A program made the position numbers and the translations under genes. From Clostridia bacterium (lineage in GTDB: Bacteria; Bacillota; Clostridia; Oscillospirales; CAG-272), in assembly GCA_017411745.1 (NCBI GenBank), contig JAFQPM010000002.1, positions 1 through 64,000 on the forward strand: 64,000 nt of DNA. The letters are read 5' to 3'. Below are positions 1-64,000 of this stretch, in pieces. Position 1 is the first letter of the stretch. The number at the start of each line of letters is the position of its first letter. The notes beneath the pieces are model-generated. The model did not search any database, was not told the DNA's origin, and was given only the letters and a program-made list of their open reading frames with translations.

Positions 1-20
1 AAAAAAGCACCATTAAAAAA

Positions 21-56
21 AAACACACGCGACCGCCGCGGCGGTCGCTTGTGTTT
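21..56 (-). terminator. rhaA intrinsic terminator
   Basis: A GC-rich inverted repeat (GCGACCGCC against GGCGGTCGC, with outer AAACACA/TGTGTTT-like arms) lies just past the rhaA stop. Read on the minus strand it is followed by a long T run, as in a Rho-independent terminator. Confidence 0.85.
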
Positions 57-67
57 TTTGTTTATAA

Positions 68-1318
68 TCAAGCTCTCTTGGAGAGAACTTCCTTTTCGTA
101 GGTTTCGATTTCCTTGAGCCAGCAAGAGCCGCCGCAAACGCCGTTTCTCTCGCAGAATTCCATCCAAACGTCACCCATAGGCAGAGTCTTGATCTCTTCC
201 TGCATAGCAAGCATCATAGTGAAGTTGCCTTCATCCTGATACTTCTTGATCTCTGCGTTAGGAGTAAGAAGAGCGTTGAGAAGAGCCTTCTGAACGTTTC
301 TCATACCGATAACGAGAGCAGCAACGCGGTTGATGGAAGCGTCGAAGTAGTCGGTAGCGAGGAATACTCTGTCAAGAGCATCGCAACGAACGACTTCCTT
401 CATCATCTCACGGGTCTCATCGTCGTAAGCAACAACGTGGTCGGAGTCCCAACGGATAGGACGGGTGATGTGGAGCGCGATCTTGTCGGAGAAGACGAGA
501 AGCGCAGGGATCTTATCGGAAACCACCTCGGTAGGATGATAGTGACCGTTATCCATAAGAGGAGTGATGCCTCTGGTAAGAGCGTATGCGAGAGAGAACT
601 CACCGCTACCTACGGTGTAAGCCTCAACGCCGATGCCGAACACCTTAGACTCAACGGTAACGTAGACCTTGCTCTTGTCGTAGCCGCAGCCGATGATCTG
701 GTCGATGGAGTCGGCATATCTCTGACGGGGACCCATTCTGTCGCCGGGAATGTCCTTTGTACCGTCGCCGGTCCATACGTTCATAACGCAGGGATAGCCG
801 GTCTCATTAGCGAAATACTCGGAGATCTTAACACATGCGATACCGTGTCTGATCCAGAAGTTTCTGATCTCGTCGTCGGGGCTGGAGAGGGTAAGACCGT
901 TAGCCTTGGGATGAGAGAAGAATGTGGGATTGAAATCGAGACCGCAGTTATGAGCCTTTGCGAATTCTACCCATCTCTTGAAGTGACGGGGCTCGATAGT
1001 GTCACGGTCGATAACCTCGCCGTCCTCGGCGATAGCGTAGTTAGCGTGAACGTTGATCTTGTGAGTTCCGGGGATAAGGGAGAGAGCCTTGTCAAGGTCT
1101 GCAAAAACCTCGTCGGGAGTTCTTGCGCGTCCGGGATAGTTACCCGTGGTCTGAATACCTCCGGAAAGTGCGCCTGTGCCCTCGAATCCGAGAACGTCGT
1201 CTGCCTGCCAGCAGTGCATGCAAATGCGAACGTCGGAAAGCTTTGCGATAGCCGCTTCGGTGTCAATACCGTACTTAGCGTATATTTCCTTAGCGGACTC
1301 GTATCTTGCGTTTGCCAT
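68..1318 (-). CDS. rhaA: L-rhamnose isomerase
   Basis: Cytoplasmic, metal-dependent ketol isomerase that converts L-rhamnose to L-rhamnulose, the first step of rhamnose breakdown. The 416-residue length and the collinear conserved blocks (for example HCWQADDVLGFEG near residue 35, and HKINVHANY) match the RhaA family over its full length. The ATG at 1318 follows a clean GGAGG, and a sigma-A promoter lies 70 bases upstream. No other rhamnose gene (kinase, aldolase, transporter, regulator) is in the window, although the gene ends only 68 bases from its left edge, past a strong terminator. It therefore appears to be transcribed alone. The family call is confident; whether the enzyme acts on rhamnose or a related 6-deoxyhexose cannot be read from sequence. 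Confidence 0.95.
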   Translation of the reverse strand: MANARYESAKEIYAKYGIDTEAAIAKLSDVRICMHCWQADDVLGFEGTGALSGGIQTTGNYPGRARTPDEVFADLDKALSLIPGTHKINVHANYAIAEDGEVIDRDTIEPRHFKRWVEFAKAHNCGLDFNPTFFSHPKANGLTLSSPDDEIRNFWIRHGIACVKISEYFANETGYPCVMNVWTGDGTKDIPGDRMGPRQRYADSIDQIIGCGYDKSKVYVTVESKVFGIGVEAYTVGSGEFSLAYALTRGITPLMDNGHYHPTEVVSDKIPALLVFSDKIALHITRPIRWDSDHVVAYDDETREMMKEVVRCDALDRVFLATDYFDASINRVAALVIGMRNVQKALLNALLTPNAEIKKYQDEGNFTMMLAMQEEIKTLPMGDVWMEFCERNGVCGGSCWLKEIETYEKEVLSKRA

Positions 1319-1387
1319 AATGACCTCCTGTTATTATGTACTTTTAATTTTTTACTGTTAAATGGCAATATTTATATACCAAATTAT

Positions 1388-1416
1388 ATTATACAATAAA
1401 ATAAAGCCGTTTTCAA
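1388..1416 (-). promoter_or_regulatory. sigma-A promoter of rhaA
   Basis: On the minus strand TTGAAA (1416-1411), a 17-base spacer, then TATAAT (1393-1388), about 70 bases before the rhaA start. It is divergent from the SDR promoter at 1448. No palindromic operator stands out between them. Confidence 0.75.
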
Positions 1417-1447
1417 GAGGTTTGGCGAAAATAATTGTAAAATTCTA

Positions 1448-1476
1448 TTGAAAAAACGACAATAAAATGCTATAAT
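1448..1476 (+). promoter_or_regulatory. sigma-A promoter of the SDR operon
   Basis: TTGAAA, 17-base spacer, TATAAT, ending 33 bases before the ATG of the SDR reductase gene. Confidence 0.75.
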
Positions 1477-1509
1477 CAATATAAACAATCATAAGATCGG
1501 AGACTGAAT

Positions 1510-2226
1510 ATGAAAAAGGTCGTTGTTACAGGCGGATCAAGAGGCATAGGACGCGCGTGCGTCGAGCTTTTTTCCGAAAATGACTGTGCCGTTGCGTTTA
1601 TTTACTGTTCAAACGACGATGCGGCAGAGGACTGCGCCGAGCAAACGGGGGCGTACCCGATAAAAGCGGATCTCTCAGATCCCGAGGAGGCGCAGTGGGC
1701 GTACGACAGAGCCGTTGAATATCTCGGAGGCATCGACGTTCTCGTAAATAACGCAGGAATCAGCGAATCGGGACTTGTGACCGATATGACCGACGATGCC
1801 TGGCAGAGAGTAATAAATACCAATCTTTCGGCTGCATTTTATATGAGCCGTGCCGCCGCAAAGACTTTTGTAGGTAAGCAAAGCGGCACTATAGTTAACG
1901 TGGGCTCGGTCTGGGGAAGATGCGGTGCATCCTGCGAGGCGGCGTATTCGGCATCTAAAGCTGGTCTGCGAGGACTCACCTTGTCGATGGCAAAGGAGCT
2001 TGGGCCCTCGGGAATAAGAGTCAACTGTGTCGAGCCGGGCGTTATCGATACCGATATGAACGCCTGCTACGATGACGACGACCTCGACGCGCTTTGCGAG
2101 GAAACACCTCTGTATAGAATCGGAGATCCCGCCGAGGTCGCGGAGCTTGTATACTTCTTGGCAAGCGAAAAGGCATCCTTTATTACCGCACAGATAATCG
2201 GAGTCGACGGAGGCTTTGGCATTTAA
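1510..2226 (+). CDS. SDR family NAD(P)-dependent oxidoreductase (FabG-like)
   Basis: Classical short-chain dehydrogenase/reductase of 238 residues, cytoplasmic. The cofactor-binding TGGSRGIG is at residues 7-14, the NNAG motif at 80-83, and the catalytic Ser133, Tyr146 and Lys150 (YSASK) are all present, so an active enzyme is expected. The C-terminal GVDGGFGI ending resembles 3-oxoacyl-ACP reductases. No fatty-acid synthesis genes are nearby, so the substrate may be another keto compound such as a sugar or alcohol. It opens a plus-strand unit with a 2H phosphoesterase, an asparaginase and a P-loop kinase-like gene, each separated by only 3 to 9 bases. The ATG follows GGAGA at a suitable distance. 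Confidence 0.85.
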   Translation: MKKVVVTGGSRGIGRACVELFSENDCAVAFIYCSNDDAAEDCAEQTGAYPIKADLSDPEEAQWAYDRAVEYLGGIDVLVNNAGISESGLVTDMTDDAWQRVINTNLSAAFYMSRAAAKTFVGKQSGTIVNVGSVWGRCGASCEAAYSASKAGLRGLTLSMAKELGPSGIRVNCVEPGVIDTDMNACYDDDDLDALCEETPLYRIGDPAEVAELVYFLASEKASFITAQIIGVDGGFGI

Positions 2227-2230
2227 TACC

Positions 2231-2734
2231 ATGGAAGACAAAAAATTTTTAACCGTGATGGCGGTTCTTGACAACCGTACACAAAGAGCAATGGGTGATA
2301 TTCAGAGCGCATTGATCGCAAAGGTCGGGGATGGAACGCAAACTATGGGTATACCGTTTCACATCACCCTCGGGAGCTACTCCACAGATGAGCTTGACTC
2401 GGTGATGGAGCGTGTAAGAGAGGCCGCAAATGTTACGAAGCCCTTTGATATACGCATTCTCGGTCAGGATAGCTTTGGAGATAAGGTCTTGTTTTTAAAG
2501 CCCGAGAAAAGCGAGGAGCTTTTGAGGCTGCGATCCTATTTTGAAAACGACTATGCCCACGGTTACGAGTGGATCCCTCATGCAACGCTGATTTGCGGAG
2601 ATGCAGAGCAGGTGCGGAGTGCCCGTGAGCTTGTATGTACCCTTGACCTACCCCAAAAAGCTACGGTAGTCGGGATCGAGCTTGGCGAGTTTTTTCCTCC
2701 CAAAAAGATAGTACGAATTGATTTTATAGATTAA
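2231..2734 (+). CDS. 2H phosphoesterase / 2'-5' RNA ligase-like protein
   Basis: About 167 residues. Two H-x-T motifs (HIT at residues 44-46, HAT at 117-119) are the twin catalytic signatures of the 2H phosphoesterase superfamily, which includes RNA 2',3'-cyclic phosphodiesterases (ThpR/LigT) and YjcG-like proteins. The frame is open from a TTG at 2216, but that codon sits directly on the SDR gene's GGAGG. The ATG at 2231 is the more credible start, with GGAGG 17 bases upstream and one base of T-rich sequence after the SDR stop region. The substrate is unknown. The arrangement with SDR and asparaginase suggests co-transcription but no shared pathway that I recognise. Confidence 0.75.
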   Translation: MEDKKFLTVMAVLDNRTQRAMGDIQSALIAKVGDGTQTMGIPFHITLGSYSTDELDSVMERVREAANVTKPFDIRILGQDSFGDKVLFLKPEKSEELLRLRSYFENDYAHGYEWIPHATLICGDAEQVRSARELVCTLDLPQKATVVGIELGEFFPPKKIVRIDFID

Positions 2735-2743
2735 AGGATTTTT

Positions 2744-3733
2744 ATGAAACACGTTCTTTTAATAACCACGGGCGGTACGATTGCATCTGCGGAGAGCGAA
2801 AACGGTCTAGTGCCCGCACTTGCCTCTGAGCAACTGCTTTCTCACGTGCCCGAGGTGCGAAATATTTGCAAGGTATCTACTGTTCAGCTTTACAATCTCG
2901 ACAGCACAAATATGCGGCCTGAATATTGGCTCGAGGTGGCGCGATATATCCGCAAGGTTTATGATGAATATGACGGATTTGTCATAACTCACGGTACCGA
3001 TACGATGGCGTATGCCGCGGCTATGCTGCATTATCTTATACAGAATAGCAAAAAGCCGATAGTCCTGACGGGCGCACAGATACCGATAGAAAAAAGAGAC
3101 ACCGACGCCAGAGAGAATCTGACCGATGCCTTTCTTTTCGCATCCGACGATGACGCGTGCGGTGTTCATATTGTCTTTGGAGATAAAATTATCGCGGCTA
3201 CGAGAGCGAGAAAGACGAGAACAAAGAGCTTCAACGCCTTTTCAAGCATAGATTATCCCGAAATCGGCTTCATCCGAGGCGGTGTCGTACGCTATTATAT
3301 CAAGGAGAAATATACAGAGCCCGTAACCTTCTGTGACGAGATAGATACCTCGGTCATCGTGGTGAAGCTGATACCCGGTATGAGCGCGGATATTTTTGAT
3401 TTTATTGCCGACAGATACCACGCGGTCATCATCGAAAGCTTCGGAGTCGGCGGCTTGCCGTACTACGACAACGACGAGTTCGTTGAAAAGATCGAAAAGC
3501 TGATCGCAAAGGGTGTCAGAATCGTCATTACCACGCAGGTGCCGCACGAGGGAAGTGATATGGGAGTTTATCAGGTGGGCTTGCGCATAAAGCAGAGATA
3601 CGAGCTGCCCGAGGCATACGATATGACCACCGAGGCGGTCGTTGCCAAGGTCATGTGGGCACTTCCGCAGTGCAAGACCTCGTCCGAGTTTGCAAAGCTT
3701 TTCCATACACCCGTAGGGAATGATACGATTTAA
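2744..3733 (+). CDS. ansA: L-asparaginase (type I-like)
   Basis: Hydrolyses L-asparagine to aspartate and ammonia. The two catalytic signatures of the family are present: TGGTIAS at residues 9-15 with the nucleophile Thr12, and HGTDTMAY with HGTD at 83-86. There is no signal peptide, so a cytoplasmic type I enzyme is likely; 329 residues is the usual length. An AAAGGA precedes the ATG, nine bases after the previous gene stops. Glutaminase side activity or a role in D-amino acid or isoaspartyl metabolism cannot be excluded from sequence. Confidence 0.9.
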   Translation: MKHVLLITTGGTIASAESENGLVPALASEQLLSHVPEVRNICKVSTVQLYNLDSTNMRPEYWLEVARYIRKVYDEYDGFVITHGTDTMAYAAAMLHYLIQNSKKPIVLTGAQIPIEKRDTDARENLTDAFLFASDDDACGVHIVFGDKIIAATRARKTRTKSFNAFSSIDYPEIGFIRGGVVRYYIKEKYTEPVTFCDEIDTSVIVVKLIPGMSADIFDFIADRYHAVIIESFGVGGLPYYDNDEFVEKIEKLIAKGVRIVITTQVPHEGSDMGVYQVGLRIKQRYELPEAYDMTTEAVVAKVMWALPQCKTSSEFAKLFHTPVGNDTI

Positions 3734-3736
3734 AAA

Positions 3737-4312
3737 ATGGATATGCAAAAAACGCTTTTAATTATTATAGGACCTCATGCAGTGGGAAAAATGACCGTGG
3801 GGCAGGAGCTGGCGAGGATAACCGAATTGACGCTTTTTCATAATCATATGTCAATAGAGCTTGTTCGTAAGCTTTTCAAGCATTCCGACAAGGAATGGAG
3901 CGAGCTTAATACTACTATACGCCAAACGGTTTTTGAGCTGTTTGCCAGAGGAGATTTTCCGGGTCTGATTTTTACGTATATGTGCGATTTTGATATGCAA
4001 AGTGAATTTGACTATCTTTGCTCCGTAACAGAGATTTTTGAATCAAACGGTGCGAAATGTCACGTTGTTGAGCTTTGTGCTGATTTTGACGTAAGACTTG
4101 AACGAAATAAGACGGAAAATCGCCTTGTCCATAAGGAATCTAAGCGAGATCTTGAATGGAGTGAGCGAGAGATGCGCTCCACAAGTCAAAATCACCGTCT
4201 GAATTCATACGAGGGAGAAAATCTACCGTTTGAAAGCTACTTGAAGATTGATAATACGTTTCTTGAGCCACAGACTGTGGCAGAAATGATAAAGAAGCAT
4301 TTTGATCTATAA
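3737..4312 (+). CDS. P-loop NTPase, shikimate-kinase-like AAA family protein
   Basis: A 191-residue P-loop protein. The Walker A is GPHAVGKMT (residues 12-20), in which the usual Ser/Thr after GK is Met followed by Thr. This variant recurs in a family of small uncharacterised kinase-like proteins annotated as AAA ATPases, so it is probably functional. The fold should be that of a small-molecule kinase (shikimate or gluconate kinase-like); the substrate is unknown. It starts three bases after the asparaginase stop with no strong ribosome binding site, consistent with translational coupling. A second in-frame ATG at 3743 could be the true start. It is the last gene before a bidirectional terminator. 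Confidence 0.7.
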   Translation: MDMQKTLLIIIGPHAVGKMTVGQELARITELTLFHNHMSIELVRKLFKHSDKEWSELNTTIRQTVFELFARGDFPGLIFTYMCDFDMQSEFDYLCSVTEIFESNGAKCHVVELCADFDVRLERNKTENRLVHKESKRDLEWSEREMRSTSQNHRLNSYEGENLPFESYLKIDNTFLEPQTVAEMIKKHFDL

Positions 4313-4340
4313 ATCAAAAAGTAAGACGATATCCATTGAA

Positions 4341-4371
4341 AAAACCGTTGCGTTTGTTACGCAACGGTTTT
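4341..4371. terminator. bidirectional terminator
   Basis: A 12-bp perfect stem (AAAACCGTTGCG / CGCAACGGTTTT) with a 7-base loop lies between convergent genes. It has T runs in both directions. Confidence 0.9.
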
Positions 4372-4376
4372 ATTCT

Positions 4377-4667
4377 TTACGATTCAGACAAAAACTTCTC
4401 GTACCAGAAGATTCCATAGTTGAACGCCTCAAACATACCTTCTTTATCGGCCTGCTTAAGAATCTTGCCGCTCTCGGATTCGATAATCTGAATAAATATC
4501 TTTCCGGGCACCTTAACGCCTTCCTTTTCAACGTACGACATTATCTCAAAGATCAGAACGCATCTTTCGGTAAAATCTCCGTAGCAGATAGTGTCCTTTT
4601 CTCTTACAAGGGGCTTGTTTTTGTAATAAAGGATGTTTCCCTTGACCTGTTCACGTGTTTCAGCCAT
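4377..4667 (-). CDS. conserved small protein of unknown function
   Basis: A 96-residue soluble protein without a signal peptide or membrane segment and with no domain I can name. It is mixed charged and looks like a single compact alpha/beta domain (strand-rich start around NILYYKNKPLVR, helical end near FNYGIFWYEKF). A promoter (TTGACT-17-TATAAT) lies upstream and a terminator directly downstream, so it is a single-gene unit. That dedicated transcription and codon usage like its neighbours support a real gene. I do not recognise a function. Confidence 0.7.
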   Translation of the reverse strand: MAETREQVKGNILYYKNKPLVREKDTICYGDFTERCVLIFEIMSYVEKEGVKVPGKIFIQIIESESGKILKQADKEGMFEAFNYGIFWYEKFLSES

Positions 4668-4733
4668 TTATATCACCTTGTCCGATCTCTCGAACCGTCC
4701 TTTCATCAGTTTAAAACATTATATCAACTATAG

Positions 4734-4762
4734 ATTATAACACACCAAAGCCGTCAAGTCAA
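4734..4762 (-). promoter_or_regulatory. sigma-A promoter of the small unknown gene
   Basis: Minus strand TTGACT (4762-4757), 17-base spacer, TATAAT (4739-4734), about 67 bases upstream of the ATG at 4667. Confidence 0.7.
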
Positions 4763-4799
4763 TAACAATTCAGTAATGTTTTCTGTTAATTTACAATTA

Positions 4800-6011
4800 T
4801 TAGCTCAAAAACGGGTGCTTTTTCAGAAAATAATCGGTCTGCATGTCGTCCGACATTGCTCGAGCATATAAAGCGTCGGATGCTCGGAGTATTTCGGTAA
4901 GACAACCGTCGGGAGCATCGGCAGGCTTGGTTATTATCGGGAAAGCCGAGCTTTTTCTGATTTTTGCAAGGTGAGTTCTGCCTTTCTCACTTGCCGCCAA
5001 AAGAGTGGTGTACTCGGGAACTGCCTTTGAGAAACGGTTTGATACACCGAGCAGGGCGAATAATGCCACGCGATTGATTCTCGCATCGGTATATCTTGAA
5101 TTATATGCTTTCTTTAAAAACTCATTTAAACCGCGCGTGTTTTTCGCAGCGTTGCAAAGCCGTTCGACTATGCCGCAACCGTCCTCGGCAACAAAGTCAC
5201 CGCCGCCCGACCTCGAGATCGCGCGAGAAATTATTTCCGCGGGAGTTAAAAGACTGAAGAAGCTGATTATCTCCTTGCCGATCCCGTCGCTGAATACGGG
5301 AGCTTTGCCGTCTTCCTGCGCTCTCTGAAGCACCGCTAAAGCCTCTTTTGGCATACTGTTTGACGAAATCGAAAAAAATCCGCTTTCATTATTTTTCACC
5401 GCACCGCGAAGAGCTGTAGCCGAAGGATTTTCGGTGTCCGACAGAGTTCGTTTGCTGTAGCCCGCGCCCTCGCGCTTTATAGGGAAAACGTCCATATCTA
5501 CACCGAGATCCTTTATCGCAGAAAGGTAGGATATTCCGAGAATATCATTTGAGAGAGGCGAGAGATCGCCCTCAACAAAGCGAGCAAGTGTGTCGAAATA
5601 CGCTTTCGCCGCACCAACACTATTATCTGCCTTGGAGTAATCCGAGATAAATTCGTCCGAGCAAGCCGCATCGGCGGCTTTTCTTAAAAGGGAAAGATCG
5701 GCGCTTTCGCTACCAAAGCTCAACGTATCAACGCCAAGCGACGATAAAATATGCACTCCTGCGCGTGAAAATCCCTCTGCAGAAAAGGAGGAGAAGGGAA
5801 AAGGAAGCTCAACGACGATATCTGCACCGCATCTGACCGCGCTCTCGGCTCGAGTGTACTTATCCGCAATCGCAAGCTCGCCACGTTGGGAGAAATTGCC
5901 ACTCATAGCGCACACGACAAGCTCAAATCCGCTTTGCCTCAAGATCTCTATTTGATACGCGTGACCGTTATGAAACGGATTGTATTCGCAAACTATTCCA
6001 ACGGATTTCAA
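4800..6011 (-). CDS. tmcAL: tRNA(Met) cytidine acetate ligase (TmcAL/YlbM)
   Basis: Nucleotidyltransferase-fold enzyme that activates acetate with ATP to make N4-acetylcytidine at the wobble position of elongator tRNA-Met. The N-terminal EYNPFHNGH block carries the HxGH-type nucleotide-binding motif, and the following MSGNFSQRGE and ADIVVELPF segments are typical of the family. The frame stays open up to 6062, but no Shine-Dalgarno fits there. A TTG at 6011 preceded by AAAGGAG at good spacing begins directly at the conserved KSVGIVCEYN, so I take TTG as the start (403 residues). It is monocistronic, and the gene upstream (yceD) is divergent. Confidence 0.9.
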   Translation of the reverse strand: MKSVGIVCEYNPFHNGHAYQIEILRQSGFELVVCAMSGNFSQRGELAIADKYTRAESAVRCGADIVVELPFPFSSFSAEGFSRAGVHILSSLGVDTLSFGSESADLSLLRKAADAACSDEFISDYSKADNSVGAAKAYFDTLARFVEGDLSPLSNDILGISYLSAIKDLGVDMDVFPIKREGAGYSKRTLSDTENPSATALRGAVKNNESGFFSISSNSMPKEALAVLQRAQEDGKAPVFSDGIGKEIISFFSLLTPAEIISRAISRSGGGDFVAEDGCGIVERLCNAAKNTRGLNEFLKKAYNSRYTDARINRVALFALLGVSNRFSKAVPEYTTLLAASEKGRTHLAKIRKSSAFPIITKPADAPDGCLTEILRASDALYARAMSDDMQTDYFLKKHPFLS

Positions 6012-6163
6012 AATTCTCGCACTCCTTTCCCAAAAAACTGTTTCCACGTTCAAGTATATCATTTTTTTGCCCGAATGTCAAGAAAAATCCGAGCATCACC
6101 GCTAAACGAGAAATTTTTTGAGAAAAAATTGATAAAAACCTTTCCAAAAAATCAAAAAAACTC

Positions 6164-6192
6164 TTGACAAAATGCGTTTTGTTATGTATAAT
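6164..6192 (+). promoter_or_regulatory. consensus sigma-A promoter of yceD-rpmF
   Basis: A perfect match to both boxes: TTGACA (6164-6169), 17-base spacer, TATAAT (6187-6192). Transcription should start near 6199, downstream of the 6164 codon that would otherwise open the longer frame. Confidence 0.9.
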
Positions 6193-6235
6193 AGTTAAAG
6201 TCGTATTTTATGTCTTGATGAAGGGTGGTTTTTGT

Positions 6236-6754
6236 ATGATATTGGACGTAGGACCTCTTCTCAGAGGAGAAAAGAGCCGAATAACCTTTGAGTACGAAAT
6301 CGAGCCCATTCCTATGGACAGAGTGAAATTCTTAAGCGGCGCTCACGTAATGGGAGAGATAACCGATAGTGCGGGTTATATGGAGCTGAAAGCCGAGGCT
6401 CATCTTGCGTATGAGACCGAGTGTGACAGATGCCTGGATACCGTAACGGGCGAGTTTGTGCTCGACTTCGAGCGTGTCGTTGCTGATGAAGGAACGCTTA
6501 CCGAGGAGCAGATAGAGGATAACGTTGACGAGTACGTGATAGTCGAGAACGGAAAGCTCGACATCGACGAACAGCTCGCCGAGGCGCTCTTGCTCGATTT
6601 CCCGAGAAAGATCCTCTGTACAGACGACTGTCCGGGATTATGTCCCAAATGCGGAAAATCTCTTAAACATGGCGATTGCGGTTGTCAGAAAAAGGAGATA
6701 GATCCCCGCTTGGCAGTTCTGGCTCAGCTTCTTAATAAGGAAGACGAGACTTAA
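6236..6754 (+). CDS. yceD: DUF177/YceD family protein (23S rRNA accumulation protein)
   Basis: About 172 residues. The C-terminal cysteine cluster (CTDDCPGLCPKCG, followed by CGC) and the LDFPRKILC block are hallmarks of DUF177/YceD, a family needed for normal 23S rRNA levels in other organisms and almost always encoded next to rpmF, as here. The frame opens at 6164, but that lies inside the promoter. The ATG at 6236 follows AGGGTGG at good distance. It is co-transcribed with rpmF 81 bases downstream. A zinc-binding role for the C-terminal cysteines is likely but inferred. Confidence 0.9.
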   Translation: MILDVGPLLRGEKSRITFEYEIEPIPMDRVKFLSGAHVMGEITDSAGYMELKAEAHLAYETECDRCLDTVTGEFVLDFERVVADEGTLTEEQIEDNVDEYVIVENGKLDIDEQLAEALLLDFPRKILCTDDCPGLCPKCGKSLKHGDCGCQKKEIDPRLAVLAQLLNKEDET

Positions 6755-6835
6755 GCGACAAACCAAAACAGTAAAAAATAAAATTAATTATAAATCGGAG
6801 GCGTACGTGAGTACGTACCGAGAGGAGGTTTCAAT

Positions 6836-7027
6836 ATGGCAGTACCGAAGAAGAAAGTGTCGAAAGCACGCAGAGATAAGAGAAGATCCAACAATTCCAA
6901 GCTCACTATGCCCGGACTTGTTAAGTGCTCCAATCCCGCTTGCTCCGAAATGGTCGCACCTCACTGCGTATGCAAGGTTTGCGGATACTACGGCGGTAAG
7001 AAGGTTCTCAACGTAAAAGAGGCTTAA
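6836..7027 (+). CDS. rpmF: 50S ribosomal protein L32
   Basis: A 63-residue basic protein beginning MAVPKKKVSKARRDKRRS, the standard L32 start. Four cysteines in two C-x2-C or C-x4-C type pairs (CSNPAC and CKVC) form the zinc ribbon, so this is a zinc-binding (C+) L32 rather than a zinc-free paralogue. A strong GAGAGGAGG site precedes the ATG. It follows yceD as in most Firmicutes. The usual next genes (plsX, acpP, rnc) are absent, and a terminator follows immediately. Confidence 0.97.
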   Translation: MAVPKKKVSKARRDKRRSNNSKLTMPGLVKCSNPACSEMVAPHCVCKVCGYYGGKKVLNVKEA

Positions 7028-7044
7028 TCGACGAAAAAGTAAAT

Positions 7045-7080
7045 AAAAAGGGATTCCGATAAGGGATTCCTTTTTATTTT
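7045..7080 (+). terminator. rpmF terminator
   Basis: A 13-bp stem with two G-U pairs (arms beginning AAAAAGGG and ending CCTTTTT) around a 5-base loop, with T-rich sequence after it. Confidence 0.85.
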
Positions 7081-7121
7081 CCCAAAAACGCAAATAAATT
7101 TCAAGGATTTGCGAAATACTC

Positions 7122-7150
7122 TTGCATTTTCTTCGATTTCGTTGTATAAT
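7122..7150 (+). promoter_or_regulatory. sigma-A promoter of mrp
   Basis: TTGCAT, 17-base spacer, TATAAT, 38 bases before the mrp ATG. Confidence 0.75.
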
Positions 7151-7188
7151 AATTGTCGGTAATACAGTACGAAAGGATAAGTATAAAA

Positions 7189-8028
7189 ATGGCAGAAGGA
7201 TGTACTCACGACTGTTCGTCGTGTTCACTTAATTGTCCGTCTAAGAACGGAGGAGTTCCCAAGGATGAGGCGAACCCCAAAAGCAACGTAAAGCATATAA
7301 TAGCCGTAGTCAGCGGAAAGGGCGGAGTAGGTAAATCGCTCGTTACCTCGATGCTTGCGGTTCATTTAAGCCGTGAAGGCTATGCGGTCGGTATTCTTGA
7401 TGCCGACGTTACGGGTCCGTCTATTCCCAAGGCGTTCGGCTTGAAGGAGGACGTTGAGGGTGACGGAGAGGGCGCTATGCTTCCTCCTATGACCGCTACG
7501 GGAATCAAGATGATGTCGGTCAATCTTATGCTTGACGATGAGACCAGACCTGTCGTATGGCGTGGCTCTATCATCTCGTCAACAGTCCGTCAGTTCTGGA
7601 AGGACACCGCATGGGGCGACCTCGACTACCTTATCATAGATTGCCCTCCAGGTACGGGCGACGTTCCGCTTACCGTGTTCCAGAGCCTCCCGATAGACGG
7701 CTGCGTTATCGTCTCCAGCCCGCAGGAGCTTGTTTCCATGATCGTTAAAAAGGCGGCGAATATGGCGGATATGATGAACGTTTCCGTGCTCGGTCTCGTT
7801 GAGAATATGAGCTATATCAAGTGCCCCGATTGCGGCAAGGAGATAAAGGTCTTCGGCGAGAGCCATATCGAAGAGATTGCCAACGAGTTTGGCTACGAGC
7901 TGCTTGCCAAGGTTCCGATCGACCCCGAGATCGCGTCCTACGTGGACAAGGGATGGATCGAAACTGTCAAGTGCGACTATCTTGAAGCGGCGGCAAAGAG
8001 AATAGCCGAAAAATGCGAAAATAAATAA
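7189..8028 (+). CDS. mrp: Mrp/NBP35-family iron-sulfur cluster carrier ATPase
   Basis: Cytoplasmic P-loop ATPase of the ParA/MinD fold that binds and passes on Fe-S clusters. The deviant Walker A GKGGVGKS is at residues 43-50, with the DADVTGPSIPK segment after it and the conserved C-x2-C (CPDC) near residue 211 that holds the bridging cluster. The N-terminus carries an extra cysteine set (Cys5, 9, 12, 16 in CTHDCSSCSLNC), as in NBP35-type members. The ATG at 7189 has AAAGGA in front; the longer frame from 7153 would start inside the promoter region. The gene is transcribed alone between its own promoter and terminator. Its CTHDCS motif recurs at the C-terminus of the YlbF protein at 16924. 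Confidence 0.92.
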   Translation: MAEGCTHDCSSCSLNCPSKNGGVPKDEANPKSNVKHIIAVVSGKGGVGKSLVTSMLAVHLSREGYAVGILDADVTGPSIPKAFGLKEDVEGDGEGAMLPPMTATGIKMMSVNLMLDDETRPVVWRGSIISSTVRQFWKDTAWGDLDYLIIDCPPGTGDVPLTVFQSLPIDGCVIVSSPQELVSMIVKKAANMADMMNVSVLGLVENMSYIKCPDCGKEIKVFGESHIEEIANEFGYELLAKVPIDPEIASYVDKGWIETVKCDYLEAAAKRIAEKCENK

Positions 8029-8038
8029 TGAACTCTAT

Positions 8039-8071
8039 GGGGAAAAGCCTTTGATTCAAGGTCTTTTCCCC
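8039..8071 (+). terminator. mrp terminator
   Basis: Stem GGGGAAAAG / CTTTTCCCC with a partly paired interior, 10 bases past the stop. The following T content is modest, so termination may be incomplete. Confidence 0.65.
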
Positions 8072-8140
8072 TAAAATTGTTGTTACTGCGGCAAAATGTC
8101 GCAGTGAATTTCGTGCGAAGCAAAAATTCATAAATAATAC

Positions 8141-8169
8141 TTGAAAAATAAGCCGATATGGTGTACAAT
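8141..8169 (+). promoter_or_regulatory. sigma-A promoter of the yfmF operon
   Basis: TTGAAA, 17-base spacer, TACAAT, ending 58 bases before the yfmF ATG. The leader contains a small CGCC/GGCG hairpin near 8200. Confidence 0.7.
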
Positions 8170-8227
8170 ATACTAAATATGTAATTTGAAAGGATCCTGA
8201 CGCCCAAAAGGCGCGCATAGGAAGTAA

Positions 8228-9547
8228 ATGACAGAAAAGATCATAAAAAAGGACGGGGCATTGCGCTTTCACGTTATAAATACCGATAAATTTAAAATGT
8301 CGCGTCTATCATTCAATTTTATTCTTCCCGCGGATAAGGAAAAATCTCCCCTGACTCGTATAATGCTCGCGGTGATGATGCGAGGATGCGAGAAATATCC
8401 ATCTATAGTAAGCATAAATAAAAGACTCGACGAGCTTTACGGCGCAACTGTAAGCTGGCGCGCGGTCTCCGTGGGAGAGAGACATATTTTCAGAATATCT
8501 TGCGAAATACTGAGCAATAAATATCGCCTGCCTGAAGATAAAACAGACATTCTTTACGAGGTCGCAAAAGTCATTCTCGAAATACTTTTCAATCCCCGAT
8601 TGGATGAAAACGGACTTCTTCCCGAGTCGAATTTTGAGAGTGAGAAAAAGCTTGCCATTGATGCTATAAGATCCAAAATAAACGACCAGAAGGCATACTC
8701 GGCAGAGCAGTGCAGAAGGATAATGCTTGAGGGATCTCCCGCGGGAATATCCGTAGAAGGTAGTGAGGAGCAGATAGAGGGATTTACTTTAGAGCAGGTC
8801 AGTGAAAATATTCAATATTTTTTGAATAATTCTGCACTTGAGTGCTACTACATCGGCAGCGACGATGCAGACGCTGTCGTATCCCTTGTGACAGATGCTT
8901 TTTCAAAGCTCAACAGAAGTGAAATTGTCCTTTTGGGCGAGGAAAAAGCATTGATACGAGAGGAAAATTCGTCGATTCGCGAGACCACAAAGAAAATGAA
9001 CGTCTCGCAGGGAAGGCTGAATATAGGCTATACCTGCGGAGTGGTAATGAGCGATGAAGATTACCCTGCGATGAACCTTTTCAACGAGATATTTGGCGGC
9101 TCGTCTGTGGCGAAGCTCTTTATAAACGTGAGAGAAAAGCAGAGCCTTTGCTACTATTGTTATTCGTCCTATCACTCGGCTACCGGCACGGTTATGATAG
9201 GGTGCGGCATCAAGCCCGAAAATCGCGAAAAGGCTTATGCAGAAATAGAGAAACAGCTTATTTCAATGCAGTCGGGAGACTTTGCCGACGAGGAGATCGA
9301 GACCGCAAAGCGCACGATTATTTCGGGCGCAAGACAGATATATGACAACCCGTCGGCGCTTGAGGCATTTGACTTCAGACGCATATTGGCAGGAGTTTCG
9401 GAAACCTCCGAGGAGCTTATCGAAAAGATTAAAACGGTGACAAGGGAAGATGTAGTCAAGATGGCGAAAAAGGTTCGGATTGACACGGTCTATTTCCTTT
9501 ACGGAGATGGAGAGGAGGATGGAGAGGAGGAGTGCGACGATGAGTGA
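8228..9547 (+). CDS. yfmF: M16-family peptidase homologue YfmF (inactive-type subunit)
   Basis: A 439-residue protein of the M16 (insulinase/processing peptidase) fold. It lacks the inverted zinc motif HxxEH, so it is the non-catalytic half of the pair with YfmH encoded immediately downstream. It retains the family's C-terminal R/Y-type substrate-binding segment (NVREKQSLCYYCYSS). In Bacillus subtilis, YfmF and YfmH are linked to the 5-aminopentanol modification of elongation factor P. A GGAAG precedes the ATG. The stop overlaps the yfmH start by 8 bases, implying translational coupling and a heterodimer. Confidence 0.85.
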   Translation: MTEKIIKKDGALRFHVINTDKFKMSRLSFNFILPADKEKSPLTRIMLAVMMRGCEKYPSIVSINKRLDELYGATVSWRAVSVGERHIFRISCEILSNKYRLPEDKTDILYEVAKVILEILFNPRLDENGLLPESNFESEKKLAIDAIRSKINDQKAYSAEQCRRIMLEGSPAGISVEGSEEQIEGFTLEQVSENIQYFLNNSALECYYIGSDDADAVVSLVTDAFSKLNRSEIVLLGEEKALIREENSSIRETTKKMNVSQGRLNIGYTCGVVMSDEDYPAMNLFNEIFGGSSVAKLFINVREKQSLCYYCYSSYHSATGTVMIGCGIKPENREKAYAEIEKQLISMQSGDFADEEIETAKRTIISGARQIYDNPSALEAFDFRRILAGVSETSEELIEKIKTVTREDVVKMAKKVRIDTVYFLYGDGEEDGEEECDDE

Positions 9548-10826
9548 AATGATCAGCTTTGAATCGGCGCTTCTCGGCGAAAAATACTACAAGATCAAGC
9601 ACAACAGCGGTCTTAACGTGTTTGTTTTTCCAAAGGAAATGACGACCACCTACGGAGTTTTTTCGGTCAATTTCGGAGGCAACGTCAATGAATATTTATG
9701 CAACGGCGAGAGGGTGATTATACCGCAAGGCTGTGCGCATTTCTTGGAGCATAAGCTTTTTGAAAACGAGGACGGAAGCAACGCGGACGATATTTTTGCA
9801 TATTTAGGTGCATACGACAATGCATATACATCTAACGAGAGAACCGCATATTTGTTCTCCGCAACCGACAGGGTAAGCGAGGCTATAGAGCAGCTTTTGT
9901 ACTTCGTTACTCATCCGTATTTTACCATGGAAACGGTCAATAAGGAGATAGGAATTATCGCTGAGGAGATCCGTGGATGCGTGGACGATCCCTACGACAG
10001 ATGCTATATGAATATGCTTGGCGCGATGTATTTTGAAAATCCCGTGCGAAACGAGATCTGTGGCAGTGAGGAGTCGATCTCGAGGATAACTCCAGAGATA
10101 CTTTACCGCTGCTGCGAGGATTTTTATACGCCCGAAAATATGGTGCTTGCTCTGTGCGGAAACGTTACTCCCGAGGCGGTCCTTGAGATCGTTGACCGAG
10201 AGATAGGAAAAGAGCGCAGGCGCTTTGCATCAACGCTTGAGAGCTTTGATGAGCCAAGGGAAGTAAAGTGTGGCTTTGTTGAGAAGAAAATGCCCGTGGG
10301 CAAGCCGCTTTTCTGTATTGGAATCAAGGATTGCGCGATATCCGCGTCGGCTTTTGAAAGATACAGACGCACCGAGGGAATGAACATTCTCTTACATATG
10401 ATGTTCTCCGAAGCGGGTGAATTCTATCTTGATATGCTGGAATCGGGAATCGTGTCGCCGGGATTTGACAGCGGATATTCATCAAGCGCGAAAACGGCTT
10501 ACGTTATGATGTCGGGTGAGAGCGACTTTCCCGAAACTCTGCTTGAAAGAATCAAGGAGCATATCTCAAAATGTCGTCGTGAGGGGCTTGACAGGAGCGA
10601 CTTTGAGCGCGAAAAGAGATGCGTTTACGCATCCTACATATCGGATTTTGATTCGACCGAGGATATCGCGTTTGCGTTGACCTCATACGCTTACGACGGT
10701 GTGGATCTGTTTGAGTATCCCAAAATAATCGAATCGGTCACGTTTGAATACGTGTGTGAATTGCTTGACACGGTCTTTGATGACGAGTGTTTTACTCTGT
10801 CGGTGATAAGGCCCGAAAACAAATGA
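9540..10826 (+). CDS. yfmH: M16-family zinc peptidase YfmH
   Basis: The catalytic partner of YfmF: about 428 residues with the inverted zinc motif HFLEH at residues 67-71 and the downstream glutamate segment (NKEIGIIAEEIRG) that supplies the third ligand. The ATG at 9540 overlaps the yfmF end and is preceded by GAGGAGGAG; the longer frame from 9480 lies inside yfmF. It is 13 bases ahead of lgt. In related bacteria the YfmF-YfmH pair is associated with EF-P modification. No efp or ymfI is in this window, so that link is by homology only. Confidence 0.88.
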   Translation: MSEMISFESALLGEKYYKIKHNSGLNVFVFPKEMTTTYGVFSVNFGGNVNEYLCNGERVIIPQGCAHFLEHKLFENEDGSNADDIFAYLGAYDNAYTSNERTAYLFSATDRVSEAIEQLLYFVTHPYFTMETVNKEIGIIAEEIRGCVDDPYDRCYMNMLGAMYFENPVRNEICGSEESISRITPEILYRCCEDFYTPENMVLALCGNVTPEAVLEIVDREIGKERRRFASTLESFDEPREVKCGFVEKKMPVGKPLFCIGIKDCAISASAFERYRRTEGMNILLHMMFSEAGEFYLDMLESGIVSPGFDSGYSSSAKTAYVMMSGESDFPETLLERIKEHISKCRREGLDRSDFEREKRCVYASYISDFDSTEDIAFALTSYAYDGVDLFEYPKIIESVTFEYVCELLDTVFDDECFTLSVIRPENK

Positions 10827-10839
10827 AAGAGGTGATCTT

Positions 10840-11928
10840 ATGTTATTGGCAAAAAATTTGATTTCTTTTCCCGGACTCGGAATCGGAGAATTTTCGCTTG
10901 ACAACATAGCGTTTAGTATCGGTGAGAATTTTTCGGTGTATTGGTACGGTATTATCATAACCTGCGGAATTATTTTCGCGTATCTCTACGCCGTTTATCG
11001 CGGCAAATTCGAGGGCGTTTGCTTTGACGATACCATAGATATCGTCATTTGGACGGTTATCCTGGGAGTTATTGGCGCAAGACTTTATTATGTTCTTACG
11101 AGTCTTGACCAGTATATCGATGAATCGTTTATGCAGACTGTGACCAATATGCTCAATCTGCGCGGCGGCGGTCTTGCCATTTACGGTGGAATCATCGGCG
11201 GTATATTGGGTATCGTTATTTCGACGCGCTTCAAAAAGATCAACACTATCAAGGTGTTCGATATGGCGGCACCCGGTGTTATGATCGGTCAGCTTCTCGG
11301 TCGTTGGGGCAACTTTTTCAACGGTGAGGCGTTTGGTGAGATCGTCAGCGAGAAAAGTCCGCTTTACTTCATGCGTATGGGCATAATATCGAGAAACTCG
11401 ATATCGGATTTCGGCACGACCGAGATGGTTTACGTTCATCCCACTTTTTTGTATGAGTCGCTTTGGAATCTGACGGGATTTATTATCATAAACGCTTTGT
11501 ACAAAAAGAAAAAGTTTAACGGTCAGGTCGCGTGCATGTATCTTTCGTGGTACGGATTCGGCAGAATGTTTATCGAGGGCTTGCGCACGGACAGTCTTTA
11601 CATTGGAAACACGGGAATAAGAATTTCGCAGCTCGTCGGACTCATTTGCTTTGTCGTTTTCGGAGCGTTGCTTGTCGTTGGTCTTATCTACTCGAAGAAA
11701 TTTGACGGTGACGAGAGTAAGCTGAATGCGCTCGACAAGATACTCGTGCCTTCGCTTATTCAAAACCCCGTATTTTTCGCGAAGAAGGCGGTTGTAGCCG
11801 AGGGAGCAGAACAGACGGTTGAGCCCAAGGGTGAGGACGTGACGGTTGATGACAGTGCGGATTCTGGCGGAGAAATTTCCGACGCGGAAGAAGCAGAAAA
11901 GGAGGCCGAAAATGGCGAAGATAATTGA
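10840..11928 (+). CDS. lgt: prolipoprotein diacylglyceryl transferase with acidic C-terminal tail
   Basis: Integral membrane enzyme that attaches diacylglycerol to the lipobox cysteine of prelipoproteins, the first step of lipoprotein maturation. Several membrane segments are visible, plus RGGGLAIYGG and the signature GRWGNFFNGEAFG. Of the 362 residues, roughly the last 70 form a hydrophilic, Glu/Asp-rich, low-complexity tail not seen in typical Lgt. The window encodes several lipoproteins that would be substrates. The GAGGTGATC site fits the ATG. The folD start lies inside the last 17 bases of this gene, so the tail-coding DNA also carries the folD ribosome binding site. Confidence 0.93.
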   Translation: MLLAKNLISFPGLGIGEFSLDNIAFSIGENFSVYWYGIIITCGIIFAYLYAVYRGKFEGVCFDDTIDIVIWTVILGVIGARLYYVLTSLDQYIDESFMQTVTNMLNLRGGGLAIYGGIIGGILGIVISTRFKKINTIKVFDMAAPGVMIGQLLGRWGNFFNGEAFGEIVSEKSPLYFMRMGIISRNSISDFGTTEMVYVHPTFLYESLWNLTGFIIINALYKKKKFNGQVACMYLSWYGFGRMFIEGLRTDSLYIGNTGIRISQLVGLICFVVFGALLVVGLIYSKKFDGDESKLNALDKILVPSLIQNPVFFAKKAVVAEGAEQTVEPKGEDVTVDDSADSGGEISDAEEAEKEAENGEDN

Positions 11929-12769
11929 CGGAAAAGCTATATCCAAGCAGGTAAGAGAGGAGATCGCGGCAGATGTCGTGCAGTACAAGGAAAAGTACGG
12001 ATCGGCACCCGGTCTTGCGGTCATAATCGTGGGCAGTGACCCTGCTTCGCAGGTCTACGTTCGTAACAAGAAAAGAGCTTGCGAGGAGGTTGGCTTTTAT
12101 TCGGTAGGATACGAGCTGCCCGAAAGCACTACGCAAGAAGAGCTTATCGATCTTGTCGAAAAGCTTAACAATGACGATAAGATTCACGGAATTCTCGTTC
12201 AGCTTCCTTTGCCGAAGCATCTTGACGAGACCGAGGTCTTGCTTAAAATAAGACCCGAAAAGGACGTTGACGCCTTCCACCCCTACAACGTGGGCAAGAT
12301 AATGATCGGAAATCACGATCTTTTGCCTTGCACGCCCGCAGGTGTTATGGTACTGCTTGAAAAGTCGGGAATCGACGTTTCGGGCAAGAAGTGCGTGGTT
12401 ATAGGTCGCTCGAACATCGTGGGTAAGCCTATGGCGATGCTTCTGCTCCACGCTAACGGAACGGTGACTGTCTGTCATAGCAGAACGAAGGATCTTGCCG
12501 AGATCTGCCGTGAGGCTGATATACTTGTTGCATCTATCGGCAAGCCCGAGTTTGTGCGCGGCGATATGGTCAAGGAGGGAGCTGTCGTTGTTGACGTTGG
12601 CATTAACCGTCTTGAGAACGGCAAGCTTGTCGGTGACGTGTGCTTTGCCGAGGTCGAGCCGAAGGCGGCTTATATCACCCCCGTGCCCGGCGGCGTTGGT
12701 CCTATGACGATCACTATGCTTTTGAAGAATACCTTGACCGCGGCAAGCATCGCAAGAGGGGAAAGATGA
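11912..12769 (+). CDS. folD: bifunctional methylenetetrahydrofolate dehydrogenase/cyclohydrolase
   Basis: Cytoplasmic one-carbon enzyme interconverting 5,10-methylene-, methenyl- and 10-formyl-tetrahydrofolate. The family blocks are present: YVRNKKRACEEVGF with the catalytic Lys, QLPLPKHLDE, the Rossmann segment GRSNIVGKPMAMLL, and the C-terminal PGGVGPMTITMLL. Length is 285 residues from the ATG at 11912, which follows AAAGGAGG. The frame is open further upstream (11846), but that is inside lgt. It ends in an ATGA overlap with the next lipoprotein gene. Confidence 0.95.
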   Translation: MAKIIDGKAISKQVREEIAADVVQYKEKYGSAPGLAVIIVGSDPASQVYVRNKKRACEEVGFYSVGYELPESTTQEELIDLVEKLNNDDKIHGILVQLPLPKHLDETEVLLKIRPEKDVDAFHPYNVGKIMIGNHDLLPCTPAGVMVLLEKSGIDVSGKKCVVIGRSNIVGKPMAMLLLHANGTVTVCHSRTKDLAEICREADILVASIGKPEFVRGDMVKEGAVVVDVGINRLENGKLVGDVCFAEVEPKAAYITPVPGGVGPMTITMLLKNTLTAASIARGER

Positions 12770-13293
12770 GAAAATCAAAATTAACGGCTTTTTTGTCAGT
12801 GCTGATAATATTTGTTTGCTTCTTTACGGGCTGTTCATATAGCAAGTATAATGCAGTGATGTATAGCATGTCAGAAGAATGGATATTAACCTCTTTTCTG
12901 GAAGACAACAAGGTTAGGGGTGCATATTACAAAAATCCTGATTATGTTGACGGCGCTGATGATTCAGGCGACGAATATTATTATGACGAAACCTCCCCCC
13001 AATATAGGGTGTTTATCATAAACGATCAGGACACTTATAATGCAATTTTCAAGGAAGATGCATTAACAGTAGATTTTGATAAAGAAACGGTTTATCTATA
13101 TATTTTTGCGGACGTACATCCAAATAGAGAGTATTATATTTGTGATATTTCACTTGAGAAAGAGAAAGTAAGTATATATTTCAAATTGGAGCATAGCAAT
13201 AAAAAAGGCGCAACTGCTCCATATCAAAGATGTCTTATCGTAAAAATGGATAAAAACAATGCATCGACCGTGGAGTTTATAAAACAAAAGTAA
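12766..13293 (+). CDS. small lipoprotein of unknown function
   Basis: A 175-residue protein with a lipoprotein signal peptide (basic start MRKSK, hydrophobic stretch, lipobox FFTGC), so it is probably anchored on the outer face of the membrane. The mature part is Tyr- and Asp-rich with no domain I recognise. It starts with ATG at 12766, inside the folD stop (ATGA), and GAGGGGAAAG precedes it. Base composition is more AT-rich than folD, suggesting later acquisition at the operon end. A terminator follows 22 bases after the stop. Its substrate-modifying enzyme Lgt is encoded two genes upstream. Confidence 0.75.
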   Translation: MRKSKLTAFLSVLIIFVCFFTGCSYSKYNAVMYSMSEEWILTSFLEDNKVRGAYYKNPDYVDGADDSGDEYYYDETSPQYRVFIINDQDTYNAIFKEDALTVDFDKETVYLYIFADVHPNREYYICDISLEKEKVSIYFKLEHSNKKGATAPYQRCLIVKMDKNNASTVEFIKQK

Positions 13294-13315
13294 ATTGATT
13301 TGGTGAAAAAAACTG

Positions 13316-13342
13316 AAAAGCCCGCGAAAGCGGGCTTTTTTG
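13316..13342 (+). terminator. terminator of the yfmF-folD operon
   Basis: AAAAGCCCGC-GAAA-GCGGGCTTTTTT, a canonical stem with a GNRA-type loop and T tail. Confidence 0.93.
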
Positions 13343-13359
13343 TTAAATTATGAAAACAC

Positions 13360-13388
13360 TTTACAAAACGCAAAGAATGTGGTATAAT
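13360..13388 (+). promoter_or_regulatory. sigma-A promoter of the LRR lipoprotein gene
   Basis: TTTACA, 17-base spacer, TATAAT, 40 bases before the ATG. Confidence 0.75.
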
Positions 13389-13428
13389 TAGAACATCCGA
13401 CTAAGTCAGATTTTAGGAGGAACCAAAG

Positions 13429-15324
13429 ATGAAAAAGACCTCATTTTTAGCACTTTTACTTGTTATTGTACTGTGCTTACCTGCATTGGCGGCGTGCAAC
13501 GGTGACCGAAATCAAGGATCTACAACGGTCGAAGAAACTACGGTATCTGAAGAAACTACGGTTGCTGAGGAGACTACGCTATCGGAAGATACTACGGTCA
13601 GTCAGCAAACCACAGTTACTGAAGAGACTACCATTATCGAAGAAACGACGGTACTCGAAGAATCCATCGTAAGTGATGGATGGGAATTCTTTTCTAACGG
13701 TGACGGAACATATTATGTCAAATTGACAGGACACCCAGACGGCTATCCAAATATAGTAGTTCCTGCTACGTCGCCAAATGGGGACAAGGTAACGGGTATA
13801 GGGGAGAATGGCTTTTTGGCATTAGAAAGTCTCTTAAGCGTAGTCATTCCAGATAGCATCGAAAGTATTGACTATTCTGCATTCTCTGGTTGTGTTGGTA
13901 TTGAAAGCATAACGGTTGACGAAAATAATAAGCATTATAAATCTATAGACGGCAATCTCTATAGCAAAGATGGGACAATTTTAATAAAATATGCCGTAGG
14001 AAAAAAAGACACAAAATTTATTATGCCGGATAGCGTTACAGCTATATGTTGCAAAGCGTTTCTGCATGGCACGAGCTTGACGAGTATAACTATATCGGAC
14101 GGCGTTACGATTATTCCTGATTTCGCATTTGCTCACTGTATAAATCTTAAGAGTGTGATTATCCCGGAAGGTGTTACCAGTATTGGTGAGGCATCATTTG
14201 CGTACTGTGAAAATCTTGAGAGCATAATTATTCCCGACGGTGTTACCAGTATTGATAATTCATCATTTACGTATTGTAAAAATCTTGTTAATGTAGTGTT
14301 ACCTGATAGCATTACAAGCATAGGCGTTAGCGCGTTTCAGCATTGTACCGGATTGGAGAACATTAATATCCCCAATGGCATTGAAAGTATTGTTCTCGCT
14401 ACGTTTTCCAATTGCACTAGCTTAAAAAAGATAATTATCCCGGATAGTGTTACAAGAATAGAATCCTGGGCATTTGAGAATTGTATTAGCTTAGAGAAAA
14501 TAATCATTCCGGAAAGTGTAGTCAGTATTGACGAAGGCGCTTTTGGCGGATGTGCGAATATTTCTGAAACAGAAAACGGTATCACTTATGTTGATCGATG
14601 GGCAGTATATGGTGATGAAAACATAACTGAAGCAATTTTGCGCAATAATACGGTTGGTATTGCAGATGCAACGTTTATGAACTGTGATGAGCTTATTAGC
14701 ATCACCATACCAAATAATGTAAAAGCAATTGGAGATTTGGCGTTTTTCTTTTGCCGTAAATTGGAAAATATAAGTGTTGATCCGAATAATGCTCATTACA
14801 AGGACGTAGACGGAAATCTATATTCTAAAGACGGTAGCGTTCTTGTTAGATACGCATGTGCAAAATTAAACTCCTCGTTTGACGTTTTGGACGGTGTGAA
14901 ATTTATTCACCCTGCGGCATTTGCATATAGCTTAAATCTTACCGAAATAACTCTTCCAAACAGTGTTTATAGTATCGGTGATGATGCTTTTCACGGTTGT
15001 AAGAGTCTCACTAAGATTAATATTCCCGATGAAATACATAAAATAGGTGATAGGGCGTTCCAATTTTGTACAAGCCTTGACAACGTATATGTTGGAAACG
15101 GCGTTGAGAGGATTGGCGACAGAGCATTTAGCGATTGTTACAATATGATTTACGCTGTTATTTCTGACAGTGTTACAAGTATCGGTGAGCACATATTTGA
15201 TAATTGCGCAAAGCTTGAACAAGTCTATTATACGGGAACAGAAGCCAAGTGGTCAGAGATTAGTATGTCGGATAATGGTTATTTGATATATTACGTTGTA
15301 TTTAATTATGTACCCCAAGAATAA
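13429..15324 (+). CDS. BspA-like leucine-rich repeat lipoprotein
   Basis: Surface lipoprotein of 631 residues. The signal peptide ends in the lipobox LAAC, followed by a flexible Thr/Glu-rich linker (residues about 33-80) made of repeated EETTV-like pentamers. From about residue 95 it is a solenoid of BspA-type LRR_5 units of about 23 residues (pattern: AF-x-x-C-x-x-L-x-x-I-x-I-P-x-x-V-x-x-I). Two SIDGNLYSKDG / DVDGNLYSKDG insertions interrupt the solenoid at about residues 167 and 459. Such proteins usually mediate adhesion or protein binding; the ligand is unknown. The T/E linker probably spans the cell wall. AGGAGG precedes the ATG, and the gene has its own promoter and terminator. Confidence 0.9.
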   Translation: MKKTSFLALLLVIVLCLPALAACNGDRNQGSTTVEETTVSEETTVAEETTLSEDTTVSQQTTVTEETTIIEETTVLEESIVSDGWEFFSNGDGTYYVKLTGHPDGYPNIVVPATSPNGDKVTGIGENGFLALESLLSVVIPDSIESIDYSAFSGCVGIESITVDENNKHYKSIDGNLYSKDGTILIKYAVGKKDTKFIMPDSVTAICCKAFLHGTSLTSITISDGVTIIPDFAFAHCINLKSVIIPEGVTSIGEASFAYCENLESIIIPDGVTSIDNSSFTYCKNLVNVVLPDSITSIGVSAFQHCTGLENINIPNGIESIVLATFSNCTSLKKIIIPDSVTRIESWAFENCISLEKIIIPESVVSIDEGAFGGCANISETENGITYVDRWAVYGDENITEAILRNNTVGIADATFMNCDELISITIPNNVKAIGDLAFFFCRKLENISVDPNNAHYKDVDGNLYSKDGSVLVRYACAKLNSSFDVLDGVKFIHPAAFAYSLNLTEITLPNSVYSIGDDAFHGCKSLTKINIPDEIHKIGDRAFQFCTSLDNVYVGNGVERIGDRAFSDCYNMIYAVISDSVTSIGEHIFDNCAKLEQVYYTGTEAKWSEISMSDNGYLIYYVVFNYVPQE

Positions 15325-15332
15325 AATCATGT

Positions 15333-15360
15333 AAAAGCGCGAGGCAACTCGCGCTTTTGC
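15333..15360 (+). terminator. terminator of the LRR gene
   Basis: AAAAGCGCGAG-GCAA-CTCGCGCTTTT, an 11-bp stem with T-rich trailing sequence. Confidence 0.9.
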
Positions 15361-15398
15361 TTTGTTGGAACGGTAATTGAAAAATACCTGCAAAACGC

Positions 15399-15427
15399 TT
15401 GACATCTATGGAGAAATATAGTATAAT
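15399..15427 (+). promoter_or_regulatory. sigma-A promoter of the miaB-mutSL operon
   Basis: TTGACA, 17-base spacer, TATAAT, 39 bases before miaB. Confidence 0.85.
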
Positions 15428-15466
15428 AATATATTATCTATAATTATCAAAAAACGGTGAAAAATA

Positions 15467-16906
15467 ATGAAAGAATACAGAATTTTGCCCGATGCGGAAA
15501 TGCAAAAGCAAAATGAATATATAGCGAAGATAAGAGCCTTGGTGCTTGGTGCAAAAGAGACGGCGGGAGAGGTAAAATACGCCTTCGTTCAGACCTTCGG
15601 TTGCCAGCAGAATGAAGCCGACAGCGAAAAGATCGCGGGAATGTGCTTATCTATGGGCTATGAGATCTGCTCCGAGCCCGCCCTTGCCGATCTTATTATG
15701 GTCAACACCTGCGCGGTGCGAGAGCACGCCGAGCAAAAGGCGCTCTCGATAATCGGGCAGTACAAGCATCTTAAGGCGGCGAAGCCCGATATGCTTATCG
15801 GTGTCTGCGGATGTATGGTCACGCAGGAGCACCGCAAGGAGAATATCAAGCACAGCTATCCTTACGTCGATTTCGTGCTTGGAACCTCATCCTTGCACCG
15901 ATTGCCCGAGCTTATCTACACGAAAATGAAGAAGGGCAAGAGGCTCTACTGTCCCGAGGAAAAGGAGTACCTCGTTGCAGAGGGCTTGCCGATATACCGC
16001 GAGTCGAGCTATCGCGCGTGGGTCTCGATAATGTACGGCTGCAATAATTTCTGCACGTACTGTATCGTTCCTTACGTTCGCGGTCGTGAGAGAAGCCGCA
16101 GACCCGAGGACATAATTGCCGAGGTAAAGGGCTTGGTTGAAGCAGGATACAAGGATATAACACTGCTTGGTCAGAACGTCAACAGCTACGGCAAGGATGC
16201 AAAGAGCGAAGACGGCGAGGTTTACGATTTTGCCGATCTGCTTGCAGACATTGACAAGATCGAGGGCGATTATCACATCCGCTTTATGACGAGTCACCCG
16301 AAGGACGCGTCGGACAAGCTTATCGACGTTATCGCATCCTCAAAGCACGTGGCGCATCAGTTCCATCTGCCGATGCAGTCGGGAAGTGACCGTATTCTCA
16401 AGGCGATGAACCGCCACTACGACACAGAAAAATATCTCCATACGGTTGAATATCTGCGGAAGAAGGTGCCCGACGTTACGATATCGTCGGATATTATCGT
16501 CGGTTTCCCCGGCGAGAGCGACGAGGACTTTGAGGCGACGCTTGAGATGCTTCGCAAGGTCAGATTCGATATGACCTACTCCTTTATTTACTCGCCGAGA
16601 AAGGATACTCCTGCGGCGGCGATGGAGTGTCAGATCACCGACGCTATAAAGGGTGAGCGAATGAATCGCTTGCTTGAAACCCAGAACGAGATCGCGCTTG
16701 AAAAGAACAAGCCGCTTGAAAATAAAATATTAAGAGTTCTTTGCGACGGAAAGAGCAAAAACAACGAAAACGTGTATTCAGGTCGTACGGAGGGTAACAA
16801 GATAGTGCTTTTCGACGGAAATGAGAGCGATACGGGCAAATTCGTTGATATTTTGATCACTCGCGCGGAGACATTTGCGCTTTACGGCGAAAAAGTAGAA
16901 AAATAA
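15467..16906 (+). CDS. miaB: tRNA-2-methylthio-N6-dimethylallyladenosine synthase
   Basis: Radical SAM methylthiotransferase that adds the ms2 group to i6A37 of tRNAs reading UNN codons. It shows the MTTase N-terminal domain (TFGCQQNEADSEK, NTCAVRE, and a third Cys at GVCGCM), the radical SAM motif CNNFCTYC (Cx3Cx2C) and a C-terminal TRAM domain; 479 residues is typical. It carries two [4Fe-4S] clusters. The ribosome binding site is weak (GGTGA). It leads the conserved clostridial order miaB-ylbF-mutS-mutL. Confidence 0.95.
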   Translation: MKEYRILPDAEMQKQNEYIAKIRALVLGAKETAGEVKYAFVQTFGCQQNEADSEKIAGMCLSMGYEICSEPALADLIMVNTCAVREHAEQKALSIIGQYKHLKAAKPDMLIGVCGCMVTQEHRKENIKHSYPYVDFVLGTSSLHRLPELIYTKMKKGKRLYCPEEKEYLVAEGLPIYRESSYRAWVSIMYGCNNFCTYCIVPYVRGRERSRRPEDIIAEVKGLVEAGYKDITLLGQNVNSYGKDAKSEDGEVYDFADLLADIDKIEGDYHIRFMTSHPKDASDKLIDVIASSKHVAHQFHLPMQSGSDRILKAMNRHYDTEKYLHTVEYLRKKVPDVTISSDIIVGFPGESDEDFEATLEMLRKVRFDMTYSFIYSPRKDTPAAAMECQITDAIKGERMNRLLETQNEIALEKNKPLENKILRVLCDGKSKNNENVYSGRTEGNKIVLFDGNESDTGKFVDILITRAETFALYGEKVEK

Positions 16907-16923
16907 CGAAAGGAATTAAGAAA

Positions 16924-17304
16924 ATGAGCATATACGCACTTGCAGCCGAGCTTGGCAAAGCAATCAAAGCGGACGAGAGAATGATCCGCATGGAAAAAGC
17001 CAAGGAGGCATACGAAAAAAGCGAGAAGATCAACAATCTTTTGATGGAATACGGTATTCAGCAGCAGGCTTTGACCACTATGGGCGACTCGGCAGATATT
17101 GACACCGATGCGCTTGCAAGAATTCAGGACAGGATCGACGAAATTTACGCGATGATCACTACCGACCCGCTTTTCGTTGAGCTTGACGCGGCGCAGAACG
17201 ACGTTAACGAGCTTATGGAGACGGTCAATAACACGATCATGTTCAACGCGACGGGAAAGACCCCGTGTACTCACGATTGCTCGACCTGCGGCGGTTGCCA
17301 TTAA
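16924..17304 (+). CDS. ylbF: YlbF/YmcA family protein with C-terminal cysteine motif
   Basis: A 126-residue, mostly helical protein of the YlbF/YmcA (Ric) family. In Bacillus subtilis these form a complex with YaaT that binds [4Fe-4S] clusters and affects RNase Y-dependent RNA processing, sporulation and competence. Here the end is Cys-rich: Cys115, 119, 122 and 125 plus His117 and His126 in CTHDCSTCGGCH. Nearly the same motif (CTHDCSSC) opens the Mrp/NBP35 carrier at 7189. It sits 17 bases after miaB, also an Fe-S enzyme. The cysteines are a likely cluster site, inferred from the family and the motif. RNase Y itself is encoded at 27828. Confidence 0.85.
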   Translation: MSIYALAAELGKAIKADERMIRMEKAKEAYEKSEKINNLLMEYGIQQQALTTMGDSADIDTDALARIQDRIDEIYAMITTDPLFVELDAAQNDVNELMETVNNTIMFNATGKTPCTHDCSTCGGCH

Positions 17305-17306
17305 GT

Positions 17307-17423
17307 AAAAGCCGTTGGCTTTTGCAGTGAAATATTTTGCTTTGCAAAATGTGAAATGTTGCATTGCAACGTGAAATGCTCTCTTTGAGAGCGTGCAATC
17401 TACGGCTTTGCCGTAGGTGATAA
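17307..17423. repeat. array of five triloop hairpins with GTGAAAT spacers
   Basis: Between ylbF and mutS lie five perfect short inverted repeats, each with a 3-base loop: AAAAGCC-GTT-GGCTTTT (17307), ATTTTGC-TTT-GCAAAAT (17334), GTTGC-ATT-GCAAC (17358), GCTCTC-TTT-GAGAGC (17378) and CTACGGC-TTT-GCCGTAG (17400). Between and after them stands a heptamer, GTGAAAT at 17327, 17351 and 17371, GTGCAAT at 17393 and GTGATAA at 17417, giving a period of 20 to 24 bases. Stem sequences differ while loop size and spacer are conserved. It occupies the intra-operon gap and is not a terminator (no T tracts). Confidence 0.85.
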
Positions 17424-17450
17424 ACAAATAACAGAAGCGAGGAAACCGCT

Positions 17451-20045
17451 ATGACTCCGATGATGGAGCAATATTTTGAGATAAAAAATCAATACAAGGA
17501 CTACCTGCTTTTTTACCGCCTCGGTGACTTTTATGAGATGTTTTTTGACGATGCTATCGTCGCATCACGTGCTCTCGGGCTGACCCTGACCGGCAGAGAC
17601 TGCGGCGAGGCAGAGCGCGCGCCGATGTGCGGCGTTCCGTTTCATTCGGTCGACACCTATATCGGTGAGCTTATAAAGCAGGGATTTAAGATCGCTATCT
17701 GCGAGCAGATGGAGGATCCCGCGCAGGCGAAGGGAATAGTCAGACGCGACGTCATTCGCGTTATTACTCCCGGTACGCTTATTGAGTCGGATCTGCTTCC
17801 CGACAAGAAGAACAACTATCTTTGCTCGCTTTATATGGGCGAGTTTGAATACGGAGTCTGCTTCTGCGATATTTCCACCGCGGAGATCTATGCGACCTCG
17901 TTTTCGGGCACGAATATGGATTCGAGGCTTCTAAACGAGCTTGGAACCTATATGCCTGCGGAGATCATTTCTAATCTCAGCGCATCAAAATTCAAGGAGA
18001 CCGCCGAGTTTATAAAGAATCGCATAGGTGCGATGCTGAACGACAATCAGCCCTTCAGATTTGAGCTTGATGCTTGTCTTGACAGAGTCAAGGCTCAGTT
18101 TGTGGACACCTTGCGTGAGGGCGACCTTGACGACAGAGCGCTCGTTTGCGCGGTCGGCGCGATGCTTGATTACGTTCGTGACACGCAGAAGAAGGACGTT
18201 GGGTATATCAATAAGCTCAATATTTATTCTGACGGTCAGTATCTTGAGATGGACGTTAACACGCGCAGAAATCTCGAGCTTGTAGAGTCTATGAGAGCGA
18301 AGGAAAAGAAGGGAACGCTTCTTTGGGTGCTCGACAAGACCCGATCGTCGCTTGGAGCGCGCTTGCTTCGCAAATGGGTGGAGCATCCGTTGATCAACGC
18401 CTCTGCGATTGTCAAAAGGCAAAATGCGGTCGAGGAGCTTTACAACAGCTTTATGCTTCGTGAGCAGATAAGCGAGCTGCTTGACAACGTGCTCGATCTT
18501 GAGCGACTTATAACCAAGATAGTTTACGGTTCGGCAAACGGAAAGGATCTTCGTGCCGTTGCCAATACGATAAGAATTCTTCCCGAGCTTAAGACGCTCA
18601 TATCCTCGTGCACGTCGGATGAGATGCGAAGGATATACGAGGAGCTTGACACTCTTGAGGATATATGTTCACTTATCGACCGCGCGATCAAAGATGATGC
18701 GCCCTTCTCGGTCCGCGAGGGTGGGATCATCAGCGACGGATACGACGAGAGAGTCGATGAGCTCCGCGCGATCGTTGAAAATGGCGACGAGTGGAAAGAG
18801 CAGATAGCCGAGCGCGAGCGCGAGGAGACCGGAATCAAAAACCTCAAGGTCGGATACAACAAGGTGTTCGGCTTCTATATAGAGGTCACGCGTTCACAAT
18901 ACGAGCTCGTTCCCGACAGATACATTCGCAAGCAGACACTTGCAAACTGTGAAAGATACATTACCGAGGAGCTCAAGGAAATGGAGTCCAAGGTACTGGG
19001 CGCTTCCGAGAAGCTTTGTTCGCTTGAATACGAGCTTTTCTGCGATATTCGAGCAACTGTTGCCGACAATAGCGTGCGTATTCAGAAGGTTGCGGCGCTT
19101 ATCGCCGAGACCGACGTTTATTACAGTCTTGCGACCGTTGCGGCGAAGAACAGATACGTTCGTCCCGAGGTGAATTCCTTGGATGATATCGTTATTAAAG
19201 ACGGCCGTCATCCCGTGGTCGAGCAGTTCGTTAAGGATTCGTATTTCGTTCCTAATGACACAAAGTTAAACGTAACCACCGACCGCTTGTTGCTTATCAC
19301 AGGACCTAATATGGCGGGTAAGTCAACTTACATGAGACAGGTGGCTATTATCGTTCTGATGGCGCAGATGGGATCGTTCGTGCCCGCCGCCGAGGCGACT
19401 GTGGGTATTACGGATAAGATATTTACCCGTGTAGGCGCGTCTGACGATCTGGCATCGGGTCAGTCGACCTTTATGCTCGAGATGAACGAGGTAGCATACA
19501 TACTCAAGAACGCGACGAGAAAGAGCCTTATCATTTACGATGAGGTCGGACGCGGTACATCGACATTTGACGGAATGAGCATCGCTCGCGCGATCGTTGA
19601 ATACACGGCAAGCCGTAAGATCGGCGCAAAGACGCTTTTCGCGACTCACTATCACGAGCTGACGTCGATGGAGAAGGAATTTGACGGTATCGTTAACTAC
19701 AACGTTGCCGCGAAGAAGCGCGGAGACAGTATCACATTCTTGCGCAAGATCGTACGCGGATCGACCGACGACAGCTACGGTATTGAGGTTGCAAAGCTTG
19801 CGGGATTGCCGAACGAAGTCATCAAGCGCGCCAAGGAGGTGCTTGCCTCCGTTGAGGAGAGCGCGAAGAACATAAAACTCACCGACAGAGAGGAAAAGGC
19901 CGTCGAAAAGGACGATACGCTTATCACCTTTGACGATTGCTTGTCGGAGCAGGTGATAGCCGAGATCAAAAACACAGACGTGAATACGCTCTCGCCCTAT
20001 GAGTGTATGTCTTTGATCTTTGATTGGAAAAAGAGACTCGGTTGA
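17451..20045 (+). CDS. mutS: DNA mismatch repair protein MutS
   Basis: Mismatch recognition ATPase of 864 residues. The N-terminal mismatch-binding domain has the diagnostic Phe-x-Glu context (RLGDFYEMFFDDA, residues about 24-36). Connector, core and clamp domains follow, then the ABC-type ATPase with Walker A GPNMAGKST near residue 619, DEVGRGTST, and the helix-turn-helix dimerisation end. A GAGG site precedes the ATG. It is followed 38 bases later by mutL. The 146-base gap upstream is filled by the triloop hairpin array. Confidence 0.97.
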   Translation: MTPMMEQYFEIKNQYKDYLLFYRLGDFYEMFFDDAIVASRALGLTLTGRDCGEAERAPMCGVPFHSVDTYIGELIKQGFKIAICEQMEDPAQAKGIVRRDVIRVITPGTLIESDLLPDKKNNYLCSLYMGEFEYGVCFCDISTAEIYATSFSGTNMDSRLLNELGTYMPAEIISNLSASKFKETAEFIKNRIGAMLNDNQPFRFELDACLDRVKAQFVDTLREGDLDDRALVCAVGAMLDYVRDTQKKDVGYINKLNIYSDGQYLEMDVNTRRNLELVESMRAKEKKGTLLWVLDKTRSSLGARLLRKWVEHPLINASAIVKRQNAVEELYNSFMLREQISELLDNVLDLERLITKIVYGSANGKDLRAVANTIRILPELKTLISSCTSDEMRRIYEELDTLEDICSLIDRAIKDDAPFSVREGGIISDGYDERVDELRAIVENGDEWKEQIAEREREETGIKNLKVGYNKVFGFYIEVTRSQYELVPDRYIRKQTLANCERYITEELKEMESKVLGASEKLCSLEYELFCDIRATVADNSVRIQKVAALIAETDVYYSLATVAAKNRYVRPEVNSLDDIVIKDGRHPVVEQFVKDSYFVPNDTKLNVTTDRLLLITGPNMAGKSTYMRQVAIIVLMAQMGSFVPAAEATVGITDKIFTRVGASDDLASGQSTFMLEMNEVAYILKNATRKSLIIYDEVGRGTSTFDGMSIARAIVEYTASRKIGAKTLFATHYHELTSMEKEFDGIVNYNVAAKKRGDSITFLRKIVRGSTDDSYGIEVAKLAGLPNEVIKRAKEVLASVEESAKNIKLTDREEKAVEKDDTLITFDDCLSEQVIAEIKNTDVNTLSPYECMSLIFDWKKRLG

Positions 20046-20083
20046 GTTATTTAAAGAATAAATTTTGAAAGGAGGCGGATACC

Positions 20084-22153
20084 ATGGGAGTTATAAACGT
20101 ACTGTCCTTTGAGGTTGCTAACCTTATCGCCGCGGGCGAGGTCGTTGACAGACCCGCTTCGGCTATCAAGGAAATGATCGAAAATTCAATAGACGCGGGT
20201 GCGAAGCATATCACCGTTGAGATACAAAACGGCGGAATTACCTTTATGCGAATATCCGACGACGGATGCGGAATGGATGCGACCGATCTGCCTCTTGCGA
20301 TCAAGCGCCACGCGACCAGCAAGATCAAGAATGCGGAGGATCTGGACGGTATTTGTACTCTCGGATTCAGAGGGGAAGCGTTGGCGGCTATTTCGGCGGT
20401 CTCAAGGCTTCGCATTATCTCGAAAACGCGTGGATCTACTATGGGTGCAGAGCTTGTCGTGGATTGCGGTGAGCAGGTATCACTCAGCGAGCGCGGATGC
20501 TCCGACGGAACGACTATAATCGTTGAGGATCTTTTTGCTAACGTTCCTGCGCGACGCAAGTTTTTGAAGCGCGACGTGACCGAAACTACGGCGGTCTGCG
20601 CTAATGTGGAGAAAATCGCGCTATCTCATCCCGAGATAGCCTTCAGGCTTATAACCGATGGTCAGATAAGGCTCGAAACTGCGGGCGACGGCAAGCTTTT
20701 CAGCGCGATATATGCCGTGTTTGGCAGAGATTTTGCCAATAGATTGATTGAGGTCAACGGAGAGTTTGACGGTATTTCGGTCAAGGGCTTTGTCGGTCGC
20801 TCGGACAACGTCAAGAGCAACAGAAACTACGAGAATTTTTATATAAACAAGCGTTTTGTTAAGAGCAGAACCGCGAGCGCGGCTATCGAGCAGGCGTTCG
20901 TGTCGTATATGCCGTCCGAGAAATTTCCTGTGTGCGTTTTGTTTATCTCGCTTCATCCCGGGCGCGTAGACGTAAACGTTCACCCTGCGAAGCTGGAGGT
21001 GAAATTCTCAAACGAAAAGCCTGTTTTTGAGGCGATATATTATGCGGTAAGACAAGCCTTGGAGCAAAACACCGCGCGACCCGAGATCGAGATGCCGAAG
21101 GGAAATTCCGGCGGGGTCAGAATGTCGGAGGCATTTATACCTGTTGAACGTGAAAAATCCTTGAAATCAAGGCAGATATCGATAGAAACGCAGGGGACGA
21201 TCAAGTCTGACGTAGCTATTAGAGGTGATTATAAACCGAGTGTTACCGTTCAGACTCCGGTTAAGCCGAGCGTTGCTCAAGCCGCTGTGCATGAAGCTGC
21301 GGCTATAAAGCAAAGCGAAAAGCCGACGTTTGTGAAGATCACGGCAGAGCAGTACGTGCGCGAGATAATGCAGTACGACGACGCGCCGACGAATACCGAA
21401 GAAACTACAATGCCCCTGCCTAAATCGGAGGCTGACGACGTTAAAGTTAAAGACGACGTTAAAAAGCCAGAGGATACTCACGGCGCACCGAAGATGCCGT
21501 CAAGGGTGGAGGGCGAGGTTCCCGCAAGCGCTCCCATAGAAGCGGAGCCAAGCCAAGCGCCTGAGCCTGTAAAGATCGAATACCGAATAGTTGGCGAGGT
21601 CTTTAATTCCTACATATTGGTTGAATTGAGCGAAAAAATGCTTATAATCGACAAGCATGCCGCACACGAGCGAATTATCTTTGAGCAGCTCAAGAAAAAT
21701 ATGTACTCGCAAAAGGTGTCGTCGCAGCTTTTGATGCTTCCTATTGATGTTATGCTTATGAGCGACGAGGTTTCTGTCATTGAAGAATACCGAAGCGAGC
21801 TTGAGGCGGTCGGATTTGAGTTTTCGTGCTCGCGCAATACCGTATCGGTAACGGCTATTCCCGTCGGAATAGAGCAGGAAGCGGTTGGCGATATGTTCGC
21901 GGTCGTAGCGGACAGGATCAAAAACGGCACGGGCAAGGTTGAGCTGACGAGAAATATAATTTTCGAGAAGGCGCTTTATCAGGCATCGTGCAAAGCGGCT
22001 ATAAAGGCAGGCAGAGAATATGCCAAGGGTCACGGCGAATGGTTGGTCGAAAAGCTCATGGAGCTGCCTGACATAACCTTCTGTCCTCACGGCAGACCCG
22101 TTGCGATGGAGATGTCGAAAAAGAATATCGACAGACAGTTTGAAAGAACTTGA
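20084..22153 (+). CDS. mutL: DNA mismatch repair protein MutL with endonuclease motif
   Basis: GHKL ATPase and nicking endonuclease of mismatch repair, 689 residues. The N-terminal ATPase shows ENSIDAGA, DDGCGM and GFRGEAL. A variable Pro/Glu/Lys-rich linker spans residues about 345-500. The C-terminal domain contains DKHAAHERIIFE, which fits DxHA(x2)E(x4)E, the metal-binding endonuclease motif of MutL in organisms without MutH. CxAAIKAG and CPHGRP, the other metal-site motifs, are also present. AAAGGAGG precedes the ATG at good spacing. Confidence 0.96.
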   Translation: MGVINVLSFEVANLIAAGEVVDRPASAIKEMIENSIDAGAKHITVEIQNGGITFMRISDDGCGMDATDLPLAIKRHATSKIKNAEDLDGICTLGFRGEALAAISAVSRLRIISKTRGSTMGAELVVDCGEQVSLSERGCSDGTTIIVEDLFANVPARRKFLKRDVTETTAVCANVEKIALSHPEIAFRLITDGQIRLETAGDGKLFSAIYAVFGRDFANRLIEVNGEFDGISVKGFVGRSDNVKSNRNYENFYINKRFVKSRTASAAIEQAFVSYMPSEKFPVCVLFISLHPGRVDVNVHPAKLEVKFSNEKPVFEAIYYAVRQALEQNTARPEIEMPKGNSGGVRMSEAFIPVEREKSLKSRQISIETQGTIKSDVAIRGDYKPSVTVQTPVKPSVAQAAVHEAAAIKQSEKPTFVKITAEQYVREIMQYDDAPTNTEETTMPLPKSEADDVKVKDDVKKPEDTHGAPKMPSRVEGEVPASAPIEAEPSQAPEPVKIEYRIVGEVFNSYILVELSEKMLIIDKHAAHERIIFEQLKKNMYSQKVSSQLLMLPIDVMLMSDEVSVIEEYRSELEAVGFEFSCSRNTVSVTAIPVGIEQEAVGDMFAVVADRIKNGTGKVELTRNIIFEKALYQASCKAAIKAGREYAKGHGEWLVEKLMELPDITFCPHGRPVAMEMSKKNIDRQFERT

Positions 22154-22286
22154 ACTCAACGAAAACGCAATGCCATACTGTTTTACAGTTGGCTTTACGG
22201 GAATTACGTTCGGTTTGGAAATATTAATAATTAATCAAAAAATCCGCGTCACTTTGGCTTGTGTCTGCGGAAAAAGGAGCAAAGTT

Positions 22287-23426
22287 ATGTTTGAACTTTT
22301 AGCACAGGACGGCAGAGCGCGCAGAGGCGTTTTGCACACCGTACACGGCGATATACAAACTCCCGTGTTTATGAACGTCGGTACCTGCGCCGCTATCAAG
22401 GGCGGTGTTTCTACCGTGGAGCTCAACGACGAGCTTGATTGTCAGGTTGAGCTTTCTAACACCTATCACCTGCACATTCGTCCCGGTGATAAGCTTATCT
22501 ACGAAATGGGCGGTCTTCACAAGTTTATGAATTGGAAAAAGCCGATCCTTACCGACTCGGGCGGATTTCAGGTCTTTTCTCTCGCTCAGCTTCGTAAAAT
22601 TACCGAGGAGGGAGTGAGATTCCAGTCCCATATAGACGGCAAGAGAATATTTATGGGTCCCGAGGAGAGTATGCAGATACAGTCTAATCTCGCGTCGACT
22701 ATAGCTATGGCGTTTGACGAGTGCATAGAGAACCCTGCACCCTACAAGTACGTGAGGAATTCGATCGACAGAACGACACGTTGGCTTGAGCGTTGCCGCA
22801 CAGAGATGGACAGACTCAATTCGCTTCCCGAGACCATCAACAAGCATCAGATGCTTTTCGGCATCAATCAGGGCGGAACTTACGAGGATCTTCGTATCGA
22901 GCATATGCAGAGAATTGCCGAGATAAACTGCGAGGGTTATGCTATCGGCGGTCTTGCGGTCGGTGAGGAGACCGATGAGATGTACCGTATCATCAACGCG
23001 GTAGAGCCCTTTATGCCTAAGGATAAGCCGAGATATCTAATGGGTGTCGGTACACCCTGCAACATTCTCGAGGCGGTACACATGGGAGTTGATTTCTTCG
23101 ATTGCGTAATGCCCTCGAGAAACGCCCGTCACGGTAATCTTTTCACTTGGGAAGGAAAGATGAATCTGCTCAATGAAAAGTACGCCAAGGATCCCAGACC
23201 CATTTCTGAGTCCTGCAACTGTCCCGCTTGCCGTAATTACAGCCGTTCTTATATAAGGCATCTTATAAAGGCGAAGGAGTCGCTTGGTATGAGACTTGCG
23301 GTGGCGCACAATCTTTATTTCTACAACAATCTTACGAAGAAGATAAGAGAGGCGCTTGACGGCGGTTATTTCGAGAGCTTTTATCAGAAATATCACATAG
23401 CGCTTGGAGAGCGAAATCCTGATTGA
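22287..23426 (+). CDS. tgt: tRNA-guanine transglycosylase
   Basis: Exchanges guanine-34 for the queuosine precursor preQ1 in GUN-anticodon tRNAs. The catalytic and substrate blocks are present (DSGGFQVFSL near residue 90 and the second Asp in GVDFFDCVMPSRNARHG), together with the zinc site CNCPAC plus His near residues 308-340. About 379 residues. The frame is open from 22101, inside mutL, but the ATG at 22287 follows AAAGGAGC and starts exactly at the family start (MFELLAQDGRARRG). The 133-base gap after mutL has a TCCGC/GCGGA stem just before the ribosome binding site but no preQ1-riboswitch core that I can see. No queuosine synthesis genes are here. Confidence 0.95.
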   Translation: MFELLAQDGRARRGVLHTVHGDIQTPVFMNVGTCAAIKGGVSTVELNDELDCQVELSNTYHLHIRPGDKLIYEMGGLHKFMNWKKPILTDSGGFQVFSLAQLRKITEEGVRFQSHIDGKRIFMGPEESMQIQSNLASTIAMAFDECIENPAPYKYVRNSIDRTTRWLERCRTEMDRLNSLPETINKHQMLFGINQGGTYEDLRIEHMQRIAEINCEGYAIGGLAVGEETDEMYRIINAVEPFMPKDKPRYLMGVGTPCNILEAVHMGVDFFDCVMPSRNARHGNLFTWEGKMNLLNEKYAKDPRPISESCNCPACRNYSRSYIRHLIKAKESLGMRLAVAHNLYFYNNLTKKIREALDGGYFESFYQKYHIALGERNPD

Positions 23427-23427
23427 T

Positions 23428-24081
23428 ATGATAAAATACGTAATTTTTGATATGGACGGGACTCTTATAGATACAGAGCCGTTATATGAAAAGGCTTGGG
23501 TCGATATAGGAGAAAAGTGGGGACTTTCAGGCATGAAAGAGAAATATCCGCTTATCGTTGGCAGAAGCATCGAATCTATATGCTTGATGATGAAGGGCTG
23601 GTTTGGCGATGATTTTGACGCGAGTGGATTTTTTGCAGAGCGTATGCAACGCTTCGTCAGACTTATTGAAAGTGAGGTTCCGCTTAAGGATGGGTGCATT
23701 GAGTTGCTTGAATATTTGAAGCAGCAAGGTATACCTATGGCGATCGCGACCTCGACTCCAATGTATATTACAAGCGGCAATATGGAAAAGACGGGAATAG
23801 GAAAATATATGGACGCGGTGGTTACCGCCGAGGCGGTCGAGCACGGAAAGCCTGAGCCCGATATTTTTCTTGAGGCGGCGAGACGGATCGGTGCAGACCC
23901 TTTATACACAGTCGTTTGCGAGGATTCGATAAACGGTATACGCGGAGCTCACAGAGCCCAAATGAAGCCTATAATGGTCGTTGACCGATTATCTCCGACC
24001 GAGGAGACCGACAGGCTGTGCTTTGCAACCTGTAAGGACCTTTTCGAAGTTAAAGAGCTTATAAAAAAAGAAAACAAATAA
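23428..24081 (+). CDS. HAD-superfamily hydrolase, beta-phosphoglucomutase-like
   Basis: A 217-residue HAD phosphatase/phosphomutase. Motif I DMDGTLID (residues 8-15) carries the nucleophile Asp and the acid/base Asp, motif II is the Ser/Thr in IATSTP, and motif III and the Asp pair are seen at CEDSINGI. An alpha-helical cap lies between motifs I and II. The ATG at 23428 is one base after the tgt stop; an upstream TTG in frame overlaps tgt and has no better ribosome binding site. The substrate is probably a small sugar phosphate or nucleotide, but sequence does not decide. Confidence 0.85.
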   Translation: MIKYVIFDMDGTLIDTEPLYEKAWVDIGEKWGLSGMKEKYPLIVGRSIESICLMMKGWFGDDFDASGFFAERMQRFVRLIESEVPLKDGCIELLEYLKQQGIPMAIATSTPMYITSGNMEKTGIGKYMDAVVTAEAVEHGKPEPDIFLEAARRIGADPLYTVVCEDSINGIRGAHRAQMKPIMVVDRLSPTEETDRLCFATCKDLFEVKELIKKENK

Positions 24082-24111
24082 AATTAAATTCAATTTTTGG
24101 AGGATATTATT

Positions 24112-24576
24112 ATGAAAAAACAAGGTTTATTTGGATTGGTAGCAGGAATCACGATGGGTGTAGCTGCAGCAGTAGCAGGTGGTCTTGCAGCCGCAAAGGT
24201 CGTTAAAGAGATCAGAAGCGATCTTGATCAGACCGACTTCGTTTCTCCCAACGGAGACAACGTAGTTACCATCAAATACGGTGCGTCTGACTTTGCCAAC
24301 GGTCTTACTTTGGTAAAAATACAGGCATATACCGAAAATTCCGATGACAGCTGCGATTTTGCGCTCCTTGCAGGCAAGAACTCCGGTGCTTTCAGCTGTG
24401 AATGGAAGGATAACGAGCATTTCGAGCTTTTGGTTGGATCCAGAAAGCGCAAGCAGTGCTGCGACGTTGATTTTGAGGGCGAGGAGATCGTTATCAGCTA
24501 CTATTTGAACAAGGAAATTGATGAAGCTCCCGTACAGGAGTGTAACGAGGTAGTTGAAGAGACCGTTGAGGAATGA
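24112..24576 (+). CDS. small membrane-anchored protein of unknown function
   Basis: A 154-residue protein with one N-terminal Ala/Gly-rich membrane helix (residues about 5-28) and a soluble domain of about 125 residues that contains acidic patches and a CC pair (RKQCCDVDFEGEE). The end is Glu-rich. The orientation and the absence of a cleavage site suggest a membrane-tethered protein. It has a strong TTGGAGG site 30 bases after the HAD gene and is probably the last gene of the miaB-mutSL-tgt unit. I do not recognise the family. Confidence 0.7.
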   Translation: MKKQGLFGLVAGITMGVAAAVAGGLAAAKVVKEIRSDLDQTDFVSPNGDNVVTIKYGASDFANGLTLVKIQAYTENSDDSCDFALLAGKNSGAFSCEWKDNEHFELLVGSRKRKQCCDVDFEGEEIVISYYLNKEIDEAPVQECNEVVEETVEE

Positions 24577-24643
24577 TCGGACTTTTCGAATCATAATTTC
24601 AGCAAATTGAAGTTTGATAAAATTCGAACGGAGGAAAGTTGGC

Positions 24644-24664
24644 GTGAAAGTTATTTTCATCTAA
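24644..24664 (+). other. possible six-codon leader ORF
   Basis: GGAGG (24630-24634) is followed at 9 bases by GTG and five codons (encoding KVIFI) before TAA, upstream of tldD. It may be a leader peptide, a gene remnant or chance. Confidence 0.2.
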
Positions 24665-24676
24665 ATATGAAATAAA

Positions 24677-24768
24677 CCGCAAGGCGGTGTGGTGTGATCC
24701 ACTACTCGCCTGTGGCGTAAAACGCACGAATTTTGCCGATGGCAAAATTCATCGATTATTTGTGCTGC
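24677..24768. repeat. second cluster of triloop hairpins, upstream of tldD
   Basis: Four short inverted repeats with 3-base loops: CCGC-AAG-GCGG (24677), CGCC-TGT-GGCG (24707), GAATTTTGCC-GAT-GGCAAAATTC (24728, a 10-bp perfect stem) and GCTGCC-ATT-GGCGGC (24754). The third shares its ATTTTGC/GCAAAAT core with a hairpin of the array at 17307. The GTGAAAT spacer is not kept. The cluster sits just before the tldD ribosome binding site. Confidence 0.7.
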
Positions 24769-24793
24769 CATTGGCGGCGGAAGGGAAATTAAA

Positions 24794-26179
24794 ATGATTT
24801 CAAGAATTTTATTGGAAGACGTTCTTGCCGTTGCAATGTCTACGGGTGCAGACTTTGCAGAGGTCTATGCGGAAAAGACGAGAAATAACGGAATCCGTTT
24901 TCTTGACGGCAAGATAGACACAGCAAGTGACGACATGGTGTCGGGCGTTGGCATACGCGCTTTTATCGGCACGAGAACCGTTTACGCTACGACCACAGAT
25001 CTCTCGCGCTCGGGGCTTATTCGCTGCGCGAGAGCAGTTGCGGATGCTCTCGGGGAGAGCAAGGCTTCGGTCAGCATCAATCTGACAGAGAGAATTTTTC
25101 CCAATATTCATCCCGTTAAGATCGTTCCCGGAAGCACTCCCATAAGCACGAGAACAGATATTCTCAAGGAGGCTTGCTTTGCGGCGAAGGAAAGAGACGA
25201 GAAGATAAAGCAGGTTATGGGTAATCTTTCATCTGTTGACCACACTATTCTTATCGCTAACAGCGAGGGACTTTACACGACCGACAGACACGTAAGAACA
25301 AGAATTGCTGTAAGCGCTGTTGCAGTATCGCCCGACGGAAGCGACAACCAGTCGGGAAGTGCTTCTCCCGGACGCGGAATGGGTCTTGAGATGTTCGATT
25401 TCATCGATCCCAAGAGCATTGGTATCAAGGCGGCAGACCAGGCTCTCGTAAATCTCAGCGCGGATTACTGTCCTGCCGGACAGATGACCGTTGCGATAGA
25501 GAACGGATTTGGCGGAGTCATTTTCCACGAGGCTTGCGGTCACTCGCTCGAGGCTACGAGCGTTGGTACGGGCACTTCGCAGATGTGCGGCAAGCTTGGC
25601 CAGCAGATCGCAAACGTTAAGGTCACTGCTATTGATGACGGAACTATTCCCGGTGCGTGGGGCTCTGTCAACATTGACGACGAGGGGCATCCTACCCAGA
25701 GAAACGTTCTTATTGAAAACGGTATTCTTAAGAGCTATATGATCGACCGTCTCGGTTCTCGCAGAATGGGAATGGCTATGACGGGTAACGGCAGACGCGA
25801 GAGCTTTATGTACGAGCCTACCTCGAGAATGACCAACACCTTTATTGCTAACGGTCCCGACAAGAACGAGGATATTATCGCTTCTATCGAGTACGGTCTG
25901 TACGCAAAGAGCATGGGCGGCGGATCTGTAAATCCCCTTACGGGAGAATTTAACTTTGGAGTAAGTGAGGGCTATATCGTCAGAAACGGTAAGATCTGCG
26001 AGCCTGTAAGAGGCGCTTCGTTAGTTGGAACGGGATCCCAGATACTTATGGATATCGATATGGTCGGACAAAATCTTGATACCGCCCAGGGAATGTGCGG
26101 CTCTTCAAGCGGAAGCGTTCCTACCGACGTAGGTCAGCCGCTTATCCGTGTATCAAAGATCACAGTAGGAGGTCGCTGA
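24794..26179 (+). CDS. tldD: TldD-family metalloprotease
   Basis: Catalytic subunit of the TldD/TldE (PmbA) peptidase that trims unfolded or ribosomally made peptides in the cytoplasm. The zinc site HEACGH is at residues 245-250 (HExxxH). At 461 residues it is of normal length. GAAGGGAAA precedes the ATG. The partner gene follows after one base, so the heterodimer is made from one transcript. In other bacteria the pair matures microcins or degrades peptides; no precursor peptide is visible here. Confidence 0.92.
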   Translation: MISRILLEDVLAVAMSTGADFAEVYAEKTRNNGIRFLDGKIDTASDDMVSGVGIRAFIGTRTVYATTTDLSRSGLIRCARAVADALGESKASVSINLTERIFPNIHPVKIVPGSTPISTRTDILKEACFAAKERDEKIKQVMGNLSSVDHTILIANSEGLYTTDRHVRTRIAVSAVAVSPDGSDNQSGSASPGRGMGLEMFDFIDPKSIGIKAADQALVNLSADYCPAGQMTVAIENGFGGVIFHEACGHSLEATSVGTGTSQMCGKLGQQIANVKVTAIDDGTIPGAWGSVNIDDEGHPTQRNVLIENGILKSYMIDRLGSRRMGMAMTGNGRRESFMYEPTSRMTNTFIANGPDKNEDIIASIEYGLYAKSMGGGSVNPLTGEFNFGVSEGYIVRNGKICEPVRGASLVGTGSQILMDIDMVGQNLDTAQGMCGSSSGSVPTDVGQPLIRVSKITVGGR

Positions 26180-26180
26180 T

Positions 26181-27509
26181 ATGAGTTTTAATGAAATTAA
26201 GGATATCATCATTTCGGCTTGTAAAAAGCATGGAATTGAGGAATATGAGGTTTATTATACCGTTGGGGAGGATATCTCAGCTGAAACGCTCAAGCAGGAG
26301 GTCAGTGCTTTCAGCTCGGGTGAGAGCGCAAAGGTCTACTTCCGTTGCCTCGTGGACGGTCATATGGGTTATGCATCCAGCAGCTACTTCGATGCTGACG
26401 AGCTTGAGGCACTTGTTCTTCGCGCGGCGGATAACGCTAAGGTCATTGAAAACAATGACGTTGTAGTTATCTTCAAGGGCTCTGAGTCTTATGCGAAAAC
26501 GACTGCTCCCGAGCCTGTGGCTATTGAGGCGGCAGAACTGAAAAAATGTGCTCTTGATCTGCAGAAGGCTACTTACGCCGTTGACAGCGCCGTTGTTGAC
26601 GGAACGCAGTCTATTGCTATGTCCTTTAAGAATGAGATGTATCTTTACAATTCTCACGGGTTGGAACTTTCCAATCGCGTTGGTATGTCGGGATGCTACG
26701 TAGTTTCGGTCGTAAACAAGGACGGTGAGGCAAGAGATAACTTCGAATTTGCTGAAAATATTTACAGTGAAGATGCCAAAAATCTTCCTGCGAAGGCGGT
26801 AAAGGGTGCGCTTGACAAGATCGGCGCTTCCGAGATCCCCACGGGTAAGTATAACGTAGTTATCGACGGCGCGCAGATGCGCTCACTCCTTTCTGCTTTC
26901 TCCTCTGCATTCTCGGCTAAAAATGCGCTTCTCGGAATGTCCAGACTCGCAGGCAAGGAAGGCCAGAAGATCGCTGCCGATATCGTTACGATCACCGACG
27001 ATCCTATGAGAGAGGGCTGTCCCGTTCAGACTCATTTTGACGACGAGGGTGTTGCTACCTACAAAAAGACGGTAGTTGAAAACGGTGTTCTCAAGACCAT
27101 GCTTTACGATCTCACCACCGCTATCAAGACCGGCAAGGAGACCACGGGTAACGGTCGTCGCGGCGGCAATATTGCTCCTTATAACTTCGGTATTTGTGCG
27201 GGTGGATATACTCTTGACGAGCTTTTCGCTAAAGCAGGTAACGGAATCTACGTTACGGGAGTTAAGGGACTTCATGCGGGTGCTAACCCTATCACAGGTG
27301 ATTTCTCGGTTGAGAGCGAAGGATTTATCATTAAGGACGGAAAGAAGGCAGGTCCTATCAAGTCTTTTACGATAGCAGGCAATTTCTTCAATATGCTTAT
27401 GGAGATCGACTCGCTTTCTAATGAGGTCAAGTGGGGAATTCCCGGTGGATTTACAGTTTTCGGTTCTCCCGACGTGCTCGTCAAAGATATGAGTATTGCA
27501 GGAAAATAA
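26181..27509 (+). CDS. pmbA: TldE/PmbA-family peptidase subunit
   Basis: Paralogue of TldD and its non-catalytic partner: 442 residues with the same fold but without an HExxxH zinc motif. The conserved GLHAGANPITGDFS and GRRGGNIAPYNF blocks near the C-terminus identify it. GGAGG stands 8 bases before the ATG. It is transcribed with tldD, and no clear terminator follows before the rny promoter at 27582. Confidence 0.9.
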   Translation: MSFNEIKDIIISACKKHGIEEYEVYYTVGEDISAETLKQEVSAFSSGESAKVYFRCLVDGHMGYASSSYFDADELEALVLRAADNAKVIENNDVVVIFKGSESYAKTTAPEPVAIEAAELKKCALDLQKATYAVDSAVVDGTQSIAMSFKNEMYLYNSHGLELSNRVGMSGCYVVSVVNKDGEARDNFEFAENIYSEDAKNLPAKAVKGALDKIGASEIPTGKYNVVIDGAQMRSLLSAFSSAFSAKNALLGMSRLAGKEGQKIAADIVTITDDPMREGCPVQTHFDDEGVATYKKTVVENGVLKTMLYDLTTAIKTGKETTGNGRRGGNIAPYNFGICAGGYTLDELFAKAGNGIYVTGVKGLHAGANPITGDFSVESEGFIIKDGKKAGPIKSFTIAGNFFNMLMEIDSLSNEVKWGIPGGFTVFGSPDVLVKDMSIAGK

Positions 27510-27581
27510 AATATAAATTGTAAATTCTTTTGAAATTTTACAAAAAATAGGCGTTTTGTCGGTAGTATATGAAAAAAGCTA

Positions 27582-27610
27582 TTGACAAGGCGCCGTTTTT
27601 TTTGTATAAT
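27582..27610 (+). promoter_or_regulatory. consensus sigma-A promoter of rny
   Basis: TTGACA, 17-base spacer, TATAAT, both boxes perfect. It gives a transcript that starts near 27617, about 210 bases ahead of the rny ATG. Confidence 0.9.
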
Positions 27611-27616
27611 GAAGTA

Positions 27617-27827
27617 AGGTGTAATAATATATTATTTAAAATGCGATAATTTTTTGATAATTACGGATTTTAATATTTATTATTTGATTGAGTCGGTATG
27701 ATTCATATTTTTTATTGGATATAGCCGTTTTCAATAAATTACGCGGACCGTTTAAGGCGGCGCGTCCGTGCGATATACCTGATCTTGCCTTAAATAATAA
27801 CAAATTAAGGAGGTGTAAAGAGGGGAA
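27617..27827 (+). promoter_or_regulatory. long 5' leader of rny
   Basis: About 210 untranslated bases, AT-rich at first, with one GC-rich inverted repeat (GCGGAC near 27743 against GTCCGT near 27764) and two purine-rich sites before the ATG (AAGGAGGTG at 27807-27815, AGGGGAA at 27821). No known riboswitch core was recognised. The 318-base gap between pmbA and rny holds only this leader and its promoter. Confidence 0.5.
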
Positions 27828-29381
27828 ATGAAGACAGAAATAGTGATACTTATCAGCATTATTTGTGCTGTTGTTGGTATTCTTCTCGGATTTGTCGTGG
27901 GTTTTCTTGTCAGAAAGAAGCTTGGCGAGGCAAAAATCGGTTCTGCCGAGGCTGAAGCTAAAAAGATTCTTGATGAAGCAAGAAAAAATGCGGAATCTGC
28001 TAAAAAAGAAGCTTTGATTGAATCCAAAGAGATCATTATGGGTCAAAGAAATGAGCTCGACCGAGAAATCAAAGAAAGAAGAAATGAGATCTCCCGCACT
28101 GAAAATCGCTTGAACAAAAAAGAAGAAACTCTCGACAAAAAATCCGAAGCACTTGAAAGAAAGAACGAGGTTCTGGACAAGAAGATCAAGGATTACGAGG
28201 TTTTGCAGGACAAAGCTAACGAGATGATCGGCGAACAGGTTAAAAAACTTGAAGAGATCTCGGGTTATTCTTCCGAAAGAGCGAAGGAAGAGCTTATCGA
28301 GCGAGTTGAGTCCGAGGCGAAGCACGAGCTTGCTCAAAAGCTTGACGAGCTTGAAACGCAGTTCAAAGAAGAGGCTGATGAGAAGGCGAAGAATATATTG
28401 TCGCTCGCTATTCAGAGATATGCTTCCGATCACGTTTCCGAGGCTACCGTTTCCAGTGTGGCTTTGCCCAGCGAGGAGATGAAGGGTAGAATTATAGGTC
28501 GTGAGGGAAGAAATATTCAGAAGATCGAAACTCTTACGGGAGTCGAGCTTATTATTGATGATACCCCTGAGACCATAACCTTGTCGGGATTTGATCCCGT
28601 CAGACGAGAGGTTGCAAGAATTGCTCTTGAAAGACTTATCTCCGACGGACGTATTCATCCCGCGAGAATCGAGGAAATGGTCGAAAAAGCTCAAAAGGAA
28701 GTGGACTTGTCTGTCAAGCAGGCAGGAGAGAGAGCTACCTTTGAGGTTGGAATTCACGGAATTAATCCCGAGCTTGTAAGATTGCTCGGAAGACTTAAGT
28801 ACAGAACCAGTTATGGACAAAACGTGCTTAAGCACTCTATCGAGGTTGCGTTCCTTGCAGGAATCATGGCTGACGAGCTTGGACTTGACGGCACTCTTGC
28901 AAAGAGAGCAGGTCTGCTCCACGACATCGGTAAGGCATTCCCCCACGACGTTGAAGGTTCTCACGTTGAGATCGGCGTAAATGCTGCGAAGAAGTATAAG
29001 GAGAGCAGAGAGGTAGTTCACGCTATCGAGGCTCACCACAACGACGTTGAACCCAAGACTATCATTGCAGTGCTCGTTCAGGCTGCCGACGCTATCAGCG
29101 CAGCAAGACCCGGTGCACGCCGTGAGGATATGGAAAATTACATTAAGCGTCTTGAAAAGCTTGAAGAAATAGCAAAGGGCTTTGACGGAATCGACAAAGC
29201 ATACGCTATTCAGGCAGGACGCGAGATCAGAGTTATGGTCAAGCCCGAGGAGGTAAACGATGCAGGTATGAAGGTCATTGCTCGCGAGATGGCGGCAAAG
29301 ATCCAGGCTGAAGTCAAGTACCCCGGTCAGATCAAGATCAATCTTATCCGCGAAAGCCGCGCAGTCGACTACGCTAAATAA
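27828..29381 (+). CDS. rny: ribonuclease Y
   Basis: Membrane-anchored endoribonuclease that starts mRNA decay in Firmicutes. The domains run in order: one N-terminal membrane helix (residues about 4-26), a long charged coiled coil (about 30-190), a KH domain ([12 protein letters not shown] near 222), and an HD domain with HDIGKAF near 365 and EAHHND beyond it. At 517 residues it is of family length. The ATG follows two purine-rich sites. It ends 140 bases before a strong terminator. YlbF-family proteins such as the one at 16924 are known cofactors of RNase Y. Confidence 0.96.
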
Positions 29382-29520
29382 TTTAATTGATCTCTCGAAT
29401 CAAATATGCAGAAATCTCTGTAATCTTTGTTCCTTATTTGCAGTTAAGGATTTATATATATTTAACATAGAACACAGATGAATGTAAGCACGATGAAAAT
29501 CGGATAAAATATATTTGATA

Positions 29521-29556
29521 AAACCCGCTGTTGCGCCATGGCGCAACAGCGGGTTT
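29521..29556 (+). terminator. rny terminator
   Basis: A perfect 18+18 palindrome (arms AAACCCGCTGTTGCGCCA and its complement) with only a short T tail (GGGTTTGCAT), 140 bases after rny. Confidence 0.8.
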
Positions 29557-29563
29557 GCATATA

Positions 29564-29592
29564 TTGACAAGATGAAGGAAATGTGTTAAAAT
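29564..29592 (+). promoter_or_regulatory. sigma-A promoter of the Cys-module lipoprotein gene
   Basis: TTGACA, 17-base spacer, TAAAAT, 75 bases before the ATG. Confidence 0.65.
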
Positions 29593-29667
29593 TTATATGT
29601 AAGGTGTAACGTTTTCGGTTTTTTGGCGACCTATCGTATGAAGGGGTAATATAAAGGAGGACTGTTT

Positions 29668-31404
29668 ATGAAAAAGATATTTGCTTTCACGTTAATTATT
29701 TTTTCATTGGTAGCTTGTTTGGCCTCGTGCGATCAAGGGACTCCCGAGAAAGAGCATGAGCATACGTATGAATGGGTCACGAGTAAGGAAACACATTTTA
29801 AGCAGTATACCTGTGGATGCGCTTCACCTGATGTTGCGGAAGTGCATTTGGATGAAGACGGGGATCTTTATTGCGACGTTTGCAACTATTACACGTCGAA
29901 GCAAGAGCATATCGGGCATACTTACAAATGGATCACGACTGAGGAAACGCATTTTAAACAGTACACCTGCGGATGTTCTTCTCCTGATGTTGCAGAGGCG
30001 CATTTGGATGAAGATGGGGATCTTTTTTGCGACGTTTGTAATTACGCTTACGCGGTCTGTGGGTTACCTGAGGTTTATTATCTTAGTACGTATGAGAATT
30101 GGATAGAAACGCTAACTGCCGAGGACGTTGCGAAGGTCAGAACTATTTCTGAGTACGTGGGTGTAGCGCCGGGAAGTCTCAAGACGATCGAAAGCTCTAC
30201 TGATAAAGGTACTATTTCACGCATTATTGAAGAGTATATGAAGTTGGAAATGTCGCCGATCACACCCGAAGATGCTCTTATTTCCGGAGGCAGTGCGTTT
30301 ACGATCGAGTTTATACTGAATGACGGAACGGTTAGATCGCTATACTTTAACAATGGAAATTACTACAATCCCGCGATCTCTTATTGTCAATATTTTGAGC
30401 TTTTATCTGTTCCAACGTTTAGAGAGGATGATAAAACTTGGACTTCTTGTGGGTTCGTTAGTTATAGCGGTGTGGGAACCGTTTGCTCAGACGTGCCTGA
30501 GATGTCGTTTTATAACCCTACGCCAATTTGTCAGATTCCGCTTGACGAGCTGGAGTTTGCTTATGATGTGGATGTGAATTTTGCAGAGATCGAGCCTTAT
30601 GGTAGATTGGTGCAGACCGATTTTGGTGATCTTACCTTTATCACTCCCGATATTTTTTACACAAAAGACGGTGTGTGCTGTGTTCTCGTGGGTAAAGATC
30701 TTGACGAATTGATCTCGGAATATTTAGACGGTGATCTCTCTGAATATTATCGTAATGTTTTGATAGAAGCGTTTTGGAAGAACAATCCCGATGCAGAATT
30801 TGCTTCAATAAGAAAATATTACGGAAGATTTGAAAGCGGTGCGATAGTAGCTATGATTGATTCCGGGGCTTACGACGAGGCATTGTGGCAAGAATTTATT
30901 GATCACGTCGTAATACAATATACCAACGGAAACCGTATAATCGTTTTATATAATGATGAATTCTACACCTTAACGGAAGCGTATGATCAGGGATATATTA
31001 CCGCAGACGAGCTGAACGTAATTGCCGATCTGCACAACTATGAGGATATTGACGACGATACAAGCACTTTTGAAAACATTGGCGATATTGAGCGTTGCGT
31101 TTCTGAGCAGTGGACATTGATGAAGAATTTCAAAATTATAGAAATTACTGTGGATACGGTTGATAGTCCAGAGCACGAACCAAATTGGTTGGGTATTAAG
31201 TACTCGTACACGGTCGACGGGGATGTAGAAACGAACTTTATCGGGTATGATTTTTCATACGATGAGTTTTTGATGCTGTATGATGACAACAATGACTTTT
31301 TGGTATATAGCTTGACTGACGGTATTGTTGATAGTATTGAGTCCGATTCGCTTGCTGTTATTTGGGGCGCTATCGAATGGTATTTTAGTGCCATCGAATG
31401 GTAG
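29668..31404 (+). CDS. lipoprotein with duplicated Cys-rich HTY-W module
   Basis: A 578-residue lipoprotein (lipobox LASC at residues about 21-24). After a short linker come two tandem copies of a 43-residue module, at about 31-74 and 79-122. Each has HTY-x-W, an ETHFKQYTCGC segment, HLDEDGDL and a C-x2-C pair (CDVC), so four cysteines per copy that look like a small zinc or disulfide knuckle. The remaining 450 residues are acidic, rich in Tyr, and give no family I recognise. AAAGGAGG precedes the ATG, and the gene has its own promoter and terminator. It is likely a surface protein; its role is unknown. Confidence 0.8.
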   Translation: MKKIFAFTLIIFSLVACLASCDQGTPEKEHEHTYEWVTSKETHFKQYTCGCASPDVAEVHLDEDGDLYCDVCNYYTSKQEHIGHTYKWITTEETHFKQYTCGCSSPDVAEAHLDEDGDLFCDVCNYAYAVCGLPEVYYLSTYENWIETLTAEDVAKVRTISEYVGVAPGSLKTIESSTDKGTISRIIEEYMKLEMSPITPEDALISGGSAFTIEFILNDGTVRSLYFNNGNYYNPAISYCQYFELLSVPTFREDDKTWTSCGFVSYSGVGTVCSDVPEMSFYNPTPICQIPLDELEFAYDVDVNFAEIEPYGRLVQTDFGDLTFITPDIFYTKDGVCCVLVGKDLDELISEYLDGDLSEYYRNVLIEAFWKNNPDAEFASIRKYYGRFESGAIVAMIDSGAYDEALWQEFIDHVVIQYTNGNRIIVLYNDEFYTLTEAYDQGYITADELNVIADLHNYEDIDDDTSTFENIGDIERCVSEQWTLMKNFKIIEITVDTVDSPEHEPNWLGIKYSYTVDGDVETNFIGYDFSYDEFLMLYDDNNDFLVYSLTDGIVDSIESDSLAVIWGAIEWYFSAIEW

Positions 31405-31442
31405 TTTTAAAAAAATTTAAATTATTTCCACTGATTTATTGC

Positions 31443-31482
31443 AAAAACCAACCGAATGAATGGTTAATTCGGTTGGTTTTTT
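31443..31482. terminator. bidirectional terminator
   Basis: A 15-bp perfect stem (AAAAACCAACCGAAT and its complement) between convergent genes, with T runs both ways. It closes both the lipoprotein gene and the TerB-ATPase-helicase operon. Confidence 0.92.
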
Positions 31483-31483
31483 G

Positions 31484-33814
31484 TTATTCAAACTCCTCGA
31501 AGATCAGCTTTATCTGATTTTCTGCTTCGTCGGCGCGGAGCTTATCTGCGGCGTAGGCTTTACGGAGCAGGTCGTGGGGGATATAGTTATCGTATTTTTC
31601 AAAGATAGGGATCTCACCGTTCTCGACGAGAGCATCGCAGTTGATGCCGTCGCGCTCAACACCGTCGAGCAATCTTGCAATAAAGTCGATATCCGACGTT
31701 TTTTCCATCTTGAAGGTTATATAATAACAACCCTCGAATTCTATAGAGTTTATTCCGTTTGCCGCGGCATTTTTCTTTATATACTTGCGCAGGGTACGGA
31801 ACGAGCGTGTGCCAAGCCAAGGAAAGAGGCACCACGAGTAGCCGCCGAGATGGACGAGAGAATGATTGAGCATACCCGTGTTTTGTGCGGTCTTACGCGC
31901 TTGAATAAGGCGCTTGACGGCATTTTCTTTTAGATATGGGTAAATCGTGTCTTCCTCGAGAATTTGCTTCATACGGCGCAAAATTTTGGTGTGTATTTCG
32001 CCGAAGTCGCCGGGCCAGGATATCTCCATTTTGCCGTCGACCTTCTTGACGTATATAAGCTTTCTTGTGACGTCAAGCTCCTCGACCTCCCAGACTCTGC
32101 CCGCCAATGCGAAGCGGTCACCCACGGGGGGAGGGGTGGTGATAGTTCCTATCTCGTCGGAGCCGCAACGGACGGTGAAATCCTCGCTGTCCTTGAAAAC
32201 GGCGTAGAATTTAAAGCTTTTTAGGAGTCTTTCGCCCATAAGTCCGACTATAAGACCCTTTTCCTCGGTCATCTCTAAAAAGTCGTTGTTGAGCATCGAG
32301 ACGATGAGCGTTTTGTAGTCTTCCTTGCTTACGAATCTGAAGGGCGGGAGCGAGAGGACTCTTTGGGCAAGTCTTGCCGCGGTCAGCTCGCCGCAGGATG
32401 CGAGCATAGAAAGCGTTTGATGGAAGAGCAGGCTGAAGGGCATTTTTTTACGCGAAGGGGGCTCGATAAAGCGTTCCTCTATATAGAGCTGAATGATCGC
32501 AATACCGCGCAAAAGCTCCCACGGGATAAGTTGGGGAAGTGGGGTGTTGGGAAGCGCCTCTTCTTCACGGAAGACCATCATCATCTCTGGGGTCTGACTG
32601 CGTCTGCCAGAGCGACCGAGTCTTTGGAGAAAATTTGATACGGTGTTTGGGGCTTCTATCTGAACCACGCGCTCAAGCTGACCGATATCGATGCCGAGCT
32701 CCATTGTAACGGTGGCGCAGGTAACTGCAAATTCTTCGTCGTCACGCATCTTCATTTCGGCTTCTTCGCGAAGCGATGCCGAGAGATTGCCGTGATGAAT
32801 AAGGATATGACTGTCCTCGTCACCGCGAAGTCTTGCTATCTGGCGCAGGGTTGCGCAGATGTATTCGGTCTCCTCACGGGAATTTGAAAAAACGAGAGAT
32901 TTTTTATCTCTTACGCAGTCGTAGGTGTATTCATATCCGGGGTCGATGCTATAGGGCTTTGCTCCACCGATCTGCTCGTAGTTATCAGTTTGTTCGTTTT
33001 TTTGAGGAATATCCTCGGTCGGCTCTACCGAAACGGTGATATCCGAAGTCGCGCTACGCACGGCTTTTTCAGTCTCCTGCTTTTGCTTTTCGGCTTCGGG
33101 ATTCTGAATATAGAAATGCTCAAGTCCGAGACGCCATCTTATCTTTTCCTGACTGAACGTGGGAATATCAATATCCCTGCACGTGTCGGCGGTGAGCCAT
33201 TCTGCCGCAAGTGAGGGGTCACCTATCGTTGCCGAGAGCGCGATACGGCGCGGATGGAAGCCAATCAGATGCGCTATGCGCGAGAGCAGGCAGATTATCT
33301 GATTTCCGCGATCCGTTCCCGTAAGCGTGTGTATCTCGTCGATGACGATAAAGCGCAGGTCGCCGAACAGACGGGGGATGTCGTTGGAACGGTTGATGAG
33401 CATAGCCTCGAGTGATTCGGGGGTTATCTGTAATACGCCCTCGGGCTTCTCAAGCAGCTTTTTCTTGTGCGACATTGCTACGTCACCGTGCCAATGAGTA
33501 ACCTTTACGCCCGTCATATCGAGCAGCTCCTCCATACGCTCAAACTGGTCGTTTATAAGGCTTTTAAGAGGAGCAATATAGAGCACGCCGACGCTTGAGG
33601 GCGGATCCTCGTGGAGCAGGGAGAGAATGGGGAAGAACGCCGCCTCGGTCTTTCCGCTTGCCGTGGAGGAGGTCAGGAGAAGATTGTTGTCGGTGTCGAA
33701 TATGGTCTTCGCCGCCGCGACCTGAACTGCGCGCAGAGATTCCCACGAGTGCGAATAGATATATTCCCGTATAAAGTCGGGGAAGCGTTCGAATATGAGA
33801 TCTGCTTGTGTCAT
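31484..33814 (-). CDS. Lhr-like superfamily II DEAD/DEAH helicase (BrxHI-like)
   Basis: A 776-residue SF2 helicase. Motif I is SSTASGKT (residues 49-56), motif II DEIH (159-162), motif III SATIGD. The second RecA domain shows LVFSNSREETE, TMELGIDIG (motif V) and QRLGRSGRR (motif VI). A 60-residue Glu/Thr/Gln-rich insert lies between the domains, and a C-terminal region of about 270 residues contains a WLGTR block seen in Lhr-related helicases. It is the last gene of a three-gene operon, 43 bases after the BrxD-like ATPase, with GGAGG before its ATG. In type 2 BREX an Lhr-like helicase (BrxHI) accompanies a DUF2791 ATPase (BrxD), as here. DNA or RNA unwinding is expected; the target is unknown. 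Confidence 0.85.
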   Translation of the reverse strand: MTQADLIFERFPDFIREYIYSHSWESLRAVQVAAAKTIFDTDNNLLLTSSTASGKTEAAFFPILSLLHEDPPSSVGVLYIAPLKSLINDQFERMEELLDMTGVKVTHWHGDVAMSHKKKLLEKPEGVLQITPESLEAMLINRSNDIPRLFGDLRFIVIDEIHTLTGTDRGNQIICLLSRIAHLIGFHPRRIALSATIGDPSLAAEWLTADTCRDIDIPTFSQEKIRWRLGLEHFYIQNPEAEKQKQETEKAVRSATSDITVSVEPTEDIPQKNEQTDNYEQIGGAKPYSIDPGYEYTYDCVRDKKSLVFSNSREETEYICATLRQIARLRGDEDSHILIHHGNLSASLREEAEMKMRDDEEFAVTCATVTMELGIDIGQLERVVQIEAPNTVSNFLQRLGRSGRRSQTPEMMMVFREEEALPNTPLPQLIPWELLRGIAIIQLYIEERFIEPPSRKKMPFSLLFHQTLSMLASCGELTAARLAQRVLSLPPFRFVSKEDYKTLIVSMLNNDFLEMTEEKGLIVGLMGERLLKSFKFYAVFKDSEDFTVRCGSDEIGTITTPPPVGDRFALAGRVWEVEELDVTRKLIYVKKVDGKMEISWPGDFGEIHTKILRRMKQILEEDTIYPYLKENAVKRLIQARKTAQNTGMLNHSLVHLGGYSWCLFPWLGTRSFRTLRKYIKKNAAANGINSIEFEGCYYITFKMEKTSDIDFIARLLDGVERDGINCDALVENGEIPIFEKYDNYIPHDLLRKAYAADKLRADEAENQIKLIFEEFE

Positions 33815-33857
33815 TGTTATCCTCCGAGTGTGTCTCTACCTTGGGGTAGTAGAGGCC

Positions 33858-35258
33858 TTAAAATTCAATATCGTTTGCGGTGAATTTTCTGTTTTCTTCC
33901 TTGCCGGTAGGTTCTGCGGTTGGAAGATCGTCGTCATCTGATCTGTCGGTCTTGAGAGTGACGTGAGTTCCTATAATATCGTCGAATTTCGCATCGGGAT
34001 TCTGCATCAGGATGTTCAGGACGGTCATATAGTCGCGGAGCATCTCTCGGGGAGTTATCATACTGTCGGCTCCTGCTCTTGATAAGCAAATATTCAAGAA
34101 TTTAAGCTTTTCTTCGGTGGTAACCGAGCATTCCCAGTTGTAATACTGCGAATAAAGTACGGTTATGCGCTGGATAAGGGCGAAAAGTTCGTCGTCGGTA
34201 AGTCTGCGAAGACGAATGACGGGACCTATGAGATTTTTGAAGCCCTCAAGTGCGAATTTGCTGTCGCAAAGTCTTGATCGCAGAGCTTCGTAGCTGAAAA
34301 GTCCGCGTCTGGTATCTTCCAAAAATTGCGGTGTGCCGCCGAAGACGATGTCAAGCCCGGGGGCGCGTCCTTGAAGCGTGTCATTGAACATGGAAAGTAT
34401 CTTTTCGTAGTTGTTCTCGCGGCTGACGCGGTGGGGAATTTTATAAAGGTTGACACACTCGTCAATGAAGACGACGAGTCCGCGGTAGCCCATTTTTTTG
34501 GACAAAACCGCCCATAGCTTTAAAAAATCGTACCAGTTATCGTCGTTGATGATCACGGAGACCGAAAATCCAAGCTCTTTTTTTGCTTCTGTCTTGGTTG
34601 AGTATTCGCCGCGCAGCCAACGCAGACAAGCGCTCATCTTTTCGGTTGAGTTTTCGCTGTCAGACGTGCTTGCCCTATAATACTCTAAAATAACACGCGC
34701 AAAATCGAAGCCTCCAACTAAAAATTCAAGCTCGGAGAGCTCGTTATATATTCGCTTGCCGAGCTCACGCTCGAATATCGCGTCGTCGGGGGAGATGTTT
34801 TCGGACATAAGCTCGCCGCGGATCTTGCCAACCCAACGGGAGATTATTTTTGATAGGGCTCCACCGTCCGGAGATGATTTGGAGGCGAGATTCTTCATCA
34901 GCTCACGATAGGTTGCAATAGCGCTGTTACCGCTTCCGCTAAGCTTTCTTTCAGGGGAAAGATCGCAATCTGCAGTGAGAAAATCACGCTCGAGTGCATA
35001 GCCTCTTACCAGCTGGATAAGGAAGCTTTTTCCGCTTCCGTACCGTCCGATGAGAAAGCGCATAGCGCCTCCGCCCTCGTTGATCTCCTCAAGGTCGGAG
35101 AGAAATGCGGATATTTCGTCCTTTCTTCCAATGGCAATATACGGTGCGCCTGCTCTCGGCACTACTCCCGCAGATACGCTAGAAAGCAGGGAAGACAAAA
35201 TTCTTCTCGGAACGGTTGCAGTAGCTGTGACGTTTTGGTTTATATTGTTTTCGTTCAT
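33858..35258 (-). CDS. BrxD-like (DUF2791) P-loop ATPase
   Basis: A 466-residue AAA-type ATPase. Walker A GRYGSGKS is at residues 71-78, Walker B LVVFIDE at about 261-267, and a sensor-like FGGTPQFL follows. The layout, with the early GAPYIAIGRKDEI segment and a helical arginine-rich middle, matches the DUF2791 / BREX BrxD family. The C-terminal 40 residues form an Asp/Glu-rich tail ending in a short hydrophobic tag (FTANDIEF) that could dock a partner. It lies 18 bases after the TerB-type gene, and AAAGGAGG precedes its ATG, so co-translation is likely. It probably loads or powers the helicase encoded next. Confidence 0.82.
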   Translation of the reverse strand: MNENNINQNVTATATVPRRILSSLLSSVSAGVVPRAGAPYIAIGRKDEISAFLSDLEEINEGGGAMRFLIGRYGSGKSFLIQLVRGYALERDFLTADCDLSPERKLSGSGNSAIATYRELMKNLASKSSPDGGALSKIISRWVGKIRGELMSENISPDDAIFERELGKRIYNELSELEFLVGGFDFARVILEYYRASTSDSENSTEKMSACLRWLRGEYSTKTEAKKELGFSVSVIINDDNWYDFLKLWAVLSKKMGYRGLVVFIDECVNLYKIPHRVSRENNYEKILSMFNDTLQGRAPGLDIVFGGTPQFLEDTRRGLFSYEALRSRLCDSKFALEGFKNLIGPVIRLRRLTDDELFALIQRITVLYSQYYNWECSVTTEEKLKFLNICLSRAGADSMITPREMLRDYMTVLNILMQNPDAKFDDIIGTHVTLKTDRSDDDDLPTAEPTGKEENRKFTANDIEF

Positions 35259-35276
35259 AGTAGATATCCTCCTTTG

Positions 35277-37010
35277 TCAGAGTTGATCTATATAGTCGTC
35301 TATTATTCTGTATGCTTCTCCGTCGTTTTCGAGAAGAATATCTCCAAAAACGTTCACGGCGGCCTCGTTTATTCGGTCGGCAAGCTCGTCTGGTGAAACA
35401 TTATGTGTATGGGCAAATTTACGCTGTTCGGTGGCAGTGCAGCTTTGACAGAGCTTGATAAATTCTGCTTCTTTGCCAATAATCTTGCTTATTTTTGAAT
35501 AAAGCCCGTCGTTTTCGTCTGATTCAACGGTTGTGCTACTTGTTTCTTCAATCTCGTGTTTGGTGATGGGCTTTATGGCGATCGTTGATACTGATTCTGT
35601 CGTATCCACCGTACCGAGTTCAGTATCGTCACTGGCAAATGCCTCGGTGAGTATCTTGGTCGTTTCCCACGAATCGCGCTCAATCTCCATGGCGTGTTCT
35701 GCAGAAAAAGCGAGTTTGGGAATGTCGTAAAGCTTATCGTATTCGTGTGGCTCAGTTTCCTTTTCGGCTGCGGAGCGTCTTCTGCGGTCGACTATAGGCA
35801 TTGGTGGGTAGTGGGTGGCAAAGAAACGGTCGATGGCCTCTTTAACGAAAGGATTTACCGACATAACGTTTAGCTTCGTCTTTGATCCCAGATGCTCTCG
35901 GAGCTTATTTTCCGAGTATCTGACCGCGTCGGTTACTGCGGCTTTAAGATTTGACATCTGAAAATACGTGATCTCAAATTTTATACTTCGGTTTACAATA
36001 TTTATTATTCTTGCAAAAGGTCTACGCTCGCAAGTGATACTTCCGTACATTCCCGTTGTGAATGAGATTATCGCACTAAAGGCTTTCTCATCGGAAACGA
36101 CCGCGGCAAGTGCACCGCTTATGGCATTTTTGAAAGTAGTTGCATTTTCAGGTGTGTAAAATTTGCTGCGCTTATAATCGTACATAGACAAGGACGACAA
36201 GCCGAGGCTGGCGATCCGATCTCGATTTTCACCCGAAAAATCTATGAAAAATTCAGGGAGAAAGGAACTTGAAAGCAACTGACGGTCGAGTCCTCTTAAC
36301 TTTTCTATAGGGGAGGGGAGCTGATGGAGCAGACAGAAGTCACATATCATATCGCGTATCATCATCCTAAAAACGACATTTAGATCTTTTTGACCGTAAT
36401 TGCCAAGTAGTGAGCAGAGCATGTCAAGTGATTTCTGCTTATCCTCGCTTTCATCGGTCGCGACAAGCTCATATGCGTAAAGGATTATATAGGATTCGTC
36501 GGTTTCGAGAAAGACACCGTTTCGCGTGTTTTCGCGCCACCAGAGATACCAATTAAGCTGTCCTCGGCTCATTTGCGAGTATCTGGGAGAATGAGAATAG
36601 TACGCTATGTGAGGACATTCGCGCGCTGTGCGATCTAAAAGGGCACGACGCTCGCGGATGAATAGATTTGTTTCGACGAATAATTTTTCGTCGGGCTTTT
36701 CGGAATATACCTTGACGTTTTTTATAAAGGGGTTTTTAGGTGAATATTCGAAAAGAGTGTATTTTTTTGCGAAAGCGGAGTCATTGCGTGGAGGGATAAA
36801 CCGAGTTATCTGATCCTTGTCGTGAGACAGAGAAACGTCGCTGAAATTATAGGAGTTGGAGCTTTTGACAGTAGAGTGTATTTCTACTGCGGAGGTCGAT
36901 TTTTCGGAATTGCGCTTAGTGACATAGGCGCTTTGCGGACGTTTAGGGACAAATTTGTCAAGATCCCAAAAGTTATCGTCTCCGTAAGCACTTTTCTTCT
37001 CATCGTTCAT
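35277..37010 (-). CDS. TerB_N / TerB_C domain protein
   Basis: A 577-residue cytoplasmic protein. A disordered N-terminus (1-75) precedes a region matching TerB_N, with the YSQMSRGQLNWYLWWRE block and YIILYAYEL near residues 140-190. The middle (200-420) is helical. After a Ser/Thr/Glu-rich linker (about 435-500) a C-terminal domain resembles TerB_C (ADRINEAAVNVFGDILLE and DDYIDQL at the end). TerB-type domains were first linked to tellurite and stress systems and later to DNA-processing operons with helicases. The ATG at 37010 follows GGAGGTG. It is the first gene of the operon behind a consensus promoter. The family call rests on pattern recall, not a profile search. Confidence 0.75.
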   Translation of the reverse strand: MNDEKKSAYGDDNFWDLDKFVPKRPQSAYVTKRNSEKSTSAVEIHSTVKSSNSYNFSDVSLSHDKDQITRFIPPRNDSAFAKKYTLFEYSPKNPFIKNVKVYSEKPDEKLFVETNLFIRERRALLDRTARECPHIAYYSHSPRYSQMSRGQLNWYLWWRENTRNGVFLETDESYIILYAYELVATDESEDKQKSLDMLCSLLGNYGQKDLNVVFRMMIRDMICDFCLLHQLPSPIEKLRGLDRQLLSSSFLPEFFIDFSGENRDRIASLGLSSLSMYDYKRSKFYTPENATTFKNAISGALAAVVSDEKAFSAIISFTTGMYGSITCERRPFARIINIVNRSIKFEITYFQMSNLKAAVTDAVRYSENKLREHLGSKTKLNVMSVNPFVKEAIDRFFATHYPPMPIVDRRRRSAAEKETEPHEYDKLYDIPKLAFSAEHAMEIERDSWETTKILTEAFASDDTELGTVDTTESVSTIAIKPITKHEIEETSSTTVESDENDGLYSKISKIIGKEAEFIKLCQSCTATEQRKFAHTHNVSPDELADRINEAAVNVFGDILLENDGEAYRIIDDYIDQL

Positions 37011-37049
37011 AATTTCACCTCCCAAAATAAAAGTTTATCGTAATATATT

Positions 37050-37078
37050 ATTATACCACGAAAAATGTGATTTGTCAA
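37050..37078 (-). promoter_or_regulatory. consensus sigma-A promoter of the TerB-ATPase-helicase operon
   Basis: Minus strand TTGACA (37078-37073), 17-base spacer, TATAAT (37055-37050). It lies 40 bases before the ATG, downstream of the radA terminator. Confidence 0.88.
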
Positions 37079-37152
37079 ATATAAATTGAGCGAGGAAATT
37101 CCGCTGTCGCGAGGACTGCCAAATTCCAAAGGACTAAAATTTCGTTGAGAAA

Positions 37153-37182
37153 CCCCGACAGAGCTTTTAGTGTCTGTCGGGG
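37153..37182 (-). terminator. radA terminator
   Basis: CCCCGACAG and CTGTCGGGG form a 9-bp stem with a 12-base loop. On the minus strand it is followed by TTTCTC, a weak T tract. Confidence 0.7.
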
Positions 37183-37200
37183 TCAAAAAATTACAGCTTA

Positions 37201-38592
37201 TCATTCTGTATCTGTCTTTACCAACACCCTTATAGCCTCGTAGATGCTATTGATGGGTATGAGCTCGATATTTGAGTCTATATTGCGCTTTTCGATATTT
37301 TTTGCGGGGATGACGGCTTTGGTAAAGCCAAGTCTTGCCGCTTCCTTGACTCTTTGCTCAAGATTAGATACCGCACGACATTCTCCTGAAAGTCCGAGTT
37401 CGCCTATTGCGATAAGCTCATCGGGAACGGCTTTATCCGTAAGAGATGATATCAGGGCAAGGGCGATCGCGGCGTCGCTTGCAGGCTCGTTGAGGTAGAG
37501 CCCGCCGATGACGTTCATATAGACGTCATTCTGATAGAATTTGAGGCCGAGTCTCTTTTCAAGAACCGCGATAATTAGACAGAGTCGGTTATAGTCGATG
37601 CCGTTTGCGGTACGACGCGGTGCGGGGAATGAAGTTGGGGAAACGAGGGCCTGTATCTCTGCGATGATCGGGCGAGTGCCTTCGATTGTACATACTGCAC
37701 AGTTGCCGGGGGTGTTTTTCGGTCTGCCCGATAGCAGCATTTCGGAGGGGTTAGGGATCTCTACAAGACCCTTATCGCTCATTTCAAAAACGCCGATCTC
37801 GTTGGTTGAGCCAAAGCGGTTTTTGTTTGCTCTGATTATTCGATAAGATTGTAATTTTTCACCTTCAAAGCAGAGAACTGCGTCAACCATATGCTCAAGC
37901 ACCTTAGGTCCTGCGATGCCGCCCTCCTTATTTACGTGGCCGACAAGTAGCATTGAGATACCATCGGTTTTTGCGCGATTTATGAGGGTCAGTGCCGATT
38001 CGCGCACTTGGGCAATGCTTCCCGGGGCGGATTTGATCATGTCGTCGTATATGGTTTGGATCGAGTCGACGATCATGATGTCAGGCTTGATCTTGTCTGT
38101 TTCTTTAAGTATGCTCTCGAGGTTTGTTTCGGTCAGTACGTAAAGATTTTTGCCCGATACTCCGAGTCTTTTTGCACGGAGCTTGAGCTGTCCGCCCGAC
38201 TCCTCGCCCGAGATATAAAGCACCTTGCGGCTCTCACCAAGGCACTCGGATATCTGCATGAGAAGGGTAGATTTACCTATGCCGGGTTCACCCGAAATCA
38301 GCACGACAGAGCCGTGAACGAGTCCTCCGCCAAGTACTCTGTCAAGCTCGGCAAGACCCGTGCCCGACCTTATGTAATCGGGGATCTCAAGCTCGTTATA
38401 TGAAACCGCGCGGTTTTCTCCCGAGGTTCCCGATACCATACTTTTGCGCTTTGGCTCGGGTTGCTCGGGAGTGGTGCTTATAACGTCCTCTACAAAGGTA
38501 TTCCACTTATTGCAAGAGGGACATTTGCCCATCCATTTGGGTGAATGGTAACTGCAGTTTGAGCAGATGAATATTGTTTTTAAGCCTTTCAT
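37201..38592 (-). CDS. radA: DNA repair protein RadA
   Basis: RecA-like branch-migration helicase for recombination intermediates, about 463 residues. It has a four-Cys zinc finger at the N-terminus (CSNC and CPSC), Walker A GEPGIGKST, the RadA-specific KNRFG motif, and a C-terminal Lon-protease-like domain. The frame is open from a GTG at 38607, but the ATG at 38592 has AAGGA at correct spacing and starts at the family position. Promoter TTGCAA-17-TATACT lies upstream. It is adjacent to, but separated by a terminator from, the TerB-ATPase-helicase operon. Confidence 0.95.
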   Translation of the reverse strand: MKGLKTIFICSNCSYHSPKWMGKCPSCNKWNTFVEDVISTTPEQPEPKRKSMVSGTSGENRAVSYNELEIPDYIRSGTGLAELDRVLGGGLVHGSVVLISGEPGIGKSTLLMQISECLGESRKVLYISGEESGGQLKLRAKRLGVSGKNLYVLTETNLESILKETDKIKPDIMIVDSIQTIYDDMIKSAPGSIAQVRESALTLINRAKTDGISMLLVGHVNKEGGIAGPKVLEHMVDAVLCFEGEKLQSYRIIRANKNRFGSTNEIGVFEMSDKGLVEIPNPSEMLLSGRPKNTPGNCAVCTIEGTRPIIAEIQALVSPTSFPAPRRTANGIDYNRLCLIIAVLEKRLGLKFYQNDVYMNVIGGLYLNEPASDAAIALALISSLTDKAVPDELIAIGELGLSGECRAVSNLEQRVKEAARLGFTKAVIPAKNIEKRNIDSNIELIPINSIYEAIRVLVKTDTE

Positions 38593-38623
38593 TTGCGTAT
38601 CCTTCACATTATACTATGTATTC

Positions 38624-38652
38624 AGTATATCACATTTTTTTATTTTTTGCAA
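38624..38652 (-). promoter_or_regulatory. sigma-A promoter of radA
   Basis: Minus strand TTGCAA (38652-38647), 17-base spacer, TATACT (38629-38624). Confidence 0.6.
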
Positions 38653-38722
38653 CATTGGATGAGCATTTTATTTAATATAATATTTTTTTTGATATATAAC
38701 GATTTTTTCAACACTTAGTTTA

Positions 38723-38751
38723 TTGACACGTGGGATATGATGTGCTATAAT
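38723..38751 (+). promoter_or_regulatory. consensus sigma-A promoter of the ABC-DUF1854-ABC operon
   Basis: TTGACA (38723-38728), 17-base spacer, TATAAT (38746-38751). The -10 box lies within the open frame that begins at 38737, so translation must start further down. A TGGGTTT-TGGG-AAACCCA hairpin follows at 38762-38779 at the very start of the transcript. Confidence 0.88.
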
Positions 38752-38811
38752 CTCTATGATGTGGGTTTTGGGAAACCCAATTTGATGATTGCTGAAAAAG
38801 GGGGTGTTTTT

Positions 38812-41112
38812 GTGTTTGTTTCAGATAAAATACCTGCGCATATATATACGTCTTTAAATGAGGAAGGCGTTGATATTGAAAAAATAATGCTTGCGACCTA
38901 CTGTGACATGAACGATGATCACATTTTTTGTGACACCTACGTCATAGCAACGACCGATAAGCTTTACGTTTTGTCGGGTACGGTTGGTCTTGAGCACGGC
39001 GTTGATAGTAAAAGCAGAGGTTTGGATAAGGTGTGGAAGGAAACCGCCTTTCGAGAGTACGACGTTGAGGATATCGAGAGATTGAGCTGCGAAGAGTTGA
39101 TCTCAAGCGCGAGATTGACGGCTAAAACCTCTGACGGACAGACGATCTTTTTGACGGCTATGACGAATACCTGCCGTTCCTCGGTGCTTTTGTTTATCAA
39201 GTACTTTGAAAGAATGAAAAAAGGGCAGATCTCATCGCCCGATTTTGAGATAGATGCCGAGGACGCTCCCGAGGAGCGTTGTTGCCCGAAATGCGGTATG
39301 CGTTATCCAGACAGAAATCGAAAGATATGCCCCAAGTGCATGGAAAAGGGAAAGCTGTATCGTCGATTTGGAATGTTTCTTGTAAAATATAAAACGTACA
39401 TAGCTATAATGCTTTTGTCTCTCGTGCTTCTGACGCTTACGGGAGTTTTAGTGCCGTACGTATCCAACGAGTTCTTTTACGACGAGGTTTTGAGCAAAAA
39501 CGGAAGCTTTTTTGGCGAAGTGCTTTTCGTGGTCGGTCTGGTTGTCGCTACTCGATTACTGTCGCAGATATTTACCGTTGTCAATGGCTTTATTTCTGCA
39601 AAAATATCTGCGAAAATCGTTTACGACTTGAAAATGACGGTATTTAAGGCTATTGAAAAGCTGTCGTTGTCCTTTTTTGGCAACAGACAGACCGGCGGCT
39701 TGATGGCGCAGGTAAATAACGACTCAAACACCATTTATTCTTTCTTTTGCGACGGCGTTCCTTACTTTTTGATAAACATAGTTCAGGTTGCGGTAATTTG
39801 CGTTCTTTTGTTTATAGAGAATCCTCTCTTGGCTGCGCTGTCCTTGGTCACAGTTCCTGTGTTCTTCTTTATTATACTCAGGACGTACAGAAAAGAAATG
39901 AAGCTCCATGCAAAAACCTATTCGAGCACTCGCGCTCTTAACGGGCAGCTGGTTGACGTGCTTGGAGGAATGAGAGTAGTCAAGGCATTTTCACAAGAGG
40001 ATGCGGAGATAAAGAAATTTGACCGTGTCAGCAGAAGGGCATCGAAGCATCATAAAAAGCTCTCGTTGTTTAATAATTACGTTTATCCGTCGGTAGGACT
40101 GATTCTTTATCTTGGCAACATTATCGCACTTGGCGTTGGCGGATGGATGGTAATTTCGGGATATCACGACTTTACTTATGGTAAGCTTTTAAAGTTTGTA
40201 GCGTACGTCAATATGATATACTCTCCTATGTATTTCTTTGCTGATATGGTGGACTGGTCTGCAGCGAGCACCAATGCACTGCAGAGACTTTTTGAAATAT
40301 ACGATACAGAGCCAGATATTTCCGAAAAAGAGGACGCTATCACTCCCGAGAATTTTGAGGGCAAGGTGGAATTTTGCAACGTTGATTTTTCGTATACCAA
40401 AAACCGTAAGGTTATTGACAACGTCAGCTTTGAAGTTGATGCGGGAAAAACTCTCGGCATCGTTGGACATACGGGCGCGGGAAAGAGTACTATCGCAAAT
40501 CTGATAATGCGTTTATACGACTGCGATGAGGGAAAGGTGCTTATCGACGGTATAGACGTCAAGGATCTTTCGTTTAAAGCTCTTTATGATAACATTGCAA
40601 TAGTTTCTCAGGAAACCTATTTCTTTATCGGCTCGATACTCGACAATATAAGATATGCGAACCCCTCTGCATCATACGAGGAGGTCGTCAGGGCGGCAAA
40701 GCTAGCGGGTGCACATGATTTTATAATCAAAATGCCCGATGCCTACAACACGATGATAGGATTTGGATACAAGGGTCTTTCGGGAGGAGAAAAGCAAAGA
40801 CTTTCTATAGCGAGAGCTATTCTGCGTGATCCTAAGATTCTTATTCTCGACGAGGCAACGGCGGCGATGGATACCGAGACCGAAAAAATGATACAAAACG
40901 CCATAACCTCTCTTACCAAGGGTAAAACGACTATAATGATCGCGCACAGACTCTCTACCTTGAGCGATGCGGACGAGCTTATAGTAATCGAACACGGTAA
41001 GGTTGCGGAGAAGGGTACGCATAAAGAGCTACTTGCCATAGAAAACGGAGTGTACAACAAGCTTTACACTCTGCAGGCAGAGGCTCTCAAGAACGCAGGA
41101 ATTACAGAATAA
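38812..41112 (+). CDS. ABC exporter (fused permease/ATPase) with N-terminal extension and zinc ribbon
   Basis: About 766 residues. An N-terminal region of about 150 residues, probably a PH-like domain, leads to a zinc ribbon (CCPKCG and CPKC near residue 180). The transmembrane domain has about six helices, and the ATPase carries Walker A GHTGAGKST, the signature LSGGEKQR, Walker B ILILDEAT with its catalytic Glu, and the switch His. The GTG at 38812 follows AAGGGGGTG at 7 bases. The nominal longer frame starts inside the promoter. It pairs with the DUF1854 gene (12 bases on) and a second, similar exporter. Both ATPase sites look active. The substrate is unknown. Confidence 0.88.
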   Translation: MFVSDKIPAHIYTSLNEEGVDIEKIMLATYCDMNDDHIFCDTYVIATTDKLYVLSGTVGLEHGVDSKSRGLDKVWKETAFREYDVEDIERLSCEELISSARLTAKTSDGQTIFLTAMTNTCRSSVLLFIKYFERMKKGQISSPDFEIDAEDAPEERCCPKCGMRYPDRNRKICPKCMEKGKLYRRFGMFLVKYKTYIAIMLLSLVLLTLTGVLVPYVSNEFFYDEVLSKNGSFFGEVLFVVGLVVATRLLSQIFTVVNGFISAKISAKIVYDLKMTVFKAIEKLSLSFFGNRQTGGLMAQVNNDSNTIYSFFCDGVPYFLINIVQVAVICVLLFIENPLLAALSLVTVPVFFFIILRTYRKEMKLHAKTYSSTRALNGQLVDVLGGMRVVKAFSQEDAEIKKFDRVSRRASKHHKKLSLFNNYVYPSVGLILYLGNIIALGVGGWMVISGYHDFTYGKLLKFVAYVNMIYSPMYFFADMVDWSAASTNALQRLFEIYDTEPDISEKEDAITPENFEGKVEFCNVDFSYTKNRKVIDNVSFEVDAGKTLGIVGHTGAGKSTIANLIMRLYDCDEGKVLIDGIDVKDLSFKALYDNIAIVSQETYFFIGSILDNIRYANPSASYEEVVRAAKLAGAHDFIIKMPDAYNTMIGFGYKGLSGGEKQRLSIARAILRDPKILILDEATAAMDTETEKMIQNAITSLTKGKTTIMIAHRLSTLSDADELIVIEHGKVAEKGTHKELLAIENGVYNKLYTLQAEALKNAGITE

Positions 41113-41124
41113 GGCGGTGATCTT

Positions 41125-41667
41125 ATGGACAATATTGAAAACAAAAACGAAATAATGCTTGAGGATGCTGCAAAAATCACCAAGCTTGACAAAGATAACG
41201 CAACCTTTGAGATGAAAAACGGTTTTTTGTCTCTTACAGTAAAGGTAAATGGCGAAGAGCAAGTTTACGACAGAGTTTTTCTTCACAGAGCCTTTCCTCA
41301 CGAGCTACTTTGGGAATATATTTCGGTAACAGGACCGGAAAACAATGAAGTAGGTCTCATATACAATATTGATGATTTTAGTTCCGATGCCGCTGAGCTT
41401 TTAAAGACGGAGATTAACAGAAAATACTATTCTCCCGTTATTTCGGAAATTTACAGCGTTAAGGAAAGATACGGATTTTCGTATTGGAAGGTGCGTGTAG
41501 ATGACGGAAGAACCTTGAATTTTACAATGCAGGATACTTTTGGTAAAATCATACGGATTGGTGAGGACAGCGCGATATTGGTCGACGTTGACGGAAACAG
41601 GTATACAATAAAGAGTATTCTTGAGCTTGATAAAAAAAGCTATCGGAGAATAGAGCTTTATTTGTGA
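41125..41667 (+). CDS. DUF1854 family protein
   Basis: A 180-residue soluble protein matching DUF1854: ALL-beta-like core with HRAFPHELLWEYISV, the EVGLIYNIDDF segment, and YFSPVI-like and VKERYG blocks. DUF1854 genes are usually found next to ABC exporters, as here, where it lies between two of them; in some bacteria the set is annotated as associated with cyanophycin metabolism (recalled, not verified here). No cyanophycin synthetase or cyanophycinase is in this window. GGCGGTGATC precedes the ATG. It may be a cytoplasmic accessory or regulator of the transporter. Confidence 0.8.
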   Translation: MDNIENKNEIMLEDAAKITKLDKDNATFEMKNGFLSLTVKVNGEEQVYDRVFLHRAFPHELLWEYISVTGPENNEVGLIYNIDDFSSDAAELLKTEINRKYYSPVISEIYSVKERYGFSYWKVRVDDGRTLNFTMQDTFGKIIRIGEDSAILVDVDGNRYTIKSILELDKKSYRRIELYL

Positions 41668-41703
41668 TGGATCAAACAATACTGAAGAAAGGGCGGTGAT
41701 AAA

Positions 41704-43986
41704 ATGATACGGAGAAAAAAGCGGAAGGGACAGGATGGCCCCTCGCTGTTTGAGAAGGCTAAAAAGCTATGTCCGCAGCTTGAAAAAGAATCCGTGGTGG
41801 CGCTTTTAGGGTATGATCTCCATCCGACACGACCTGCACAAAAGGTCGAAGGCATCGTTATAATTGACAGAGAATATATTACCGTATTTCTTGATGGCGA
41901 AGAAACAAACAAGATAAGATTAGAGAAAATCGCCGCAATAAAAACCGATAACGGAGTAGGAACTTTATTCGTTTCTTATGAATTAAAGTCTGATAACTCT
42001 ATACATCTGCTATTCGTTTGCAGTATGATGTATGCGAAGCATGCGATAGATACCGCCAAAATGATCAACCGTATAATAGAGCACGGTTGGGAATACTACG
42101 AGAAATTAAAGGCCGTGAGGGCAAAGTCCTCGGAGGCTGAAACGCTCGGAAACAGGAAGGTCTGTGAAAAGTGTGGGAAACCTCTGCCGCGGGGCTGTTC
42201 AAAATGTCCTCATTGCACGAGCAAGCTTGAAACTATAAAGCGATTATGGGGTGTAGTAAAGCCGTACAAATGGTTTGTTTTCATATCGATGATACTGTTT
42301 GCGGTAGTAAGCGAGTTGAACCTTATAATACCCGAGATAAACAAGATCATTACGGATGAATATATCACGAGCGCATCGCCGGAGACATTGAACGCTACAA
42401 GCTACATTTGGCTGATATTGCTTATGCTGTTGTCGCAGGTGGCTTTGCGCGCGGTCGGAGTTCTTCGCAGTCACGCATTGATACACGCGAGCAACGATAT
42501 GATAATCGATATGCGTAATATGCTTTTTGAGAAGATACAGCGCCTATCGATCGAAAAGATATCGAAGAAAACCGCAGGAGCGCTTATGCGCCGAATTGTA
42601 AACGATATTGCCACGATACACTCGTTTTTAATAAATACATTGCCGTCACTTATTGAACAGACGATACTGTTTATAGCCATTGGCATCGTATTTATAGCAA
42701 ATGATCTAAGCTTACTGTTGCTGTTGTTACTTATTCCCGTGCCGCTTGTAATGTTTGGCTTTAGTTTCTTCTTTAAAAAGATAAACGCGCTTTTCCATAA
42801 GTGCTGGGGAGCAGGAGCCAAGACTAACTCGGTTTTACACGATATTTTTTCGGGTATTCGAGTTGTAAAATCCTTTGGAATGGAACACAGAGAGACCGAA
42901 AGATTTGAAAAATCGGCGGCAAAAGAAAGAGATCTCCAGATAAAGTCGGATACGTTGTGGTATACGATTATGCCGTTTATGCAGTTCTTTATGTGCTTTG
43001 GCGAATTCATAATGCTGTTCTACGTCGGTAATGCGATCTTGGGCGGTGATATGACGATCGGTGATATGTCGAAATTTTCGATATATGCAAGTATGATATA
43101 CGGACCTTTGCGTATGTTTTCACATATGCCCAGACAGATCATTAACTTCCTGACCTCGACCAACAAGGTTTTTGAGATCATTGACGAGCAGGTAGACGTT
43201 GACGATGCAGACGATGCTAAAGATATACAGATCAAGGGCAATATCGATATTAATCACGTGTCGTTTGGATATGACAGCGGTGCCGAGGTGCTTACAAATA
43301 TTGATCTGCATATAAAGCCGGGTGAATTTATTGGATTGGTAGGAAAATCTGGTGTTGGAAAATCCACTCTTATTAATCTGATAATGCGAATGTACGACGT
43401 TGAGGACGGAAGCATTTGTATTGACGGTGTGGATATAAGAGATATCTCGCAGTCTTCCTTGCGCTCGCAGATGGGAGTTGTGCTTCAGGAAACGTTTTTG
43501 TTTTCGGGAACGATTTATCAGAACATCGCTTACGCAAAGCCCGATGCTACGAGAGAAGAGATAATCGCTGTTTCAAAGCTTGCGGGCTGTCATAGCTTTA
43601 TTATAAGACTTCCCGACGGATACGACACCAAGGTTGGCGAGCGAGGTCATAGTTTATCGGGTGGAGAGCGACAGAGAATCGCTATTGCTCGTGCGCTGCT
43701 TCACGATCCGAGGATACTTATTCTCGATGAAGCGACAGCGTCGCTTGATACCGAAACCGAAAAGCAGATACAAGATGCGCTTCAGCATCTGTCGGCAAAC
43801 AGAACGACTATTGCTATCGCGCATAGACTTTCCACTTTGCGTAATGCAACTCGTCTTGTCGTACTTGATAAGGGTAGGGTTGCCGAGGTGGGAACACACG
43901 ATGAGCTGATGGAGAAAAAGGGCATCTATTATGGGCTTGTTATGGCGCAAAGAGAGATGTCTAAAATGGAATCGGCTGACGAATGA
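41704..43986 (+). CDS. ABC exporter (fused permease/ATPase), second of pair, with zinc ribbon
   Basis: A 760-residue paralogue of the exporter at 38812 with the same architecture: N-terminal PH-like domain (about 1-130), zinc ribbon CEKCG and CPHC near residue 160, transmembrane domain, then an ATPase with Walker A GKSGVGKST, the signature LSGGERQR and Walker B ILILDEAT. The two subunits probably form a heterodimer, although each keeps a canonical catalytic Glu. GGGCGGTGATAAA precedes the ATG, a site very like that of the DUF1854 gene. Zinc ribbons on ABC exporters are unusual. It ends 112 bases before spoIVA. Confidence 0.88.
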   Translation: MIRRKKRKGQDGPSLFEKAKKLCPQLEKESVVALLGYDLHPTRPAQKVEGIVIIDREYITVFLDGEETNKIRLEKIAAIKTDNGVGTLFVSYELKSDNSIHLLFVCSMMYAKHAIDTAKMINRIIEHGWEYYEKLKAVRAKSSEAETLGNRKVCEKCGKPLPRGCSKCPHCTSKLETIKRLWGVVKPYKWFVFISMILFAVVSELNLIIPEINKIITDEYITSASPETLNATSYIWLILLMLLSQVALRAVGVLRSHALIHASNDMIIDMRNMLFEKIQRLSIEKISKKTAGALMRRIVNDIATIHSFLINTLPSLIEQTILFIAIGIVFIANDLSLLLLLLLIPVPLVMFGFSFFFKKINALFHKCWGAGAKTNSVLHDIFSGIRVVKSFGMEHRETERFEKSAAKERDLQIKSDTLWYTIMPFMQFFMCFGEFIMLFYVGNAILGGDMTIGDMSKFSIYASMIYGPLRMFSHMPRQIINFLTSTNKVFEIIDEQVDVDDADDAKDIQIKGNIDINHVSFGYDSGAEVLTNIDLHIKPGEFIGLVGKSGVGKSTLINLIMRMYDVEDGSICIDGVDIRDISQSSLRSQMGVVLQETFLFSGTIYQNIAYAKPDATREEIIAVSKLAGCHSFIIRLPDGYDTKVGERGHSLSGGERQRIAIARALLHDPRILILDEATASLDTETEKQIQDALQHLSANRTTIAIAHRLSTLRNATRLVVLDKGRVAEVGTHDELMEKKGIYYGLVMAQREMSKMESADE

Positions 43987-44026
43987 TGCGATCAGCAGCT
44001 TATCCCACCAATAAAAATACAAACTG

Positions 44027-44055
44027 TCATAAAACAAAAAAACCTCCCATATAAT
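44027..44055 (+). promoter_or_regulatory. sigma-E-type sporulation promoter of spoIVA
   Basis: TCATAAAA (44027-44034), 13-base spacer, CATATAAT (44048-44055), close to the mother-cell sigma-E pattern (ATA-type -35 and CATAcAAT -10). The start would be near 44062, some 37 bases before the spoIVA ATG. Sigma-E control of spoIVA is established in Bacillus subtilis. Confidence 0.6.
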
Positions 44056-44098
44056 TTAGCGATAACAAATATCGTCTGAATTTGTGGGAGGATTTTTT
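44036..44098 (+). terminator. terminator-like inverted repeat that includes the spoIVA ribosome binding site
   Basis: AAAAAAA-CCTCCCA (44036-44049) pairs with TGGGAGG-A-TTTTTT (44085-44098) across a 35-base loop holding a small CGATA/TATCG hairpin. The 3' arm is the spoIVA Shine-Dalgarno sequence (GGGAGG, 7 bases before ATG) and the T run follows it. A transcript reading through from the ABC operon would fold it; one from the sigma-E promoter would lack the 5' arm. Confidence 0.65.
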
Positions 44099-45577
44099 AT
44101 GGCAGAGCATTCTATTTATAAGGATATTGCGGAGAGAACGGGAGGTGATATTTATATCGGTGTCGTAGGTCCCGTCAGAACGGGTAAATCTACCTTTATC
44201 AAGCGGTTTATGGAGGCGCTGGTGCTTCCTAATATTACTGAGGGATATTCCAGAGAAAGAGCAAGAGACGAGATGCCGCAAAGCGCGGCGGGTAAGACTG
44301 TTATGACTACCGAGCCGAAATTTATTCCCGACGAGGCGGTGCAGATAAGCGTTGACGGATGCTCGAATCTCAAGGTCAAAATGGTGGATTGCGTTGGCTA
44401 CATTGTGCCCGAGGCGCTTGGTACTATTGAGGACGGTCAGCCGAGAATGGTGCGCACACCTTGGAGAGAAGAGCCAATGCCTTTTGTTGAGGCGGCTGAA
44501 ATGGGCACACACAAGGTTATAAGTGAACATTCGACTATCGGTATGCTTATCACCACCGACGGCTCTATCGGAGATATTTCACGACCGAGCTACGTGGAGG
44601 CAGAGGAGAGAATAGTTGGAGAATTAAAGGCACTTGGCAAGCCGTTTGCTATGATACTTAACTCAGCGCATCCCGAGAGCGATGCGGCTATTGCACTGGC
44701 GTATGAGCTTGAGGCGAAATATGACGTTCCCGTAGCGCTTGTGTCCTGCATTGATCTTGATGCCGAGGATATACGTCATATACTTGAGCTTGTTTTGCAC
44801 GAATTTCCTGTGACCGAGATCAAGGTGTCGTTGCCCGAATGGACAGAGGCGCTGGAGGACAGTCACAAGATCAAGTTGTCTATTTTGTCGTGTATCAAGA
44901 ACTGTGCGGATAAGGTCAATAAGGCGGGAGATATCAAGGGTGCGTTCGAGGCTCTTTCCGAGAATGAATATATCAAGAGTGCGACGGTTGACGAGATCGA
45001 TCTTGGAACGGGAAGGGCTCATATAACAACGACAATGAACGACGGACTTTATTACGAGGTTATAAGCGAGCTGACGGGCTTTGAGATCGGCGGTGAGGAG
45101 GAGCTTATTTCGCTGCTTAAGGATCTTGCCGAAATGAAGGTGAGGTACGACAAGGTCAAGGAGGCGCTTGACGAGGCGGAGGAGAACGGCTATGGAATCG
45201 TTATGCCTGACGTGAGCGAGCTTCATCTTGCAGATCCCGAGATAGTAAAGCAGCCCGGCGGATACGGCGTGAAGCTTCGCGCATCGGCGCAGTCTATACA
45301 CATGATCAGAGCTAATATTGAGACCGAGATCAATCCTATTGTGGGAACGGAGCAGCAATCCGAGGATCTTGTAAAATATCTGCTTAATGAGTTTGAGGAG
45401 GATCCTCAGAAGATCTGGGCATCCAATATGTTTGGCAAGAGCCTTTACGAGCTTATGAATGAGGGCTTACACTCCAAGCTTGAGCATATGCCCGAGGCAT
45501 CGCGTGTCAAGCTTTCCGAGACTCTTGAGAGAATTATCAACGAGGGAAGCGGTGGACTTATTTGCATAATTCTTTGA
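44099..45577 (+). CDS. spoIVA: stage IV sporulation protein A
   Basis: ATPase that polymerises on the forespore surface to form the basement layer of the spore coat. 492 residues with the P-loop GPVRTGKST at about 24-32, a TRAFAC-GTPase-like core, and the conserved C-terminal end LICIIL that binds the SpoVM-decorated membrane. The ATG at 44099 has GGGAGG 7 bases upstream. The frame opens at 44084, but that lies before the site. Its presence is the main evidence that the organism forms endospores. A sigma-E promoter fits its upstream region. Confidence 0.96.
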   Translation: MAEHSIYKDIAERTGGDIYIGVVGPVRTGKSTFIKRFMEALVLPNITEGYSRERARDEMPQSAAGKTVMTTEPKFIPDEAVQISVDGCSNLKVKMVDCVGYIVPEALGTIEDGQPRMVRTPWREEPMPFVEAAEMGTHKVISEHSTIGMLITTDGSIGDISRPSYVEAEERIVGELKALGKPFAMILNSAHPESDAAIALAYELEAKYDVPVALVSCIDLDAEDIRHILELVLHEFPVTEIKVSLPEWTEALEDSHKIKLSILSCIKNCADKVNKAGDIKGAFEALSENEYIKSATVDEIDLGTGRAHITTTMNDGLYYEVISELTGFEIGGEEELISLLKDLAEMKVRYDKVKEALDEAEENGYGIVMPDVSELHLADPEIVKQPGGYGVKLRASAQSIHMIRANIETEINPIVGTEQQSEDLVKYLLNEFEEDPQKIWASNMFGKSLYELMNEGLHSKLEHMPEASRVKLSETLERIINEGSGGLICIIL

Positions 45578-45601
45578 TGTCGTACGAAGATTGTGTCATA
45601 T

Positions 45602-45645
45602 AAAAAACAGAGCCGAGCGCATTTCGCGCTCGGCTCAACTGTTTT
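45602..45645. terminator. bidirectional terminator
   Basis: GAGCCGAGCGC / GCGCTCGGCTC (45610-45636) with outer AAAACAG/CTGTTTT arms, between spoIVA and the convergent lipoprotein gene. Confidence 0.9.
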
Positions 45646-45659
45646 GTTCTCCCTTTGTA

Positions 45660-47453
45660 TCATTTGCCACCTTTATCAACACGCCGCCATGTTTTCAGGT
45701 CCAGGGAAGAGTATTCAAAGTATTCGTAGCGTTGATTTTCGTATGAATCCCCTGTCAATACTCTTATGCATAGATAATATTCATCTTCGTCTACAAAGTC
45801 ATATACCTCTGCTCCGCTCAGAGAATTATCATAGGGAAGCTCTATTTTTTCCCAATTTAGACCTCCGTCTGTAGTAATATACGTTCGATTTGTAATATCA
45901 TCATCGGCCCAGAAGCCTCCCGAAATGAGTCCGACGCTATCGTTAAGCATTTTGGCACATAAAACACGCTCTTTCCAATGGAAGCGAGGGGGAGTATTTA
46001 CCGATATGGATTGCCAGGTCTTTCCTCCGTCTTCGGTTTTTAACAATATGTCTAACTGAGTGTCAAACGTATCTGCAACTCCACCAAATGAGAAGAAATA
46101 TCCTTTTTGCGGACTTGAAAAATGATAGCCGGTATAAACGTCTTCGGCGTAAAAATTATGATCGCTGAGTTCAGGGAACGATGCTATGACGGAATTTATT
46201 ACCTCCTCCTTTGTTTTAGTGGATTCAGTTGCGTTATCATCTCCGTAATAAGTTACTTCGACGCGATAACTTGCATAAACATAATATTCGCGATCAAAAT
46301 ACAGTATTTTGTAATATTCCAGCTCCTCGCCATTCCATTCGACTTTAATAGGCTCTGTATCGAGCAATCTTGCGGTATCACTTGTTGCGGAACGCAAATA
46401 AGCCCATTCTGATAAAAGGCAGGAGAGCTGCACCGGACAATCGGGAGCCGGCTCATAGAAAACCGGTATGCTGCTATATAGCACCTTAATGATAGGAAGT
46501 CTTTCAAAGCATATCGTCTTGATAGCGGGTTTCCTTGCATTTTCAACGTAATATTCAAAAGAAATTGATTTGCCGTCGGGGGCAAAGTATACAGAGCTTG
46601 GATTTTTATATTCGGGATATTGCTTGTAAAAAACAGATTTATCAAATATATTCTGAACCGTTAACGCCCCGTTGTCGTCGGCATATACCACTTTATCGTC
46701 CGAAAAAGCTAAAGCGTCGTAAAACACATCTGAAAATTTGTTTTCTGAAATACTGTAAACGGTCTTGCGATAAGAGTATCCGTCTGTATAATCGGAAGAA
46801 GGGATACTTATTATTAAAAAATCGTTTTTGGTGCCAATTTCTATTCTTGCATTGGTTTGCTCGATTTTGACGAGGCGTCCTTCTTTATCGTATATCTCGT
46901 ATTCGTATTTTATATCCTTATCGTCGCTTCGATAGGTGTCGTATGCAAATATTTTATAATGATCTCCATTCCATTCGGTAAGAGAATACGGCCCATCTTT
47001 AAGCTCATCTTTGCTTGGAATAACGTTCTTTAGGAAGACAGGCTTCCCGTCCTTCATACCGAAAGCAGCTACAGGGGCAATAGGAGAGTTATATCCCAAA
47101 TTGTTTTTCCAGATTATCAACTCGTTGATACCGTCGGAATTTATATCGTCGCGGTATGAGTAAGATAGGGGTTGTCCGATGATGCTGCGAAGAGCGTCGT
47201 ATATCTCCTGTTCTCTTGCATCTAATTCAATCCCAGAACTCTCGAAGGATTCTATGCCTCCGTATTTTTCGAGCTTTATGATCGCATATCGAATGTCATC
47301 GTAGGAGGAGAAAAGCGGAGCTTCCCACGAAGGTGGAGAAAATTGAACGATTTCGCTTGTGCTTATTTCATCATCTATATTTTTTGAAAAGTCGCAGGCG
47401 GTGAAAGAGAAGAGAAGCAGGGTGGATAGAATGATGGCGGCAAGACGTTTCAT
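45660..47453 (-). CDS. lipoprotein with BNR/Ycf48-like repeats
   Basis: About 597 residues. The signal peptide MKRLAAIILSTLLLF ends in a lipobox-like FTAC. The N-terminal half is unrecognised. The C-terminal part has BNR-type turns (TEDGGKTWQ and TTDGGLNWE) as in sortilin and Ycf48 beta-propellers. The frame runs on to 47606, into the end of the next gene, but AAAGGAG before the ATG at 47453 fixes the start. The signal-peptide DNA is nearly identical to that of the upstream lipoprotein gene. It is probably a surface-anchored protein of unknown ligand. Confidence 0.8.
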   Translation of the reverse strand: MKRLAAIILSTLLLFSFTACDFSKNIDDEISTSEIVQFSPPSWEAPLFSSYDDIRYAIIKLEKYGGIESFESSGIELDAREQEIYDALRSIIGQPLSYSYRDDINSDGINELIIWKNNLGYNSPIAPVAAFGMKDGKPVFLKNVIPSKDELKDGPYSLTEWNGDHYKIFAYDTYRSDDKDIKYEYEIYDKEGRLVKIEQTNARIEIGTKNDFLIISIPSSDYTDGYSYRKTVYSISENKFSDVFYDALAFSDDKVVYADDNGALTVQNIFDKSVFYKQYPEYKNPSSVYFAPDGKSISFEYYVENARKPAIKTICFERLPIIKVLYSSIPVFYEPAPDCPVQLSCLLSEWAYLRSATSDTARLLDTEPIKVEWNGEELEYYKILYFDREYYVYASYRVEVTYYGDDNATESTKTKEEVINSVIASFPELSDHNFYAEDVYTGYHFSSPQKGYFFSFGGVADTFDTQLDILLKTEDGGKTWQSISVNTPPRFHWKERVLCAKMLNDSVGLISGGFWADDDITNRTYITTDGGLNWEKIELPYDNSLSGAEVYDFVDEDEYYLCIRVLTGDSYENQRYEYFEYSSLDLKTWRRVDKGGK

Positions 47454-47468
47454 AATGTTTTCTCCTTT
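47406..47468 (-). repeat. duplicated leader and signal-peptide segment, copy 1
   Basis: 63 bases covering the ribosome binding site, start codon and first 16 codons of the lipoprotein at 45660. It matches 48853-48915 at 61 of 63 positions. The genes diverge directly outside it. Confidence 0.9.
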
Positions 47469-47490
47469 GTTTAAATTAATTATAACGTTA

Positions 47491-48900
47491 TTATTTCGGT
47501 GCGAATTTAAAGAAATATCGGAATTCAAAGCCGGTCTTGATCTCGTTGAATGCGTAGGCTTCTTCAAGCAATAAATATTCTTTCTCGGTGATATTGACCC
47601 ATTCACCGTTTTCTTCCTTAAACCATTCTATTTCGCAATCGTAAAAGCCTGTATAGTCGGAAATACCGTACGAAAAAATTTCGGTTGCTCCTGTTTTGTC
47701 GAATGAGACTACGCGGCTTGTGCCTCCTTCTCCTTTTCCTGCTATACTGCAATGTATTCTTCCGTCATCACCGATTTGGGTGATATGGTTGTAGTCATTG
47801 TCACTGAATCTTCCAATGAGCTTTGCTTCATTTCCGTCGCCTGTGAATATCATTTCGATATAATACTGGCTTAATCCTCCACCCCAACTGGAAAATACCA
47901 TCTCTTCGGTGCCGTCACGGTTTATGTCGTACAAGAAAAATCCTCTGCCATAGCTGTGGCATTCTTCTGTATATTTGAGAAGTGCCTCGAAATTTTCAGA
48001 AGACAATTCGGGATAATCTGCGATAACGATGCCGTCGATGCTACCCTCGGTTTTCCTATGGGTCGCCATTTTTATGTACGCATCTAAAATGGGATGATAC
48101 ATATTCTGAACGTACGGATATTTGCTCATTGTAATTCCGCTGGAATTATAATCAATAAATTCTTGTGAGCTGTTTATTAAGGCGTCTGCCATTTTTTCGG
48201 CGAAATCCCTTCTGGCATCGGGATCTGTATTGATTTCAGAATCCTTACCGATGATTTCGTGTGTTATTAACTGGATTTGTGTTGAGGCTATTCTTTTGTA
48301 ATCGTTTGTGTGTGCCTCGTACTCGGATTTGTCAACCTCTCGATCTTTATAATAGTAATGAACATGGGAGTCACTGTCAGTAGATTTAGCTAAAAAGTTG
48401 TTAGGATAGAGTACAGGCGCATAAAAATCGACGTATTTTGGAAAAACTCTGATATAGTTTGTGTATCCGATATCGATTTTACCCAAGAGACAACCTTCCG
48501 ATAAAATTACAGGCTCTCCATTGCAGTCTTCGGCAACACAGAGGTTCATATTATCACCTGAATCCCAGTGATCTGCATCGTAAATAAACAGTTTTTCTCC
48601 TGTATCAAGCTCGTAAAACGTTGTAAATACATTGCCCATTGAGCCTCCTGGATATGCAATCAGGACCTCGGGTGAATTATCAAAATTAAGATCCATAAGG
48701 CCTACTGCGAAGCTTCCGTATATGTCACAATTCGAGAGGACATTGATCAATTTGTCTCTCCAAGTGTTCTTTTCCTTCGAGGATATAAAGGTGTATTTGT
48801 TTTCCTGATTTTCGATAGAGTTATTGTCGGAGGTGTCGCACCCAACAAAAGCAGAGAAGAGAAGCAGGGTGGATAGAATGATGGCGGCGAGACGTTTCAC
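47491..48900 (-). CDS. lipoprotein of unknown function with FG-GAP-like segments
   Basis: A 469-residue lipoprotein. Signal peptide MKRLAAIILSTLLLFSAF, then the lipobox FVGC. Segments such as LMDLNFDNSPEVLIAY and YDINRDGTEEMVFSS resemble the Asp-rich FG-GAP/VCBS-type calcium-binding turns of secreted beta-propellers. The start codon is GTG at 48900, where the otherwise duplicated leader of the neighbouring gene has ATG. AAAGGAG precedes it. It is separated from murA upstream by a terminator and from the BNR lipoprotein by 37 bases, so the two lipoproteins are probably co-transcribed. Confidence 0.78.
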   Translation of the reverse strand: MKRLAAIILSTLLLFSAFVGCDTSDNNSIENQENKYTFISSKEKNTWRDKLINVLSNCDIYGSFAVGLMDLNFDNSPEVLIAYPGGSMGNVFTTFYELDTGEKLFIYDADHWDSGDNMNLCVAEDCNGEPVILSEGCLLGKIDIGYTNYIRVFPKYVDFYAPVLYPNNFLAKSTDSDSHVHYYYKDREVDKSEYEAHTNDYKRIASTQIQLITHEIIGKDSEINTDPDARRDFAEKMADALINSSQEFIDYNSSGITMSKYPYVQNMYHPILDAYIKMATHRKTEGSIDGIVIADYPELSSENFEALLKYTEECHSYGRGFFLYDINRDGTEEMVFSSWGGGLSQYYIEMIFTGDGNEAKLIGRFSDNDYNHITQIGDDGRIHCSIAGKGEGGTSRVVSFDKTGATEIFSYGISDYTGFYDCEIEWFKEENGEWVNITEKEYLLLEEAYAFNEIKTGFEFRYFFKFAPK

Positions 48901-48915
48901 AATGTTTTCTCCTTT
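48853..48915 (-). repeat. duplicated leader and signal-peptide segment, copy 2
   Basis: Partner of 47406-47468. Of the two differences, one changes the start codon (ATG in copy 1, GTG here) and one is in the fourth codon. Confidence 0.9.
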
Positions 48916-48965
48916 TTATTATATATTGTTTGTTTTTTAGGTGCTGTTTACTAAAGGCGAAAATA

Positions 48966-48990
48966 GGGCGACAGTCTTTCTGTCGCCCTC
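48966..48990 (-). terminator. murA terminator
   Basis: AGGGCGACAG-TCTTT-CTGTCGCCCT, a 10-bp stem. On the minus strand it is followed by ATTTTCG. Confidence 0.75.
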
Positions 48991-49023
48991 GTTTGATTAA
49001 AATGAAGCTTATGTAGCTTTATG

Positions 49024-50319
49024 TCAACGTGTTGCAGTATATCTTTGCTCGTCCGCAACGCTCACTTTTTTTTGGATATCGGCGCCAAGCTCGCGAAGCT
49101 TTCCTACAATATTATAATACCCGCGCTCGATCTTGTCGATGCCTTCAATGACGGAGGTGTCTTTAGTTGCGAGAGCCGCGATTACCATAGCCGCGCCTGC
49201 GCGGAGATCGTGACAGATGAGAGGTGCGCCCGAGAGAGTAGCGCCGCCGCGAATTACTGCATGGTTGGAGTCAACCTTAATGTCTGCGCCCATCTTCGAC
49301 AGCTCATCCATGAACTGGAATCTGCTGTTGAATATGTTTTCTACGATGTCAGAGGTTCCTTCTGCGAAGCAGAGCATAGCAGAGAACTGAGGCTGCATAT
49401 CGGTAGCGAATCCGGGATAAGGCTGGGTGTTGATGCTGATGCCCTTGAGCTTGCCGGTGCTTTCAACAGTGATGTGGTCGTCTCCTACGATAACAGTTGC
49501 GCCCGCCTCTTCAAGCTTTGCGGAGATTGCTTCCATATGCTTGGGAATGATGTTTCGTACGGTAACCTTACCGCCTGTTGCGGCAACTGCCGCCATATAT
49601 GTTCCTGCTTCGATCATGTCGGGGATGATAGAGTAACGGCAACCGTGGAGCTTTTCAACGCCCTTGACCTTGATCACGGAAGTTCCTGCGCCGGTGATGT
49701 TCGCACCGCACGCGTTGAGGAATACTGCGAGATCTACGATATGGGGCTCGCGAGCCGCGTTGTCGATAACGGTCATGCCGTCAGCGAGAACGGATGCGAG
49801 GATAGCGTTAGCTGTTGCACCTACGGAAACCTTGTCGAAGTAAATGGTGTTGCCGACTGCGCAGCCGTTTTCACACTCAACCTCGAGTCTGCCGTTCTTG
49901 TGGTAGCAGTGAGCGCCGAGAGCCTCGAATGCCTTCATGTGAAGGTCGAGGGGACGGGTGCCAATGCTACATCCGCCGGGGTGGGGAACACTGGATCTTG
50001 CAAAGCGACCGAACTCTGCGCCGAGCAGATAGGACGATCCGCGGATCTTGGATGCAAGCTCGTTAGAGGAGGTGCAGGGAACAAGGTTCTTGCAGTTGAT
50101 CTCTACCGAGTTTTTGGTGAGTCTGTTTACGTTTGCACCCATGGATGCCAGAAGATCGAGAAGGGTCTCGATGTCGCTTACAGGAGGGATATTATCGATG
50201 ATGCAGGTCTCCTCGTTGAGAATGCATGCGCAAATAACGGGAAGTGCTGCGTTTTTCATACCGTTGATAGAAATGCTGCCGTAAAGGGGATGTCCGCCGT
50301 TAATGATGATCTGCTCCAT
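49024..50319 (-). CDS. murA: UDP-N-acetylglucosamine 1-carboxyvinyltransferase
   Basis: First committed enzyme of peptidoglycan synthesis, transferring enolpyruvate from PEP to UDP-GlcNAc. It has 431 residues, with the conserved Lys22 (GMKNAALPV) and the catalytic Cys117 in GGCSIGTRPLDLH. The Cys indicates a fosfomycin-sensitive type. The ATG at 50319 follows CGGAGG; the frame beyond it to 50397 has no site. Promoter TTTACT-17-TATAAT lies 120 bases upstream. It is monocistronic. Confidence 0.95.
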   Translation of the reverse strand: MEQIIINGGHPLYGSISINGMKNAALPVICACILNEETCIIDNIPPVSDIETLLDLLASMGANVNRLTKNSVEINCKNLVPCTSSNELASKIRGSSYLLGAEFGRFARSSVPHPGGCSIGTRPLDLHMKAFEALGAHCYHKNGRLEVECENGCAVGNTIYFDKVSVGATANAILASVLADGMTVIDNAAREPHIVDLAVFLNACGANITGAGTSVIKVKGVEKLHGCRYSIIPDMIEAGTYMAAVAATGGKVTVRNIIPKHMEAISAKLEEAGATVIVGDDHITVESTGKLKGISINTQPYPGFATDMQPQFSAMLCFAEGTSDIVENIFNSRFQFMDELSKMGADIKVDSNHAVIRGGATLSGAPLICHDLRAGAAMVIAALATKDTSVIEGIDKIERGYYNIVGKLRELGADIQKKVSVADEQRYTATR

Positions 50320-50439
50320 GATTGTCCTCCGTGTATTCCGCCTGTATTTTGCGGTTGTATTTTTATCCTTGACGATGTGCGGGTGTTTGTGGCGCACGCG
50401 GTCGAAAGATGTATTATTTTGCTTAGTGTCGATGTATTT

Positions 50440-50468
50440 ATTATATCACTTTCCTGCATAAAAGTAAA
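50440..50468 (-). promoter_or_regulatory. sigma-A promoter of murA
   Basis: Minus strand TTTACT (50468-50463), 17-base spacer, TATAAT (50445-50440). The leader to the ATG is about 115 bases. Confidence 0.65.
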
Positions 50469-50760
50469 TATAATATTCGCATATTTAATATTTTATTTAC
50501 AAATAAAAATTACAAAAATTACCAATAAAATCACCGGTATTGATTCGCGGTTTTGTGACGTAATATCAAGCACTTATGTTCTAAATGGTCTATAATTCGT
50601 GGATTATTTTGATAAAAAGTTAATAAAAACACTTAAAATGAACAAAAAAAGAACAAATATATAAAACAAGACATAAATAATGTCATATATATAATTATCT
50701 ATTTAGTACGACATAAAAATGAATAAAAATCAGAAAATAGCGCATATTGTTCAAAACAAA
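50469..50760. other. AT-rich non-coding gap
   Basis: About 290 bases between the murA promoter and the DUF3810 terminator, very AT-rich. The only structure I see is GACAT-AAATA-ATGTC near 50671 and a second GACATAAA near 50709. No gene, tRNA or promoter pair was evident. Confidence 0.6.
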
Positions 50761-50802
50761 AATACCACCCTACAGACAGTTTATTCTGTAAGGTGATATT
50801 TT
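50761..50802 (-). terminator. terminator of the rluA-DUF3810 unit
   Basis: An imperfect stem (AATA-C-CACC-C-TACAG against CTGTA-A-GGTG-A-TATT) with a 10-base loop, 25 bases past the DUF3810 stop on the minus strand, followed by T's. Confidence 0.65.
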
Positions 50803-50826
50803 GATATTATTAACTTAAAAATTGTA

Positions 50827-52038
50827 TTATTCGATATAATTTTGACTCTTAAGATATGCAACCGTTAAGTCTACGACCATCCCGTAGCTCTTTTTACCGA
50901 CTGTGCCTTGAGTTTTGAGATAGGTATCGTTAACTACTCCCGAGACTTGACTTGCTACCGAATTATCGTATTTTTCGAAAAATGCGTTATAAGCTTTTTG
51001 CTCGTGATATGTGTATGCGTTAAGCTCGTTGTATATCTGTTTGAATTTTTTGTTGTCGGCTCTATAAAGTGCAGAAGCCACGTATTCGAAGACGTTTAAA
51101 TAGGCGCTATATTGAATGTATGGATCGCTGGACTCAATGCAAACGAGAAACGCGATCATATTGGCTTCGTCCTCGCGCGCAAATCCTCTTTGATGCGCCA
51201 TTTCATGAGCCGCGGTGAAAGGTATCGTGTAGTCGGGAAAGTTTACGTTGATATTGGTCTCTCCCGTGAAGAATGAATATATTCCCGTTATGTGCGCGTA
51301 AGACATCGCTTCGCTGAGAAGCACGGGCTTGAGGCGACTGTTGAAGGTGCTTATAAAATCGTGCTCATCGCAAAAGCTATCGTATGCTTTGAGCAACTTT
51401 TTGTTCATTTCCTTAAAGCTATACGGCATTGCGGAAAAATCGTCCTCTCCGTAGCCTATTTCGGCGGATAATTCATTTATTTTATTGACAAGATATTCCG
51501 ACGTTTTATATAGGTCGTCGGCTCCGACGGCTTGAGATTCTATATTGAGCTTTTTATCTAAGGGAGTTCCTTGATATCCTGCGGCAAAGCAGAGCACGAA
51601 GCTTGATAAAAACAGAGATAATATTGAGAATATACAAACGATCGACACCATTGATGACCGTTTGGTATCGCAACGGAACTTTAAAAGATACCATATTGAT
51701 ATAAACGCTATAATGGGTAGCGATATAATGATAAGCTCTGCTAAGGAAAAAGGCAAAATGTTCGTTATTTTTGCAAACAAAAATCTGAAGGCGGTGCTGA
51801 TGTGAGTGTTGAAAAAGTCGGCAAATGATTCACTTGCACAAATAATAGCATAGATAATAGCGCACAAAGCACCTACGATCAACGATATTTTGCAAAACAG
51901 CGGGATCTTTTCGTATTTTGCTTTAACGGGTGACCACATAGCTCTTTCGTTATCACTCATTTCCGAGTATTCCTTGGCGGATATGCTGTATATGATCTCG
52001 TCTTTTGGGGGCTTGGGGGAGTTTTTTTTGAGTTGCAT
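50827..52038 (-). CDS. DUF3810 membrane protein with HExxH metallopeptidase motif
   Basis: A 403-residue protein. About 50 polar N-terminal residues are followed by three membrane helices (residues about 50-170). The C-terminal extracytoplasmic domain contains HEMAHQRGF near 283 and EDEAN just after, i.e. an HExxH zinc motif with a downstream Glu, as in DUF3810. A peptidase activity is suspected for this family but not proven to my knowledge. It is 15 bases after the RluA gene. GGAG precedes the ATG. A terminator follows. Confidence 0.8.
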   Translation of the reverse strand: MQLKKNSPKPPKDEIIYSISAKEYSEMSDNERAMWSPVKAKYEKIPLFCKISLIVGALCAIIYAIICASESFADFFNTHISTAFRFLFAKITNILPFSLAELIIISLPIIAFISIWYLLKFRCDTKRSSMVSIVCIFSILSLFLSSFVLCFAAGYQGTPLDKKLNIESQAVGADDLYKTSEYLVNKINELSAEIGYGEDDFSAMPYSFKEMNKKLLKAYDSFCDEHDFISTFNSRLKPVLLSEAMSYAHITGIYSFFTGETNINVNFPDYTIPFTAAHEMAHQRGFAREDEANMIAFLVCIESSDPYIQYSAYLNVFEYVASALYRADNKKFKQIYNELNAYTYHEQKAYNAFFEKYDNSVASQVSGVVNDTYLKTQGTVGKKSYGMVVDLTVAYLKSQNYIE

Positions 52039-52053
52039 AGGTTCTCCTTGGAG

Positions 52054-53004
52054 TTATTTATTGAACTTGGAGAGAAATATTGATTCAAGGTCTTGTCCGC
52101 AGATAGATCTTGTTGCCTTTATCATATCCTCGGGCGGGGGGGTGGTAAATGAGATCTGCTCGGTGCTATATGGCATAGGGATCGAAAGAAATGCTGCGTG
52201 GAGCGCGTGGCGGGATATATGTTCGCTTGATGACCCGTATATATCGTCACCTAATATTGAGTGTCCGATATGGGCAAAATGTACGCGCAGCTGGTGAGTG
52301 CGACCCGTCTCGGGAATTGCCTCGACGATGCTTATTTCGTCACAAGAAAATAACAGTCGCCAATGAGTCACGGCGAGATATGCTCCTTCTTCTTCGAAAT
52401 TTCCTACACAACGCAATATAACGCTTTCTTCCTCGCGCTTCATATATGTGCTGATGGTATGAAAATTTCCGTCACTTTCTATTTTTCCGCAAAGGATCGC
52501 TATGTATTTTTTGTGTATCAGTCCTTTTTGTCTTGCATAGAAAAGATAGGATGCCGAGATCGAGTGCCGCGCTATCAAGGAAAGTCCGCTTGTGTTACGG
52601 TCGAGACGACCGATCGGTCTGAATTTTGCGGGAGTGTTTCTTTCCTTGTTTATATATGCCACGGCGTTGGCAAGGGTATCGTCCGTGTGTCCGTGCGAGG
52701 GATGCGTGGGCATATTTGGCGGTTTGTCGACGATCATTATATCGCTATTTTCGTAGATGACGTTTATCGGAAGGTCTACTGGGGCGATAGCCTCGTTGCA
52801 ATCTTCCTCCGAATCCTTTTCGTCAATAAAAAGCAGATCGTTTTCGCGCAAGATATAGCGAACGGTCACGTGTTTGCCGTTTGCTAAGATCCCATGCTCG
52901 TTTCGCTTCAGTCTGGCTAGTGCCGATCTTGATATTTTCAGTGTTGATTTCAGAAAAGACAGGACCGTGCGACCGTCCTGCTCTGAGGTTATGGTAAATA
53001 TCAT
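52054..53004 (-). CDS. RluA-family pseudouridine synthase
   Basis: Converts specific uridines in rRNA or tRNA to pseudouridine. 316 residues: an N-terminal S4-like RNA-binding region (about 1-75) and the catalytic domain with GRLDRNTSGLSLIA, the Asp in that motif being the catalytic one. The later RTHQLRVHFAHIGHSILGDDIYG block is also typical. Which of the RluA, RluC or RluD specificities applies cannot be told. It is first in a two-gene unit with the DUF3810 protein. Confidence 0.9.
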   Translation of the reverse strand: MIFTITSEQDGRTVLSFLKSTLKISRSALARLKRNEHGILANGKHVTVRYILRENDLLFIDEKDSEEDCNEAIAPVDLPINVIYENSDIMIVDKPPNMPTHPSHGHTDDTLANAVAYINKERNTPAKFRPIGRLDRNTSGLSLIARHSISASYLFYARQKGLIHKKYIAILCGKIESDGNFHTISTYMKREEESVILRCVGNFEEEGAYLAVTHWRLLFSCDEISIVEAIPETGRTHQLRVHFAHIGHSILGDDIYGSSSEHISRHALHAAFLSIPMPYSTEQISFTTPPPEDMIKATRSICGQDLESIFLSKFNK

Positions 53005-53166
53005 ACAGATGTCCTTATTTGTTAATATAATGTATTATAACACTATTTAATTAGCAATATAAGAAGATTTTGTGAAGGCAATAAAAATTCTTTGCTCGGT
53101 AATATATCAGTATTTCCCAAAATATAATTAGAGTGACAGTTATGACAAATGTTGGGAGGAGAGGTT

Positions 53167-54513
53167 ATGAAATTGATAAAAAAGATCACGGGGCTTTTAT
53201 TTGTTGTTGTCATTATTATGTGCTTTGTCATCAGCGTAAATGCAGAGGACAGTACGAGTCTTTACGGAACTTCATCGTCTGTGATTGTTGGCGAGGAGAA
53301 AAAAACACCTGTATCCTGCGGACTTGATGTTATTGCGGCTAAGAACGATATGGTGCTTGCGGGAATAAAGGGAAACGAGCTTGTTTTTTCGGCGGATCGG
53401 TTTGCTTGTGCGATGAATCTTTCCAAAGTTGATTATATAGTTATCACGCGCTTGCCTGATGCGGTTTGCGGCTCGCTTTATATAGGCAGCGAGGGAGTGT
53501 CATTAAATCAGAAGATCTCTGCGGCTGAAATCGGCCTTATGACCTTTGAGGAGTCGAGTGTTGGGTCGGGAAATAATGCTTCTTTTGATTTTACTGTGAA
53601 CGGAAGTGCTTACGAGATAAGCTGCAACATTTATATGCTTGAAGAAGTGAATTATTCGCCCACGCTGAGCCTTGCCGCGTATGCATCTTTGAATCCTGAG
53701 ACCTATAAGGGGATGCGCGTTTCGGGTGTTTTATCCGCGTATGATCCTGAGGGCGACGAGCTTAAATATGAGATCGTCGAGTATCCCTCTAATGGTACGA
53801 TAGTTATTGAAGACGAGAATCTTGGAACCTATACTTATTATCCTGAGGCTTCTTTTACGGGAGAAGACTGCTTTAGCTACGTTGTATGCGACAAGTACGG
53901 TAATTACAGCGCATCCGCAGAGGTTTCGGTGCGTGTTTCCGCGCCGAGCATATCAATGGTATATCGTGATCTTATGCATGATTCACTCCAATGCTATGCA
54001 ACTGCCGTTACAGAAAACGGTCTTATGAACGGTGTTCAGGTGGGCAACTATTACTATTTTGAAGCCGACAGAGAAGTTACTCGTGCGGAATTTTTGGTTA
54101 CTGCTATGAACGCGGTCGGCATAAAGAACGTGCCTGAGGTGAGTAAGACCGTGTTTGCTGACGACGAGAAAATCAGTGCGGAAATGAAGGGGTACGTTGA
54201 GCTTGCTTACACGATGGGATACATAAGCGGCAGTAAAATTGACGGCAAACTTTATTTCAAACCCGATGAAAGTATTAAGTTGTCCGAGGCGGCAGTCATT
54301 ATAAGTAATATGATAGGTTATGCGGAGGCGAAGGTTACTACTGTTTTTGCCGACGCTGATGCGATACCGTCGTGGTCGAGCAAGGCAGTGGAATCGCTTT
54401 ACACTCTTGGCATTATTGAGTCTGCCGATATGGTTTCGGGAGCAGGAGAGAACGTAACGAGGGGCGATATGGCAAAGCTTCTTGCTAGAACGATGCTTGT
54501 TATAGGGAAGTGA
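53167..54513 (+). CDS. S-layer homology domain protein with Ig/cadherin-like domain
   Basis: A 449-residue exported protein: signal peptide of about 26 residues (cleavage after VNA), a CARDB/Ig-like region with the cadherin-type DPEGDELKYEIVEYPSNG and SFTGEDCFSYVVCD segment (about 185-260), then three SLH repeats at the C-terminus (about 275-445; AEFLVTAMNAVG, EAAVIISNMIGY, GDMAKLLARTM). SLH repeats bind pyruvylated secondary cell-wall polymer, so the protein is anchored to the wall. GGGAGGAGAGG precedes the ATG at 53167. It is transcribed alone and ends at a strong terminator. Confidence 0.88.
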   Translation: MKLIKKITGLLFVVVIIMCFVISVNAEDSTSLYGTSSSVIVGEEKKTPVSCGLDVIAAKNDMVLAGIKGNELVFSADRFACAMNLSKVDYIVITRLPDAVCGSLYIGSEGVSLNQKISAAEIGLMTFEESSVGSGNNASFDFTVNGSAYEISCNIYMLEEVNYSPTLSLAAYASLNPETYKGMRVSGVLSAYDPEGDELKYEIVEYPSNGTIVIEDENLGTYTYYPEASFTGEDCFSYVVCDKYGNYSASAEVSVRVSAPSISMVYRDLMHDSLQCYATAVTENGLMNGVQVGNYYYFEADREVTRAEFLVTAMNAVGIKNVPEVSKTVFADDEKISAEMKGYVELAYTMGYISGSKIDGKLYFKPDESIKLSEAAVIISNMIGYAEAKVTTVFADADAIPSWSSKAVESLYTLGIIESADMVSGAGENVTRGDMAKLLARTMLVIGK

Positions 54514-54581
54514 TATAGCTCTCTGACAAACATTTTGACTGTGAAATCAAGAAAGCATTTAGAACTGAATCAAATAGTCAA

Positions 54582-54615
54582 CCGCCGAGAGTGACCAAAT
54601 GGTTACTCTCGGCGG
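54582..54615. terminator. bidirectional terminator
   Basis: CCGCCGAGAGTGACC-AAAT-GGTTACTCTCGGCGG with one mismatch, between convergent genes. Confidence 0.88.
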
Positions 54616-54632
54616 AATTTTGTTGAGTTTTC

Positions 54633-56168
54633 TTAAAGATAAATATACGCTCCGATCGTATTGATGGTATTATCGTCGTATTTGAGCCAACCGTTATGTA
54701 AAGCTTGCTCAACAACATAACCGCGAGAAATTTCGGGAGCCTGATTTAACAAGATACCGATCTCTCTGTTCAATGAGGTTAGCTTCTCGGATGCCTCGTA
54801 ATTTAGCGTTATTTCTGCGTTCTCATCGAAAATAACAATGCTTGGAACGATCGCCCCATAATTTTTTAAATAGCCGTATTCAAGCAGCTTCTCAATATGT
54901 CTATCCTCGCATTCTGTAATGCGTCCGTGACAAGCGAGCCACAGGGTGTATGCCTCATCATATGTTATGTAGTCCGGAGTTTTTTCGCAAATATTATTAA
55001 ATCCAAATTTAAACTGCCAAAAATCAATATAATTGTTAATCTCGTCGTCATCATAAGTCATATATCCGTGTCTGCCGACAAACTGGGGAGTATCCCAGTT
55101 GACTGTTTCAAAGCCGGCCAACACCCATGCACCTTCGTTGGGGCGTTGGGGATAAGTCATCTTCAAACTTTCGTTTTTATTGTGCGACAACTGCAAGTAG
55201 TCAAACGCACGAACGAGCAGTGCCCACTTTGCAGCCTCATAACCGATATGATCAAAATTAATTTTAGAACCATCTTCACGGACATATATGTCGATGAGTT
55301 CGCAGATCTTGTCTGTGAGAGCCTTTTGCACTTTGATATTAGCTTCGTGATTTTTACGTTGCTCCTCTCTGCTGATTATGGGAAATGCGGTCTGATACTT
55401 ATTGGCGGTCTTTGTCATCAGCTGCTCACGGACAAGGTATTCAAGCTCATCCTCCATATAAGGAAGAGCGATTCCCAATTCAAGTGACAATTCCTCTGCG
55501 GTTTGAGGATTTTCATATGCTTCAAGGAAAATATTTTTATACAGCATATGATTAACGATAGTCCAAGGTTGACCGTTTTTGCCGTCTCTGCCGTTTTTGG
55601 AGAAAAATATGTTCTCCGGATTATAACTTCTTTTACCAAATTCTCTTGCCATATCCATACCTTCTTTCAAAATTTGTCTTGCACGGAGAAGCCGTGACTT
55701 CACCGTGTTTGCGGGAAGTGAGAGCAATTCTGCAATTTCACGAACGGATTTGTTTTCTATGTAATAGGCAACGACTATATTGCGGTAATCGCTTTTGATG
55801 AACGCCAGCTCTCGCCGAAGCAGAGCTAATTGCTCTGTATGTATCATTTCATCAAGGATATTTTCGCTTTCGTATTCGATCTCATAATCGCCGATATCGG
55901 AACCGGTTACCGATTCGTTTAGACTATGCTTTTCCTTCGCCCATACGGAGTAACGGTTGCGCGCAATCTGCCATACCCACGCCGAAAAGCTTGTAGGAAT
56001 CGTGCCTTTGTTCAAAGCCGTTATGATCTGAAGCGCGATATCCTGTGTCAGATCTTCAGCTTCAATATGATTTCCCGTCTTTTTCAAACAGAAGTAAAAC
56101 AGCTTCTCCATATAGCTTTCGGCAAATTCACCCATAAGCCGATTGCACATTTCGTTCGTCTCTTGCAT
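54633..56168 (-). CDS. ECF-type sigma-70 factor with long C-terminal extension
   Basis: A 511-residue protein. Residues about 1-175 are a complete ECF sigma factor: region 2 (AEDLTQDIALQIITAL and FSAWVWQIARNRY) and region 4 helix-turn-helix (NKSVREIAELLSLPANTVKSRLLRARQ). The remaining 335 residues are not found in ordinary ECF factors. They begin with a possible winged helix (NPQTAEELSLELGIALPYMEDELEYLV, about 216-243) and contain a helical region and many aromatic residues. No anti-sigma factor gene lies beside it, so the extension may be its built-in sensor. AAAGGAGG precedes the ATG at 56168. Promoter TAGACT-17-TATAAT is upstream. Confidence 0.85.
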   Translation of the reverse strand: MQETNEMCNRLMGEFAESYMEKLFYFCLKKTGNHIEAEDLTQDIALQIITALNKGTIPTSFSAWVWQIARNRYSVWAKEKHSLNESVTGSDIGDYEIEYESENILDEMIHTEQLALLRRELAFIKSDYRNIVVAYYIENKSVREIAELLSLPANTVKSRLLRARQILKEGMDMAREFGKRSYNPENIFFSKNGRDGKNGQPWTIVNHMLYKNIFLEAYENPQTAEELSLELGIALPYMEDELEYLVREQLMTKTANKYQTAFPIISREEQRKNHEANIKVQKALTDKICELIDIYVREDGSKINFDHIGYEAAKWALLVRAFDYLQLSHNKNESLKMTYPQRPNEGAWVLAGFETVNWDTPQFVGRHGYMTYDDDEINNYIDFWQFKFGFNNICEKTPDYITYDEAYTLWLACHGRITECEDRHIEKLLEYGYLKNYGAIVPSIVIFDENAEITLNYEASEKLTSLNREIGILLNQAPEISRGYVVEQALHNGWLKYDDNTINTIGAYIYL

Positions 56169-56231
56169 TTTCTCGCCTCCTTTCATCCATATAGTGTGGC
56201 GTTTTTGAATTTGGGTGCGTTCGCTTTTAAA

Positions 56232-56260
56232 ATTATATCATAAAATTGTGAATTAGTCTA
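56232..56260 (-). promoter_or_regulatory. promoter of the ECF sigma gene
   Basis: Minus strand TAGACT (56260-56255), 17-base spacer, TATAAT (56237-56232). The -35 matches the sigma-A consensus at four of six positions. Confidence 0.5.
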
Positions 56261-56271
56261 TAACGAATAAA

Positions 56272-56290
56272 GCCCCGCTTGGCGCGGGGC
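56272..56290 (-). terminator. terminator of the XRE regulator gene
   Basis: GCCCCGC-TTGGC-GCGGGGC, 7 bases past the stop; on the minus strand it is followed by TTTATT. Confidence 0.85.
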
Positions 56291-56296
56291 GAGAGA

Positions 56297-57109
56297 TTAC
56301 TTGCTTAGCAATTTTTCTATTTCCTTGCGTTGTTCATCCGTATAGTCATAAACGGTAGCTTTGAACCATTTGCTTTCAACAAAATCTTCTTCGAAAGCAT
56401 CCATGATTTTCAGCGCAATTCTAAGTTGAGAATTTGCCTTTTCGTATTCACCGTTTTCTCTTAAACGCTTGCCTATAATGATCAACATATCTATCAGGTC
56501 CTCTGCAGAGATGTTCTTTTGTTTGTGCGCCGCTTCGTAGCTATCTTCACCACTCAAAAGGGAAGCCATCAGCTCCAATTTTGAAAAATAGATCTCGGGA
56601 ATTATTTCAAGGGTGGGCTTTATCATATCGTTCTGCCCGTTTTCCTTATAGCAGGTTGCGAGAATACGGCACGCATCATATTTCACCGAATCATCCTTAG
56701 TGGATTCAATGAGTGTTTTGCAAAGGGAAATCACCTCGTCGGCTCTCGTTTTATAATCCAATGTATAGAGCAGATTGTTTAATATGATATCATTCCCGGG
56801 AAATCTTTGCAACCCTTTGCGCAAAATTTGCTCTGATTTTGCGGCATCGCTAAAACGATACTTATATGCTTCATTGCAGATCTCGTCTACCTGCTTCTCA
56901 ATTTCAAATAGATTGAAATCAAAAAGCTCGTCGGTTGAAACGCCAAAAAAGGATGCGATTGCGGGAATCATCGTTATGTCAGGCATCGTATTGCCGGTTT
57001 CCCATTTTGAAACGGCCTGAAATGATACTCCAAGATAGTTCGCAAAAACCTCTTGAGAGATGTTTTTCTGTTTTCTTAAGGATTTGATTTTTTCTCCAAG
57101 TTTGATCAT
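56297..57109 (-). CDS. XRE-family regulator with TPR-like C-terminal region
   Basis: A 270-residue DNA-binding protein. The helix-turn-helix domain (residues about 4-60; NISQEVFANYLGVSFQAVSKWETG) is followed by a helical repeat region (about 70-265) that looks TPR-like, as in many Firmicute regulators that sense a peptide or starvation cue. The ATG at 57109 follows TTGGAGG; the frame beyond to 57190 has no site. Promoter TTGTTT-16-TATAAT is upstream. The next minus-strand gene downstream is the ECF sigma factor, separated by a terminator. Its targets are unknown. Confidence 0.85.
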   Translation of the reverse strand: MIKLGEKIKSLRKQKNISQEVFANYLGVSFQAVSKWETGNTMPDITMIPAIASFFGVSTDELFDFNLFEIEKQVDEICNEAYKYRFSDAAKSEQILRKGLQRFPGNDIILNNLLYTLDYKTRADEVISLCKTLIESTKDDSVKYDACRILATCYKENGQNDMIKPTLEIIPEIYFSKLELMASLLSGEDSYEAAHKQKNISAEDLIDMLIIIGKRLRENGEYEKANSQLRIALKIMDAFEEDFVESKWFKATVYDYTDEQRKEIEKLLSK

Positions 57110-57154
57110 AGTATTACCTCCAAATTGTTTTGGATCAGCGCTTATCCTAATACT

Positions 57155-57182
57155 ATTATAGCATATCCGTATAAAAAAACAA
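57155..57182 (-). promoter_or_regulatory. promoter of the XRE regulator gene
   Basis: Minus strand TTGTTT (57182-57177), 16-base spacer, TATAAT (57160-57155). Confidence 0.55.
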
Positions 57183-57243
57183 TAACTCATTTGGAGAGAA
57201 ATTTTCTAACATAGGTTGAATGTTATTTTTGCTATTATAAATA

Positions 57244-57275
57244 AAACACCGCCGAGAAAGCTCTTGGCGGTGTTT
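57244..57275 (-). terminator. terminator of the 57310 gene
   Basis: AAACACCGCC-GAGA and its near complement around a short loop; on the minus strand a T-rich tract follows. Confidence 0.85.
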
Positions 57276-57309
57276 ATGATTTTTTAGATATAAAAAGGGA
57301 ATTGACGAA

Positions 57310-57729
57310 TTATTTCAGCTCGCTCTTGACCTTTTCTACCCAGGCGAGAATATCTGCCTTTTCAGCGTCGGTTACCTTGGAATCAAAGAGACCCATAGTG
57401 ATCTTCATGGTGTCCTCGATAACGTTGGTGCCTGCCTCGCGGAGAAGCTCCTTGGTCTTTTCGACACAAGCATCGTCTCCTGCGCTGAGGATAGCTACGT
57501 TTGCAGCGCCTGCCTTGCTGAGTCTGCCAAGGAAGAGTCTGTAATCGTCGGGAAGTGCCTTTTTAATATTTATTGCGAGAATAACGATTCTTTCCTTATC
57601 GCAGGGATATGCGGGGGGAATTCTGTCGACAGCGTTAACGCTGAGATCGTATTCCGCTTTGATCATGTTACCGATAGCGAGAAGTTTCTTCTTCTCGGGG
57701 TAGCAAAGTACTCTCATTTTGATTGCCAT
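57310..57729 (-). CDS. small flavodoxin-fold-like protein of unknown function
   Basis: A 139-residue soluble protein. The alternating strand/helix pattern (MRVLCYPEKKK, RIVILAINI, NVAILSAGDD, GTNVIEDTMKITMG) suggests a flavodoxin-like fold, but no FMN-binding loop is evident. GGAGG precedes the ATG at 57729; two upstream in-frame codons are behind it. It has its own promoter (TTGCAT-17-TACAAT) and terminator. The function is not recognised. Confidence 0.72.
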   Translation of the reverse strand: MAIKMRVLCYPEKKKLLAIGNMIKAEYDLSVNAVDRIPPAYPCDKERIVILAINIKKALPDDYRLFLGRLSKAGAANVAILSAGDDACVEKTKELLREAGTNVIEDTMKITMGLFDSKVTDAEKADILAWVEKVKSELK

Positions 57730-57774
57730 TGTTATGTCCTCCATTATCACGGCTCGTGTCCGTATCTTTAATTA

Positions 57775-57803
57775 ATTGTATCATAGTTTAAAGAAAAATG
57801 CAA
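57775..57803 (-). promoter_or_regulatory. sigma-A promoter of the 57310 gene
   Basis: Minus strand TTGCAT (57803-57798), 17-base spacer, TACAAT (57780-57775), 46 bases before the ATG. Confidence 0.7.
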
Positions 57804-57881
57804 ACGTTTTACAACAAAAATGACATTTTTGGAGATTTCAACATAAAATCCTTTTAATTTTGTATATTATGACAACAAATA

Positions 57882-58610
57882 TTATTTGAACTCGATGAGA
57901 TACTTGTTGTAAACGCGGTTGCGCATGATGCGATAGCTATCTGTATCTGCATCCGAGCCGAAAAGTCCGTTCTCCTTTATCGCGGTAACGATATACTCGG
58001 GGTTGAGGTTCTCGGTGCTTCCTGCGGAGAGAATCGTGTTGACCGTCATTTGTCCTTCGGCCGCGCTGAAGGAGATCTTTTTGATAAGTGTGGTTATATC
58101 AACGTCCTTTTCGCCTGATTTTGACTTTTTCTTCATAATTATGGGCGATGAGAAGAGAGCAGCCGCCTTTTTCTCGGTTTCCTCGTTGATCTTTGGAGAT
58201 TTAATGGTTATAGTATAGTCGGCGTACGCGATATCCGCAAATTTGGTTGAAGGATAGTAAGCCTCAAGCACGTACATCTCATCAGTCAGGTGGGAATTGA
58301 GGCGATCCTTGATCTCCTCGAGGCTTATTTTGCGCTCTATCTTGAGGTCTGCCATCTCGCACATACTCTCAGTGCCGACCGAGAGGGGAACACCGAAAAC
58401 GAGCTTTGCGTGAGGGTTGAAGCCTTTTGTATACCACATAGGAATTGCGGCTCTTACCAAAACTCTGTGGAAGGTTCTCTGAAGGTCGAGATGCGATATA
58501 AACTGAAGATTTCCGATCTTACAGAATTTTATCCTGACGGTTTCGGGGGCTTCGAGCATAGGGAGGTCGAGCTTTTTAGCGCCGGGTCTTATTTTCTTTT
58601 CGGACAGCAC
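57882..58610 (-). CDS. radical SAM-associated DUF2344 protein (TIGR03936-type)
   Basis: A 242-residue protein matching DUF2344: the KFCKIGNLQFISHLDLQRTFHRVLVRAAIPMWYTKGFNP block and GVPLSVGTESMCE are its hallmarks. It is regularly encoded beside, or fused to, the radical SAM protein found upstream. The start is GTG at 58610, inside the last 22 bases of that gene, preceded by GGAGGTGAAAG. The pair is usual next to rplU/rpmA or the ribonuclease G gene in Firmicutes, but not here. The function is unknown; a partner in RNA or cofactor modification is likely. Confidence 0.88.
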   Translation of the reverse strand: MLSEKKIRPGAKKLDLPMLEAPETVRIKFCKIGNLQFISHLDLQRTFHRVLVRAAIPMWYTKGFNPHAKLVFGVPLSVGTESMCEMADLKIERKISLEEIKDRLNSHLTDEMYVLEAYYPSTKFADIAYADYTITIKSPKINEETEKKAAALFSSPIIMKKKSKSGEKDVDITTLIKKISFSAAEGQMTVNTILSAGSTENLNPEYIVTAIKENGLFGSDADTDSYRIMRNRVYNKYLIEFK

Positions 58611-60445
58611 GATCTTTCACCTCCAAGCTTATTTGCTCCGCATCCCGAGCATTTTTCACGGCAGTTGGGCGTAGTCGAGCCCTCGTGCGCCTTTTTGCTT
58701 TCTCTTATAAGGAATTCTTTGGTTACGCCGCAATCGATGATATCCCAAGGAAGAATCTCGTCGTACGAATAGCGTCTGTTAGCATAAAACGCAGGATCTA
58801 CGCCCGAACGCTCAAATACGGACATCCACTTATCGAAATCGAAATATTCACTCCACGCGTCAAATTTGAAGCCCTCATGGCAAGCAAGCTCGAGTGCGGG
58901 GGCAAGTCTTCTGTCTCCGCGAGCCAATACTGCCTCGATACAGCAGATCTCGGCTTCGTGATGCTGATATTTGATCTTTCTGTCGGTAACGCATTTGCCG
59001 ATGAATTCCTGCTTTTCCTTAATAACCTCGAGAGTGTCCTGGGGCTCCCATTGAAAAGGAGTGAAGGGCTTGGGAATAAAGGGGGACACGCTAAAAGTGA
59101 CCTGCGGTGATTTTGCACGGTTTCGGTTGGGATTAGCGTAAAATGCCTCGATTACCTTTTTTGCAAGTGCGGGAATACCCATAAGATCCTCTTCGGTTTC
59201 GGTGGGAAGTCCTTGCATAAAGTAGAGCTTGACCTGCGTTTTGCCTGCATCGAACGCCACGTTGACAGCTCTCATAAGATCGTCCTCGAGGACATTTTTA
59301 TTTATAACGTCGCGCAATCTTTGAGTTCCCGCTTCGGGAGCAAAGGTTAGGGAAGAAGAACGAACAGAGGCGACCTTTTCCATAAGCTCCTTGGTAAAGC
59401 TATCGACGCGCAGAGACGGCAGGGAGAAGCTGACCATATTTTCCTGTGTCCAATCGAGGAGCTTGTCTGTAAGCTCGGGCAGTCCCGTATAATCGCTGAT
59501 CGAAAGCGAGGCAAGAGAAATCTCCTCGTAGCCTGTGTTTTCAAATATGCATTTCGCCTGTTCGTTGAGAACGTCGGGCGTTTTTTCACGCACGGGGCGG
59601 TAGATCATACCCGCCTGACAGAAACGGCAGCCTCTGATACAGCCTCTGAACACCTCTAGCATGATTCTGTCGTGAACCACCTCGGTATAAGGCATAATTG
59701 CATAATCCGGGAAAGGTGCTTTGTCGAGATCCTCGACGATACGCTTGATGATTTTTGTGGGAATATCGTCGTATAAGGGCGTATATGCCTTGATAGTTCC
59801 GTCTTCGTTATATTCAACGTTATACAGCGAGGGCACGTATACACCGGGAATGGTTCTTGCAGCTTCGTGAAGAAAATCTGCCTTGGTATATCTGCCTTCG
59901 TCCTTCATCTTTATGTAGAGATGTACTATTTCGACAAGGAGACTTTCTCCCTCACCGATATTGAACAGATCGAAGAAATCTGCAACGGGCTCGGGGTTAT
60001 AAGCGCAGGGACCTCCTCCGATGACGATGGGAAAATCTTCGCCTCGGTCGGATGCTCGGAGAGGGATCTCAGCAAGCTCAAGCATATTCAAGACGTTGGT
60101 ATAGGACATTTCGTATTGTAGAGTGAAGCCGAGAAAATCGAAATCCTTTACGTTGTCCTTGCTTTCGTGTGCCCAAAGCGGAATATTGTGCTCCGCCATT
60201 TTTTCTTGCATATCTACCCAAGGGTCATATACTCTTTCACACCAGATATCCTCCTCGCGATTGAGACAATCGTAAAGTATCCTGACGCCCAGATTGGACA
60301 TTCCTATCTCGTATGTGTCGGGAAAAGCGAAGGCAAATCTCGCTTTAATTTTTGTTTTATCCTTGATTATCTGACCGTATTCGCCGCCCGAATAGCGTCC
60401 TGGCTTTGAAACTTGTTTCAGGATAGAGTTTAATTTTTCATTCAT
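58589..60445 (-). CDS. B12-binding-type radical SAM protein (TIGR03960 family)
   Basis: A 618-residue enzyme. The N-terminal region (RPGRYSGGEYG and DTYEIGMSNLGVRILYD) has the cobalamin-binding-like fold of this family. The radical SAM motif CIRGCRFC (Cx3Cx2C) is near residue 261, and GCCGANKL-like cysteines at the C-terminal end (CREKCSGCGANK, CCPKR) may bind another metal. The reaction is unknown. The ATG at 60445 overlaps the stop of the preceding gene by 4 bases. The DUF2344 partner overlaps its end, so the two are strictly coupled. Confidence 0.9.
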   Translation of the reverse strand: MNEKLNSILKQVSKPGRYSGGEYGQIIKDKTKIKARFAFAFPDTYEIGMSNLGVRILYDCLNREEDIWCERVYDPWVDMQEKMAEHNIPLWAHESKDNVKDFDFLGFTLQYEMSYTNVLNMLELAEIPLRASDRGEDFPIVIGGGPCAYNPEPVADFFDLFNIGEGESLLVEIVHLYIKMKDEGRYTKADFLHEAARTIPGVYVPSLYNVEYNEDGTIKAYTPLYDDIPTKIIKRIVEDLDKAPFPDYAIMPYTEVVHDRIMLEVFRGCIRGCRFCQAGMIYRPVREKTPDVLNEQAKCIFENTGYEEISLASLSISDYTGLPELTDKLLDWTQENMVSFSLPSLRVDSFTKELMEKVASVRSSSLTFAPEAGTQRLRDVINKNVLEDDLMRAVNVAFDAGKTQVKLYFMQGLPTETEEDLMGIPALAKKVIEAFYANPNRNRAKSPQVTFSVSPFIPKPFTPFQWEPQDTLEVIKEKQEFIGKCVTDRKIKYQHHEAEICCIEAVLARGDRRLAPALELACHEGFKFDAWSEYFDFDKWMSVFERSGVDPAFYANRRYSYDEILPWDIIDCGVTKEFLIRESKKAHEGSTTPNCREKCSGCGANKLGGERSCCPKRK

Positions 60446-63321
60446 TTTGGTTTCTTATCTCCGTTTTGAAGAGTTGGTTTTTTAGGTATTAATTTTCTGA
60501 ATTTCAGCAAGGTCACGAGTGTAGGAACAAGTCCCAGCAACAACCCCAAATTGAGTATAAGTGAGCTATGTATTTTTATGAAGTTCAAGATCGTTGAATC
60601 GACAGCCGAATTGATTACGATGGATAACAAGCATGACAGAACTAGCCCTATTAGCATTAATCCGTAATTTACATATTTGCATACGGTCCTTTGGCGGACT
60701 ATCTCTTGAGATGTGCGAACTATTGTAGCAAGTCGGAAATCTCCGGAGTTGGAAATTACTTTGCTGTTTGATACATCGCTACAGCTGCGGAGTTTGTGAT
60801 CTTTGGGCTTGAATATGCCAACGGAAATGTTTCCTCCCGCATTTTGCTCGAAATAAACATCGTTTATATAAGGCTCATAGGACTCGACGAACACTTTGAT
60901 ACCGCGTTGCTCAAGCTCTTGAGCAGTGTGGATGAATTGAGAATTAACATTGCTGCCTAATATGAAGCCCAACTTTGGAATGCCATCAAATGCCATATAA
61001 AGCACAGATCGACCGGTGCCTTTAGTGGCTCCGTGGAGAGCACTATCGGTTTTGACCTTGATGTTATGGGCTTTCATATAGTTTTTGTCACCAAACAAAA
61101 TATTGATTGAGGCAGAATAAGTAATGTCAATGCCGTTGTCGGAAATGCCATTGATGACTACATCTTCATTTTTTGACGTTTGCTGGATCTTGCTCATATC
61201 TGATATAGTGCCGTTCAGCGCATTAAATACTTCGTATGCTATCTTTAATGAGCTGTTACCTGAAGCATATTGAGGCTGTATTTCAGAATATGAACTCACT
61301 GATATAACGTCTCTATCCTCGAATACAATGTTTTGTATTTTGGCATACTCGTCTGCCGCATCATATCCAATCAAGGCGATCTTGTTACCTTTAAGCTTGG
61401 TTGAAATGATATATTCGTGGATGGGGAACATAAACACGCATGACAAGGGAATACAAAGAAAAACTGCCGCCGTTGCCGAGGTTATTCCGTTTAGCATATT
61501 GCCTGTTGATATGACAAATGCACAACCCATGATAAGAGCAATCAGTGGAACCACACCTATAATATAGATAAGACTAACTGATGGAGGTTTACTTTGGACA
61601 GTCTTTTCAAAATACCCGCTTACAAGCGTTGTCCTTCGTATTTTGTATGTTTTTTCATTATGATAATCATCCAATTCGCCGGGATCAATTTTCTCGACGG
61701 TGAACAGCTTATTTGACGATGCAATCAGGTCGAAAGCGGCTGCTTCTTTAAGACAAGTTACAAGATCTGAAGCGACAGTAAGTAAAGCATAAAGAGCTAT
61801 GCAAGTGCCGAACAACGAAAAATCAGATATTTGCATCGATTTATGGTTTATCGTGTAAATAATTAGTGCGAACACATCGTATAGCGCGTAAATTGACATC
61901 ACAAATGCCAGAATAGAATATTGGTCGGGGTCAAATTTGAGTATACCCGTAATTCCCGCAAATAACTTTTTGTGTAGAACAAGAGCCACGAGAGCGACCA
62001 GTATAAGTTCTATGAATAGCAATATTGGAAAACTTTCCATACGGGTGGAATAACAATCAAAATAGATTGTTATAGAGGATATCATCAGGAACAAAACGAA
62101 TACCGATGCCGACATTACTATTAAAGTTTTTTTGCTGGATTGATATTTTTGATTAATGCGTGGGATCTGGTTTCTGTCGGTCAACTCTTTGCCACAAAAA
62201 CCGTATGGCGTTTTATTATCTTCGACAACAAATCCGGAATCGCCTTCATAAATGGCATTATGGGTTTTTTCTTCGCCGATTTTTGATTTTATCTCGTCGT
62301 TATATCCTAATTTGAGTAAAAGGGCAATGTCATTATCGTCATAAGTATTTTGTTCTTCGGTATCGATTTCCGTATCCGTATCAGAGCTTTCGGAAGGTTG
62401 CTCAAAAGAAGACAAAATAGATTGGAACTTTGGCAAACCTTCTTGCAGATCATCGTGTATATAATTATCAGGATCTAAAATCAATATAGGCTTGATTTCT
62501 TTGACCAAAACGGATGATTCTGTATCTTTATCTGATATTTCCTCAGAGCTATATTCGAGATTATTTTCGGTTTCGATACTGATTTGATGTGCAAGATCAT
62601 CGGAGATTACAAGATTATCATCGTCGGAATCGGGAGATATATCGTATTCTTCATCTTCTACAGCAAATTTGGATTCGGAATTGGGTGACTCGAGGTTCGT
62701 CGTATCATCAATGTCTAATGATATATCGTCAAAATCTTTTGGTTCATCAATATAAATTTCTTCATTATCGGACTTTTCGAGGTCGACAATAGTGTTTTCA
62801 ATCTCGGGTTCACCGAAAGAATCGGATTCTACGATATCACCATCGATATCATCTTCATCGAAGGAGTCAGGCTCAACGATGTCATCCTCGATATCATCTT
62901 CATCGAAGGAGTCAGGCTCAACGATGTCATCCTCGATATCATCTTCATCGAAGGAGTCGGGGTCGACGATGTCATCCTCAATATCGTTTCCATCGAGGGA
63001 GTCGGGTTCGACGATCTCATCTTCGATATCATTTTCAACGAAAGACTCGGGCTCGACAAATTGGTTTTCAGAATTGATATCACTGTTTTCGGTTTCGTCG
63101 TATTTTTGGCTGTGCGCTTTGTTTTCGGATTCGACTGCTTCTTCCTCCTCGGAGAAGAGCTTTGATAGAACAGCGGTTAGTTCAATATCTTCTTCATAGT
63201 CAGAGGGTTCGTCAAATACGTCGCTTGTCATATCGGAGGACTCCGCACCGTATGATTTTTTTAATTGTTCAAGGATGATGTCAAGTTCTTTTTCTTTTTT
63301 GTTTTTCTTCGGATTTGACAT
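60442..63321 (-). CDS. predicted pseudo-P-type ATPase with acidic repeat N-terminus
   Basis: A 959-residue protein. Residues 1-395 are very acidic and low in complexity, with a block of 15-residue repeats (about 91-180). From 399 on the layout is that of a P1B-type ATPase: four membrane helices (399-421, 431-450, 468-490, 501-521), a short A-domain-like stretch, two helices (583-604, 611-637, with IP in place of the CPx motif), a P/N-domain region, and two last helices (about 895-948). Alignment by eye puts GNKIALIGYDAADEYAKIQNIVFED on the classical pre-phosphorylation segment, but FEDRDVIS (residues 667-674) replaces DKTGTLT. A downstream RGIKVFVESYEP replaces the GIKVVMLTGD segment. So transport activity is not expected. 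AAGGAGG precedes the ATG. Confidence 0.75.
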   Translation of the reverse strand: MSNPKKNKKEKELDIILEQLKKSYGAESSDMTSDVFDEPSDYEEDIELTAVLSKLFSEEEEAVESENKAHSQKYDETENSDINSENQFVEPESFVENDIEDEIVEPDSLDGNDIEDDIVDPDSFDEDDIEDDIVEPDSFDEDDIEDDIVEPDSFDEDDIDGDIVESDSFGEPEIENTIVDLEKSDNEEIYIDEPKDFDDISLDIDDTTNLESPNSESKFAVEDEEYDISPDSDDDNLVISDDLAHQISIETENNLEYSSEEISDKDTESSVLVKEIKPILILDPDNYIHDDLQEGLPKFQSILSSFEQPSESSDTDTEIDTEEQNTYDDNDIALLLKLGYNDEIKSKIGEEKTHNAIYEGDSGFVVEDNKTPYGFCGKELTDRNQIPRINQKYQSSKKTLIVMSASVFVLFLMISSITIYFDCYSTRMESFPILLFIELILVALVALVLHKKLFAGITGILKFDPDQYSILAFVMSIYALYDVFALIIYTINHKSMQISDFSLFGTCIALYALLTVASDLVTCLKEAAAFDLIASSNKLFTVEKIDPGELDDYHNEKTYKIRRTTLVSGYFEKTVQSKPPSVSLIYIIGVVPLIALIMGCAFVISTGNMLNGITSATAAVFLCIPLSCVFMFPIHEYIISTKLKGNKIALIGYDAADEYAKIQNIVFEDRDVISVSSYSEIQPQYASGNSSLKIAYEVFNALNGTISDMSKIQQTSKNEDVVINGISDNGIDITYSASINILFGDKNYMKAHNIKVKTDSALHGATKGTGRSVLYMAFDGIPKLGFILGSNVNSQFIHTAQELEQRGIKVFVESYEPYINDVYFEQNAGGNISVGIFKPKDHKLRSCSDVSNSKVISNSGDFRLATIVRTSQEIVRQRTVCKYVNYGLMLIGLVLSCLLSIVINSAVDSTILNFIKIHSSLILNLGLLLGLVPTLVTLLKFRKLIPKKPTLQNGDKKPK
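62810..63060 (-). repeat. 45-bp tandem repeats encoding an acidic 15-residue unit
   Basis: Five to six units of 45 bp inside the gene at 60442. The central copies (62836-62970) are nearly identical and the outer ones diverge. Each encodes a variant of DEDDIEDDIVEPDSF. The period is a multiple of three, so unit number can vary without a frameshift. Confidence 0.9.
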
Positions 63322-63353
63322 GCCGGATCCTCCTTTCTGAAAATGTGATTAGA

Positions 63354-64000
63354 TCAATTATTTCTGTGTTGCTTTGCGACTTCACATAGGATAACGGATG
63401 CTGCGGTCGAAACATTGAAGGAGTTGACCTTGCCGTACATTGGTATAGATATTAGAACGTCGCAATTTTCAGTTACTATTTTGGACACCCCGTTTCCTTC
63501 GCTGCCAAATACAAGCGCACATGGACCTTTGAAGTTGGTTTCATAATAAGGTGTTCCTCCAGCTTCTGCAGCAAATACCCACACGCCTTTTTCTTTGAGA
63601 GAAAGAATCGTGTTGGTAATGTTGGAGACCTTGGCTATTGCCATGTGCTCTATGGCTCCGGCGGAAGATCTGGAGACTAAAGGAGTTAGCCCTGTGGATC
63701 GTCTTTTAGGAATGATAATTCCGTGCGCGCCCGTGCCCTCGGCACATCTGATCAGCGCTCCAAGATTGTAAGGGTCGGTGAGTCCGTCCGCGATAACGAT
63801 GATAGGATCTTCACCTCGGCTTCTAGCAATTTCAAGAATATCCTCGACCGAACAGTATTCCTTTTCGGATGCCATCGCAATTATTCCTTGATGAGTGGCA
63901 AAGCCAGACATAGCATCAAGCTTGGCTTTATCGGTTTCCACTACGGGTATGCCTTTTTCTACTGCCATAGCGACGAGAACAACTATAGATCCCTCGCGTT
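63354..64000 (-). CDS. rlmB: 23S rRNA (guanosine-2'-O-)-methyltransferase RlmB/TrmH family, partial
   Basis: SpoU-fold rRNA 2'-O-methyltransferase, truncated at the 5' end by the window boundary. An ATG at 63968 would give 204 residues, but the frame stays open to position 64000 and the upstream codons (encoding REGSIVVLV-A) continue the usual N-terminal domain, so the real start is outside. The C-terminal domain shows the motifs IVIADGLTDPYNLGALIRCAE, the trefoil-knot LVFGSEGNGVS and the end block NVSTAASVILCE. It is first in the operon with the pseudo-P-type ATPase, 32 bases away. RlmB-type enzymes methylate 23S rRNA; TrmH-like tRNA methylation is the alternative. Confidence 0.88.
   Translation of the reverse strand, partial: REGSIVVLVAMAVEKGIPVVETDKAKLDAMSGFATHQGIIAMASEKEYCSVEDILEIARSRGEDPIIVIADGLTDPYNLGALIRCAEGTGAHGIIIPKRRSTGLTPLVSRSSAGAIEHMAIAKVSNITNTILSLKEKGVWVFAAEAGGTPYYETNFKGPCALVFGSEGNGVSKIVTENCDVLISIPMYGKVNSFNVSTAASVILCEVAKQHRNN

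Follow-up and report, generated by a model that had tools for sequence, protein, structure and literature searches.

A family of P1B-derived pseudo-pumps encoded behind rlmB in an order of gut-associated Clostridia

Introduction

What does a bacterium do with a membrane protein that is built like a metal pump and lacks the residues with which such a pump works? The question is raised by one gene in the window, by which we mean the whole 64,000-nucleotide stretch analyzed here (Clostridia bacterium, contig JAFQPM010000002.1). The gene lies at 60442..63321 on the minus strand (ATG start, stop codon included) and encodes a protein of 959 aa. An earlier note, made from the DNA letters, had read the product as a catalytically dead P-type ATPase with a 400-residue acidic tail, encoded in one operon with rlmB and a radical SAM gene pair. 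Pseudoenzymes are well known among kinases and proteases. A search for literature on a conserved bacterial pseudo-P-type-ATPase family found none among open-licence papers, which is weak evidence. The family described below occurs nearly throughout an order of gut-associated Clostridia, has rlmB as a strict neighbor and carries conserved motifs of its own, and it has no Pfam or NCBIfam name. It raises two questions: what a dead pump is for, and whether the membrane might be linked to rRNA modification.

Results

Hydropathy analysis of the 959-aa protein shows peaks at residues 401, 431, 470 and 503, at 587 and 616, and at 889 and 921. The arrangement of eight predicted helices as 4+2+2 proposed in the earlier note was thus seen in the window protein, and it was seen in its relatives as well. 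The first four hydrophobic segments (residues 401-521, 61759..62121, minus strand as for all features of this gene) were aligned with the M1-M2 region of LpCopA. They are followed by a shrunken remnant of the actuator (A) domain without TGES, recognized by alignment (residues 526-585, 61567..61746), and by the M3-M4 pair with the conserved M4 proline P625 (residues 587-634, 61420..61563; hydropathy and alignment). By hydropathy a head of about 240 residues sits between the last two helix pairs. Profile and hhalign alignments together with conservation define it as a cytosolic P/N-like head (residues 648-885, 60667..61380), and the last two hydrophobic segments, M5-M6, close the protein (residues 889-939, 60505..60657). 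AlphaFold2 models of the core (590 aa) and the head (246 aa), made with three close sequences each, had a pLDDT of 31 both times.

The N-terminal tail (residues 1-400, 62122..63321) is acidic and of low complexity by composition, with 126 D/E against 21 K/R within residues 1-360. It contains a tandem array of a 45-bp (15-residue) unit in 5.5 copies at 62809..63057. A long N-tail is found in nearly all complete members, with a median of 382 residues in the window's family and 235 in the other families, and it is net acidic in 51 of 64 members. The tail claimed earlier is therefore present, at the N-terminus, but its acidity is usual rather than constant among relatives: what is conserved is a long and charged tail, not strictly an acidic one.

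Searched as a single sequence, the window protein gave no significant match in Pfam, NCBIfam or PDB. A profile of 31 relatives, on the other hand, matched LpCopA (3rfu) with E=6e-15 over the P/N head and, more weakly, over M1-M2, and 16 of the 31 relatives matched TIGR01525 individually. Compared by hhalign with two canonical P1B pumps from the same genome, the core alignment scored 98.3% (E=2e-14). The alignment spans nearly the full length with the actuator domain collapsed; DKTGT faces EDRDV, and TGD faces SYEP. The same profile found no match in two canonical P2 pumps (0.75%), and the controls did not exceed 0.6% in any of 20 column shuffles and gave 0.1% for the reversed alignment. Because the P1B match is strong and the P2, shuffled and reversed controls are negative, we consider the P1B (CopA-type) ancestry of the protein secure at the sequence level; a P2-type origin was ruled out by the 0.75% score. 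The family resembles CopA-type P1B ATPases (LpCopA, TIGR01525) in its helix order MA-MB-M1-M2 / M3-M4 / M5-M6, in the position of the P/N head between M4 and M5, in the M4 proline and in the N-domain glycines. It differs from them in an A-domain of only about 60 residues, in a head about 35 residues shorter, in a long charged N-tail in place of metal-binding domains, in the rlmB neighbor, and in the loss of DKTGT, TGES, HP, GDGxND and the CPC cysteines.

The extent of this loss was surveyed by aligning 64 relatives with four canonical P1B pumps. None of the 64 members carries DKTGT, TGES (the A-domain loop has only about 60 residues), the N-domain HP or GDGxND (motif IV). The CPC cysteine pattern of the M4 metal site is lost too, and P625 is kept in 57/64. 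In the head, 60/64 members retain the second G of GxG and all 64 the G of the GN motif. At the DKTGT site the family has the consensus [DE]x[DE]-hydrophobic-FP (D669 with D/E671 in 43/64), where the window protein reads VFEDRDVIS (residues 666-674, 61300..61326). At the TGD site the consensus is TxD(P/F)NI (D816 in 57/62, N818 in 42/62), and the window protein has FVESYEPYI (residues 811-819, 60865..60891). The window protein is a divergent member, with E668, S814 and E816. Judged from the alignment, the motif change is not plain decay: family motifs stand in place of the lost ones.

For the window protein, the earlier statement that the phosphorylated Asp, KTGT and TGD are all lost is correct, and KTGT is gone from 64/64 members. 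It does not extend to the Asp itself, as the phospho-Asp column still has D in 24/64 relatives, never with KTGT after it (E in the window protein). Homologs keeping DKTGT, which would have made the loss a local mutation, were looked for and are absent among the 64 aligned members; since the catalytic motifs are missing from every relative examined, and relatives occur order-wide, a local mutation is ruled out. Strong P1B homology and the disappearance of the catalytic motifs from every relative examined both bear out the pseudo-pump reading. As far as sequence can show it, the protein belongs to an order-wide family of P1B descent that has lost its catalytic motifs and carries family motifs instead.

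Relatives were found in 135 of 146 genomes in a family-level search. Of 297 genomes sampled across the order, 292 had a match at 1e-10 or better; since a canonical CopA protein may score 1e-10 as well, this count is an upper bound. The strongest canonical CopA match seen was 6.7e-26 (L105), and by our own count of the table about 255 of the 297 genomes have a match below 1e-25. Thirty genomes, including many weak cases, were reexamined: nearly all best matches there were DKTGT-less members, the exceptions being two canonical pumps (L083 and L087) and one genome without a match. A weak P-type ATPase match is no ground for annotating a metal exporter in these genomes. Among the matches listed for a class-wide sample, those outside the order covered part of the model (positions about 270-540) and lay in ORFs of typical CopA length; the one out-of-order locus opened (L105) carries DKTGT. 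No recognizable member was found outside the order in this sample, in which very diverged members could escape detection. Two close relatives are labelled Clostridia bacteria and come from sheep and roe-deer rectum.

Comparison with a 78% relative gave a dN/dS of about 0.12 (NG86), indicating purifying selection. Mean column conservation is 0.34-0.39 in the head versus 0.28-0.32 in the helices. The higher conservation of the head fits binding rather than transport.

Upstream of the pseudo-ATPase gene and on the same strand lies rlmB (63354..64000, minus, running off the window), which encodes the 23S rRNA G2251 2'-O-methyltransferase (match confirmed). The gap between the two genes is 32 bp (63322-63353), with a good Shine-Dalgarno sequence, AAAGGAGG, ahead of the pseudo-ATPase start. 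Downstream, a B12-binding radical SAM gene (TIGR03960, 932 bits; 58589..60445, minus) is followed by its partner, a TIGR03936/DUF2344 gene (181 bits; 57882..58610, minus). The 4-base overlap reported before is confirmed as ATGA at 60442-60445, where the pseudo-ATPase stop overlaps the TIGR03960 start. A consensus scan of the extended locus placed a promoter-like site and a terminator-like hairpin upstream, near the rlmB start (consensus matches only), and reported no minus-strand terminator-like site at the rlmB or radical-SAM junction. As the argument is drawn from spacing and consensus matches only, we infer that rlmB, the pseudo-ATPase gene and the radical-SAM genes would be co-transcribed.

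The rlmB link turned out to be stronger than first claimed: among 50 loci from 16 families, 49 have rlmB as the immediate upstream gene in the same orientation. In contrast, the radical-SAM/DUF2344 pair is a feature of the window's own family, being downstream in 18 of its 20 loci and in none of the 30 loci elsewhere. In other families an EF-G-like gene is directly downstream in about ten loci, and an RsuA-like pseudouridine synthase is nearby in some loci outside the window's family. The gene context of the family is mostly RNA modification and translation. Since the downstream genes vary between families, rlmB alone is the constant partner.

Some further observations concern these neighbors. 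TIGR03960 and DUF2344 are fused as one ORF of about 880-900 aa in three loci (L043, L045 and L047). Downstream of the DUF2344 gene, a 146-aa ORF (57310-57750, minus) matched nothing significantly in Pfam or NCBIfam, and L039 has a copy at the equivalent position. In the window's family (e.g., L040, L048 and L055), RlmB is extended at its N-terminus by about 30-135 residues rich in K/R/N; this extension is short in other families. Docking of this basic extension on the acidic tail was considered and found no support: within groups, the charges of the two are not correlated (rho 0.11, p 0.68 in the window's family; rho 0.27, p 0.16 in the others).

Discussion

What could the protein do if it does not pump? 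Our main reading, to which we assign a probability of roughly one half, is that of a P1B-derived pseudo-pump that acts as a receptor or scaffold anchored in the membrane and is coupled to ribosome/RNA modification or translation. The loss of the pumping parts together with the gain of new conserved motifs suggests that the protein is now probably a membrane-bound sensor or scaffold. With the phosphorylation motif, GDGxND, HP and the actuator TGES all missing, the ATP-driven cycle would be gone. The eight-helix membrane part would then be the anchor. A cytosolic ligand or partner may bind to the remodelled P/N head, which carries the [DE]x[DE]-hydrophobic-FP and TxD(P/F)NI motifs. The long tail, presumed to be disordered, could work as a flexible docking arm. 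Given the position of the gene after rlmB and often before RNA-modification or translation genes, the process that the pseudo-pump would most likely couple to the membrane is ribosome maturation or translation.

The retention of all eight helices and of the M4 proline (P625 in 57/64) could also speak for a passive or partner-driven channel or permease, in which the membrane domain was kept and the motor lost. We regard this as unlikely: the metal site has lost its CPC cysteines, conservation is lower in the helices than in the head, and the neighbors are not transport genes.

Another explanation accepts an anchor or assembly factor in the membrane and denies the RlmB link: the operon position may reflect expression needs, in the form of promoter sharing, instead of a shared process. 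The downstream partners differ from family to family, and the charge-docking model for RlmB contact found no support, both of which agree with promoter sharing. Adjacency to rlmB in 49/50 loci, although the other neighbors change, argues against it and leaves it improbable in our judgment.

The head could be a new enzyme, its former phosphorylation pocket rebuilt as [DE]x[DE]...TxDxN into a HAD-like phosphatase or a nucleotide- or metal-dependent catalyst. Both former catalytic sites hold conserved acidic residues (D669 with D/E671 in 43/64, D816 in 57/62), and the acidic pair at the motif I site, together with a partly conserved T/S at motif II, resembles the arrangement of HAD enzymes with a DxD motif I. 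Unlike HAD enzymes, the family has no match to any Pfam HAD family, and a counterpart of motif IV (GDGxND) was found in no member. The acidic pair is not invariant, and its one-column offset from the phospho-Asp depends on the alignment. We regard catalysis by the head as unlikely.

The main reading of a receptor or scaffold can be carried further, to a copper-pump relic that has become the order's dedicated membrane part for ribosome maturation, in which the [DE]x[DE]...TxDxN pocket would sense a nucleotide or metal and control RlmB-linked rRNA modification. We offer this only as speculation and consider it a long shot. That the gene is a decaying pseudogene, or its likeness to P-type ATPases a chance resemblance, has virtually no probability left: the window protein does match nothing on its own, but order-wide conservation, purifying selection and clean controls rule out these readings.

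A second family of DKTGT-less P-type ATPases, P2-like, is encoded in the same genome (G000:C12:62507-64906, minus; L038/L136). Like the pseudo-P1B family, it is a P-type ATPase relative that has lost DKTGT and lies behind a housekeeping gene. It differs in its P2-like parent, in a retained actuator match (PF00122, 52 bits) and in the housekeeping gene, which is of the ClpB/ClpC type. The lineage therefore keeps two or more kinds of dead P-type pump, with a housekeeping gene ahead of each. Relatives of the second family were seen in L137, L138, L140-L142 and L147, and in 7 of 7 loci examined the gene is directly downstream of the ClpB/ClpC-type ATPase gene.
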